Positions 1 to 40,900 of a DNA stretch of 40,900 nt are shown here, piece after piece. The notes under the pieces are model-generated. The model saw nothing but the letters and a program-made list of their open reading frames with translations. It did not search any database and was not told the origin of the DNA. The stretch comes from Bacteroidota bacterium. Its GTDB lineage: Bacteria; Bacteroidota; Bacteroidia; 2-12-FULL-35-15. Position numbers and translations under genes: made by a program. Where the stretch lies: assembly GCA_947504725.1 (NCBI GenBank), contig CANNHN010000014.1, positions 1 through 40,900 of the forward strand. The letters run 5' to 3'. Every line of letters begins with the position of its first letter. Position 1 is the first letter of the stretch.

Positions 1-3000
1 GGTGCATTTCCACCAAGTGTTGCTGTTGTTGTACACACAATTTGATCTGGACCGGCAGCAGAAGTAGTAGGAGGTGTGTCACGGAAAATCGTAATATCAT
101 CTGTTGATGGTGTACACACACCATTAGAAATTGTCCAGCGGAAAGTATTCACTCCTAAACTTAAACCTGTCACACCTGATGTTGGTGATGTTGGTGTTGT
201 CACAACACCAGTTCCCGCAATAACGGTCCATGCGCCTGTTCCAACTGTTGGTGTATTTCCTGCAAGCGTTGCAATAGTAGTACAAAGTGATTGATCAGGA
301 CCTGCGGCTGATACTGTTGGGAAAAATAAACGATCAATAGTAATGTCATCAAAAGAAGGAGTACAAGTTCCATTAGAAATTGTCCAGCGGAAAGTATTGA
401 TTCCAAAACTTAATCCGGTCACGCCTGATGTTGGTGATGTCGGAGTTGTCACCACACCCGTTCCCGCAACGACAGTCCAAAATCCAGTTCCAACGGTTGG
501 TGCATTTCCTGCAAGTGTTGCAGTAGTTGTACAAACAATTTGATCAGGACCAGCAGCAGAAGTCGTTGGAGGTGTATCACGGAAAATAGTAATGTCATCT
601 GTTGATGGTGTACACACACCATTAGAGATTGTCCAACGGAAAGTATTTATGCCTAAACTTAAACCTGTTACACCCGAAGTAGGAGATGCAGGAGTAGTAA
701 CAACCCCCGTTCCAGCAATAACAGTCCACGCGCCAGTTCCAACAGTAGGTGTATTTCCTGCAAGTGTTGCAGTGGTAGTACAATGTGTTTGATCAGGACC
801 AGCAGCAGAAACTGTTGGGAAGTCTTGACGATTGATTACGATATCATCAATTGAATTGGCGCAAGTTCCATTAGAAATCGTCCATCGGAAGGTATTCACG
901 CCAACAATTAATCCTGTAACTCCAGACGTAGGTGATGAAGGTGTTGTAACGGTTGCTGAACCAGTCACCACAGTCCAAAATCCTGTTCCAACAGTTGGTG
1001 TATTTCCTGCAAGTGTAGCAATGGTAGTACAAACAATTTGATCTGGTCCAGCAGCAGAAGTAGTAGGAGGTGTATCGCGGAAAATCGTAATGTCATCTGT
1101 AGAAGGCGTACACACACCATTAGAAATTGTCCAACGGAATGTATTCACACCAAGACTTAAACCTGTTACACCAGAAGAAGGGGCTGTTGGAGTTGTTACA
1201 ACTCCTGTACCTGCAATTACCGACCAAGCTCCTGTCCCTACAATTGGCGTATTGCCGGATAGGATAGCAGTTGTTGCACAAATTGTTTGGTCAGGACCAG
1301 CAGCTGCAACTGTTGGTAACACTAATCTGTCAATAATAATATCATCAATTGAAGGAGCACATGTTCCATTAGAAATTGTCCATTGGAAAGTATTAATTCC
1401 AAAACTTAATCCGGTGACTCCAGAAGAAGGAGAAGTTGGAGTAGTCACAACCGCAGAACCCGTCACAACTGTCCAAAACCCCGTTCCAACAGTCGGCACA
1501 TTTCCTGCAAGCGTTGCAATTGTTGCACACACAATTTGATCAGGACCAGAAGCAGAAGTAGTAGGAGGTGTATCACGGAAAATGGTAATGTCATCGGTTG
1601 AAGGAGTACATACACCATTCGAGATTGTCCAGCGGAAAGTATTCACACCAAGACTTAAACCTGTTACACCAGAAGTAGGAGATGTTGGAGTTGTCACCAC
1701 ACCAGTTCCAGCAATAACGGTCCACGCGCCTGTTCCAACAGTCGGTGCATTTCCAGCAAGCGTTGCAGTGGTAGAACAAAGTATTTGATCAGGACCTGCA
1801 GCAGAAACTGTTGGGAAGTCTTGACGATTTATTGTTACAGCGTCAATTGAAGGAGCGCATGTTCCGTTCGAAATTGTCCAGAAGAAAGTATTTAAACCAA
1901 CACTCAATCCAGTTACTGTAGAAGTAGGAGAAGTCGGTGTTGTGATAACGCCTGTGCCAGAGACAACAGTCCATAGGCCTGTTCCAGTTATTGGCGGGTT
2001 TCCTGCAAGTGTAACAGTTGTTGCGCAAATAGTTTGATCCGGTCCAGCAGCAGAAGTTGTAGGAGGAGTATCAAGGAAAATGGTCACATCATCTGTTGAT
2101 GGAATACAAACACCATTCGAAATTGTCCATCGGAAAGTATTTACACCAAGACTTAATCCTGTCACACCAGAAGTAGGAGACGTAGGCGTAGTAACTACAC
2201 CCGTTCCCGCAATAACGGTCCACGCACCAGTTCCAACTGTTGGTGCATTTCCTGCAAGCGTTGCAGTGGTTGTACATAATGTTTGGTCAGGACCTGCAGC
2301 AGAAACTGTTGGGAAGTCTTGACGAGTTATTGTAACATCATCAAAAGAAGAAGTACACGTTCCATTAGAGATTGTCCATCGAAATGTATTCACACCCACA
2401 CTCAATCCTGTAATACCAGAGAATGGTGATGAAGGGGTAGTTACAACTCCTGTTCCTGCAATGACCGTCCATATACTTGTTCCAACTAGAGGATTGTTTC
2501 CTGCTAATGTAGCTGTGAAGTCACATACTGTTTGATCTGTTCCGGCAGCAGCTGTGGTAGGAGGTGTGTCTCTGAAAATGGTTATGTCATCTGTTGTTGG
2601 CGTACAAACACCATTAGAAATTGTCCATCGGAAAGTATTGATTCCAAAGCTTAACCCGGTAACTCCTGATGTAGAAGATGTTGGTGAAGTTACTGTGGCA
2701 CTCCCAGCAATAACCGTCCATGCGCCTGTTCCAACAGTAGGTGCGTTTCCTGCGAGTGTAGCAATTGTAACACAAAGCGTTTGGTCTGGGCCAGCAGTGG
2801 CAACAGTAGGAAAGTCGAAACGAGTAATCGTTATATTGTCGCTAGAAGGTGCACAAACACCATTCGAAATTCTCCATCGGAAGGTATTGACACCAACTGT
2901 TAAGCCGGTAACACCTGACGTTGGTGAGGTTGGAGTCGTTACAGTTGCTCCGCCTACAACTACCGTCCAAAGTCCTGTGCCTACAATTGGGTTGTTTCCA

Positions 3001-6000
3001 GCGAGTGTAGCAGTGGTAGCACAAACACTTTGATCGGGTCCAGCTGCAGAGGTAGTAGGAACTGCACTTCTGTTAATTGTGACATCATCAGTTGATGGAG
3101 CACAAACACCATTCGAGATTGTCCAGCGGAAAGTGTTTACGCCAACGCTTAAGCCTGTTACACCAGACGTTGGTGAAGCTGGAGTTGTAACCGTTGCTCC
3201 ACCTACTATGACGGTCCATGCACCCGTTCCGACAATAGGCGTATTTCCTGCAAGTGTCGCGACAGTTGCGCAAAGGTTTTGATCCGGTCCTGCAGCTGAA
3301 GTAGTAGGAACGTCACTTCTATTAATTGTTATATCGTCCGCAGAGGTTGCGCAAACACCATTTGAAATAGTCCATCTGAACGTATTCACACCTACCGTCA
3401 AACCCGTTACCCCAGATGTTGGTGAAGTTGGTGTTGTAACAGTTGCCCCGCCTGCAAGTACTGTCCAAGCGCCTGTTCCAATTGCAGGAGTATTTCCGGC
3501 AAGTGTTGCAATGGTTGCACAAAGGTTTTGATTAGGCCCAGCTGCAGAGGTAGTAGGAACTGCGTCTCGAGTTATAATAATGTCATCAGATGTAGGTGTA
3601 CAAACGCCACTTGTAATTGTCCAACGGAACGTATTTACACCAATTGTTAAACCAGTTACACCTGATGTTGGCGATGTTGGTGTCGTAACAGTTGCTCCGC
3701 CAGTGATGACTGTCCATGCGCCTATTCCTATCCCAGGAGCATTGCCGGCAAGCGTTGCAGTATTAGCACATAGTATTTGATCAGGACCAGCTGTTGCAGT
3801 TGTTCCAATTGGGTCAACAGTAATGTTTACTATATCTATGGATGGAGGACACGTTCCATTTGAAATTGTCCAAACAAAAGTATTCAAGCCAATGCTTAAG
3901 CCACTTACACCTGGTGTTGCAGATGTTGTGGACGTTAAAGTTCCTGTTCCTGCAGTAATAGTCCAAAGCCCAGATCCAACAATCGGAATATTTCCATTTA
4001 AAACTGAAGCAGTTGAACAAATAGTTGAATCGAATCCGGCATTTGCTACTGTTGGTGTTGGATCAATTGTAATGTCAACTGCATCGCTTGATGCGGGACA
4101 TGTTCCATTTGAAATCGTCCAAACAAAAGTATTTACTCCTACACTAAGTCCTGTTACACCAGAAGTTCCTAAACTCGGGGTTGTCACAGTACCGCTACCA
4201 GCAGTTACCGTCCAGTTGCCTGTTCCGACAACTGCTGTATTTCCATTTAAAGTTGTAGATGATGAACACAATGTCACATCACTTCCTGCAGCTGCTACCG
4301 TTGGGTTTTGGTCAACATTAATTGTAATGTCATCTGCTGATGGAGCGCAAGTTCCATTCGATATGGTCCATCTAAATGTATTTACACCGATACTTAATCC
4401 TGTTACTCCTGATGTTGGAGATGTTGGAGTTGTAACTGCACCAGAACCAGCAATAACAGTCCATGCGCCAGTGCCTGTCACAGGCGTGTTTCCGGCTAAT
4501 GTTGAAGATGATGAACATAGTGTTTGGTCTGCACCAGCAGTAGCTGTTGTTGGTGGAGTATCTCGAAAAATTGTAATGTCATCAGTTGATGGAGTACAAA
4601 TGCTATTCGAAATGGTCCATCTAAATGTGTTGGTTCCAAAACTCAATCCGGTTATTCCAGAGGTTGGTGACGTAGGAGTTGTAACCGTTGCGGATCCAGC
4701 AATAACAGTCCAAGCACCCGTTCCAACGCCAGGAGTATTTCCTGCTAATGTTGCAGTTGTAGTACAAAGTGTTTGATCTGGTCCAGCTGCAGATGTTGTT
4801 GGGAAAGGCAGTCGAGTAATTGTTATATCATCTGTTGAAGGCGGACAAACACCATTTGAAATTGTCCAACGGAAAATATTTACACCAACGCTCAATCCCG
4901 CAACAGGTGAGCCAGGAGCAGAAGGGGCAGTAACACTTCCTGTTCCAGCAATAACGGTCCAAACTCTAGAACCAATTGCTGGAAGATTTCCAGCAAGAGT
5001 TGCAGTAGTAGCACAAACGGTTTGGTCAGGTCCAGCAGCAGCAGTAGTGGGAGCAGCATCACGATTAATAATTACATCATCAATTGAAGAAGGACAGGTG
5101 CTATACGAAATCGTCCAACGGAAAGTGTTTACACCAATACTTAAACCAGTTACACCTGACGTTGGAGAAGTTGGAGTTGTAATAGTTGCTCCCCCAGAAA
5201 TAACTGTCCACAAACCGCTACCAACAGTTGGAACATTTCCTGCAAGAGTTGCCGAAGCCGAACATACTGTTTGGTCAGGCCCTGCAGCGGACGTTGTTGG
5301 AAAATCAAGTCGGTTAACAATTATATCATCTGTTGAAGGCGTGCAAATTCCATTTGTTATTGTCCAGCGAAAAGTATTCACACCTACACTTAAACCTGTT
5401 ACTCCAGTTGTAGGGGATAACGGTGTCGTTATAATTCCAGTACCCGAAATCACAGTCCATATTCCAGTTCCTACAGTTGCTGTATTTCCAACAATTGTAG
5501 AAGTTGTGGTACATACTGTTTGGTCAAGTCCTGCATCAGCAATTGTTGGAACATCATAACGATTAATAGTTATATCATCTATTGATGGAGAACAAACTAC
5601 TCCATTTGAAATCGTCCATCTGAACGTATTAAGTCCAATACTTAAACCCGTAACACCGGAAGTAGGAGAAGTAGTAGTTGTAACTGTTCCTGAGCCTGCA
5701 ATAACCGTCCAAGCGCCTGTTCCAACTGTTGGTGTATTTGCAGCAAGTGTTGCCACTGCTGTAGCACAAATGGATTGGTCGGGACCTGCAGCAGAAGTAG
5801 TTGGTATTGCATCGCTAACGATGGTGACATCATTTGTTGAAGGAACACAAACTCCATTTGTTATTGTCCATCGGAATGTATTGACACCGACACTTAATCC
5901 TGTTACTCCGGATGTTGGCGAAGTAGGAGTTGTAACGGTTGCGGAACCTGCAATGACGGTCCAAGCACCTGTGCCAAAAGAAGGTGCATTTCCTGCAAGT

Positions 6001-6539
6001 GTTGCAGTTGGACCGCAAACAGCTTGGTCAGGACCAGCAGCTGAAACGGTTGGATTTGCATAATTTGTAATTGTAATATCATCCGTAGAAACAACGCAAG
6101 GTCCATTGGAGATGGTCCAGCGGAAAGTATTCACCCCGGTTGTGAGACCTGTTACTCCTGATGTTGGAGAACTTGGGGTGGTAACAGTTGCTGAACCTGC
6201 AATCACGGTCCACGCTCCCGTTCCTATTGCTGGAGTGTTTCCAGCCAAAGTGGCTGTAGGCGTGTTGCAAATACTTTGGTCGGGGCCAGCAGCAGATGTT
6301 GTAGGATTCGCATAACGAGTGATCGTAATATTATCAGTTGATGCTGCACAGCCAGGAGAACTATTTGAAATCGTCCAGCTGAAAGTATTTACTCCCACTA
6401 TTAATCCTGTGACGCCTGAAGTTGGTGAAGTAGGAGTTGTAACAGTAGCAGTTCCTGTAACAACTGTCCAAGCACCAGTGCCCACTGTAGGCGCGTTTCC
6501 TGCGAGGGTTGCGGTTGTTAACGCGCAAATACTTTGATC
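1..6539 (-). repeat. Tandem 249-bp (83-residue) coding repeat array
   Basis: The Asp-Gln (or equivalent Asp) that opens each unit can be marked 27 times: Asp codons lie at 45-47, 294, 543, 792, 1041, 1290, 1539, 1788, 2037, 2286, 2535, 2784, 3033, 3282, 3531, 3780, 4029, 4278, 4527, 4776, 5025, 5274, 5523, 5778, 6027, 6279 and 6537. Spacing is exactly 249 bp for 22 consecutive intervals up to 5523; the four N-terminal intervals are 255, 249, 252 and 258. All differences are multiples of three. The units nearest the left edge are the most alike, those nearest the N-terminus the most diverged. The array continues beyond the window. Confidence 0.95.
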
Positions 6540-7682
6540 CGGACCAGCAGCGGAGGTGGTAGGATTAATACAAACTTCAGCTCCAACTGTAAAAAAGGTA
6601 GCTGGAGTATTCATCGTATTGTAGTTGGTGGTCATCCAGCCAGCTGACCTTACAACATTAGATATTCTAAGTTCGTCCAAGGAACCAATTAAATCTTGAG
6701 CTGCCGTATTCGGATCTTGGGCAATTCTAAAAGTATTGGAGCCACCGCCTGTTGGATCTTCTGTTGCTAAGTATGTAACAGCAGCTCCGCTTAGCGCTCC
6801 ATTAACATAAAAACGAACTTCATTTGCAGTTACGTTTCGCACCATGGCAATGTGTCTCCAAACGGTTACAGCTATACCTGAAGAAACAGTAGATATTATA
6901 TCTTTATCGGTTCCTGTACCATATTCCCAATAGGTTCGAAGTCTTAATGTGATGGCATCAAAAGAAAGATAATAGGAATAATTATCAGGAGTGCCTTCCG
7001 TTGCCCCACCACATGAGAATATTACATTATCTTTTGGTGTTGTTGTCGGTTGAATAGTATTCATTCTTACCCAACCTTCTAATGTTACATCCCCTGGAAT
7101 GGCTAACGTTGGATCAGGTGCACGAGTAAGCGATTGGCCTGCAGTAAATGCTTGGCCGTCTGCTATTCTTGCTCCTGGTAAATTAGCAGATCCAGCATTG
7201 GTCATGGTGTGTGTATTAGCTGTTGCATCAGGGGGATTCGCTCCATCGTTGTGTAAATGCCAAACAGCCTGATATTGCGCGTTCCACGTAGAAGTAACTG
7301 ATTGGTCGGCACTTATGGCGGTGTTTCCATAATACATTCTTATTACTGTAGTGGTTGAAAGCGAAGGTATCCTCACCCATGCAACCAATTGTCCTGTTGC
7401 ACCATTATAGAATTCTAATTGGTGGTCTAAAGGCGTAATTCCATCAGCTGCTGTAAATTTAATATCGTATCCATTTGTATTGCGCACATCTCCTAAAGGA
7501 ACTGTTCTTAAATCTGTATCGGTACGACTAACTAAAACAGGAAAGTTAGTGTGTGGTCCACCAACTACTTGAGCGGCAGTAACAGTAAGTATTTTATAAA
7601 ATGCATAACCAGGAAGTTGCGCGTAGGAAAGACCTACAAGCAACCATGAAATAAAAAAAAGTCCTAGTTTCTTACTAAACAT
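1..7682 (-). CDS. Giant secreted repeat protein (DUF2341 + LamG + tandem Ig/PKD-like repeats), 3' end outside window
   Basis: The frame is open without a stop from an ATG at 7682 to the left edge, so at least 2,560 residues are encoded and the C-terminus is missing. Residues 1-22 are a signal peptide ending SYAQ. Residues about 25-125 resemble DUF2341 (WVRIPSLS and YYGN at 117-120). Residues about 135-365 resemble a LamG jelly roll (LEGWVRMN, FYVNGAL, GSLDELRISNVVRS). From residue 382 the protein is an array of 83-residue units, each opening AGPDQ, then a Cys, ATLAGN, TGAWTV, SPTSGVTGL, NTFRWTISNG, a second Cys and DDITI. The two cysteines could pair within each unit. In Bacteroidota such proteins are usually exported adhesins or filament proteins with a T9SS type A or B sorting domain at the end, but that end is not visible. 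Function in adhesion is inference. The domain names rest on motifs, not a profile search. Confidence 0.9.
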   Translation of the reverse strand, partial: MFSKKLGLFFISWLLVGLSYAQLPGYAFYKILTVTAAQVVGGPHTNFPVLVSRTDTDLRTVPLGDVRNTNGYDIKFTAADGITPLDHQLEFYNGATGQLVAWVRIPSLSTTTVIRMYYGNTAISADQSVTSTWNAQYQAVWHLHNDGANPPDATANTHTMTNAGSANLPGARIADGQAFTAGQSLTRAPDPTLAIPGDVTLEGWVRMNTIQPTTTPKDNVIFSCGGATEGTPDNYSYYLSFDAITLRLRTYWEYGTGTDKDIISTVSSGIAVTVWRHIAMVRNVTANEVRFYVNGALSGAAVTYLATEDPTGGGSNTFRIAQDPNTAAQDLIGSLDELRISNVVRSAGWMTTNYNTMNTPATFFTVGAEVCINPTTSAAGPDQSICALTTATLAGNAPTVGTGAWTVVTGTATVTTPTSPTSGVTGLIVGVNTFSWTISNSSPGCAASTDNITITRYANPTTSAAGPDQSICNTPTATLAGNTPAIGTGAWTVIAGSATVTTPSSPTSGVTGLTTGVNTFRWTISNGPCVVSTDDITITNYANPTVSAAGPDQAVCGPTATLAGNAPSFGTGAWTVIAGSATVTTPTSPTSGVTGLSVGVNTFRWTITNGVCVPSTNDVTIVSDAIPTTSAAGPDQSICATAVATLAANTPTVGTGAWTVIAGSGTVTTTTSPTSGVTGLSIGLNTFRWTISNGVVCSPSIDDITINRYDVPTIADAGLDQTVCTTTSTIVGNTATVGTGIWTVISGTGIITTPLSPTTGVTGLSVGVNTFRWTITNGICTPSTDDIIVNRLDFPTTSAAGPDQTVCSASATLAGNVPTVGSGLWTVISGGATITTPTSPTSGVTGLSIGVNTFRWTISYSTCPSSIDDVIINRDAAPTTAAAGPDQTVCATTATLAGNLPAIGSRVWTVIAGTGSVTAPSAPGSPVAGLSVGVNIFRWTISNGVCPPSTDDITITRLPFPTTSAAGPDQTLCTTTATLAGNTPGVGTGAWTVIAGSATVTTPTSPTSGITGLSFGTNTFRWTISNSICTPSTDDITIFRDTPPTTATAGADQTLCSSSSTLAGNTPVTGTGAWTVIAGSGAVTTPTSPTSGVTGLSIGVNTFRWTISNGTCAPSADDITINVDQNPTVAAAGSDVTLCSSSTTLNGNTAVVGTGNWTVTAGSGTVTTPSLGTSGVTGLSVGVNTFVWTISNGTCPASSDAVDITIDPTPTVANAGFDSTICSTASVLNGNIPIVGSGLWTITAGTGTLTSTTSATPGVSGLSIGLNTFVWTISNGTCPPSIDIVNITVDPIGTTATAGPDQILCANTATLAGNAPGIGIGAWTVITGGATVTTPTSPTSGVTGLTIGVNTFRWTITSGVCTPTSDDIIITRDAVPTTSAAGPNQNLCATIATLAGNTPAIGTGAWTVLAGGATVTTPTSPTSGVTGLTVGVNTFRWTISNGVCATSADDITINRSDVPTTSAAGPDQNLCATVATLAGNTPIVGTGAWTVIVGGATVTTPASPTSGVTGLSVGVNTFRWTISNGVCAPSTDDVTINRSAVPTTSAAGPDQSVCATTATLAGNNPIVGTGLWTVVVGGATVTTPTSPTSGVTGLTVGVNTFRWRISNGVCAPSSDNITITRFDFPTVATAGPDQTLCVTIATLAGNAPTVGTGAWTVIAGSATVTSPTSSTSGVTGLSFGINTFRWTISNGVCTPTTDDITIFRDTPPTTAAAGTDQTVCDFTATLAGNNPLVGTSIWTVIAGTGVVTTPSSPFSGITGLSVGVNTFRWTISNGTCTSSFDDVTITRQDFPTVSAAGPDQTLCTTTATLAGNAPTVGTGAWTVIAGTGVVTTPTSPTSGVTGLSLGVNTFRWTISNGVCIPSTDDVTIFLDTPPTTSAAGPDQTICATTVTLAGNPPITGTGLWTVVSGTGVITTPTSPTSTVTGLSVGLNTFFWTISNGTCAPSIDAVTINRQDFPTVSAAGPDQILCSTTATLAGNAPTVGTGAWTVIAGTGVVTTPTSPTSGVTGLSLGVNTFRWTISNGVCTPSTDDITIFRDTPPTTSASGPDQIVCATIATLAGNVPTVGTGFWTVVTGSAVVTTPTSPSSGVTGLSFGINTFQWTISNGTCAPSIDDIIIDRLVLPTVAAAGPDQTICATTAILSGNTPIVGTGAWSVIAGTGVVTTPTAPSSGVTGLSLGVNTFRWTISNGVCTPSTDDITIFRDTPPTTSAAGPDQIVCTTIATLAGNTPTVGTGFWTVVTGSATVTTPSSPTSGVTGLIVGVNTFRWTISNGTCANSIDDIVINRQDFPTVSAAGPDQTHCTTTATLAGNTPTVGTGAWTVIAGTGVVTTPASPTSGVTGLSLGINTFRWTISNGVCTPSTDDITIFRDTPPTTSAAGPDQIVCTTTATLAGNAPTVGTGFWTVVAGTGVVTTPTSPTSGVTGLSFGINTFRWTISNGTCTPSFDDITIDRLFFPTVSAAGPDQSLCTTIATLAGNTPTVGTGAWTVIAGTGVVTTPTSPTSGVTGLSLGVNTFRWTISNGVCTPSTDDITIFRDTPPTTSAAGPDQIVCTTTATLGGNA

Positions 7683-8070
7683 AAATAATCAATGAATTCA
7701 ATTTGTTATAATTGAAAATAATATTCAGAAATTTTAAAATAGAATGAATAAAATTTTGGCACTCCAAATCAATCCATTTTGAAAAAGAAAATGGCAGAAA
7801 TTTAGAATATAAGAAGAAAAAAATAATTGGAGTAAGTATTCGTTTTCTCATATAGCTGTATTGCCTTCAAATATAGTATATTATGGCAAAAAAAAGTTAG
7901 AAAATCGATGAATAAATGAAAAAAGCCGATGAGGGTTAATTTGTTTCCGTTTTAGGGCCCAAAAGAGCCTTTTTTTTAATCATTTTATATGTCTTGTAAG
8001 GCCTATTGAATATAAAAATATAATATTTTTGTCAACTAAGTTTTCGGACTCTATTTTATAAAAAAATGCA
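7683..8070. other. Gene-free AT-rich spacer upstream of the giant gene
   Basis: About 390 bases with no convincing reading frame on either strand. It holds homopolymeric A/T runs and one match to the Bacteroidota -7 element for the giant gene (7868-7875). A short GC-containing stretch near 7955-7970 could fold weakly, but I do not call it. No RNA gene was recognised. Confidence 0.6.
7868..7875 (-). promoter_or_regulatory. Candidate -7 element (TATATTTG) for the giant repeat gene
   Basis: On the minus strand this reads TATATTTG, a perfect match to TAnnTTTG. It would give a leader of roughly 180 nt before the ATG at 7682. The only TTTG further upstream (7887-7890) is too close (11 nt) to be a standard -33 element, so support is limited to the -7 box. 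Confidence 0.3.
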
Positions 8071-8107
8071 AAAAAAAACACGCTATTTTTTATAGCGTGT
8101 TTTTTTT
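8071..8107. terminator. Bidirectional intrinsic terminator
   Basis: A perfect 9-bp stem (ACACGCTAT at 78-86 and ATAGCGTGT at 92-100 of the 8,000s) with a 5-nt T loop, flanked by an A run on one side and a T run on the other. It lies 14 bp past the stop of the minus-strand gene ending at 8121. It separates the 8121-9592 operon from the giant gene. Confidence 0.85.
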
Positions 8108-8120
8108 AAGGTGTTTCGTC

Positions 8121-8690
8121 TTAATTTTCTTCGAAAATATCCACAATTTTTTCCAATTTATTGTCATCATATTTTCCTGATGTTGTGTAAACCACTTTTC
8201 CTGTTTTATCTAAAACAAAAAAGTAGGGGATGTCACGTTTTTTAAAATCCAATTCATCTTTATATGTTTTACCGCCATCGTAGAATAATAAATAAGGCCA
8301 TAATTCTTTATCCGTCTTCGATTTTATTTTCTCTTTGGAGTTGTTGCTTGCTAATTTGTTGAAGCCCGTAAACATTGGAATAAAATATAGATTCACATCA
8401 TAATCAACATGCACATCAAATACGTCCGCCTTTGATGCATCCACTTTTCCAATAAATTTATTGTAAATCGGGTTGATCCATGTTTTTAAATCGGGTTCAG
8501 CAGCTGTGCTGAATGCAATACACAATAACGTGTATTTCCCTTTTGTGTCTATTGGTAAATTCACCGCTTTGCCATTATAGTCTTCACATTCCATCGCGGG
8601 GAAAATGGTTCCAATAACCCCGGAAGTTGGTTTGAATGCCATCGTAATTGCTGCAATTACAATGATGGATAAAATGATTTTTCTTTTCAT
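8121..8690 (-). CDS. Secreted thioredoxin-fold-like protein without CXXC
   Basis: The 189-residue product begins with a signal peptide or N-terminal anchor (residues 1 to about 20, KRKIILSIIVIAAITMAF). Its body looks like a thioredoxin/TlpA/ATP10-type fold: GKYTLLCIAFSTAAEPDL resembles the beta strand and active-site loop, and the C-terminal part has the usual cis-Pro region and strand (DIPYFFVLDKTGKVVYTT). The CXXC is absent; only Cys57 (in LLCIAF) and Cys35 are present, so classical dithiol exchange is unlikely. It is the last gene of a three-gene operon, 22 nt after the thiamine-binding-fold gene, and is followed by a strong terminator. A weak likeness to the mitochondrial ATP10 assembly factor was noted but is not established. 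Fold assignment is moderate; function unknown. Confidence 0.8.
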   Translation of the reverse strand: MKRKIILSIIVIAAITMAFKPTSGVIGTIFPAMECEDYNGKAVNLPIDTKGKYTLLCIAFSTAAEPDLKTWINPIYNKFIGKVDASKADVFDVHVDYDVNLYFIPMFTGFNKLASNNSKEKIKSKTDKELWPYLLFYDGGKTYKDELDFKKRDIPYFFVLDKTGKVVYTTSGKYDDNKLEKIVDIFEEN

Positions 8691-8712
8691 GATTTTCTTT
8701 TTTTATCTATAT

Positions 8713-8982
8713 CTACTTCAAAATGTCTGGTAATTTTTCCTTGGTCAATTCGCTTCCTGCAATTTTTAAAAGAAATACAGCTTTGCCATTATCAAAATCG
8801 TATTTCATTTCTTCTTTCACAACTTGCATTAATAAATCATATTCGCCAAAGAGCATCGTACTTAATCCACCCACTTCAACGCGAATGTTTTTATTTTGTT
8901 TTACTCTTTGAATAAAGTCAATTACCTTTTGCTCGTAACCATCGGTTAAAGCATACATACTAATTTCAATCGTAGCAATCAT
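8713..8982 (-). CDS. Thiamine-binding-fold protein (MTH1187/YkoF-like)
   Basis: A small cytosolic protein of 89 residues with a ferredoxin-like alpha/beta pattern. It opens with a strand (IATIEISMYAL), followed by a helix, and has the family-like segment GGLSTMLFGEYDLLMQVV, comparable with the G-x-s-T-x-l-x-G-e-x-d stretch of the MTH1187/YkoF (Thiamine_BP) family. Family members bind thiamine or related pyrimidines, or are of unknown function. The ligand here cannot be told from sequence. It starts 1 nt after the stop of the cyclophilin gene and is followed after 22 nt by the thioredoxin-like gene, so the three are very probably co-transcribed. No thiamine gene or TPP riboswitch is nearby, which leaves a thiamine role unsupported. 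Confidence 0.8.
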   Translation of the reverse strand: MIATIEISMYALTDGYEQKVIDFIQRVKQNKNIRVEVGGLSTMLFGEYDLLMQVVKEEMKYDFDNGKAVFLLKIAGSELTKEKLPDILK

Positions 8983-8983
8983 C

Positions 8984-9592
8984 TTATTTATTTAATTCTG
9001 CAAACACTTTATCTGCTTTGAATTTTTTTGCAGGTTTACCTTTACGAATGATTTTTACTTTGATAATCATATCGCCTTGTACAATTGAATTCACAACATC
9101 TTGTCCCGATACAACATGTCCGAATACCGTATGTTTTCCATCCAACCAAGCTGTTTGGACGTGTGTGATAAAAAATTGTGACCCGTTAGATGCACCACCT
9201 CCTGAATTTGCCATGGATAATATTCCTGGAACAGTATGTTTTAAATCAGGATGTATTTCGTCTTTAAATTTATAACCAGGTCCGCCTGTTCCATTTCCCA
9301 TCGGATCGCCACCCTGAATCATGAAATTTGGAATAACTCTGTGAAATTTTAAACTATCGTAAAATGGAACACCTTCCTTTTTTGCTGTGTTTTTAATTTT
9401 TCCTTCTGCCAAACCAACAAAGTTGGCAACAGTCATAGGTGTCTTTTCAAATTCCAAAGCAATTAAAATAACCCCTTTGGTTGTCGTTATTTCGGCATAC
9501 ATGCCAGGTTCCATTTTTGGTTTTTTTTCCTTTTTTGCGAAACTGGATGTTCCCACCAATAATAATGTAAATGCGAAAAGTATCTTTTTCAT
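8984..9592 (-). CDS. Secreted peptidyl-prolyl cis-trans isomerase, cyclophilin type
   Basis: Catalyses cis-trans isomerisation of Xaa-Pro bonds during protein folding, here probably in the periplasm. Residues 1-19 form a signal peptide ([18 protein letters not shown]). The cyclophilin core covers residues about 32-190 with the hallmark segments [15 protein letters not shown] (catalytic Arg85), [19 protein letters not shown] followed by GSQFFITH, and [10 protein letters not shown]. Length (202) fits a one-domain cyclophilin with a leader. A Lys-rich stretch follows the cleavage site. It is the first gene of a minus-strand operon with the thiamine-binding-fold and thioredoxin-like genes, and diverges from topB. 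Identity is secure. Confidence 0.95.
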
Positions 9593-9711
9593 AAGTGTAT
9601 AAAATAATTATTGAGTTTTATATGATTGTAAAAATAGCATAACAAATCTTAAACCAAAAGTTTTGTTAATAAAACGTTACATCATTTTCCCTGTAAAATC
9701 AAAGCACTTGT

Positions 9712-9719
9712 TAATTTTG
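9712..9719 (+). promoter_or_regulatory. Candidate -7 element (TAATTTTG) for topB
   Basis: TAATTTTG matches TAnnTTTG and ends only 5 nt before the topB ATG at 9725. If used, transcription would begin at or next to the start codon, giving a leaderless or nearly leaderless mRNA. No clear -33 TTG was found at the usual distance. Confidence 0.4.
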
Positions 9720-9724
9720 AAGCC

Positions 9725-11971
9725 ATGAAAGTGTGCATTGCCGAGAAACCAAGTGTTGCAAAAGAAATAGCCGAAATACTGGGTGCTAAACAGCGCAAAG
9801 ATGGCTATTACGAAGGTAATGGTTATCAGGTAACTTGGAGTTTCGGACATTTATGTGAGCTGAAAGAGCCACATGAGTACGATTCTGCTTATCGAGAATG
9901 GAATTTAAATATGCTTCCTATTCTTCCACAAAAATTTGGAATTAAGGTAAAGAACGATAAAGGAGTTGAAAAACAATTTAATACAATCGCCACACTTTTT
10001 GAGCATGCTTCTGAAGTCATAAACTGCGGTGATGCTGGACAAGAAGGTGAGTTGATTCAACGTTGGATTTTTTCTAAAGCGAATTGTAAAAAGCCTCTAA
10101 AACGATTGTGGATTTCTTCTTTGACTGAAGAAGCGATTCGGGAAGGATTTACAAAATTGAAAGATGGGAAAGATTATGAGAATTTATACTTCGCAGGATA
10201 TTCACGTGCTGCAGCAGATTGGCTTTTAGGCATGAATGCCACTCGTTTGTTTACTGTAAAATATGGAAATGGAAAACAAGTGCTTTCCATCGGTCGTGTG
10301 CAAACTCCAACACTGGCAATGATTGTAAATCGACAATTAGAAATAAATGCTTTTAAGTCGGCCGTGTTTTACGAACTGAAAACAAAATACAGAGAGGTGA
10401 TTTTTAATGCACAGCTTGATCGTTTTCAAGGCGATGAAAAACAAAAAGGTGACAGTCTTTTAGAATCAATAAAAGAGAGTCCATTTGAAATCACTTCTGT
10501 AGAAATTAAAAAAGGAAAAGAAAGTTCTCCTCGTTTGTTTGATTTAACTTCTTTGCAAGTAGAGTGCAATAAAAAATTCGGATACTCGGCTGATGATACG
10601 CTGAAAATTATTCAGAATTTATACGAGAAAAAATTAGTGACGTATCCGCGTGTTGATACAACCTATTTGCCAAATGATGTATATCCAAAGATTCCAGGCA
10701 TTTTAAATAATATGGTAAATTATCAAGCATTGGTAAAACCATTATTGGGGACTGAAATCCGTAAATCAACAAAAGTTTTTGACGATAAAAAAGTAACCGA
10801 TCACCATGCAATTATACCAACAGATGTGAAAGCGCAAGGTTTGATGGGGAATGAAGCATTGGTATACGATGCGATTGCAAAAAGATTTCTTGCTGCATTT
10901 TATCCTGACTGTGAAGTTTCTAATACAACTGTTTTAGGAAAAGCTAAGGAAGTAGAATTTAAAGCAACAGGAAAACAAATATTGTTTGATGGCTGGAGAG
11001 CAGTTTACGGAAAAGAATCTGTTGGAGAGGAAGAAGAAGAAAAAACACAAATTTTACCTGAATTTGTTCAAGGAGAATCAGGTAAACATGAAGTGTTTTT
11101 ATCAGAAGGAAAAACGTCTCCGCCAAAAGCATTTACCGAAGCGACATTGTTAAGAGCGATGGAAACAGCAGGAAAACAAGTGGAAGATGAGGAGTTGCGC
11201 GACTTGATGAAAGATAATGGAATTGGTCGGCCGTCAACTAGAGCTGCAATTATAGAAACCTTATTTCGAAGAAATTACATTAAGCGAGAAAGAAAAAATT
11301 TAATTCCAACAATAACTGGAATGGAATTGATTCGTGTCATCAATAACGAAATTTTAAAATCGGCTGAGATGACAGGGAAGTGGGAATTCAAATTACGTCA
11401 AATCGAAAAAGGAGAATATCAGGCAGAAGCCTTTTTAACGGAAATGAAACAAATGGTGAGCGATTTGGTAGTGCAAGTTAGAAGTGAATCGGCTCAACGC
11501 ATAACCATTGCATCACATGCAGCTGTTGTAGAAAAGGATGATAAAATTGTATGTCCGAAATGTAAAACAGGAACCATGCTAAAAGGTAAAGCTGCTTTTG
11601 GTTGTAGTAATTATAAAAGTGGTTGCGATATGAAAGTTCCTTTTGAGTTGATGGGAAAAAAATTAACCGAAGCACAGATAAAATCACTTTTAGAAAAGAA
11701 AAAAACTTCGGTCATAAAAGGGTTTACCTCAGGAAGTGGAAAGAAAGACGGTATTTTAAAATTAACGGATACATTTAATGTAGAATTCGAAGAAGCGCAA
11801 GTGAAAGTCAAAGCAGTAAAGAATAAGAAAGGGGCAGAAGAAAATAAGTCGGGTATTTGTCCTCTTTGTAAAAAGGGAACTATTCTGAAAGGAAAAGCAG
11901 CCTATGGCTGTAGCGAATATAAGAACGGTTGTACATTTCGTTTGCCATTTGACACCGTTATTGTTCCATGA
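9725..11971 (+). CDS. topB: DNA topoisomerase III (type IA)
   Basis: Relaxes and decatenates DNA by transient single-strand cleavage through a 5'-phosphotyrosyl link. The 748-residue protein opens with the TOPRIM start (MKVCIAEKPSVAKEIAEILG) and has the acidic TOPRIM motif as GDAGQEGEL, the form with Gly-Gln in place of Asp-Arg often seen in Bacteroidota TopB. SIGRVQTPTLAMIV and the catalytic tyrosine in LVTYPRVDT (Tyr307) identify the cleavage domain; the second conserved block is DNGIGRPSTRA. The C-terminus holds two four-cysteine zinc-ribbon modules (CPKCKTGTM...GCSNYKSGC at about 612-637, and CPLCKKGTI...GCSEYKNGC at about 712-737). The stop overlaps the glycosyltransferase ATG by four bases (ATGA). 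Identity is secure. Confidence 0.96.
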   Translation: MKVCIAEKPSVAKEIAEILGAKQRKDGYYEGNGYQVTWSFGHLCELKEPHEYDSAYREWNLNMLPILPQKFGIKVKNDKGVEKQFNTIATLFEHASEVINCGDAGQEGELIQRWIFSKANCKKPLKRLWISSLTEEAIREGFTKLKDGKDYENLYFAGYSRAAADWLLGMNATRLFTVKYGNGKQVLSIGRVQTPTLAMIVNRQLEINAFKSAVFYELKTKYREVIFNAQLDRFQGDEKQKGDSLLESIKESPFEITSVEIKKGKESSPRLFDLTSLQVECNKKFGYSADDTLKIIQNLYEKKLVTYPRVDTTYLPNDVYPKIPGILNNMVNYQALVKPLLGTEIRKSTKVFDDKKVTDHHAIIPTDVKAQGLMGNEALVYDAIAKRFLAAFYPDCEVSNTTVLGKAKEVEFKATGKQILFDGWRAVYGKESVGEEEEEKTQILPEFVQGESGKHEVFLSEGKTSPPKAFTEATLLRAMETAGKQVEDEELRDLMKDNGIGRPSTRAAIIETLFRRNYIKRERKNLIPTITGMELIRVINNEILKSAEMTGKWEFKLRQIEKGEYQAEAFLTEMKQMVSDLVVQVRSESAQRITIASHAAVVEKDDKIVCPKCKTGTMLKGKAAFGCSNYKSGCDMKVPFELMGKKLTEAQIKSLLEKKKTSVIKGFTSGSGKKDGILKLTDTFNVEFEEAQVKVKAVKNKKGAEENKSGICPLCKKGTILKGKAAYGCSEYKNGCTFRLPFDTVIVP

Positions 11972-13209
11972 CCCAACCGCAACATATTTTAATTATCGGA
12001 ACCGTTTGGCCTGAGCCGAATTCTTCTGCAGCAGGTAGTCGAACGTTGCAATTAATCGAATTGTTTCAAAAAGAAAATTGGAAAATCACTTTTGCATCTG
12101 CTGCGAGCGATAGTGAACACGCTTTTGATGTTCAAACTTTGGGAATAGAAAAAGTAAAAATCGAATTAAATAGTAAAAGTTTTGATGCGTTTGTTGCTAA
12201 GCTACAACCAAGCATTGTCATCTTTGATCGATTTGTGATAGAAGAACAATTCGGTTGGAGAGTGGTAGAAAATTCGCCTGATGCATTAAGGATTTTAGAT
12301 ACAATTGATTTGCATTGTTTGCGTCAAGCCCGACAAGCAGCCTTGAAAGAAAAAAGAAAGTTTACGAATGAAGATTTGTTCTCAGATACTGCAAAACGTG
12401 AGATGGCAAGTATTCTACGTTGCGATAGCTCTTTGATTATTTCGGATGTGGAAATGAAATTATTGAACGATTATTTTAAAATTGATTCAGACTTGTTGCA
12501 TTACATTCCTTTTTTGTTGGATAAAATTGGCGAAAAAGAGAAAAATGCTTGGCCAACTTTTGAAGAGAGAGCTCACTTTATCACCATAGGGAATTTTATT
12601 CATGAACCCAATTGGAATGCTGTTCAATATCTAAAAGAAGAGATTTGGCCTTTGATAAAAAAACAACTACCAACTGCCGAATTGCATATTTACGGAGCGT
12701 ATGATTCTCAAAAAGTAAATGAGTTGAACAATGTAAAAGAAGGTTTTTTAATAAAAGGAAGAGCAGAAGATGCAATGCAAGTTGTGAGAAAAGCAAAAAT
12801 TTGTTTAGCACCGTTACGATTCGGAGCGGGAATAAAAGGAAAGTTGGTAGAAGCGATGCAATGTGGAACTCCAAGTGTAACAACCGATCTAGGCTCAGAA
12901 GGAATGCATGGTGATTTTGAATGGAATGGAATTATTGCAAATACCCCTCAGGAAATTGCGGATGCTGCAGTAAAGTTGTATTCTGATAAAACTCTTTGGT
13001 TGAGATCTCAAGAGAAAGGAATTGAAATTATCAATAATTTTTATTCGAAAGAAATTCACGGAGAAAAATTACTTGAACAGATACACAATCTTCAAAAAAA
13101 TCTAAAGTCTCACCGATTAAAAAATTTCACAGGAGCGATGCTGATGCATCATACGATTGCAAGTACAAAGTATATGTCGAAATGGATTGAGGAGAAGGGA
13201 AAAAAGTGA
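11968..13209 (+). CDS. Glycosyltransferase, GT4-like (GT-B fold)
   Basis: Predicted to transfer a sugar from an activated donor to a glycan or lipid acceptor; acceptor unknown. The 413-residue protein shows the GT-B layout: an N-terminal domain beginning ILIIGTVWPEPNSSAAGSR, a linker with ITIGNFIHEPNWNAVQYLK (about 210-228), and a C-terminal nucleotide-sugar domain with APLRFGAGIKGKLVEAMQCG and TPSVTTDLGSEGM (about 289-323). The Glu of KLVEAM is the usual GT4 donor-binding residue. No membrane segment is evident. It overlaps topB by ATGA, so translational coupling is likely, although the two functions are unrelated. Converges on the YiiX-like gene across a palindromic repeat. Confidence 0.9.
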   Translation: MTQPQHILIIGTVWPEPNSSAAGSRTLQLIELFQKENWKITFASAASDSEHAFDVQTLGIEKVKIELNSKSFDAFVAKLQPSIVIFDRFVIEEQFGWRVVENSPDALRILDTIDLHCLRQARQAALKEKRKFTNEDLFSDTAKREMASILRCDSSLIISDVEMKLLNDYFKIDSDLLHYIPFLLDKIGEKEKNAWPTFEERAHFITIGNFIHEPNWNAVQYLKEEIWPLIKKQLPTAELHIYGAYDSQKVNELNNVKEGFLIKGRAEDAMQVVRKAKICLAPLRFGAGIKGKLVEAMQCGTPSVTTDLGSEGMHGDFEWNGIIANTPQEIADAAVKLYSDKTLWLRSQEKGIEIINNFYSKEIHGEKLLEQIHNLQKNLKSHRLKNFTGAMLMHHTIASTKYMSKWIEEKGKK

Positions 13210-13243
13210 TAAGGTAATAAAGTGATTGAGTGATAGGGTAGAA
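13206..13243. repeat. Degenerate GTGATA-type simple repeat
   Basis: Just after the glycosyltransferase stop the sequence repeats variants of GTGATAAGG/GTGATTGA/GTGATAGGG. It looks like a short degenerate simple-sequence tract in non-coding DNA. Confidence 0.4.
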
Positions 13244-13281
13244 GGAGTCGCTTTATTCAGGATTTGATTTTACATTATAAT

Positions 13282-13312
13282 CGTCATCCCGTGCCACGAC
13301 ACGGGATCTCCC
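13282..13312. repeat. Palindromic dispersed-type element between convergent genes
   Basis: A perfect 8-bp stem (ATCCCGTG at 13286-13293, CACGGGAT at 13300-13307) with loop CCACGA, in a GTCATCCCG...CGGGATCTCCC context that I recognise as a common intergenic palindrome of bacterial genomes. It sits between two convergent genes and may stop transcription from both sides, although it lacks a T run. Confidence 0.6.
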
Positions 13313-13332
13313 AATTTCGGAGTGGTCTTGTC

Positions 13333-14010
13333 TTAATAAGTATCCTTAACTGTAACCAACAACTCCGAATCAAAAATACTTTGTGGAGAAATAACAGTTT
13401 CGTCTAATGGAATATTGTCTCCGTAACGCTCTTTTATAATAGCTTTCACTTCTTTGCTTGACAAGTCAAACTCTTTTAGCTTTTGTAACTTTCCTACTTC
13501 AATGTTTGCACCTTGTTTGTAGATTTTCCAAACTAACTCAGAGCAATAGATCTTTTCATCACTCCAGCCAAAATATAAGTCGTAACTTTTTCCTTTGTAT
13601 TTTTCTCCACAAGCTTTTACTTTTGAAAAGATAGTAGGAGTTAATTCTGCTGAAGCATTTTTTAAACGTTTCACAACATATTTGCTGTCTTTCCCATGTT
13701 GTATCCATTCATTAAAAGGAGTCATTTTAACCGGACCAACTGCTTCGTAAACAAATACTTTGTTTTTCTCGATGTAAATAATCCCGCAATGACTATAAAT
13801 GGAACGTGTTGCAATTTGAACTGCAGTGCATTGTTTGGATTGCGATGTTTGGAAAATGATGTCTCCGTTTTGAAACGGGTCTTGGCTTTTTGATGAAAAG
13901 CCAGTTGTTCCGAAAAAGTAAATGCCAATTAAAAGAAGAAGAGATGAAAATACAATTAGACTAGTTTTTAGTCTGCTTTGTTTTGATAAGAAAGTGTTAA
14001 AGAATAACAT
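13333..14010 (-). CDS. YiiX/YebB-like permuted papain-fold cysteine hydrolase
   Basis: The 225-residue product has one N-terminal hydrophobic segment (about 16-34), so it is membrane-anchored or exported. The rest fits the permuted NlpC/P60-like YiiX family: GDIIFQTSQSKQ (49-60), the His motif YSHCGIIY (His74), YEAVGPVKMTP (Glu89) and the Cys motif EKIYCSELVWK (Cys156). In this permuted fold the His comes before the nucleophilic Cys. Family members are predicted amidases or peptidases acting on cell-wall or lipid substrates; the substrate here is unknown. It begins directly after the stop of the upstream barrel-protein gene with no spacer, so coupled translation is likely. Confidence 0.85.
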   Translation of the reverse strand: MLFFNTFLSKQSRLKTSLIVFSSLLLLIGIYFFGTTGFSSKSQDPFQNGDIIFQTSQSKQCTAVQIATRSIYSHCGIIYIEKNKVFVYEAVGPVKMTPFNEWIQHGKDSKYVVKRLKNASAELTPTIFSKVKACGEKYKGKSYDLYFGWSDEKIYCSELVWKIYKQGANIEVGKLQKLKEFDLSSKEVKAIIKERYGDNIPLDETVISPQSIFDSELLVTVKDTY

Positions 14011-14643
14011 TTATCGGATTGAAGAATTCAAGCGATTTGTGAAGTCGTTACCCAAAGTACCGAAATTATCAAACATCATTGGGTTTGTTTGTCCACCGAA
14101 ACCATTATTTAAGTATGAACTGTTTCCTTGAGAAATTTGAGTTCTGAAACTTAGGGTGCTGTGTTTTGATACTTTATAGTCCATTCCAACAGAAATCGCT
14201 TTGAAGTTGTTTTGTTTGTTCGTAATGTTGTTTGCATCGTACATTACCGCTCCGGAAACGGAAACTCGTTTGTTTAATTGGTATTGTCCTTCCACAAATA
14301 ACAAATTACCAGTACGCTTTTGGTTGTTCGGATTGTACAATGCTTCATTTTGATTTAAAGGCATAAAAGTGTTGCCAGTAATCGAATAATGCATCAATCC
14401 TACATTTAATTTGAACTTTTCAGTCATTTGATACCCGATTTTTGGGGCAATAAAGGTGGTGAATGCGGTGTTTTTTGAAGAGCCTAAAAAGCTAACTCCT
14501 GCACCAGCTGAAATGGAGGCAGAGACTCTGTCTTTCGATAATAGCTTTGGTTTTGACGGATTGAAATAATCGTCCGTTGAAGTTTGTGCCCCTAAAAATG
14601 AAGCACCAAATAGAAACAATGTGAAGGTTATTAACTTTTGCAT
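14011..14643 (-). CDS. Putative outer-membrane beta-barrel protein
   Basis: Residues 1-19 form a signal peptide (QKLITFTLFLFGASFLGAQ). The remaining 190 residues consist of alternating-polarity strands of 8-12 residues such as SASISAGAGVSFLG, KFKLNVGLMHYSITG, NLLFVEGQYQL and VSVSGAVMYD, typical of small Bacteroidota outer-membrane barrels. It lacks an obvious terminal aromatic signature: the last residues are an Asn/Phe/Gly-rich tail (GNSSYLNNGFGGQ, then FGTLGND). No known family name is supported. It leads a two-gene unit with the YiiX-like hydrolase. Its promoter region is shared with the divergent RRM gene. Confidence 0.75.
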   Translation of the reverse strand: MQKLITFTLFLFGASFLGAQTSTDDYFNPSKPKLLSKDRVSASISAGAGVSFLGSSKNTAFTTFIAPKIGYQMTEKFKLNVGLMHYSITGNTFMPLNQNEALYNPNNQKRTGNLLFVEGQYQLNKRVSVSGAVMYDANNITNKQNNFKAISVGMDYKVSKHSTLSFRTQISQGNSSYLNNGFGGQTNPMMFDNFGTLGNDFTNRLNSSIR

Positions 14644-14661
14644 GTTAGCTTATTCGTTTCT

Positions 14662-14669
14662 CAAAGTTA
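14662..14669 (-). promoter_or_regulatory. Candidate -7 element (TAACTTTG) for the barrel-protein/YiiX unit
   Basis: Minus-strand TAACTTTG fits TAnnTTTG, 19 bp upstream of the ATG at 14643. It faces away from the RRM promoter only 21 bp further right. Confidence 0.45.
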
Positions 14670-14690
14670 ATCAAAAATCGTTTTAAAAAA

Positions 14691-14698
14691 TATATTTG
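14691..14698 (+). promoter_or_regulatory. Candidate -7 element (TATATTTG) for the RRM gene
   Basis: TATATTTG is a perfect TAnnTTTG match ending 21 bp before the ATG at 14720, giving a leader of roughly 15 nt. No clear -33 TTG. Confidence 0.5.
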
Positions 14699-14719
14699 TG
14701 AAAGTTTAACACATGCGCT

Positions 14720-14968
14720 ATGAAATTATTTATTAAAAATCTGGATAGAGATATCAATGAAATGCAACTAGAAGGTTTGTTTGCACAATACGGAGAAGTG
14801 GTTTCCACTAAAATTGTATATGATACGATCACATGGGAATCAAAAGGATTTGCATTTTTGGAAATGGCTAAAAAGGCGGATGGGCAAAAAGCGATTGAAG
14901 CCTTAAATGGTAAAGAAGTAAAAGGGCGTGAATTAATTGTGCAAGAAGCAGAAGAAAGAAGAAGATAA
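14720..14968 (+). CDS. Small RRM-domain RNA-binding protein
   Basis: The whole 82-residue protein is one RNA recognition motif. RNP-2 is LFIKNL (3-8) and RNP-1 is KGFAFLEM (42-49), with the usual beta-alpha-beta-beta-alpha-beta order and a basic/acidic tail ending EERRR. Aromatic residues of RNP-1 (Phe44, Phe46) are in the positions that stack on bases. Stand-alone RRM proteins of this size occur widely in Bacteroidota and cyanobacteria and are thought to bind mRNA; targets here are unknown. It has its own promoter match and the serine hydrolase starts 11 nt after its stop. Confidence 0.93.
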   Translation: MKLFIKNLDRDINEMQLEGLFAQYGEVVSTKIVYDTITWESKGFAFLEMAKKADGQKAIEALNGKEVKGRELIVQEAEERRR

Positions 14969-14979
14969 ATATATATCGG

Positions 14980-16158
14980 ATGACTCAATTTAAATTTGTC
15001 TTAATTTTTTTTATCTCTCTTTTGCTTTGTTGTGCCTCAGAAACTGGTGATCAAGCAAGAGCCAAGAAATTAGCAGCTTTAAATGATAGTGTTTTAAAAG
15101 TTAGAAAAGAGATACATGCTAGCGTTAAATCTAAGCAGTTGGATACTTTATTTAAAAGCAAAGCGAAGTTGGCGGGGTTTAACGGATGTGTTTTGGTTGC
15201 ACAAAAAGGACAAGTGATTTATAAAAATAGTTTTGGTTTCGCTAATTTAAAAACCAAAGATTCACTTAAAATTAATTCCGCTTTCCAATTGGCTTCTGTA
15301 TCTAAAACATTTACTGCCACAGCGATTTTAATGCTGATGGATCAAGGAAAACTTTCATTAAAAGATAATGTCCAAAAATATTTCCCAACTTTTCCTTACA
15401 AGGGAATAACGATTGACTTGCTATTGTCGCATCGTTCGGGTTTGTTCAACTATATTTATTGTTGTGAAAAATTTTGTGAAAAACCGAATAAATACAATAA
15501 AGGTGTTTTTGACAATGCAGCAATGATGGAAATTATCATCAACAATAAGTGCGATGTGTATGCACAACCGAATAAAAAATTTGAATATTGTAATACTAAC
15601 TATGCGATTCTTGCATGCATAATTGAAAAGGTATCTGGACAAAGTTTTGCTGATTATGTAGAACAAAATATTTTTAAGCCTTTGGGTATGGACAATTCTT
15701 GGGTACATAATCCCAAAGGAACCATTGCGCATAAAAACAAAACAATTGGACATAAAGCTTCGGGTTATTTTGAAGATGAAACATATGCCGATGATGTGGT
15801 TGGTGACAAAGGAATTTATTCAACAGTGGAAGATATGTTAAAATGGGATCAGTCGTTTTATGGTGAAACTTTACTTAAAAATGAAACGAAAGAGCTTGCA
15901 TTTACTGGTTATAGTAACGAACACAAAGGGAAACGCAACTATGGTTACGGCTGGCGATTAACTGACGATGGTAAAAATCCTAAAATTGTGTATCACAACG
16001 GCTGGTGGCATGGTTATAATACTTTGTTTTTTAGACGACCAGCAGACCAAACGACTGTAATTGTATTAGGAAACAAATACAATCGCAGTACTTACCAAAT
16101 TCAGGGTGTTTTAGAAATTTTGAATGGCAATTCTGCCGCTGTTGAAATGGAAGAGTAG
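14980..16158 (+). CDS. Serine hydrolase lipoprotein, beta-lactamase/DD-peptidase (class C) fold
   Basis: A 392-residue penicillin-binding-protein-like hydrolase. The N-terminus is a lipoprotein signal with Cys17/Cys18 (SLLLCCAS). The active-site motifs are SVSK (Ser106 nucleophile, Lys109), YCN (203-205) in EYCNTNYAIL, and HNG (339-341) in YHNGWWHGYN as the KTG equivalent. Family members include DD-carboxypeptidases, esterases and D-amino-acid peptidases. Presence of the motifs does not show beta-lactamase activity, and the HNG form argues for an esterase/peptidase-type member. It starts 11 nt after the RRM gene stop and is probably co-transcribed with it. Probably anchored to a membrane facing the periplasm. 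Confidence 0.9.
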   Translation: MTQFKFVLIFFISLLLCCASETGDQARAKKLAALNDSVLKVRKEIHASVKSKQLDTLFKSKAKLAGFNGCVLVAQKGQVIYKNSFGFANLKTKDSLKINSAFQLASVSKTFTATAILMLMDQGKLSLKDNVQKYFPTFPYKGITIDLLLSHRSGLFNYIYCCEKFCEKPNKYNKGVFDNAAMMEIIINNKCDVYAQPNKKFEYCNTNYAILACIIEKVSGQSFADYVEQNIFKPLGMDNSWVHNPKGTIAHKNKTIGHKASGYFEDETYADDVVGDKGIYSTVEDMLKWDQSFYGETLLKNETKELAFTGYSNEHKGKRNYGYGWRLTDDGKNPKIVYHNGWWHGYNTLFFRRPADQTTVIVLGNKYNRSTYQIQGVLEILNGNSAAVEMEE

Positions 16159-16199
16159 TTTTTTCAATATACAATTCTACATTCTATCCCTATTTCCCT

Positions 16200-16207
16200 T
16201 ATCTTTG
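16200..16207 (+). promoter_or_regulatory. Candidate -7 element (TATCTTTG) for the coiled-coil lipoprotein
   Basis: TATCTTTG matches TAnnTTTG and ends 20 bp before the ATG at 16228. The -33 region is not clear. Confidence 0.5.
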
Positions 16208-16227
16208 CGAAAATTAAAACAAATAAG

Positions 16228-17082
16228 ATGAAAAAAATCGTTTATTTATTAGCCTTTTTACCTTTTGTAATTTCTTCTTGTGGTGGAGGAAATGAGGATG
16301 GAGTATTATCAGTGGAAGATAGTTTGACAGCAGTTTCAGGCGGACAGTCAGTTCGAATAGGAAAACAAGACTCAAGCATTCAGTCATTTATTCGTGGATT
16401 TAACGAAATTCAAGATAATTTGGATGAGATAAAAAGAAAAGAAAAAATTGTTTCTGAAAACAGTAAAGATCCAGAGTCTCGTAAAACAAAAGAACAACAA
16501 ATTGTTGACGATATTCAATCGATTTATGATATCATGAATAAGAACAAACAACGTTTGGCTTCCATGAAATCGAAATTGAAAGATTCTAACAATAAGAATG
16601 ATGAATTAGAGAAATTTATCGCTCGTTTAACTACTGAAATTGAAGAGAAAGATGGTCAAATTAATGATTTGAAAGGACAGTTGGAAAGATTGAACGTAGA
16701 AATGACTGCTTTGAATTTAAATTACGAAGAAGCAACACAAGAATCTGCTGTGAAGACAGAAAAGTTAAATACTGCTTATTATGCATTCGGAACTTCTAAA
16801 GAGTTAATCAAAAACAATGTATTGACTAAAGAAGGCGGATTTATAGGAATGGGTAAAACAGCTAAGATGAAAGAGGATTTTAATAAAGGATACTTTACTA
16901 AAGTTGATATTTCTACATTAACTGAAGTTGTTTTAGGTGCTAAAAAAGCAAAAGTGGTTACGACACACCCTGCTGGTTCTTATAAAATAGAAGGTGCAGA
17001 TGGTAAAGCTGAAAAAATAGTAATTACGAATGCTGAAGATTTTTGGAGTGCTTCAAAATATTTGGTAGTTGTAGTTGAATAA
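16228..17082 (+). CDS. Coiled-coil lipoprotein with conserved Bacteroidota C-terminal domain
   Basis: The 284-residue product starts with a lipoprotein signal (lipobox VISSC, Cys18, then GGG, a common export signature in this phylum). Residues about 50-165 are a long charged helix with heptads (KRKEKIVSENS, NKQRLASMKSKLKD, EIEEKDGQINDLKGQLERL). The C-terminal third is globular: TAYYAFGTSKELIKNNVLTK, GGFIGMGKTAKMK, and a beta-rich end with VVTTHPAGSYKIEG. I have seen this architecture as a conserved Bacteroidota family, some of whose members have been described as collagen-binding (Cbp1-like); that name is uncertain here and not used. Single gene with its own promoter match and a terminator. 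Confidence 0.88.
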   Translation: MKKIVYLLAFLPFVISSCGGGNEDGVLSVEDSLTAVSGGQSVRIGKQDSSIQSFIRGFNEIQDNLDEIKRKEKIVSENSKDPESRKTKEQQIVDDIQSIYDIMNKNKQRLASMKSKLKDSNNKNDELEKFIARLTTEIEEKDGQINDLKGQLERLNVEMTALNLNYEEATQESAVKTEKLNTAYYAFGTSKELIKNNVLTKEGGFIGMGKTAKMKEDFNKGYFTKVDISTLTEVVLGAKKAKVVTTHPAGSYKIEGADGKAEKIVITNAEDFWSASKYLVVVVE

Positions 17083-17104
17083 AAGATATAATAGTTAAAT
17101 GAAA

Positions 17105-17134
17105 GGCTCCGATTTAAAACTCGGAGCTTTTTTA
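17105..17134 (+). terminator. Intrinsic terminator after the coiled-coil lipoprotein
   Basis: GCTCCGA (17106-17112) pairs with TCGGAGC (17121-17127) over an 8-nt loop, followed by a T run. It begins 23 nt past the stop codon. Confidence 0.85.
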
Positions 17135-17147
17135 TTTCCTTTGTACT

Positions 17148-17798
17148 ATGCAACAGAAAAATATAGTTATCCCCAAAACAGCTCGTTATTTTATATTAAA
17201 CGAGCCTTCCGAACAAATAGAACAGGTTTGGTTTGTTTGTCACGGTTACGCACAACTAGCAAATTACTTTATCAATAACTTTGATGGTTTGGATAAAAAA
17301 AAGCATTTAATTATTGCTCCGGAAGGTTTGCATCGTTTTTATTGGAAAGGCTTTTCAGATAAGGTTGTGGCTAGTTGGATGACAAAAGAAGAAAGAGAGA
17401 GTGACATTTTGGATTATGTTAATTATTTAAATGCTGTATATCTAGAAGTGTTTTCAGCACTAAAATATAATAACGTTAAAATTAATGTCCTTGGTTTTTC
17501 TCAAGGAACATCAACTGTTTGCCGATGGTTGGCAAATGAAAAAATTAAAGTAGATAATTTGATTTTGTGGGCAGGAGCATTTCCTCCAGATATGAATTTT
17601 CAAAAATGCAAAGTCGTATTTAATGAATTGAAAACTTATGTAATTGTTGGATATGAGGATGAGTTTATAAATGAAGCAGAAAGTATAAAACAGTCTGATT
17701 TGTTAAATAAAAATGAAATTGAATTTGAACTTATCCGTTTTAAAGGGAAACATGAAATTGATAAGGACGTTTTAAACGAATTACAAAAACGATTTTAA
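17148..17798 (+). CDS. Alpha/beta-hydrolase, phospholipase/carboxylesterase-like
   Basis: A 216-residue cytosolic serine hydrolase with no signal peptide. Order of motifs fits the dienelactone hydrolase/carboxylesterase branch: oxyanion strand VWFVCHGYAQ, IIAPEGLHRFYW, the nucleophile elbow GFSQG (Ser about 118), an acid in VGYEDEF and the His in FKGKHEID. The substrate cannot be predicted; small esters or thioesters are usual for the family. It begins just after the terminator of the upstream lipoprotein gene. Its 3' end overlaps the convergent SpoIIAA-like gene by 18 bp, so transcription of the two could interfere. Confidence 0.88.
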   Translation: MQQKNIVIPKTARYFILNEPSEQIEQVWFVCHGYAQLANYFINNFDGLDKKKHLIIAPEGLHRFYWKGFSDKVVASWMTKEERESDILDYVNYLNAVYLEVFSALKYNNVKINVLGFSQGTSTVCRWLANEKIKVDNLILWAGAFPPDMNFQKCKVVFNELKTYVIVGYEDEFINEAESIKQSDLLNKNEIEFELIRFKGKHEIDKDVLNELQKRF

Positions 17799-18182
17799 CC
17801 ATTCAATTGCTTTTTCTTCGCTGGAGAAGATGCGTGTTGGGCGTGCAGGTTTATTAAATTGTAGAAAAGAATTCCCTACCAATTTTTGTGAAAATGACTG
17901 AATTACATAAGCTTCAGCACTTGCGAATGGGTCAGATTCAGCTGTAGCGATATAGGCTCTAGCTTTCGCATTAGGCAATGTAAATTTTGGTGTTGTAATT
18001 AATAATGGATATTTTTTCCCTTTTCCGTAATCTTCAAGAGCACCAACTATTTCTACAACATGTTTTATTTCCACATCATTGCTCGTTTTGATACAAACCC
18101 AAACCAATCCATCTGATCTAAAAGAAACGGATGATTCTTCAAACGTGTAAACTTTTATTATTTCTACCCCTTGTATTTGCAT
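17781..18182 (-). CDS. SpoIIAA/STAS-like protein, paralogue 1
   Basis: A soluble 133-residue alpha/beta protein. The C-terminal half has LVGNSFLQFNKPARPTRIF followed by EKAIEWLKSFL, a pattern comparable with SpoIIAA-like (STAS/SEC14-type) small proteins that end in F-x(3)-E-x-A-x-x-WL. Function in those families is loosely linked to lipid or protein binding and is not established for this one. It shares layout and C-terminal motif with the gene immediately upstream (18204-18590), so the two arose by duplication. Twenty-one nt separate them and they are probably one transcript. The final 18 bp overlap the convergent hydrolase gene. Confidence 0.8.
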   Translation of the reverse strand: MQIQGVEIIKVYTFEESSVSFRSDGLVWVCIKTSNDVEIKHVVEIVGALEDYGKGKKYPLLITTPKFTLPNAKARAYIATAESDPFASAEAYVIQSFSQKLVGNSFLQFNKPARPTRIFSSEEKAIEWLKSFL

Positions 18183-18203
18183 TCTTAAATATGATATTCT
18201 TAT

Positions 18204-18590
18204 TTACAAAAATGTTCTTAGCCATTTTAGAGCATCGTCTTCTTTTTTGAAAAGTTTTGTCGGACGAGTAGGTTTATCAAAACGGATATAAAAATTTCCC
18301 ACAATTCTTAATGCTTCAGACTCTGTTACAAATGCATTAGCTATTGTATAGATATTGTTTTCTTCACTAGCAGCAAATTTTCTTGCTTCAGCATCGCAGT
18401 GAGTGAAATTTTTCATGATTATTAGATTACAATATGCTTTCCCTTCGCCAATTTTTTTTATTGTCTCTAAATTCTCTTTTAAATGGAAAATTGTAATTGT
18501 GTCAAGCTCATTTATTTCATGGCGAATGATTCCATTTTCTTGAAAAGAAATAGCCCCGATGCTTATTTTCACTTTGTCTATTGTTTCCAA
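18204..18590 (-). CDS. SpoIIAA/STAS-like protein, paralogue 2 (TTG start)
   Basis: A soluble 128-residue protein, paralogous to the downstream 133-residue product: RIVGNFYIRFDKPTRPTKLF and DALKWLRTFL line up with the same regions there. The start is TTG at 18588-18590; an in-frame TAA lies two codons upstream and no ATG occurs before the conserved core, so TTG (or the GTG at codon 7) must be used. The promoter match at 18625-18655 would place the TTG about 28 nt from the transcript start, which supports it. No membrane segment or signal peptide. Function unknown; fold assignment is tentative. Confidence 0.8.
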   Translation of the reverse strand: METIDKVKISIGAISFQENGIIRHEINELDTITIFHLKENLETIKKIGEGKAYCNLIIMKNFTHCDAEARKFAASEENNIYTIANAFVTESEALRIVGNFYIRFDKPTRPTKLFKKEDDALKWLRTFL

Positions 18591-18624
18591 TTGTTAGTCG
18601 ATGATTATAAGTGTTTTGTCTATA

Positions 18625-18655
18625 CAAAGTTAATTTATGTAAAGGTGAAAAGCAA
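18625..18655 (-). promoter_or_regulatory. Promoter for the SpoIIAA-like pair (TTG-20-TAACTTTG)
   Basis: Minus-strand TTG (18653-18655) and TAACTTTG (18625-18632) are 20 nt apart, close to the Bacteroidota consensus of -33 TTG and -7 TAnnTTTG. It lies 35 bp upstream of the TTG start codon. Confidence 0.55.
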
Positions 18656-18699
18656 GTCGAAAAGAGGAAAAAATATATGTACCTACATTTAATTAATCA

Positions 18700-18707
18700 T
18701 ATCTTTG
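18700..18707 (+). promoter_or_regulatory. Candidate -7 element (TATCTTTG) for the ABC exporter
   Basis: TATCTTTG is a perfect TAnnTTTG match ending 19 bp before the ATG at 18727; no clear -33 element. Confidence 0.5.
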
Positions 18708-18726
18708 TTTTATATTTTTTCTAGTT

Positions 18727-20490
18727 ATGAAACTTTTATTTAATTATCTCAAACGATATAAGTGGTTCGTGTTGTTAGCCTTAGTTTTGGCAGCAATAAA
18801 CCAAATTTTCTCTTTAATAGATACGTATATCTTTAGTAGAATCGTTGACGATTTTGCTACAACTCCACATTTAAAAACAGAGCATCATGATGTTTTGACT
18901 CGTTACGAATTTGTAAAAGGAGTCGGACTCTTAATATTGCTGGGTATGGGAGTTGCAATGGTGTCGCGAATTGCTAAAAATTTTCAAGATTATTTTGTAA
19001 ATGTAATCACTCAAAAATTAGGTGCTCAAATTTATTCAGATGGATTGAAACATTCGTTGGAATTACCTTATTCTGTATTTGAGGATCAACGAAGTGGAGA
19101 AACATTAGGAAAACTACAAAAGGTGAGAAGTGATGTTGAGAAAGTAATTATGGCTTTTATTAGCATTTTATTTACTTCGCTAGTAGGTGTTGTGTTTGTT
19201 ATGATTTATTCCATTAACATCCATTGGGGAATTGCGGTTGTTTATTTTTCTGCTGTTCCTATTCTTGCCTTTATTTCATCCGTATTAAGTAAGAAAATAA
19301 AAGTAATTCAGAAAAAAATTGTTGGTGAAACAACTGCTTTGGCAGGCTCAACAACTGAATCGCTAAGAAATATTGAACTTATAAAAAGTTTGGGTTTGGC
19401 AGATCAGGAAATTAAACGATTGAATAGCACGACTATTAAAATACTTGGATTAGAATTGAAGAAAGTCCGCTATGTTCGAAGTATTAGTTTTATTCAAGGA
19501 ACTTTTGTTAATTTTTTAAGAAGTAGTATTTTGTTTTTATTAATGTATTTTATTTTTGGCGACATCTTATCATTAGGCCAGTTGTTTGCAATGCAAATTT
19601 ATTCCTTTTTTATTTTTGGTCCACTTCAAGAGCTTGGAAACATTATTAATATTTATCGTGAAGCGGAAGTTTCTTTGGATAATTTCAAAGCAATTTTGGA
19701 TACTCCAAAAGAAGTTAAACCAAACTTACCCGTTAACATAAATGGAGTAGAAAAATTAGAGTTTTCGAATGTAAGTTTCAAACATCATACAGCAAGTAAT
19801 CATGCCTTAGATGGAATTTCATTTGAAACAAAAAAAGGTGAAACAATTGCTTTTGTTGGTCCGTCAGGCTCCGGTAAAACAACTTTGGTTAAATTGTTGG
19901 TCGGTTTGTATCAACCATTAGATGGTAAAATTGAATACAATGGAAATAATTACAACACGATTGACCTCGATAATTTACGTTCTCAAATAGGTTTTGTAAC
20001 ACAAGACACACAATTGTTTTCTGGTACAATTAAAGAAAATTTATTGTTTGTTGCGCCAAATGCAACTGATGCAGAATGTTTGGATGTGTTAGAAAAAGCT
20101 GCTTGTCAGAGTTTATTAGCGAGAGCCGATAATGGAATTAATACGATGATTGGTGAAGGTGGAGTTAAAGTATCTGGTGGTGAAAAACAACGATTATCAA
20201 TTGCGCGAGCATTGTTACGTAAACCTTCTTTGTTGGTATTTGATGAAGCCACTTCATCCTTAGATTCTATAACCGAAGAGGAAATTAGTAAAACAGTGAA
20301 ATCACTTTCGGAAAACAAAAACCAAGTAACCATAATGATTGCGCATAGGTTAAGCACAATAATGCATGCTGATAAGATTTTTTGTTTAGAAAAGGGTAAA
20401 ATTACGGAGCAAGGAAAACATGATGATCTGCTTTCTCAAAAAGGTTTGTATTACGCCATGTGGAGACAACAAATAGGAGAGAGAGCCTAA
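18727..20490 (+). CDS. ABC exporter half-transporter (fused membrane and ATPase domains)
   Basis: A 587-residue type IV ABC exporter subunit (MsbA/multidrug-like) that would work as a homodimer in the inner membrane. Residues about 1-320 contain six transmembrane segments (for example FVLLALVLAAINQIF, GVVFVMIYSINIHWGI and SILFLLMYFIFG). The nucleotide-binding domain spans about 340-580 with Walker A GPSGSGKTT (Lys384), Q-loop GFVTQDTQLF, signature VSGGEKQ (from 482), Walker B LLVFDEAT (Asp506, Glu507) and the switch His in IAHRLST. All catalytic residues are intact. The substrate (lipid, drug or peptide) cannot be deduced. Single gene, diverging from the SpoIIAA-like pair. Confidence 0.95.
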   Translation: MKLLFNYLKRYKWFVLLALVLAAINQIFSLIDTYIFSRIVDDFATTPHLKTEHHDVLTRYEFVKGVGLLILLGMGVAMVSRIAKNFQDYFVNVITQKLGAQIYSDGLKHSLELPYSVFEDQRSGETLGKLQKVRSDVEKVIMAFISILFTSLVGVVFVMIYSINIHWGIAVVYFSAVPILAFISSVLSKKIKVIQKKIVGETTALAGSTTESLRNIELIKSLGLADQEIKRLNSTTIKILGLELKKVRYVRSISFIQGTFVNFLRSSILFLLMYFIFGDILSLGQLFAMQIYSFFIFGPLQELGNIINIYREAEVSLDNFKAILDTPKEVKPNLPVNINGVEKLEFSNVSFKHHTASNHALDGISFETKKGETIAFVGPSGSGKTTLVKLLVGLYQPLDGKIEYNGNNYNTIDLDNLRSQIGFVTQDTQLFSGTIKENLLFVAPNATDAECLDVLEKAACQSLLARADNGINTMIGEGGVKVSGGEKQRLSIARALLRKPSLLVFDEATSSLDSITEEEISKTVKSLSENKNQVTIMIAHRLSTIMHADKIFCLEKGKITEQGKHDDLLSQKGLYYAMWRQQIGERA

Positions 20491-20632
20491 TTCATATCTT
20501 TTTTGAAAATGTGATTTTAGATTTAGTTACTACAAATTGATGTCTTACTTCAAACTAAAGAAGTGAATCAATATTGCTAAAGGAATTAAAAATGCTTCTT
20601 TTCTGCGAGGTTTTTTAACTGCAGGTTTTGAA

Positions 20633-21304
20633 TTATCTTTTTTTCTTAGAGACATGTATAGGAGTTACTACGATTGGACAAAAACTATTTTTGAATAAAA
20701 CTTTTTTCTTTTCAAAGCCACCAAGCTTATTATCATATACTAAACAATAATAGCCTTTTGCATATTCCGAAATGTTGATTGAGTTTCCATAGCCTTGTTT
20801 TACAATCGCTCCGTAAGGGTTATAAACAATAAAATAAGTGTCACTCGAAAATTCTAACAATAAATTTTTATTTTTTACAGCATAGGTAACTGCTTCCTTT
20901 TTAGAATAAAACATTATTGCATCAGAAAACTTACTCATTTTATCATAACCTTTTTGCTTTATTCTGAATTTGTTTTCACCACTATTTAAAATTACAGGAA
21001 CTGAATATGAGTTTGGTGTCGGACTGCCAACTCCGTTTATTTTTGCTACGGTGACCCATTTGTCGAAAATAAATTGCTCAACAATATAAGGCAATGACCC
21101 TGATTCGTTTTTAGATGTCCAACTAACCATTCCATCTTTGCTTATTTTGAATGTTTGGATTTCGAAAGTTGCTAATATTTTCTCTGCTTTTGCATCACTG
21201 CCTTTCCCTTCAATTCTTACATTTTTATCCTCTCCCGCACTAATAGTAAAAGGATGCAAAAAAACAAAAGCTAAAAATGACAATATGTAAAGTGCTCTTT
21301 TCAT
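20633..21304 (-). CDS. Secreted protein of unknown function, probably frame-broken at an A7 tract near its end
   Basis: A 223-residue product as read, with a signal peptide (RALYILSFLAFVFLHPF, cleavage near ISAG). The middle resembles an Ig/fibronectin-like module (TFKISKDGMVSWTSKNESG, SGENKFRIKQKG). Residues about 150-205 recall the strand pattern of a T9SS type A sorting domain (YFIVYNPYGAIVKQG, EYAKGYYCLVYD), but more residues follow, so it is not a canonical C-terminal signal. The frame stops at 20633-20635 just after a run of seven adenines (minus strand, 20638-20644). Removing one A would extend the protein by about 31 residues to a stop at 20545-20547 with a basic stretch and a hydrophobic end (AFLIPLAILIHFFSLK), which looks like real coding sequence. 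Sequencing error, phase variation or frameshifting are all possible. Confidence 0.75.
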   Translation of the reverse strand: MKRALYILSFLAFVFLHPFTISAGEDKNVRIEGKGSDAKAEKILATFEIQTFKISKDGMVSWTSKNESGSLPYIVEQFIFDKWVTVAKINGVGSPTPNSYSVPVILNSGENKFRIKQKGYDKMSKFSDAIMFYSKKEAVTYAVKNKNLLLEFSSDTYFIVYNPYGAIVKQGYGNSINISEYAKGYYCLVYDNKLGGFEKKKVLFKNSFCPIVVTPIHVSKKKR

Positions 21305-21332
21305 ATCAGTTATGAATTAGTATTGGTTGGAG

Positions 21333-21340
21333 CAAAATTA
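21333..21340 (-). promoter_or_regulatory. Candidate -7 element (TAATTTTG) for the secreted protein
   Basis: Minus-strand TAATTTTG, 29 bp upstream of the ATG at 21304. Confidence 0.4.
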
Positions 21341-21518
21341 GAATACTTAGGAAAGTCTTTTTAGAGAGGAATTAAAAGTAATTAACATTGATATGTTAAT
21401 TACGTCTGAGTGTGTAGTATTAATAGCTAGTTTGTCGATTGTTAATACTGTTAATAACCTTGAAGATATTGTTTTTAATGGTCTGTGGGAGCAAAAAATT
21501 GGTTGTGCTTCGTAAGCA

Positions 21519-21573
21519 CTTCGACTCCGCTCAGTGTGGCGTCTGTGATGTCACCCTGAGCGGAGTCGAAGGG
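21519..21573. repeat. Palindromic dispersed-type element with 16-bp perfect arms
   Basis: CTTCGACTCCGCTCAG (21519-21534) is the exact reverse complement of 21556-21571, with a 21-nt spacer. The right arm belongs to a 25-nt unit (21549-21573, starting TGTCACCCTGAGCGGAG) that recurs with one difference at 26661-26685. It lies 23 bp past the stop of the esterase gene and may act as its terminator. Confidence 0.85.
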
Positions 21574-21596
21574 GGGCAACTATTGGGAAATAGCAA

Positions 21597-22811
21597 TCAC
21601 TTCAAATCCTTCACGCTCACAAACACCGTTTTATATTGCTTTTTACAGCCACTAGCATCCGTCTCTGTAACATTGACACATCCACTTGATGCGCCCCAGT
21701 TCAATGCTACTGCGTTTGTGTTTTGTCCGCTAACTAGTGTGCAGCCTTCAGGATATTTCCATTCGTAGGAAGATCCTGCTATTAATGTAACTGAATAAGA
21801 AACGGTTTGTTTTAAAAATGCTTCATGCGGACCGTCAATTTCAGGTGCTTTGATTAATCCGAAATCATAAGCTGTAAACAAGGTTGAATTGTAATTTTTA
21901 TCTTTTGAAAAAAACACACGCTTGTTGAATTGGTTTTTGCATTTTCCTGGATCAATCAATAATGCATGGTTGAGTTTGTTTACTTTATAAAAAACGACTG
22001 CCTCTTTTTTTGTTGAGCTGTTGTAGGCCATCCTTTGTATGTCTTTTATTCCTACATAGCCATCAATCGTTTCTGAAGGTGTTGTAGAAATGTGATGAAG
22101 ATTCGTCCATTGTTTCATAATTTCTACCCCGTTACGTTTGTTCACAATCAAATCATTGTTTCCTTGATAAATAATCATACGTGGATATTCTCCTTTGTAA
22201 TTTGGATTTTGTTTGCGAACAATGTTTCCCCATTTCTCTGCTGATTTTACTCTCCAACCCACAAAAGCCATAGCCGCAGTTATATAACCGTTTCCTGCTT
22301 TGTATGCACCGCCAGCAAAAATGGCTCCTGCATTAAATGTTTCTGGATAATCCGCCATCATAATTACACCCATTGCTGCTCCTGCTGACAAACCTGTTAC
22401 AAATACTTTGGATGAATCAATATTGTAATTTGCTTTCATATAATCCACCATGTGTTTGATGGATCCATTTTCTCCGCGACCTTTATTTGTATGTCTACGT
22501 TTAAACCATCTGAAACATCTTTCTGGATTATTGATTCTTCGCTGTTGCGGATATAAAACATAAAAGCCATTCTCATCAGCCAACTTACTCCATCCCGATT
22601 GCTTCTGAACTTTTGTTGCACATTGCAAACACCCATGCAATACAACTACCATAGGTGCTGGCTTGCTCTTATCTACATTCGGAGGAGTATGCAAAAACAT
22701 TTTTAAATGTCCTTTGTTTTTTCCAAAATGACGAACGCGTTTTAGTTTTTGAGAATAGGAAAATTGAAAGAAGAAAAATGTGAGAAGTATAAGTAAGTGT
22801 TTTTTTTGCAT
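21597..22811 (-). CDS. Extracellular PHB-depolymerase-family esterase with C-terminal PKD-like module
   Basis: A 404-residue secreted serine esterase. Residues 1-20 are a signal peptide (KKHLLILLTFFFFQFSYS). The catalytic domain (about 35-310) has the oxyanion strand VVVLHGCLQC, YVLYPQQ, RCFRWF, the lipase box GLSAG (Ser142), and HG/NH blocks (IIYQGNNDLIV for the acid, NKLNHALLID for the His), the layout of the PHB depolymerase/feruloyl esterase family. Real substrates range from polyhydroxybutyrate to acetyl- or feruloyl-xylan and cannot be separated by motif. The last 75 residues form a PKD-like beta module (SSYEWKYPEGC, SGCVNVTETDASGCKK). No full T9SS sorting domain is obvious. Single gene flanked by the palindrome on its 3' side. 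Confidence 0.9.
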   Translation of the reverse strand: MQKKHLLILLTFFFFQFSYSQKLKRVRHFGKNKGHLKMFLHTPPNVDKSKPAPMVVVLHGCLQCATKVQKQSGWSKLADENGFYVLYPQQRRINNPERCFRWFKRRHTNKGRGENGSIKHMVDYMKANYNIDSSKVFVTGLSAGAAMGVIMMADYPETFNAGAIFAGGAYKAGNGYITAAMAFVGWRVKSAEKWGNIVRKQNPNYKGEYPRMIIYQGNNDLIVNKRNGVEIMKQWTNLHHISTTPSETIDGYVGIKDIQRMAYNSSTKKEAVVFYKVNKLNHALLIDPGKCKNQFNKRVFFSKDKNYNSTLFTAYDFGLIKAPEIDGPHEAFLKQTVSYSVTLIAGSSYEWKYPEGCTLVSGQNTNAVALNWGASSGCVNVTETDASGCKKQYKTVFVSVKDLK

Positions 22812-22947
22812 TAAGATTTAGTTTAATAATTATAAGCGACTCAATTCATGCTAGATACTTATTTATGTGTGAAATTCGCAACTTAATTTTAAAAAGTAGA
22901 ATCGTTTTTTTGCTGAATAGTTAATGCTACTTTGAGCTTTCTAGGGA

Positions 22948-23916
22948 TTAATTTTCTGCAATTTTTAGTGTCACATTCCCTGTTTTTTGTCCAGTTTCAA
23001 CATAAATGTAAGCTTCAGCAATTTGTTCCAAATTATATGTTCTGTCAATTACGGGTTTGAATTCACCTTTTTCAACAAGTTTTTTAATAAATTCAACATC
23101 CGCTTTAGTAATACTAGGAATAGGAAACAGAAGTCGCTTGCCTCCCCACAAAGGTGTGGTTAATGCTAAAAGTATATTTTCTCCATTCTTCCCTAATTCT
23201 GTTGAGATGTAAATTCCTTTGTCTACTAGTAATGGTTTGCATTGTCCATATGAACTTTTGCCAACAGCATCAAAAATAAAATGAAACTTAGTTTCTGTTT
23301 TTGTAAAATCTTCTGTCTGATAATCTATAACAACATCTGCTCCAAGAGATTTTACAAGCGCTACATTTTTTGTATTACAAACTGCAGTTACATGTGCGCC
23401 AAAATGTTTTAATAATTGTACTGCAGCAGAACCAATAGCACCCGTTGCGCCATTTACCAAAACATTTTGACCACGTTCAACTTTCGCAGCTTTGATATCC
23501 ACTAATGCATAATGCGATCCTTCTGTCAGCGCTGCCGCTTCATTAAATGAGCTGCCACTTGGCATTGTTGTCACTGCAGCAGTTTCTGGAATCGTTAAAT
23601 ATTCTCCATGACCACCAAACGATTTGTCGTTAAAACCAAAAACCTTGTCGCCAATTTTAAATGTAGTTACAGTCGATCCAATTTCTTCTATGATTCCCGC
23701 AAATTCACAACCCAAAATTTGGTACTTTGGTTTAAGTAGCCCAGACCAAAAGCGAGAAATAAAATATTCTGCACTTCGGAAACCAGAATCGGTTCGATTT
23801 ACCGTGCTAGCATATACTTTAACTAAAATTTCGTTTTCTTTTGGATTTGGTTTGGGTGTCTCTGTCAGTTTAGCAACTTCGGGAGGTCCATATTGAGTAT
23901 ATACTGCAGCTTTCAT
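22948..23916 (-). CDS. Zinc-independent MDR oxidoreductase (quinone oxidoreductase-like)
   Basis: An NAD(P)H-dependent medium-chain dehydrogenase/reductase of 322 residues, cytosolic. The N-terminal catalytic domain opens MKAAVYTQYGPPEV and has the NRTDSGFR region, GCEFAGIIEEIG and GDKVFGF; the cysteine ligands of the structural zinc lobe are absent, as in quinone oxidoreductases. The Rossmann domain has the dinucleotide motif NGATGAIGSAAVQL (about 154-167). Substrate unknown; quinones, enones and acyl compounds are usual. It begins 5 nt after the NamZ stop, so both are probably on one transcript, although no functional link is apparent. Confidence 0.92.
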   Translation of the reverse strand: MKAAVYTQYGPPEVAKLTETPKPNPKENEILVKVYASTVNRTDSGFRSAEYFISRFWSGLLKPKYQILGCEFAGIIEEIGSTVTTFKIGDKVFGFNDKSFGGHGEYLTIPETAAVTTMPSGSSFNEAAALTEGSHYALVDIKAAKVERGQNVLVNGATGAIGSAAVQLLKHFGAHVTAVCNTKNVALVKSLGADVVIDYQTEDFTKTETKFHFIFDAVGKSSYGQCKPLLVDKGIYISTELGKNGENILLALTTPLWGGKRLLFPIPSITKADVEFIKKLVEKGEFKPVIDRTYNLEQIAEAYIYVETGQKTGNVTLKIAEN

Positions 23917-23921
23917 GGTTT

Positions 23922-25139
23922 CTAAAAATCCTTATACAACAAATACTTTTTCCTAACTAATTTGAATTTTGCAATTCCTGGTTCCCAACTTTTGCGAATC
24001 ACTTCTTCTTTTACTCCGTCTTTTATTTGTTGTTGCAATGTGGCATTTCCTGCGTGAAAATTAAAGTTTTCATCAAAGAATTTTGTTTTGTCTGCTGTAT
24101 TGGAATAGGTTCCCATTAGCCAAAACAAATATATTTTCTTTGCATCCTTCATGTATTCTTTTCCAAACTCTGAAAGATTATGCCCTTTACATTCAATTCC
24201 TTTGTACTTCGGTTCCATTGCTCCAGGCTTTGGTTGTGGCGTAAATTTATAATTCGCTTTTTCTAAAACCGGACTTCCAATAACTTGAAATGGTAAATCA
24301 CTTCCTCTTCCTACCGAAATTTGTGTGCCTTCAAACAATCCTAAACTCGGATATAAATAAATAGAACTCATGTTAGGTAAATTTGGTGAAGGACGAATAC
24401 CTAGCTCAAACATATCCTTGTGTTCGTATCCAATTATTGAAATTACTTTCAAATTGCATTTCACTCCGCCTTTCAACCAACCTTCACCATTAATCATTTG
24501 CGCGTATTCTCCAATCGTCATTCCGTAAACAATTGGAACTGGATGCAATCCTAAAAACGATTTGTAAGCATCTTCCAAAATGGGTCCATCTATATAATGG
24601 CCGTTTGGATTAGGGCGATCCAATACAATTACTTGTTTGTTGTTTTCTGCACATGCTTCCATCACATAATGCAACGTGGATAAATAAGTATAAAAACGCA
24701 CGCCTACATCTTGAATATCAAAAATCACAACATCTACATCTTTTAAATCAGTTGCAGATGGTTTTTTGTTTTTTCCATAAAGCGAAATAATACTCAATCC
24801 TGTTTTTGAATCTTTTTCGGTGGCTACTTTTTCGCCCGCATCCACTAATCCACGAAAACCATGTTCCGGACAAAATACTTTTTTAACGGAGACTTTTAAA
24901 GAAATAAGACTATCAACTAAATGAGTGTTTTTGATAATAGACGATTGATTGGCAACAATAGCAACCGATTTGTTTTTAAGTAATGGAAGGTATTCGTTTG
25001 TTTGGTATGCTCCAACTTTTAAGTCGTTAATCGTTTTTACAACCGTTTCTATTTGAGTAATGCCTTGTGCGTTTGCTAGTGATGTAAAGAGAAATAGAGT
25101 AACGATTGTAAAGATTTCTCGGCAAGCTCGAAAGGACAT
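23922..25139 (-). CDS. DUF1343/NamZ-like exo-beta-N-acetylmuramidase
   Basis: Secreted enzyme of the DUF1343 (NamZ, GH171) family, whose characterised member releases MurNAc from the non-reducing end of peptidoglycan fragments, so a role in wall turnover is likely. Hallmarks are VFCPEHGFRG and DAGEKV, DVDVVIFDIQDVGVRFYTYL, VLDRPNP with GPIL, PIVYGMTIGEYA, and RPSPNLPNM with LFEGTQISVGRG. Several start codons exist: TTG at 25214, ATG at 25178, 25151 and 25139. I chose 25139 because it gives a normal 24-residue signal peptide ending LANAQ and leaves a leader after a weak promoter-like site at 25189-25196; 25178 is the main alternative. The signal-peptide start lies inside a palindromic dispersed element (25110-25173). 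Probable operon with the oxidoreductase gene. Confidence 0.88.
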   Translation of the reverse strand: MSFRACREIFTIVTLFLFTSLANAQGITQIETVVKTINDLKVGAYQTNEYLPLLKNKSVAIVANQSSIIKNTHLVDSLISLKVSVKKVFCPEHGFRGLVDAGEKVATEKDSKTGLSIISLYGKNKKPSATDLKDVDVVIFDIQDVGVRFYTYLSTLHYVMEACAENNKQVIVLDRPNPNGHYIDGPILEDAYKSFLGLHPVPIVYGMTIGEYAQMINGEGWLKGGVKCNLKVISIIGYEHKDMFELGIRPSPNLPNMSSIYLYPSLGLFEGTQISVGRGSDLPFQVIGSPVLEKANYKFTPQPKPGAMEPKYKGIECKGHNLSEFGKEYMKDAKKIYLFWLMGTYSNTADKTKFFDENFNFHAGNATLQQQIKDGVKEEVIRKSWEPGIAKFKLVRKKYLLYKDF

Positions 25140-25173
25140 GCTAATGGGCATTGTTATTATAAAACGAGAGATC
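25110..25173. repeat. Palindromic dispersed-type element overlapping the NamZ start region
   Basis: Read on the minus strand, 25138-25110 (TGTCCTTTCGAGC... then GAGAAATCTTT) closely matches the unit at 28104-28133. Its partner arm at 25165-25173 (CGAGAGATC) pairs with 25113-25121 at 8 of 9 positions. It supplies the codons of the signal-peptide n-region of the NamZ-like gene. Confidence 0.65.
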
Positions 25174-25197
25174 AACATTCTTTTAATTCTAAAATAG

Positions 25198-25205
25198 TAT
25201 TTTTG
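25198..25205 (+). promoter_or_regulatory. Candidate -7 element (TATTTTTG) for the LolC/E-type permease
   Basis: TATTTTTG matches TAnnTTTG and ends 33 bp before the TTG start at 25239, leaving a leader of about 28 nt. Confidence 0.45.
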
Positions 25206-25238
25206 TAAAAACAATTAATCAAGCAAAGCTAATAAATT

Positions 25239-26492
25239 TTGAGTATCGAACGATTCATAGCTAAACGAATCCTATCAGGTTCAAGTACATCTAATCAACT
25301 ATCACGCCCAATTGTGCGTATTTCGGTCTTGGGGATTACACTAGGTTTGGCTGTGATGATTTTGGCTATGGCGGTAGTAACAGGTTTTCAAAACGAGATA
25401 AAGGCTAAGTTGATAGGCTTTAATTCACACATTCAAATTTCCAATTACGACAATAACTCCAGTGCAGAGCCAAAACCCGTTAGTAAATTCCAACCTTTTC
25501 TGGATGAGATAAAAAGCAATCCGGAGATTAAACATATTTCGGTTTTTGCTACCAAAAATGGTATCGTGAAAACACAAACCGATAACGAAGGCATTTTATT
25601 AAAAGGAATTTCTTCGGATTACGATTGGAGTTTTTTAGATAAAAGTTTTGTACAAGGAAAAGGTTTTGTGACGACAGATTCCGTTTCCAAAAGCATTGTT
25701 ATCTCCAAACATTTAAGCGATAAATTGAGTTTGAAGTTAAACGATAAAATGATTATTTATTTTATTGTCGACAGGTTTGATAGTTTGGGAACAAAAATCA
25801 GAACAGAAACAACGGGGAAAGATTTTTACATTTCTGGAATTTATGAAACAGGATTGGAGGAAGTTGATAAAACACTTGTTTTAAGCGACATTCGAAGAAT
25901 TCAAAAAATGAATGGTTGGAAAGAAGATGAAGTTGCAGGGTTTGAAATTGCGATAAAAGATTATAAAAAGATTGATGATATTGGTTATGATGTGGATGCA
26001 ATGATTGGACAAGGTTTGGTGGCATTAACAATCAAACAAACCAATCCAGCTATTTTTTCGTGGTTAGATATGATTGACATCAATGTTTTTATTGTATTAA
26101 TCTTGATGGTGATTGTTGCTGGAATAAATATGATTTCAGCTTTGTTGATTTTGATTTTGGAACGCACCAACATGATTGGAATTTTAAAAGCGATGGGTGC
26201 AAGCAATGGTAGTGTGCAAAAAATATTTTTGTACAATTCTGTTTTTTTAATCGGAAAAGGATTGTTGTGGGGAAATGTTTTTGGAATAACAATTGCCTTG
26301 CTTCAACAACAATTTGGAATCTTTAAGTTGGACGAAAAAGTATATTACATTTCTCAAATTCCGATTGATTTAAGCCTTGTTCATATTCTGCTTTTAAACG
26401 CAGGAACGTTGGTGTGTTGTTTATTGATGTTGATTGTTCCGAGTTTTATTGTTTCTAAAATCACTCCAGTGAAAGCGATAAGATTCAGTTAA
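25239..26492 (+). CDS. LolC/LolE-type ABC transporter permease (TTG start)
   Basis: Inner-membrane permease of the FtsX/MacB class, 417 residues. LolC/LolE subunits with the LolD ATPase extract lipoproteins from the inner membrane; the ATPase is not in this window. It begins SIERFIAKRILSG, the typical start of LolC/E proteins, so TTG at 25239 is the true start; no ATG precedes the core. TM1 is at about 26-48 (SVLGITLGLAVMILAMAVVT). A periplasmic MacB-like domain follows (about 50-270), then three C-terminal TMs (around 278-308, 325-350 and 370-405) with the FtsX motif ERTNMIGILKAMGAS. Divergent from NamZ. In Bacteroidota a single LolC/E-like protein probably works as a homodimer. Confidence 0.92.
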   Translation: MSIERFIAKRILSGSSTSNQLSRPIVRISVLGITLGLAVMILAMAVVTGFQNEIKAKLIGFNSHIQISNYDNNSSAEPKPVSKFQPFLDEIKSNPEIKHISVFATKNGIVKTQTDNEGILLKGISSDYDWSFLDKSFVQGKGFVTTDSVSKSIVISKHLSDKLSLKLNDKMIIYFIVDRFDSLGTKIRTETTGKDFYISGIYETGLEEVDKTLVLSDIRRIQKMNGWKEDEVAGFEIAIKDYKKIDDIGYDVDAMIGQGLVALTIKQTNPAIFSWLDMIDINVFIVLILMVIVAGINMISALLILILERTNMIGILKAMGASNGSVQKIFLYNSVFLIGKGLLWGNVFGITIALLQQQFGIFKLDEKVYYISQIPIDLSLVHILLLNAGTLVCCLLMLIVPSFIVSKITPVKAIRFS

Positions 26493-26494
26493 TG

Positions 26495-26618
26495 GAACGC
26501 GGATGGCGCGAAAAAGCTGATTTTCGCTGATTTTCTATTTTATTTCCTTTCCTTTTTTAATAATAATTTAACCAGTAAAAATCCGTTTTTATCCGATTTT
26601 CCCGTGTCATCCGCGTTC
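26495..26618. repeat. Long imperfect inverted repeat (GAACGCGGAT arms)
   Basis: GAACGCGGAT (26495-26504) pairs exactly with ATCCGCGTTC (26609-26618). The inner flanks, GCTGATTTTCGCTGATTTT and the reverse complement of TTTTTATCCGATTTTCCCG, are related but diverged. It lies 2 bp after the permease stop and just before the cystathionine beta-synthase promoter. It has the look of a non-autonomous dispersed element. Confidence 0.65.
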
Positions 26619-26627
26619 TATTTTTCG

Positions 26628-26635
26628 TATTTTTG
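26628..26635 (+). promoter_or_regulatory. Candidate -7 element (TATTTTTG) for the cystathionine beta-synthase gene
   Basis: TATTTTTG matches TAnnTTTG and would place the transcript start near 26641, giving a leader of about 60 nt that contains the dispersed repeat unit at 26661-26685. Confidence 0.45.
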
Positions 26636-26686
26636 CCCTTCGATAAACAAAAAATTAAATTGTCACCTTGAGCGGAGTCGAAGGGC
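26635..26686. repeat. Dispersed repeat unit and hairpin in the cystathionine beta-synthase leader
   Basis: 26661-26685 repeats 21549-21573 with one difference in 25. Its end (TCGAAGGGC, 26678-26686) pairs with GCCCTTCGA at 26635-26643 over 9 bp with a 34-nt loop. The element ends 15 bp before the ATG. Confidence 0.75.
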
Positions 26687-26700
26687 GAAAAAACTACATT

Positions 26701-28071
26701 ATGAAAAAGACGTGTGATAACATTTTAGGAACAATTGGAAATACACCAATGGTTCGTATCAATAACTTAACTAAAGGCCTAAAAGCTACAGTATATGCAA
26801 AAGTAGAAACCTTCAATCCTGGAAATTCCATTAAGGATAGAATGGCTTTGAAGATGATTGAAGATGCTGAAAAAGATGGAAGATTAAAACCAGGCGGAAC
26901 CATTATTGAAGGAACAAGTGGTAATACAGGAATGGGTTTAGCGATAGCAGCTATTATCAAAGGATACAAATGTATATTCACAACTACCGATAAACAATCC
27001 AAAGAAAAAGTAGATGCATTGCGTGCTTTCGGAGCGGATGTAATTGTTTGTCCTACCGATGTTGAACCAGAAGATCCACGTTCATACTATTCCGTTTCTT
27101 CTCGTTTGGTTGCTGAAGTAGAAAATGCTTGGAAGCCGAATCAATATGATAACTTGAGTAACTCTCAAGCGCATTACGAACAAACTGGTCCAGAAATTTG
27201 GGATCAAACAGAAGGAAAGATTACTCATTTAGTAGTAGGCGTTGGAACAGGTGGAACCATTTGCGGAACGGGTAGATATTTAAAAGAAAAAAATCCGAAC
27301 ATTAAAGTTTGGGGAATTGATACATATGGTTCGGTTTTCAAAAAATATAAAGAGACTGGTATATTTGATAAGAATGAAATTTATCCATACATAACAGAAG
27401 GAATTGGAGAAGATTTTTTACCACAAAATGTGGATTTCAGCATTATCGATCGTTTTGAAAAAGTAACAGATAAAGATGCAGCCATCATGACGCGTGAGAT
27501 TACAAAGCGCGAAGGAATTTTTGCTGGAAACTCAGCCGGTTCAGCAATGGCAGGATTGTTACAATTGAAAGATGAATTGAAAGAAGGCGATGTAGTTGTT
27601 GTTATTTTCCACGATCACGGAACACGTTATTTAGGAAAAATGTTCAACGATGAGTGGATGATGGAAAAAGGATTCTTTGATAAAAAAGGATTGGTTGCAA
27701 AAGATTTGGTAAACAACAATACCAACGGAAAATTAATCACAATTGAAAGTACTGATACTGTTGGAAATGCAGTAGCGTTGATGAATAAAATGGATATTTC
27801 TCAAATTCCAGTTTCTCATGATAAACGTATTGTTGGTTCTTTAAACGAGAGCATGTTGTATCAAAAAATTATTGCTAATCCTGATATTAAAAATCAAAAG
27901 ATAGAAACCATCATGGCGGCTCCATTTCCGTTTGTAGATATTTCTACACCGATTGATTCATTATCGGCAATGGTAAATGATAAAAACTTAGCGGTATTGG
28001 TTAAAGATTTTAAATTGGATAAAACGTATATCATTACTTGTTATGATATTATGAATGCACTTACAAAGTAG
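26701..28071 (+). CDS. PLP-dependent cystathionine beta-synthase with CBS domain pair
   Basis: Condenses serine (or an activated serine) with homocysteine or a related thiol; cysteine synthase activity is also possible because the fold is shared. The 456-residue protein starts at ATG 26701; an upstream in-frame TTG (26668) falls inside the dispersed repeat and is rejected. Residues 5-325 are the PLP domain: NTPMVRI, the PLP lysine in NPGNSIKDRMA (Lys45), the substrate loop GTSGNTG (71-77), phosphate loop GVGTGGTICGTG, and IFAGNSAGSAM. Residues about 335-456 form a tandem CBS pair (ITIESTDTVGNAVALMNKM, FVDISTPIDSLSAMV), which in eukaryotic enzymes binds S-adenosylmethionine. Single gene behind its own promoter match. 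Confidence 0.93.
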   Translation: MKKTCDNILGTIGNTPMVRINNLTKGLKATVYAKVETFNPGNSIKDRMALKMIEDAEKDGRLKPGGTIIEGTSGNTGMGLAIAAIIKGYKCIFTTTDKQSKEKVDALRAFGADVIVCPTDVEPEDPRSYYSVSSRLVAEVENAWKPNQYDNLSNSQAHYEQTGPEIWDQTEGKITHLVVGVGTGGTICGTGRYLKEKNPNIKVWGIDTYGSVFKKYKETGIFDKNEIYPYITEGIGEDFLPQNVDFSIIDRFEKVTDKDAAIMTREITKREGIFAGNSAGSAMAGLLQLKDELKEGDVVVVIFHDHGTRYLGKMFNDEWMMEKGFFDKKGLVAKDLVNNNTNGKLITIESTDTVGNAVALMNKMDISQIPVSHDKRIVGSLNESMLYQKIIANPDIKNQKIETIMAAPFPFVDISTPIDSLSAMVNDKNLAVLVKDFKLDKTYIITCYDIMNALTK

Positions 28072-28103
28072 ACTTTTCATTGCTAACTGAAATGCTCCTT
28101 GTT

Positions 28104-28190
28104 TGTCATTTCGACCGAAGTGGAGAAATCTTTCAAAATGTAATACTAAATACGAATGAAAAAGTTCTCTCCACTTCTGTAGAGATGACA
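28104..28190. repeat. Imperfect inverted repeat with 30-bp arms (TGTCATTTCGACC family)
   Basis: Arm 28104-28133 and the reverse complement of 28161-28190 match at 25 of 30 positions around a 27-nt centre. It sits between two plus-strand genes, 32 bp after the first, and may terminate transcription. The same family is seen at 25110-25173. Confidence 0.75.
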
Positions 28191-28215
28191 TTTTGCTATA
28201 ATCAAACTTTAAACT

Positions 28216-29019
28216 TTGAACTCATTCACAGATCAACTCAATCGTAAAATAGATCTTCCTTCAAAACCACAAAGGATAATCTCCCTAGTTCCTTCCCAAA
28301 CTGAATTGCTATACGATTTAGGCCTACGAGATGAAGTAGTTGGAATCACTAAATTCTGTATTCATCCAGAAGAATGGTTTCGTTCAAAAACAAGAGTTGG
28401 CGGAACAAAAGAATACGACTTTGAAAAAATAAAAGCCCTTAATCCTGATTTAATTATTGGTAACAAAGAAGAAAACAATCAAGAGCAGATAGAAGAGTTG
28501 ATGAAGGATTACACTGTATGGATGAGTGATATTTACACCTTGAAAGATGCTTGTGATATGATTACCCGTATCGGAACATTGGTAGGTAAACAACAAGAAG
28601 CAACCAATCTCAAATTAGAAATCGAATCAAAGTTTAATCAATTTCAACAATTCCTAAATCCTAAATCCCAAATTCTAAGCGTTTCCTACTTGATTTGGAA
28701 CAAGCCATACATGGTCGCAGGAAACAATACGTTCATTAACGAATTGTTAAAAGTATGCGGATTTAAAAATGTTTTTGAACAAGATCGTTATCCCGAAATT
28801 ACCACAAAACAACTTGCAGATGCTAATCCTGAAATCATTCTATTGTCCTCGGAGCCTTATCCATTCAAAGAAAAACACATAGAGGAATTTAAAGCGATTT
28901 GCCCCAATGCAAAAGTAATGATTGTAGATGGAGAGGTTTTTTCATGGTACGGATCGCGTTTATTGCAAGCTCCAGAGTATTTTAAGCAACTAATTGAGAA
29001 TATTGCGTCTAAAAGGTAG
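28216..29019 (+). CDS. BtuF-like helical-backbone metal-receptor protein without signal peptide (TTG start)
   Basis: A 267-residue protein with the helical-backbone substrate-binding fold of cobalamin/iron-siderophore receptors: QLNRKIDLPSKPQRIISLVP, SQTELLYDLGL, VGGTKEYDFEKIKALNPDLI, and IILLSSEPYPFKEKH. Cobalamin- or haem-binding members are normally exported, but no signal peptide is possible here: the TTG at 28216 is the first in-frame codon after a TAA at 28210-28212, and the family core begins almost at once. The product is therefore predicted to be cytosolic. No permease or ATPase gene adjoins it. It lies after a palindromic repeat and before the patatin gene. The ligand is unknown. 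Confidence 0.88.
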   Translation: MNSFTDQLNRKIDLPSKPQRIISLVPSQTELLYDLGLRDEVVGITKFCIHPEEWFRSKTRVGGTKEYDFEKIKALNPDLIIGNKEENNQEQIEELMKDYTVWMSDIYTLKDACDMITRIGTLVGKQQEATNLKLEIESKFNQFQQFLNPKSQILSVSYLIWNKPYMVAGNNTFINELLKVCGFKNVFEQDRYPEITTKQLADANPEIILLSSEPYPFKEKHIEEFKAICPNAKVMIVDGEVFSWYGSRLLQAPEYFKQLIENIASKR

Positions 29020-29125
29020 TTTATTAGTTCACTTGTTCATTGGTTTATTGGTTTGTTGTAGATTTTTAGGTGTAATTATTCCGATTTTTCAATTTTCAAT
29101 TTTTCAATTACTTTGATATTATTAC

Positions 29126-29133
29126 TAGCTTTG
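29126..29133 (+). promoter_or_regulatory. Candidate -7 element (TAGCTTTG) for the patatin gene
   Basis: TAGCTTTG matches TAnnTTTG and includes the G of a GTG codon at 29133 that opens a longer version of the frame. This supports the ATG at 29151 as the real start. Confidence 0.5.
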
Positions 29134-29150
29134 TGAAGCAACAAAAAACT

Positions 29151-31448
29151 ATGACTTTTTTAAAGCATATATTTCTATTCATTTCTCTTTTTACATTGCT
29201 ATTTCTTTCCTCAACTTCTGCCCAAGCACAAAAAGTAGGAGTTGTGTTAAGTGGTGGCGCAGCTAGTGGAATTGCGCATATTGGTGTTTTAAAAGCACTG
29301 GAAGATAATAACATTCCAATCGATTATATTACTGGAACATCTATGGGTGCTTTGGTGGGTTCAATGTACGCAATGGGATATTCTCCAGCTCAACTGGAAG
29401 TATTAGTGAAAACAGAACGATTTAAAAACTGGTCGGAAGGAGTTATTGATCAAAAATATGCTTACTATTTTAAACGTGCAGATGATAATGCTTCTTGGAT
29501 AACATTTAAATTGTCGCTTGATTCGGCTTTTGTTTCTACTCTTCCTACAAATTTGATTTCACCTGTCGCAATGGATTTTGGAATGATGGAGTACGTTGCA
29601 GGTCCTGCAGCTGTTGCCAATTATAATTTTGATAGTTTATTTGTTCCTTTTCGATGTGTTGCATCCGACATCGAAAAAAAAGAATCTGTAGTTTTTAGTA
29701 AAGGTGATTTGGCCGAAGCAGTTCGTGCATCTATGTCGTTTCCATTTTATATTAAACCAATAAAAGTGGATGGGAAATTATTATTTGATGGTGGATTATA
29801 CAATAACTTTCCCTCCAATGTGATGTTTGATGACTTCTTTCCTGATTTCATGATTGGAAGCAATGTCGGGTCTAACAATCCTCCACCGGATGAAGATAAT
29901 TTACTTTCTCAAATAAAAACAATGCTTCAAAGTAAATCTAATTATGATATTTTGTGTGAAGCAGGTGTGATTATTCAACCAAAAGTAAATGTTGGACTGT
30001 TTGACTTTAGTGATCTTCAACCAATTATTGATAGTGGTTATGCCGCTGCAATGCGCCATATGGATTTTATCAAACAACATGTAGAAAAAAGGGTAAACAA
30101 AGAAGATTTAACTATTAGGAGAAGTAATTTCAAAAGTACAGAACCTAAAATTATGTTTGATAATATTTACATAGAAGGATTGAATAAAAAACAATCTGAA
30201 TATGTAAAAAAAGTATTACGTCATAAAAACAAGCTTGTGAGTTTGGAAGATATGAAAGAAGGATATTTTAGATTGTCTGCCGACAGTAAAATCAAAACTA
30301 TTTATCCGCAAGCAAAATACAATCCGAATACAGGTTACTATGATTTGTATTTAAGAATCAGAAAAGAAAGAAATTTAATTACTGATTTTGGAGGAAACTT
30401 TTCAAATCGTCCGATTAGCTCTGGTTACTTAGGTTTGCAATATAATTACTTGGGGCGATTTGCTGCAGGAATTATGACAAATGCGTATTTCGGGAAACTT
30501 TATAGTTCAGTTCAATTGAAAACACGTTTTGATTTTCCTTCAAGAGTTCCCATTTTTATTGAGCCCGGAGTAACTTGGAACAAATGGGATTATTATAAAA
30601 GTAGCAGTGCATTTTTGGAAGATACTAAACCGGCTTACTTAATTGAAAGTGAAGAGCACGGAAATTTAGACATTGGCTTTCCAACAGGAAAAAAAGGCAG
30701 AATAGTAGGTGGTGCAGGAGTTGCAAGGATTACAAACAGATATTATCAAACGCCATTTTTTGTGCAGTTGGATACTGCTGATCAAACCAATTTTGATTTG
30801 GTTACAGGACAGGCATATTATGAAATTAATTCTTTGAACAGAAAGCAATATGCTAATCAAGGAGAATATTTGAGGATTAGTGGTCGATATGTTTATGGTT
30901 TAGAAATGAATACTCCTGGTTCAACATCGTTGGATACTGCCGAAAACTCGAACCACCACGAATGGGTCGTTTTTAAAATAACAGGAGAACGTTATTTTAA
31001 TAGGAGAGGAGCATTTAAAATAGGACTTTTTGGAGAAGGTGTTTATTCTAGTCAAACACTCTTTCAAAATTATACCTCAAGTATTTTGTCGGCACAAGCA
31101 TTTCAACCGACAGCGGATAGTAAAATCATCTTCAATGAAAATTACCGAACGCATAAATACATGGCTGGAGGAATCAAGTTTGTAATCAATATCAGAAAAA
31201 CTATCGAATTTAGAGCCGAAGGCTATATATACCAACCATATCAAGTATTAGTTAAAACAGCCGACCTAAAAACGGAGTTCGGTGTTCCATTTGCATTGCA
31301 ACATTATGTAGCCAATGCAGGTTTTGTATGGCATACACCACTTGGCCCAATGAGTATAACCGCAAATTACTACGATCAGGTGAAAGATCCTGTTTCTATT
31401 CTCTTCCATTTCGGGTACATCATTTTTAACAAAAGAGCTCTTCAATAA
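29151..31448 (+). CDS. Patatin-like phospholipase with C-terminal outer-membrane barrel (PlpD/type Vd-like)
   Basis: A 765-residue surface lipase candidate. The signal peptide (LKHIFLFISLFTLLFLS, cleavage near SAQA) is followed by a patatin domain (about 28-300): oxyanion GGAASG, serine motif GTSMG (Ser64) and the catalytic Asp in DGG (213-215). A short POTRA-like part follows (IMFDNIYIEGLNKKQSEYV, about 335-400), then a 16-strand-type barrel from about 410 (DFGGNFSNRPISSGYLGL, LYLRIRKERN just before) to the end (LFHFGYIIFNKRALQ). The architecture resembles bacterial PlpD/type Vd autotransporters, where the lipase domain passes through the barrel; export by that route is inference. Single gene with its own promoter match. 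Confidence 0.93.
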   Translation: MTFLKHIFLFISLFTLLFLSSTSAQAQKVGVVLSGGAASGIAHIGVLKALEDNNIPIDYITGTSMGALVGSMYAMGYSPAQLEVLVKTERFKNWSEGVIDQKYAYYFKRADDNASWITFKLSLDSAFVSTLPTNLISPVAMDFGMMEYVAGPAAVANYNFDSLFVPFRCVASDIEKKESVVFSKGDLAEAVRASMSFPFYIKPIKVDGKLLFDGGLYNNFPSNVMFDDFFPDFMIGSNVGSNNPPPDEDNLLSQIKTMLQSKSNYDILCEAGVIIQPKVNVGLFDFSDLQPIIDSGYAAAMRHMDFIKQHVEKRVNKEDLTIRRSNFKSTEPKIMFDNIYIEGLNKKQSEYVKKVLRHKNKLVSLEDMKEGYFRLSADSKIKTIYPQAKYNPNTGYYDLYLRIRKERNLITDFGGNFSNRPISSGYLGLQYNYLGRFAAGIMTNAYFGKLYSSVQLKTRFDFPSRVPIFIEPGVTWNKWDYYKSSSAFLEDTKPAYLIESEEHGNLDIGFPTGKKGRIVGGAGVARITNRYYQTPFFVQLDTADQTNFDLVTGQAYYEINSLNRKQYANQGEYLRISGRYVYGLEMNTPGSTSLDTAENSNHHEWVVFKITGERYFNRRGAFKIGLFGEGVYSSQTLFQNYTSSILSAQAFQPTADSKIIFNENYRTHKYMAGGIKFVINIRKTIEFRAEGYIYQPYQVLVKTADLKTEFGVPFALQHYVANAGFVWHTPLGPMSITANYYDQVKDPVSILFHFGYIIFNKRALQ

Positions 31449-31476
31449 AGGGTTAAGTATTTGAAAATCAACATTT

Positions 31477-31507
31477 TTTGATATTTACTATATTTTGCAT
31501 AAGTTTG
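31477..31507 (+). promoter_or_regulatory. Promoter for hppA (TTTG-19-TAAGTTTG)
   Basis: TTTG (31477-31480) and TAAGTTTG (31500-31507) are 19 nt apart, the best match to the Bacteroidota sigma consensus in the window. The predicted start near 31513 gives a leader of about 95 nt. Confidence 0.65.
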
Positions 31508-31519
31508 CACCCCTAATTC

Positions 31520-31560
31520 AATAGGCAATTAAAAGAAATAGGCAGTAGGCAATTGAAAAT
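31520..31560. repeat. TAGGCAATT/TAGGCAGT simple repeats in the hppA leader
   Basis: Degenerate copies of TAGGCAATT and TAGGCAGTAGGCAATT lie between the promoter and the ATG. This looks like an intergenic simple repeat. Confidence 0.45.
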
Positions 31561-31608
31561 CCTACGCTATTGAAATTTAGAAAACAAAAACAATAATTAA
31601 TTAAAACT

Positions 31609-34305
31609 ATGAATCAATACGTAATTTATTTAGTGCCCGCTTTAGGGATTTTAGGATTGTTAGTAATGGCAATTAAATCGGCTTGGGTTACTAAGCAAGA
31701 TGCTGGAGATAAAAACATGCAAGAACTTGCTGGTTATATTGCTGATGGTGCAATGGCATTTTTAAAAGCAGAATGGAAAGTGTTAAGTATTTTCGTTGTT
31801 TTTGCAGCAGCGTTATTAGCTTATTCAGGAACTATTCATGAAATAAACGGTAAAGAGATTCACGGTAGTTGGATAATTGCTATTGCATTTATAATAGGAG
31901 CTGTTTTTTCTGCAACAGCTGGATATATAGGAATGAAAGTAGCAACTAAAGCAAATGTTCGTACAACGCAAGCTGCTAAAACAAGTTTAAAACAAGCATT
32001 GAAAGTTTCTTTCACTGGTGGAACTGTAATGGGATTGGGTGTTGCTGGTTTAGCTGTATTAGGTTTAGGAAGTTTATTTATAGTTTTCTTGAAAATATTC
32101 AATGTCGTTACTGTAGATAGTAATGAAATGAAAACTGCAATTGAAGTTTTGACTGGATTCTCTCTTGGAGCTGAGTCGATTGCCTTATTTGCACGTGTTG
32201 GTGGCGGTATTTATACAAAAGCTGCTGACGTTGGAGCTGATTTAGTTGGTAAAGTTGAAGCTGGTATTCCAGAAGATGATGTTCGTAATCCTGCAACTAT
32301 TGCAGATAACGTTGGTGATAACGTAGGTGATGTTGCTGGAATGGGTGCCGATTTATTTGGTTCTTATGTAGCAACAATATTAGCTACAATGGTATTGGGA
32401 CAAGAAATTAATGTAATAGATAATTTTGGTGGTATGTCGCCAATCCTTTTGCCAATGGTTATTTGTGGATTGGGAATCGTATTTTCAATCATAGGAACTT
32501 GGTTTGTTACAATTAAGGATGATAAGTCGAATGTTCAAAATGCTTTGAATCTTGGTAACTGGGCTTCCATGTTAATTACAGTTGTTGCCTCTTATTTTAT
32601 TGTAATGTATATGTTGCCTGATGGAGAAATTTCTTTACGTGGTTTTGTATTTACAAAAATGGGAGTGTTCGGTGCTATTTTAGTGGGAACTGTAGTAGGA
32701 GCAATTATGAGTATTGTAACGGAGTATTATACCGCAATGGGTAAGCCTCCAGTAAATTCTATTATTCAACAATCTTCTACTGGTCACGCTACAAATATTA
32801 TTGGTGGTTTAGCAGTTGGTATGAAATCAACCGTTATTCCAATTTTAACATTAGCAGCTGGAATCATGGGTTCATACTATTGTGCAGGACTATATGGTGT
32901 TGCAATTGCAGCAGCAGGTATGATGGCAACTACAGCTATGCAATTAGCAATTGATGCATTTGGTCCGATTGCAGATAACGCTGGTGGTATTGCAGAGATG
33001 AGTCAATTGCCTCCTGAAGTTCGTGAACGTACTGATAATTTAGATGCTGTTGGAAATACAACTGCAGCAACTGGAAAAGGTTTTGCTATTGCTTCTGCAG
33101 CTTTAACATCGTTAGCATTGTTTGCTGCGTTTGTTGGAATTGCAGGTATTGATGCTATCGATATATACAAAGCGCCTGTATTGGCAGGTTTATTTGTGGG
33201 TGCAATGATCCCATTTATTTTCTCTGCATTGTGTATTCAGGCAGTTGGTAAAGCTGCAATGGACATGGTTCAAGAAGTTAGACGTCAGTTTCGTGAAATT
33301 CCTGGTATCATGGAATACAAAGCAAAACCAGAATACGAAAAATGTGTTGCTATCTCTACAAAAGCATCTATCCGAGAAATGATGATGCCAGGAGCAATTG
33401 CATTAATTACCCCTTTAATTGTTGGTTTTACATTCGGTCCTGAAGTATTAGGAGGTTTATTGGCAGGTGTTACAGTATCTGGAGTGTTGATGGGAATTTT
33501 TCAATCAAATGCTGGTGGTGCTTGGGACAATGCAAAAAAATCTTTTGAAAAAGGTGTAATGATTAATGGTGAAATGTTCTACAAAAAATCAGAACCACAT
33601 AAAGCATCTGTTACAGGTGATACAGTTGGAGATCCTTTCAAGGATACTTCTGGACCATCTATGAACATCTTAATTAAATTAATGTCAATTGTTTCGTTGG
33701 TTATCGCTCCATACATAGCCGTAAATACTGCAGAGGCTGGAATGGGTTGTGAAGGCGATATGATGCAAACAGAATGTTGTGAAGGACATGGTGAAGAAAT
33801 GATGGAAGCTTGTCACGATGGTGGAAGTAAATGTGATATGACGAAATGTGCATCAATGAGCAAAGAACAATGTGCTGCTATGTGTGATTCAGTTGGTTGT
33901 ACTGCTGACGAAAAAGCATATTGTATGAGCATGTATGGCGCAGATGGAAAATTTGTTGGGCCGAAATGCGATATGAGCAAATGTATGAACATGAGCAAAG
34001 AAGCATGTGCTAAATATTGTGATTCAGTTGGATGTTCAGCAGAAGAAAAAGCAATGTGTGTAAAACATGCAGGTGCTGGTGAAGCGAAAGCTTGTTGCAA
34101 AGGACATGAAGAAGTGGCTCCAAAAGCTTGTTGCAAAGACAAAGCAATGGAAGCAAAAGCTTGTTGCAAAGACAAAGCTGCAGCTCACGGAAAAGCTTGT
34201 TCAGGTGAAGGTGATAAAGGTTGTGGTGGAGATTGCAAAAAAGGTTGTAAAACAAAAGAAGAATGTATGAAGTCTTGCGGAGAATCTTGCGCAAAGCATC
34301 ACTAA
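31609..34305 (+). CDS. hppA: Membrane proton/sodium-translocating pyrophosphatase with Cys-rich C-terminal extension
   Basis: Couples PPi hydrolysis to H+ and/or Na+ export across the inner membrane. Residues 1 to about 704 are a complete mPPase with the cytosolic active-site blocks [11 protein letters not shown] (207-217) and [17 protein letters not shown] (233-249), plus [10 protein letters not shown] with Ala486 and Gly489, the form typical of K+-dependent enzymes. H+ versus Na+ specificity cannot be read with certainty. The last helix ends near LVIAPYIAV (about 697-705). In the same frame follow about 190 residues with 29 cysteines, two 45-residue repeats (741-785 and 786-830) of pattern KCDMxKC-x(4)-SKExCA-x(2)-CDSVGC, then three KACCK units and a Gly/Lys/Cys-rich end. 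With 16 helices and standard topology, this tail would be in the periplasm. mPPases do not normally have such a tail. It may bind metal; function is inference. Confidence 0.95.
33829..34171 (+). repeat. Nested coding repeats in the hppA tail
   Basis: Two 135-bp units begin at 33829 and 33964. After the second, the 16-nt string AAAGCTTGTTGCAAAG occurs at 34087-34102, 34123-34138 and 34156-34171 (spacing 36 and 33 nt), each coding KACCK-type residues. The copies are still nearly identical at DNA level. Confidence 0.85.
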
Positions 34306-34326
34306 GAATATTTTATTTTAATATTT

Positions 34327-34358
34327 TAAACACCACACAAAACTGTGTGGTGTTTTTA
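34327..34358 (+). terminator. Intrinsic terminator after hppA
   Basis: ACACCACAC (34330-34338) pairs with GTGTGGTGT (34345-34353) over loop AAAACT, with A and T runs on either side. It lies 25 bp after the stop codon. Confidence 0.9.
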
Positions 34359-34370
34359 TTTAATAAATGA

Positions 34371-34901
34371 ATGATGAATAGAATTGTAATATTTATGTTT
34401 ATTGGTTTTATAACAGCCATTGTTTACTCTTGTAAAACACAGAAATTAAAAGTTGTTTTTTCGCAAGATAAAGAAGTTGTGGTGGTGACAGTTAATTCTG
34501 GATGTAGAAATTCTAATGTTTTCCCAATTGTAAATGAAGAAGAATTAAAAAACAATATTCACAATTCAGTAGCAGCAACAATCAAAAAGGTAAAGTTTAA
34601 AACAAATAAAGATGTTAACAAGGCTACACTTAAAACGAGTAAAGTTGAGTATATTATTAATGAAACTTGTCAATCAAATGGAAGTAATCAAATCTTTTCC
34701 TATCAAATCTATCAAAAAGTATCTATTGAGAACATTGCAACAAAAGAAATATACCTTTTTGAATCTGACACATTGGTTAATAATCAGCAGTTGATTCCCA
34801 ATCAATTAGCGGTTAAAAAGGTAGACATTGCAAAATTTATAACATCTCTTACTGAAAGTAATTATGTTAAGGCAAAATACTATTTTAATCAAAAAAAATA
34901 G
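34371..34901 (+). CDS. Putative lipoprotein of unknown function
   Basis: A 176-residue protein with a short lipoprotein signal: a hydrophobic stretch (RIVIFMFIGFITAIVYSC) with lipobox-like VYSC at Cys21. The mature part is Lys- and Asn-rich with alternating strands (KVVFSQDKEVVVVTVNSGC, KATLKTSKVEYIINETC) and two further cysteines near 45 and 100. I recognise no family. The gene starts 13 bp after the hppA terminator, and the next gene's -7 element begins 3 bp after its stop, so it is a single-gene unit. It has two adjacent ATG codons; the second (34374) is equally possible. Confidence 0.75.
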   Translation: MMNRIVIFMFIGFITAIVYSCKTQKLKVVFSQDKEVVVVTVNSGCRNSNVFPIVNEEELKNNIHNSVAATIKKVKFKTNKDVNKATLKTSKVEYIINETCQSNGSNQIFSYQIYQKVSIENIATKEIYLFESDTLVNNQQLIPNQLAVKKVDIAKFITSLTESNYVKAKYYFNQKK

Positions 34902-34903
34902 TA

Positions 34904-34911
34904 TATATTTG
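34904..34911 (+). promoter_or_regulatory. Candidate -7 element (TATATTTG) for the SprB-repeat T9SS protein
   Basis: A perfect TAnnTTTG match directly after the previous stop codon and 41 bp before the ATG at 34952. The region about 19 nt upstream is TTTT, a weak -33. Confidence 0.55.
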
Positions 34912-34951
34912 TACTCGAAAATTTAAAATAAATTCACTTAAAAAATAAAAC

Positions 34952-36910
34952 ATGAAAAAAATTTTACTTACAGTTTTTGCTATTTGTGCTTTTGTTACAT
35001 CACAACAAGCTCAGGTAATTTTCTTAGAAGATTTTGATGGTATTTCGGGTCCAACTGCGGGTGGACCAGGTACGTATTCATTTCCTACAGGATGGACATT
35101 AGCTAACGTGGATAACAGAACTCCCAATACAATGGTTGCATATGTAAATGCAGCTTGGGAAAGAAGAGAGGATTTTTCATTTTCTGTAGCAGATTCTGTA
35201 GCTTTTAGTACTTCTTGGTATACTCCGGCTGGACCTTCTGACGATTGGATGACTACTCCTGCAATTGGTCCTTTGCCAGCAAATGTGGTTTTATCTTGGA
35301 ATGCTGTAACTTATGATGTAGCTTATCCAGATGGATATGAAGTGCGTATTATGACTGTTGCTCCAACTGGAGGCACAGGTGTTATTGGTAATTTAGTAAC
35401 AGCTTCTACAGTATTGTTTTCTACTCCTGCTGAAAATACTACTTGGATAAACAGAACTGTAAATCTTAACGCATATGCTGGTCAAACAGTATATATTTCA
35501 TTTAGAAACAATTCAAACGATAAATTTTTACTATTGATTGATGATGTTAAGTTAGAAGTTTCTGCACCATTTGATGGAAGACTTGTTTCTTTAGATACAG
35601 TTCCTGAGTATACAATGGTTCCTCAAAATCAAGTATGGAATATGCCAACATTGGCTACAATTAGCAATGTCGGAACGAGTGCACTAACAAATGTTTCATT
35701 AAGATTAAATGTATACAATGGTGCATCAACTCAAATTTATACAAATACAGGAACTCCAACAGCTACCTTAGCTCCAGCTGGGTCTGTTCAATTGAGTGCA
35801 GGAAATTATGCAATTCCAGCTACGCCAGATGTTTATACATTTGAATATGTAGTTACGCATTCGGTAGCTGATAGCAATCCTTTAAATGATACATTATACA
35901 ATTCGATTATTGTAACAGATTCAACATATGCTCGTGATAATGGAGTTGTAACTGGTACTCTGGGAATAGGTGCTGGCAATGGTGGTTATTTAGGACAAGA
36001 ATTTGTTGTAAATACTCCTGCTGCATTAAGTTCTGTAACTTATTTTGTAAACAGAGGTTATACAGGACGCAAGACTGCCTGTGCTTTGTGGAGTATGGTT
36101 GCAGGTATGCCATCTGCAATGATTGCTACTACTGATACAATGTTGTATCCAAATGACTCTGCTAGATTAATCACATTGGGAATATCTGGTGGTGATTTTT
36201 CTTTAGCTGCTGGAACTTATGCAATTACCGCAATCGAATTTGTTGCTGATAGTACTTTGTCGTTAGCACAAACAGATGATATTTTTACTTTAGGAACAAC
36301 ATGGGTAAATTGGCCAACAACACCTGCTGGTGGATGGGCTAATAATGAGTTTTTTGGTTCTCCAGCTTTTAATAAACCTTATGTAATTCGTTTAAATTTA
36401 AATCCAGATTGTTCAGGTGTATCTGCTACTGCGATTTCTGTGAATGCCACATGTGCAACTTGTCCGGATGGTTCTGCTACAGTTACTCCTGTTGGAACTG
36501 TTGGTTCTGTTACTTATTTATGGGCTCCTTCAGGTGGATCAGCTGCAACAGCAACTGGATTGTTGCCAGGAACATATACTGTTACTATTACCGATGCTAA
36601 TGGTTGCTCTTCAACTGCAACAACAACTGTAAGTTTTTCTACTTCAATTGATCAAACTGTTGTTGAAGCAAATACAACTATTTTCCCAAATCCAGGTAAA
36701 GATGTATTTACAGTTAACATTCCTTCCGTTTTTGGAATGAGTACACAAGTTACCGTGATTAATTATTTAGGTGAAACAGTGTTCTCTAAATCGGTTACAT
36801 CTTTTGGTGCAAATGAAATTAATCTTACGGAGCTTGCATCTGGTAGTTATACTGTTAGATTTACAAGTTCAGAATACACAGTAAATAAAAACTTAACAAT
36901 TATAAAATAA
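34952..36910 (+). CDS. T9SS cargo protein with choice-of-anchor J domain and SprB-like repeat
   Basis: A 652-residue exported protein. Residues 1-20 are a signal peptide (KKILLTVFAICAFVTSQQAQ). Residues about 22-205 match the choice-of-anchor J/cleaved-adhesin jelly roll (FLEDFDG, FPTGWTLANVDN, SDDWMTTPAIGP, VYISFRNNSNDKFLLLIDDV). The middle part resembles a CARDB-like module (VSLRLNVYNG, ADSNPLNDTLYNSI) followed by an Ig-like region. Residues about 510-555 are one SprB-type repeat (VTYLWAPSGG, PGTYTVTITDANGCS). The last 75 residues form a T9SS type A sorting domain (TTIFPNPGKDVFTV, LGETVFSKSV, LASGSYTVRFTS), which directs secretion across the outer membrane with cleavage and anchoring. The biological role (adhesion or matrix) is inference. 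Confidence 0.93.
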   Translation: MKKILLTVFAICAFVTSQQAQVIFLEDFDGISGPTAGGPGTYSFPTGWTLANVDNRTPNTMVAYVNAAWERREDFSFSVADSVAFSTSWYTPAGPSDDWMTTPAIGPLPANVVLSWNAVTYDVAYPDGYEVRIMTVAPTGGTGVIGNLVTASTVLFSTPAENTTWINRTVNLNAYAGQTVYISFRNNSNDKFLLLIDDVKLEVSAPFDGRLVSLDTVPEYTMVPQNQVWNMPTLATISNVGTSALTNVSLRLNVYNGASTQIYTNTGTPTATLAPAGSVQLSAGNYAIPATPDVYTFEYVVTHSVADSNPLNDTLYNSIIVTDSTYARDNGVVTGTLGIGAGNGGYLGQEFVVNTPAALSSVTYFVNRGYTGRKTACALWSMVAGMPSAMIATTDTMLYPNDSARLITLGISGGDFSLAAGTYAITAIEFVADSTLSLAQTDDIFTLGTTWVNWPTTPAGGWANNEFFGSPAFNKPYVIRLNLNPDCSGVSATAISVNATCATCPDGSATVTPVGTVGSVTYLWAPSGGSAATATGLLPGTYTVTITDANGCSSTATTTVSFSTSIDQTVVEANTTIFPNPGKDVFTVNIPSVFGMSTQVTVINYLGETVFSKSVTSFGANEINLTELASGSYTVRFTSSEYTVNKNLTIIK

Positions 36911-36926
36911 TTTTTTTAGTACTTTT

Positions 36927-36960
36927 AAAAGGGCATTCAATTTTGAATGCCCTTTTTTTT
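36927..36960 (+). terminator. Intrinsic terminator after the SprB-repeat protein
   Basis: GGGCATTCAA (36931-36940) pairs with TTGAATGCCC (36943-36952) almost without loop and is followed by eight T. The next gene's ORF could be extended back into this hairpin via a TTG at 36943, but that is rejected. Confidence 0.9.
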
Positions 36961-36981
36961 GAAAAAAATATTCCTTTTGAA

Positions 36982-38640
36982 ATGAGATATTATTTTTATT
37001 GCATCCTTTTGTTTTCAAATTTTTCGATTGCTCAACCTGTTACAATAGGTTTGTTGTATCAAGACGTATCTAATCAACCGGGAACAATACTCTTTGCTCC
37101 TAATGCAAATAATACTACCTATTTAATTAATAAGTGCGGATATTATTTGCATTCGTGGACTAGCGCTTATAAACCAGGTGTTTCTTCTTATCTATTAGAA
37201 GATGGACTTTTATTGCGTCCAGGCAATACAAATAATGCAACTTTTTCTGGAGGAGGAGGGGCAGGTGGAATTATTGAAAAAATTGATTGGAGTGGTTCAG
37301 TCGTTTGGTCTTATCTTATTTCTGATTCAACAATGTGTCAGCATCATGATATTCATGCTTTACCGAATGGAAATGTGTTAGCACTAGTATGGGAGAAAAA
37401 AACAAAAGCAGATGCAATTCTTGCTGGCAGAGATACTAATTTTATTGGAGCTACATTTTGGAATGAAAAAATTGTTGAACTGCAGCCTGTAGGAACAAAT
37501 GGAGCAAACATCGTTTGGGAATGGAATAGTTGGGATCACTTGATTCAAGATTTTGATAGTACAAAATCTAATTTTGGAGTTATTAGTCAGAACCCGAACT
37601 TGATAAATATTAATGCAAATTTTTCAGGCTCCTTAAATCCCGATTGGCTGCACTTTAATTCGATAGATTATAACGCATCTTTAGATCAAATACTAATTAG
37701 TTCTCGTTTAACAAGTGAAATATATATTGTGGATCATAGCACAACAACATTAGAAGCTTCTACACATCTTGGCGGTAGTTCTGGAAAAGGCGGAGATTTT
37801 ATTTATAGATGGGGTAATCCAATGGTTTACAATAGAGGATTACTATCCGATCAGAAATTTTTTGGACAACATAGCGCACATTGGATTGGACAAGGGTTAG
37901 TTGGTGAAGGTGATATTATGGTTTTTAATAATGGGAAAGATCGACCTGCCGGAAATTATTCAACTGTTGAAATTATTAAACCTCCATTGGATAGTTTTGG
38001 AAATTATTCTATCACAAGTACTCTTCCATTTCTTCCCATCAATTCGTATTGGATTTATCAAGATCCTATTCCGACCAATCTGTATTCTGATAGAATTTCA
38101 GGAGCACAGCGTATTGCCAATGGACATACACTAATTTGTAGTGGTAATAAAGGTGAGTTTATTGAAATTGATAGTCTGAATACTGTTGTATGGGAATATA
38201 AGAATCCAGTAAATGGTCTAGGGCCTAGACCTCAGGGAACTAGTATTTTTAACAATGGTGTTTTTAGAACAAATTTTTATAATTATGATTACTCTGGCTT
38301 TATTGGACAAACACTTACTCCTGGTTTGCCAATTGAATTGAGTCCAGTTGTATATTCTTGTTTGGTAACCTCTAATTCAGATGTTTCAGAAGATAAAAAT
38401 GTTCCAATAGTTTTTCCGAATCCGTTCGAGAATGAATTTCAGATTAGTATGAAAAATCAAGGTTCTTTTATGTCCTCTTATAGTGTTTTTGATGTAACAG
38501 GTAAATTGATTAAATCAGGTGAAATTGACACCATATTTAAGAATATTAATATTGCTGGAATCACCTCAGGAATTTATATTTTAAGAGTCGTAAGTTCTGA
38601 AAACACCTACTTCTTTAAAATAATCAAACAAGATCACTAG
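36982..38640 (+). CDS. Arylsulfotransferase (ASST)-like T9SS cargo protein
   Basis: A 552-residue secreted protein. From the ATG at 36982 the first 18 residues form a signal peptide (RYYFYCILLFSNFSIAQ). The region about 30-460 follows the ASST-type beta-propeller pattern: TYLINKCGYYLHSW, HHDIHALPNGNVL (His121, His122, His125), DWLHFNSIDYN (His224) followed by DQILISSR, HSAHWIGQG, and NGHTLICSGN. Bacterial arylsulfotransferases use conserved His residues to move a sulfate from a phenolic donor; which His serves here cannot be said. The C-terminal 80 residues are a T9SS type A sorting domain (PIVFPNPFENEFQI, FDVTGKLIKSG, ITSGIYILRVV). It follows a terminator; no obvious promoter was found, so it may rely on read-through or a non-consensus site. 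Confidence 0.9.
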   Translation: MRYYFYCILLFSNFSIAQPVTIGLLYQDVSNQPGTILFAPNANNTTYLINKCGYYLHSWTSAYKPGVSSYLLEDGLLLRPGNTNNATFSGGGGAGGIIEKIDWSGSVVWSYLISDSTMCQHHDIHALPNGNVLALVWEKKTKADAILAGRDTNFIGATFWNEKIVELQPVGTNGANIVWEWNSWDHLIQDFDSTKSNFGVISQNPNLININANFSGSLNPDWLHFNSIDYNASLDQILISSRLTSEIYIVDHSTTTLEASTHLGGSSGKGGDFIYRWGNPMVYNRGLLSDQKFFGQHSAHWIGQGLVGEGDIMVFNNGKDRPAGNYSTVEIIKPPLDSFGNYSITSTLPFLPINSYWIYQDPIPTNLYSDRISGAQRIANGHTLICSGNKGEFIEIDSLNTVVWEYKNPVNGLGPRPQGTSIFNNGVFRTNFYNYDYSGFIGQTLTPGLPIELSPVVYSCLVTSNSDVSEDKNVPIVFPNPFENEFQISMKNQGSFMSSYSVFDVTGKLIKSGEIDTIFKNINIAGITSGIYILRVVSSENTYFFKIIKQDH

Positions 38641-38668
38641 TTAGCTAATGTTTACTCTTTAAGTTTCT

Positions 38669-39001
38669 CTAAGAAAACATATGTGTTCCATGAATCAATC
38701 CTGCAAGCAAAGCAGCAAATGAAAGTAGCGCTCCGAAAAGAGCAAGTTTGCTTTTTGATTTCATTGCGGGAATAATACACAATATTAAGGCTACGCTTCC
38801 TGCAATAACCAAAGTTTCTCCAGTCATTACTTTTACATCATGTGCTTCATATAGCATCATGCTAGTTAATTCATCAGAAAATCCTGTGTTAATCGATTCT
38901 TCTAACGACTCAACTGCTGGTGCTAATACAAATTGTAAATACAATGCTGTTACAAACGACAGCACACTAAGGATAAATCCTGAAATAGATAATACTTTCA
39001 T
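38669..39001 (-). CDS. Small membrane protein with three transmembrane segments
   Basis: A 110-residue integral membrane protein. Hydrophobic segments lie at about 4-27 (SISGFILSVLSFVTALYLQF), 62-81 (TLVIAGSVALILCIIPA) and 86-107 (LALFGALLSFAALLAGLI), with an acidic, possibly external, loop between the first two (ESLEESINTGFSDEL). No family is recognised. It converges on the ASST-like gene and diverges from the helicase gene. Spacing to the helicase start is 130 bp, with no clear promoter match for either. Confidence 0.75.
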   Translation of the reverse strand: MKVLSISGFILSVLSFVTALYLQFVLAPAVESLEESINTGFSDELTSMMLYEAHDVKVMTGETLVIAGSVALILCIIPAMKSKSKLALFGALLSFAALLAGLIHGTHMFS

Positions 39002-39131
39002 AGTGTTTAGTTTTAAAAGATGAATATTTCTTTTACGCTATTAATAAACAACTAGTTTGATCGTTCTTTAAATAATATTAAATAAAAATAACGATTTATT
39101 GTGTAATTTGCAATATTCAATTGATGTATTT

Positions 39132-40900
39132 ATGTCTGACAAAAATTTTACCATATATAAGTCTTCTGCCGGTTCGGGCAAGACTTTTACGTTGGTGAAA
39201 GAGTATTTGGCTTTGGCATTGAATGATCCTTCGGAACCTCCTCAGGCTTACAAACACATTTTGGCTGTTACATTTACAAACAAAGCAGCAGCTGAAATGA
39301 AAGAACGAATCATCAAAGCTCTTAAGGAACTTGCCGAAGAAGATTATTCTACGGTTTCGGCAGGGACAAAAAATTTACTCGTTGAATTAAAGAAACATAA
39401 AAAGCTAAATGCGTCAGAAACATTAGATGATAAAACAATTCGTAAACGTTCTCTAAATGTGTTGACCGCCATTCTTCACAATTATTCCGATTTTGCAATT
39501 GGAACCATTGATGCGTTTGTTCACAAAGTAGTTCGAACGTTCGCATTTGATTTAAAAATTCCTATGAGTTTTGAAATTGAAATGGATGATGAAAAGTTGT
39601 TGACTCAAGCCATCGACTTGCTATTGGCTCAAATTGGGAATGATGAACGCTTAACAAAAGCATTGGTGGAGTTTGCGGAAAGTAAGACCGATGACGAAAA
39701 AAGCTGGCACATCGAAAACGATTTGAAAGTTTTTGCAAAAAATTTATTGGATGAAGAAGGTGCTGTACATATTGAAAAATTAAAACATCTAACTGTAGAT
39801 GATTTTTTTGAAATCAAAGATGTTTTGTTTTCTCAAATGAAACAGTTTGAAGCAAGTGTTTCTGGAGAAGCTAAAAAAGCATCAGAGTTAATTAAGAAGT
39901 CGGGATTGACAAGCAAAGATTTTTATTATGGTGATAAAGGAATTTTTGCTTATTTCGAAAAGCTGGCTAGTGGTCGAATGGATTATATCAAGCCGAACAG
40001 CTATGTTCAGGCAACTGCAGGCGATGATAAATGGTCGGGTGGGAAAATTTCGAATGATGCAAAGAATTCTATAGAAGGAATAAAATCTACTTTGTTAGAT
40101 TGTTTTTCAAAAATTCAGGAGTTGAAAGATAAATCTCATTCGGATTATATTCTGTTCTCATTGATTAATAAAAATATTTACTCGCTTGCCGTTTTAAACG
40201 AGATTGAAAAATTACTTACCGAATATAAAACTCAAAATAACATTTTACATATTTCCGAATTCAATAAAATGATTTCGAAGATTGTATTGAATGAACCGAT
40301 TCCTTTTATTTACGAAAGATTAGGTGAACGATACAACAATTATTTGATTGATGAATTTCAGGATACTTCGGTAATGCAGTTTCAAAACTTATTACCGTTG
40401 ATTGATAATTCATTGGCAAATGGACATTTTACAATGCTAGTTGGTGATGGAAAACAAGCGATTTACAGATGGCGTGGAGGAGAGGTGGAGCAATTTGCTA
40501 TGTTGCCGAATGTTTTTAAGCACAATGATAATCCATTGGTGTTAGAAAGAGAAGAAGCCTTAATCCGAAATCATATTCCTCAAATGCTAGATAAAAATTA
40601 TCGAAGCAAACGAGAAGTAATCGAATTTAATAATTCACTTTTTAGAACTCTATCTGAAAAGTTGAATGAGAAGTTTAAAACGATTTACGATGGTTTGGAA
40701 CAAGGATTTAATCCCGATAACAAAGGAGGATTTGTTCAAGTTGAATTTCTAACAGGAGCAAAAGAAGAATTTCGTGATCAGAATAAAGAACGAACCTTAG
40801 AGTTGATTCATCAGTTGCGGAATGACAATTATCAGTTGAAAGATATTTCTATCCTGGTCCGTAAAAACACCGATGGAAGCGATATTGCGAACTATCTAAC
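39132..40900 (+). CDS. UvrD/AddA-type superfamily 1 helicase, N-terminal part (3' end outside window)
   Basis: ATP-dependent DNA helicase of the RecB/AddA class, probably the helicase subunit of a recombination exonuclease. At least 589 residues are encoded up to the edge. Visible motifs are Walker A SSAGSGKT (11-18, Lys17), motif Ia VTFTNKAAAEMKERI (about 46-60), GTIDAFVHKVV, the DEXX box IDEFQDTS (Asp407), motif III GDGKQAIYRWRGG, and motif IV NYRSK. The C-terminal motifs V-VI and any nuclease domain lie beyond the window. No AddB-type gene is seen here. Start at 39132 is the first ATG; the leader is AT-rich. The upstream gene is on the opposite strand. Confidence 0.93.
   Translation, partial: MSDKNFTIYKSSAGSGKTFTLVKEYLALALNDPSEPPQAYKHILAVTFTNKAAAEMKERIIKALKELAEEDYSTVSAGTKNLLVELKKHKKLNASETLDDKTIRKRSLNVLTAILHNYSDFAIGTIDAFVHKVVRTFAFDLKIPMSFEIEMDDEKLLTQAIDLLLAQIGNDERLTKALVEFAESKTDDEKSWHIENDLKVFAKNLLDEEGAVHIEKLKHLTVDDFFEIKDVLFSQMKQFEASVSGEAKKASELIKKSGLTSKDFYYGDKGIFAYFEKLASGRMDYIKPNSYVQATAGDDKWSGGKISNDAKNSIEGIKSTLLDCFSKIQELKDKSHSDYILFSLINKNIYSLAVLNEIEKLLTEYKTQNNILHISEFNKMISKIVLNEPIPFIYERLGERYNNYLIDEFQDTSVMQFQNLLPLIDNSLANGHFTMLVGDGKQAIYRWRGGEVEQFAMLPNVFKHNDNPLVLEREEALIRNHIPQMLDKNYRSKREVIEFNNSLFRTLSEKLNEKFKTIYDGLEQGFNPDNKGGFVQVEFLTGAKEEFRDQNKERTLELIHQLRNDNYQLKDISILVRKNTDGSDIANYL

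Follow-up and report, generated by a model that had tools for sequence, protein, structure and literature searches.

Rickettsia palindromic elements (RPEs) were reportedly described in protein-coding genes by Ogata et al. in 2000. In the passages of two papers that deal with them, RPEs lie in frame within protein-coding genes of Rickettsia and are given a length of 105-146 bp (PMC2229807, PMC10969869). The CGTC-tagged REPs were defined by Di Nocera et al. 2013 (PMC3733652); according to the relevant parts of that paper, they occur in Bacteroidetes among five phyla, have no dedicated transposase and include intragenic copies. They are portrayed there with a CGTC tag that is often TGTC, a stem of 8-9 bp with A-T and T-A as first pairs, a loop of 4-5 nt, a tail that is mostly CCA and predominantly head-to-head dimers, and RPE-6 and RPE-4 of R. 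conorii are placed in this class. The same parts state, for P. putida, C. koseri and S. maltophilia, that many N-terminal REPs may be extragenic. A repeat has also been linked to a signal peptide: in the passages on YPO1552 of Yersinia pestis, the predicted signal peptide is partly formed by the repeat RU-2/YPAL (Delihas 2007, PMC2759123, PMC2229807).

The window, the whole stretch of 40,900 nucleotides that we analyzed, is contig C14 of a Bacteroidota genome (G000; 3.40 Mb, 99.63% complete) and encodes a NamZ-like protein of the exo-beta-N-acetylmuramidase family. A sequence-only reading of the window had proposed that a dispersed palindromic element was recruited into the signal-peptide coding region of this gene, with RPEs as the precedent. 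The precedent is apt: in G000, too, dispersed palindromic repeats lie in frame, within at least ten conserved genes that have Pfam support and are unrelated to one another. Unlike RPEs with their 105-146 bp, the coding insert is as a rule one unit of about 24-30 nt; its host is a Bacteroidota lineage and not an intracellular alphaproteobacterium, and most copies overlap no ORF of at least 90 codons. By this comparison, the NamZ-type repeat appears to work like an RPE but is not one.

As far as the description of CGTC-tagged REPs goes in the parts of PMC3733652 mentioned above, our repeats have in common with them the CGTC/TGTC tag, a stem of about 8 positions, two of which are mostly mismatched in ours, intragenic copies and the lack of a dedicated transposase. 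They differ in having a CT(T) tail instead of CCA, a usual loop that by our register is 6 nt instead of 4-5 nt, although 5 nt in the NamZ unit, a near-invariant tandem G.A in the stem, and A-type pairs that are mostly tail-to-tail. Judged from the sequence, what appears new against the precedents is that tag and habit match the CGTC-REPs, while tail and usual loop do not. RAYT-associated REPs, in the relevant part of PMC2817692, are likewise short palindromes in inverted pairs with compensatory stem changes, but G000 has no cognate Y1 transposase (PF01797). The YPO1552 case, as those passages present it, involves a 168-bp repeat in a putative exported protein, whereas here a short unit lies in two Pfam-supported proteins (NamZ and LolA), with orthologues that do not have the repeat and with different repeat types at the same site. 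In open-licence PMC text we found no description of such elements in Flavobacteriales, and the passages retrieved from it contained none of repeat-type exchange at one signal-peptide site. None of the papers listed from that text matched through the B-type strings or the two peptides, and those that matched did so through a 10-mer or a 12-mer and were unrelated by title.

The repeat family and its copy in the NamZ-like gene

The following features of the window are relevant.

23922..25178 (-): NamZ-like gene (exo-beta-N-acetylmuramidase family; Pfam PF07075 and PF20732), with an N-terminal signal peptide predicted by inspection
25112..25138 (-): A-type REP unit lying where the predicted NamZ signal peptide is encoded; it has a TGTC tag, a tandem G.A in its stem and a 5-nt loop
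25137..25139 (-): candidate start ATG straddling the REP tag (A from the flank, TG from TGTC); its counterpart is the only ATG behind the motif in the relative G003
25176..25178 (-): in-frame ATG at the ancestral start position, as judged by comparing relatives' 5' ends, 11 nt behind the promoter-like motif
25190..25199 (-): conserved promoter-like motif TACTATTTTA upstream of NamZ, exact in 22 of the 30 genus loci examined
28105..28131 (+): intergenic REP unit of the A-type that forms a tail-to-tail pair with the next
28161..28189 (-): the other A-type REP unit of this pair
21519..21540 (-): B-type REP unit of a head-to-head pair
21550..21571 (+): B-type REP unit (GTCACCCTGAGCGGAGTCGAAG), partner of 21519..21540 in the head-to-head pair
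26662..26683 (+): B-type REP unit just upstream of a PALP/CBS-domain gene, in frame but upstream of the likely ATG 26701

The NamZ-like protein passed the curated cut-offs of both Pfam families (268.1 bits for PF07075, cut-off 26.9; 93.5 bits for PF20732, cut-off 25). Its gene reads ATG TCC TTT CGA GCT TGC CGA GAA ATC TTT at 25110-25139 (-), which translates to MSFRACREIF, so the SFRACREIF noticed earlier at the start of the signal peptide is indeed encoded there. The A-type unit within it (25112-25138) reads TGTC CTTTCGAGCTTGCCGAGAAATCT; joined to the A that precedes it at 25139, it forms the ATG and encodes MSFRACREI(F). All six frames of this unit are stop-free. The earlier interval had extended to 25173, but 25140-25173 contains no clear second arm; a 9-nt near-inverse seen by eye (25165-25173) was not counted as evidence.

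A strict A-type pattern (TTTCGA-N3..14-GAGAAATCT) had 37 exact matches in the 3.40 Mb of G000 and none in the reversed genome that served as control, and the NamZ copy (25112-25133) was among the 37. Hence, the start region carries a copy of a dispersed family, as had been proposed, and the copy named at 28104-28190 belongs to the same family, as the tail-to-tail pair listed above. By BLAST, the best other copy of the NamZ unit was 84% identical over 50 nt of the query (E 3e-8), and 28090-28200 as query gave 72 matches at E up to 1. The family has two types in G000, the A-type (TGTCATTTCGA...GAGAAATCT) and the B-type (GTCACNCTGAGCGNAGTCGAAG), the latter with 69 exact matches, 107 with up to one mismatch and 0 in the control.

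The stem of the repeat was inferred from covariation, energy alone giving no support: the folding energies of four single units had z-scores of -0.44 to 0.75, no better than shuffles. For covariation we used 68 distinct A units and 78 distinct B units, after taking the 76 of 89 A matches that had the commonest length and removing duplicates from both sets. The register i+j=29 was the best of six, with stem positions 4-8 and 11 paired in 94% (A) and 87% (B) of cells; pairing in the five shifted registers was 21-73% (A) and 20-52% (B). In A units, pair 6-23 occurs as T-A, C-G, A-T and G-C, pair 7-22 as T-A, C-G and G-C, and pair 11-18 as C-G and G-C; pairs 5-24 and 6-23 of B units vary likewise. 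The paired fraction at five pairs was 0.974 (A) and 0.944 (B), compared with maxima of 0.874 and 0.844 in 1000 column shuffles, which ignore relatedness. A- and B-type units thus have one covarying hairpin in common. Two mismatches lie between its paired positions: 9.20 is G.A in 67 of the 68 A units and 75 of the 78 B units, and 10.19 is A.G in 62 and 77 of them, respectively. Tandem G.A steps of this kind can stack stably.

The tag is TGTC in 58 and CGTC in 4 of the 68 distinct A units, and TGTC in 39 and CGTC in 33 of the 78 B units. The first stem pair is A-T in 53/68 A units, followed by T-A in all 68; in B units the first is A-T in 39/78 and the second C-G in 57/78. In the NamZ unit of G000 this first pair is C.T, unlike the A-T of most A units. 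By the i+j=29 register the loop is 5 nt in the NamZ unit and 6 nt in 27-nt units, and the A-type tail is CT(T). Neighboring B units within 120 bp are head-to-head in 19 of 23 cases; the 28 A-A neighbors are 8 head-to-head, 17 tail-to-tail and 3 head-to-tail. The A consensus is stop-free in five of six frames and the B consensus in four, which read VTLSGVEG, CHPERSRR, PFDSAQGD and PSTPLRVT. A dense A-type cluster, nine matches in about 1 kb, lies at G000:C11 about 3000-3960 (L011). For the PALP/CBS-domain gene of the window, a TTG start at 26668 would add LSGVEGRKNYI, ATG 26701 being likelier.

We found no mobilizing enzyme in G000 by the PF01797 search, as this genome, 99.63% complete, had 0 matches to Y1_Tnp (PF01797) at E 0.001. 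PF01797 was over the cut-off in 28 of the 36 genus genomes. Of 23 Y1-gene loci in relatives, 15 of which came from a set of 18 stretches, one has a clear inverted A-type pair beside it (L080, G011:C264) and another a B-type unit (L084, G003), and none was clear in the rest. Mobilization by a RAYT was rejected on both grounds, the lack of PF01797 in G000 and units at only 2/23 Y1 loci of relatives, which is no general link.

The NamZ signal-peptide site across the genus

A NamZ search over the 36 genus genomes gave matches in 34. We compared the 5' ends of the 30 with loci examined, eleven of them as aligned DNA, in which the flanks and the motif are conserved and G000, G003, G027 and G009 have extra DNA. 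We read TACTATTTTA as a putative promoter motif in view of the -7 elements of Bacteroidota. Among 18 loci outside the clade of these four carriers with an exact motif, 16 have an in-frame ATG behind it and two do not. From this ATG to the mature G there are 22 codons in 15 of these relatives and 24 in one, compared with 38 in G000, 25 in G003, 54 in G027 and 49 in G009. The motif-to-ATG distance is 1-9 nt in the 16 relatives, 6, 10 and 9 nt in G003, G027 and G009, and 11 nt in G000, counted to 25178.

The repeat type at this homologous site differs: A-type in G000, G003 and G009, two B-type units in G027. In G003, the unit (G003:C5:6886-6912) is in the same place as in G000 with the same MSFRACREIF start, and the gene reads ...TACTATTTTA CAACCA ATGTCATTTCGAGCTTGCCGAGAAATCTTT..., so that no ATG other than that of the repeat follows the motif. 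In G027, two B-type units stand in tandem, the first directly behind CCATTTCGA, and this sequence may be a vestige of an A-type arm. The G009 sequence, AATGACCTTATTGTAAGGTCATTTCGAGCTTGTCGAGCAACA, has an A-type arm inside a different palindrome. The loop GCTTG(C/T)C is common to the NamZ units of G000, G003 and G009, and among the 37 exact matches in G000 it is unique to the NamZ copy. The same N-terminus was not found in relatives devoid of such repeats elsewhere, the observation that would speak against a recruited element; G003 has 10 A-type and 51 B-type exact matches elsewhere.

The earlier proposal that the insertion supplied both the n-region and the start codon holds in part. The extra DNA, present in one clade only, encodes the predicted n-region, and in G003 the repeat's ATG is the only usable one behind the motif. 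The start-codon part is not supported for G000, which retains an in-frame ATG at the ancestral position. Its in-frame ATGs are 25178, 25151 and 25139; in our judgement the first is probably the start, because leaders in the NamZ family are very short. Downstream of the unit, the NamZ genes of G000 and G003 have no in-frame ATG, GTG or TTG, and the unit must therefore be translated if NamZ has a usual start. Downstream alternatives are a TTG in G009, 12 codons before the mature part, and a GTG in G027, 17 codons before it.

In a tree of 30 NamZ proteins with signal peptides removed, the four carriers are on one side of a branch with support 95/92, found in 96% of 200 bootstrap trees. With shuffled labels, the carrier trait needs 3.9 changes on average. 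Within the clade G009 branches first, then G000; G003 and G027 are sisters with weak support (81/45), which makes the order of events at the NamZ site uncertain. We also scanned the best 80 NamZ loci from public genomes, nearly all of which are Bacteroidota according to their titles. Among these 5' ends, the unit was present only in L123 (JAHEYB010000005.1, isolate nzgw118), the same DNA as the G009 locus L050, and L125 (SXIH01000003.1, isolate F1-120-MAGs045), the same DNA as the G003 locus L048. Twelve of the 80 duplicate genus loci, leaving 98 distinct NamZ 5' ends with the repeat in four only. As these two carriers are MAGs of different isolate series, one assembly artefact is argued against. 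Nine other loci with a match (up to 2 mismatches) to the 10-nt left arm only were taken as chance.

Exact B-type copies number 69 in G000, 51 in G003, 71 in G009 and 56 in G027; none of the remaining 32 genomes has more than 8. The four carriers are one clade, therefore this coincidence of B-type load counts once, not four times. The A-type occurs more widely (74 in G001, 60 in G010, 28 in G000; at least one in 16/36 genomes). G001 and G010, with more A-type copies than G000, have ordinary NamZ signal peptides, so load alone does not bring insertion.

Repeat units in LolA and other genes

LolA (L232, G000:C1 about 530.8 kb) is a second signal-peptide case, its predicted n-region being a head-to-head B-type pair; the G000 protein reads MLKSNSNRPIFDSAQTDDKSDRHTERSRSVSLFLTTVLVLMLTTFAFAQ. 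Comparable repeat-bearing N-termini are present in G009 and G027, hence in 3/4 carriers, and the LolA signal peptides of G003, G034, G028 and G032 are of the plain MKK/MKR kind. Repeat presence is not uniform within the clade, as the LolA of G003 shows; the missing repeat there implies loss, replacement or transfer. The LolA start ATG overlaps the end of the upstream gene in three carriers. After the last unit, G009 LolA has no in-frame ATG, GTG or TTG, and the later start codons of G000 (GTG, ATG) and G027 (GTG) lie only in the hydrophobic core, 10-17 codons before the PAGYKP stretch.

With loose patterns, the G000 loci examined contain at least 89 A-type and at least 108 B-type matches, of which 68 and 94 overlap no ORF of at least 90 codons. 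Among the matches listed, at least 12 copies are in frame in at least ten Pfam-supported genes, NamZ included. The others in G000 are as follows.

Glycosyltransferase: two A units in a linker
AroA, MqnD, HemF and SpoU methylase: VTLSGVEG in each
GH3: PFDSAQGD
PDH E2 and ABC-F ATPase: TSTPLSVT and TSTTLSVT
LolA: two B units at the N-terminus

Five or six relatives were compared for each gene (five for SpoU, G027 left out; five for HemF, G034 left out; five for PDH E2, the split G034 gene left out). The repeat peptides of AroA, HemF, MqnD, SpoU and ABC-F are present in G000 only and missing from the orthologues compared. The loops concerned vary in length, with non-repeat segments of similar length in G034 AroA, G003 HemF and G027 ABC-F; in view of such other inserts at the same loops, these loops are simply variable. 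The HemF loop is variable at the repeat site, and in AroA this site coincides with an 8-residue gap in both PDB homologues shown. In the MqnD loop, G003 and G009 (L316, L317) have a third palindrome, CCTGCCTGCCGGACAGGCAGG, read LPAGQAG, where G000 has VTLSGVEG. The GH3 peptide is common to G000, G003 and, decayed, G009, the other relatives compared being without it, and that of PDH E2 is common to G000 and G009. The glycosyltransferase linker has one A unit in G003, B-like sequence in G027 and neither in G034 and G016.

A partial survey of G003 and G009 gave 61 and 87 B matches in the stretches examined, of which 49 and 79 overlap no ORF of at least 90 codons. In-frame units occur there in proteins with Pfam matches, among others TsaD, UvrA, Methyltransf_30, UvrD and arginyl-tRNA synthetase, whose orthologues are outside the comparison above. 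The count of ten genes for G000 leaves aside chance-like loose A-pattern matches in L092, L095, L267 and L276 and the second match in L004; terminal overlaps (the acyltransferase C-terminus in L004, the C-terminus in L085) and the unit that precedes the CBS gene (L009); and cases with no Pfam scan or spurious-looking ORFs (L011, L086, L088, the A match in L090, L094, L236, L249, L270, L300 and antisense ORFs).

Probable insertion, inferred turnover and alternative explanations

We consider it probable, at roughly 86%, that a REP inserted by the NamZ start in the ancestor of the four-genome clade, was read through and became the n-region of the signal peptide. A short TGTC/CGTC-tagged REP would have entered beside the start in the common ancestor of these four related Bacteroidota (Flavobacteriales-like) genomes. 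As most frames of the unit are stop-free and some contain arginines, the insert could be read through and might have become a Sec n-region, which the hydrophobic core and then the ANAQG region would follow. We infer from the sequence that NamZ would be exported with a repeat-bearing signal. The site would then have changed: to a single A-type unit supplying the start codon in G003, to two B-type units in G027, to an A-type arm in another palindrome in G009 and to an A-type unit downstream of the old start in G000.

That the coding sequence resembles the repeat by chance is scarcely credible even for a unit of only 27 nt: the strict pattern had 37 exact matches against 0 in the control, and the same unit is at the same place in G003 but missing from the other NamZ 5' ends scanned. 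We rejected a chance match on the reversed control and the specificity scan. An extragenic repeat, acting as a 5' UTR hairpin with translation beginning downstream of the unit, we judge very improbable. The parts of PMC3733652 noted above argue for such a position for most N-terminal REPs of several species, and two of our own N-terminal cases look so, an L-PSP (RidA-like) ORF in G003 (L354) and a GidB ORF in G009 (L415), in which the repeat is followed by an in-frame ATG and the Pfam domain begins further on; the GTG of G027 NamZ could also start a 17-codon N-terminus. It is hard to reconcile with the NamZ genes of G000 and G003, which have no usual start after the unit, with that of G009, whose TTG is only 12 codons before the mature protein, or with LolA, where no such codon follows the last unit in G009 and only codons inside the hydrophobic core do in G000 and G027.

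Several independent insertions into a permissive slot, in place of one ancestral insertion with turnover, are possible at clearly less than even odds. Repeat types and insert lengths differ among the four species, and elsewhere REPs sit in loops that vary between species. But the carriers are one clade, three of them have the NamZ-only loop in common, and G027 retains CCATTTCGA right before its first B-type unit, which looks like the remnant of an A-type arm. For the four NamZ cases, we favor a single insertion in the ancestor, followed by turnover, over several separate ones. Less likely again is that the unit is kept for its hairpin, as a transcript regulator or DNA element, its coding role being a tolerated side effect. 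Hairpins near a very short leader can affect initiation, and the unit is right behind such a leader. REPs elsewhere may act as RNA or DNA elements (PMC3733652, in the parts cited). On the other hand, C.T takes the place of the usual first A-T pair in the G000 unit, and G027 has retained an open coding frame with a different unit type.

With insertion and turnover as the preferred reading, REP units would land mostly between genes, and the openness of most frames would allow a few to persist in permissive coding sites. A unit beside a start codon would make an acceptable n-region if read in an arginine-bearing frame. Arginine-bearing frames (RHTERSRS, FRACREI) are found in predicted signal-peptide n-regions, and small polar ones (VTLSGVEG, TSTPLSVT, PFDSAQGD) in loops and linkers. 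Nothing here shows that the unit would improve the protein. It is a doubtful further step to regard the TGTC/CGTC-type REPs of this lineage as elements that repeatedly contribute segments to proteins, each unit offering different peptides in its several open frames. On this view, species would exchange units at fixed permissive sites, and the repeats would persist partly through their translatable sequence.

With empty-site relatives and a supported clade, this is a comparative case of a selfish-looking repeat joining conserved proteins in a Bacteroidota lineage, outside Rickettsia, from which such cases are best known. Some species carry these repeats in core genes, within signal peptides, loops and linkers, where sister species do not, which makes the question of neutral or useful insertion testable in this lineage. 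For annotators, the case suggests that N-terminal repeats are not always mis-called starts.

The window contains two further repetitive regions. A 249-bp unit is repeated in tandem at least 24 times at 1-6563, encoding a long repetitive protein with repeats of about 83 residues. Cysteine-rich repeated coding segments lie at 33829-34174, with two 90-nt copies and three copies of a GAAGCGAAAGCTTGTTGCAAAG-type unit.
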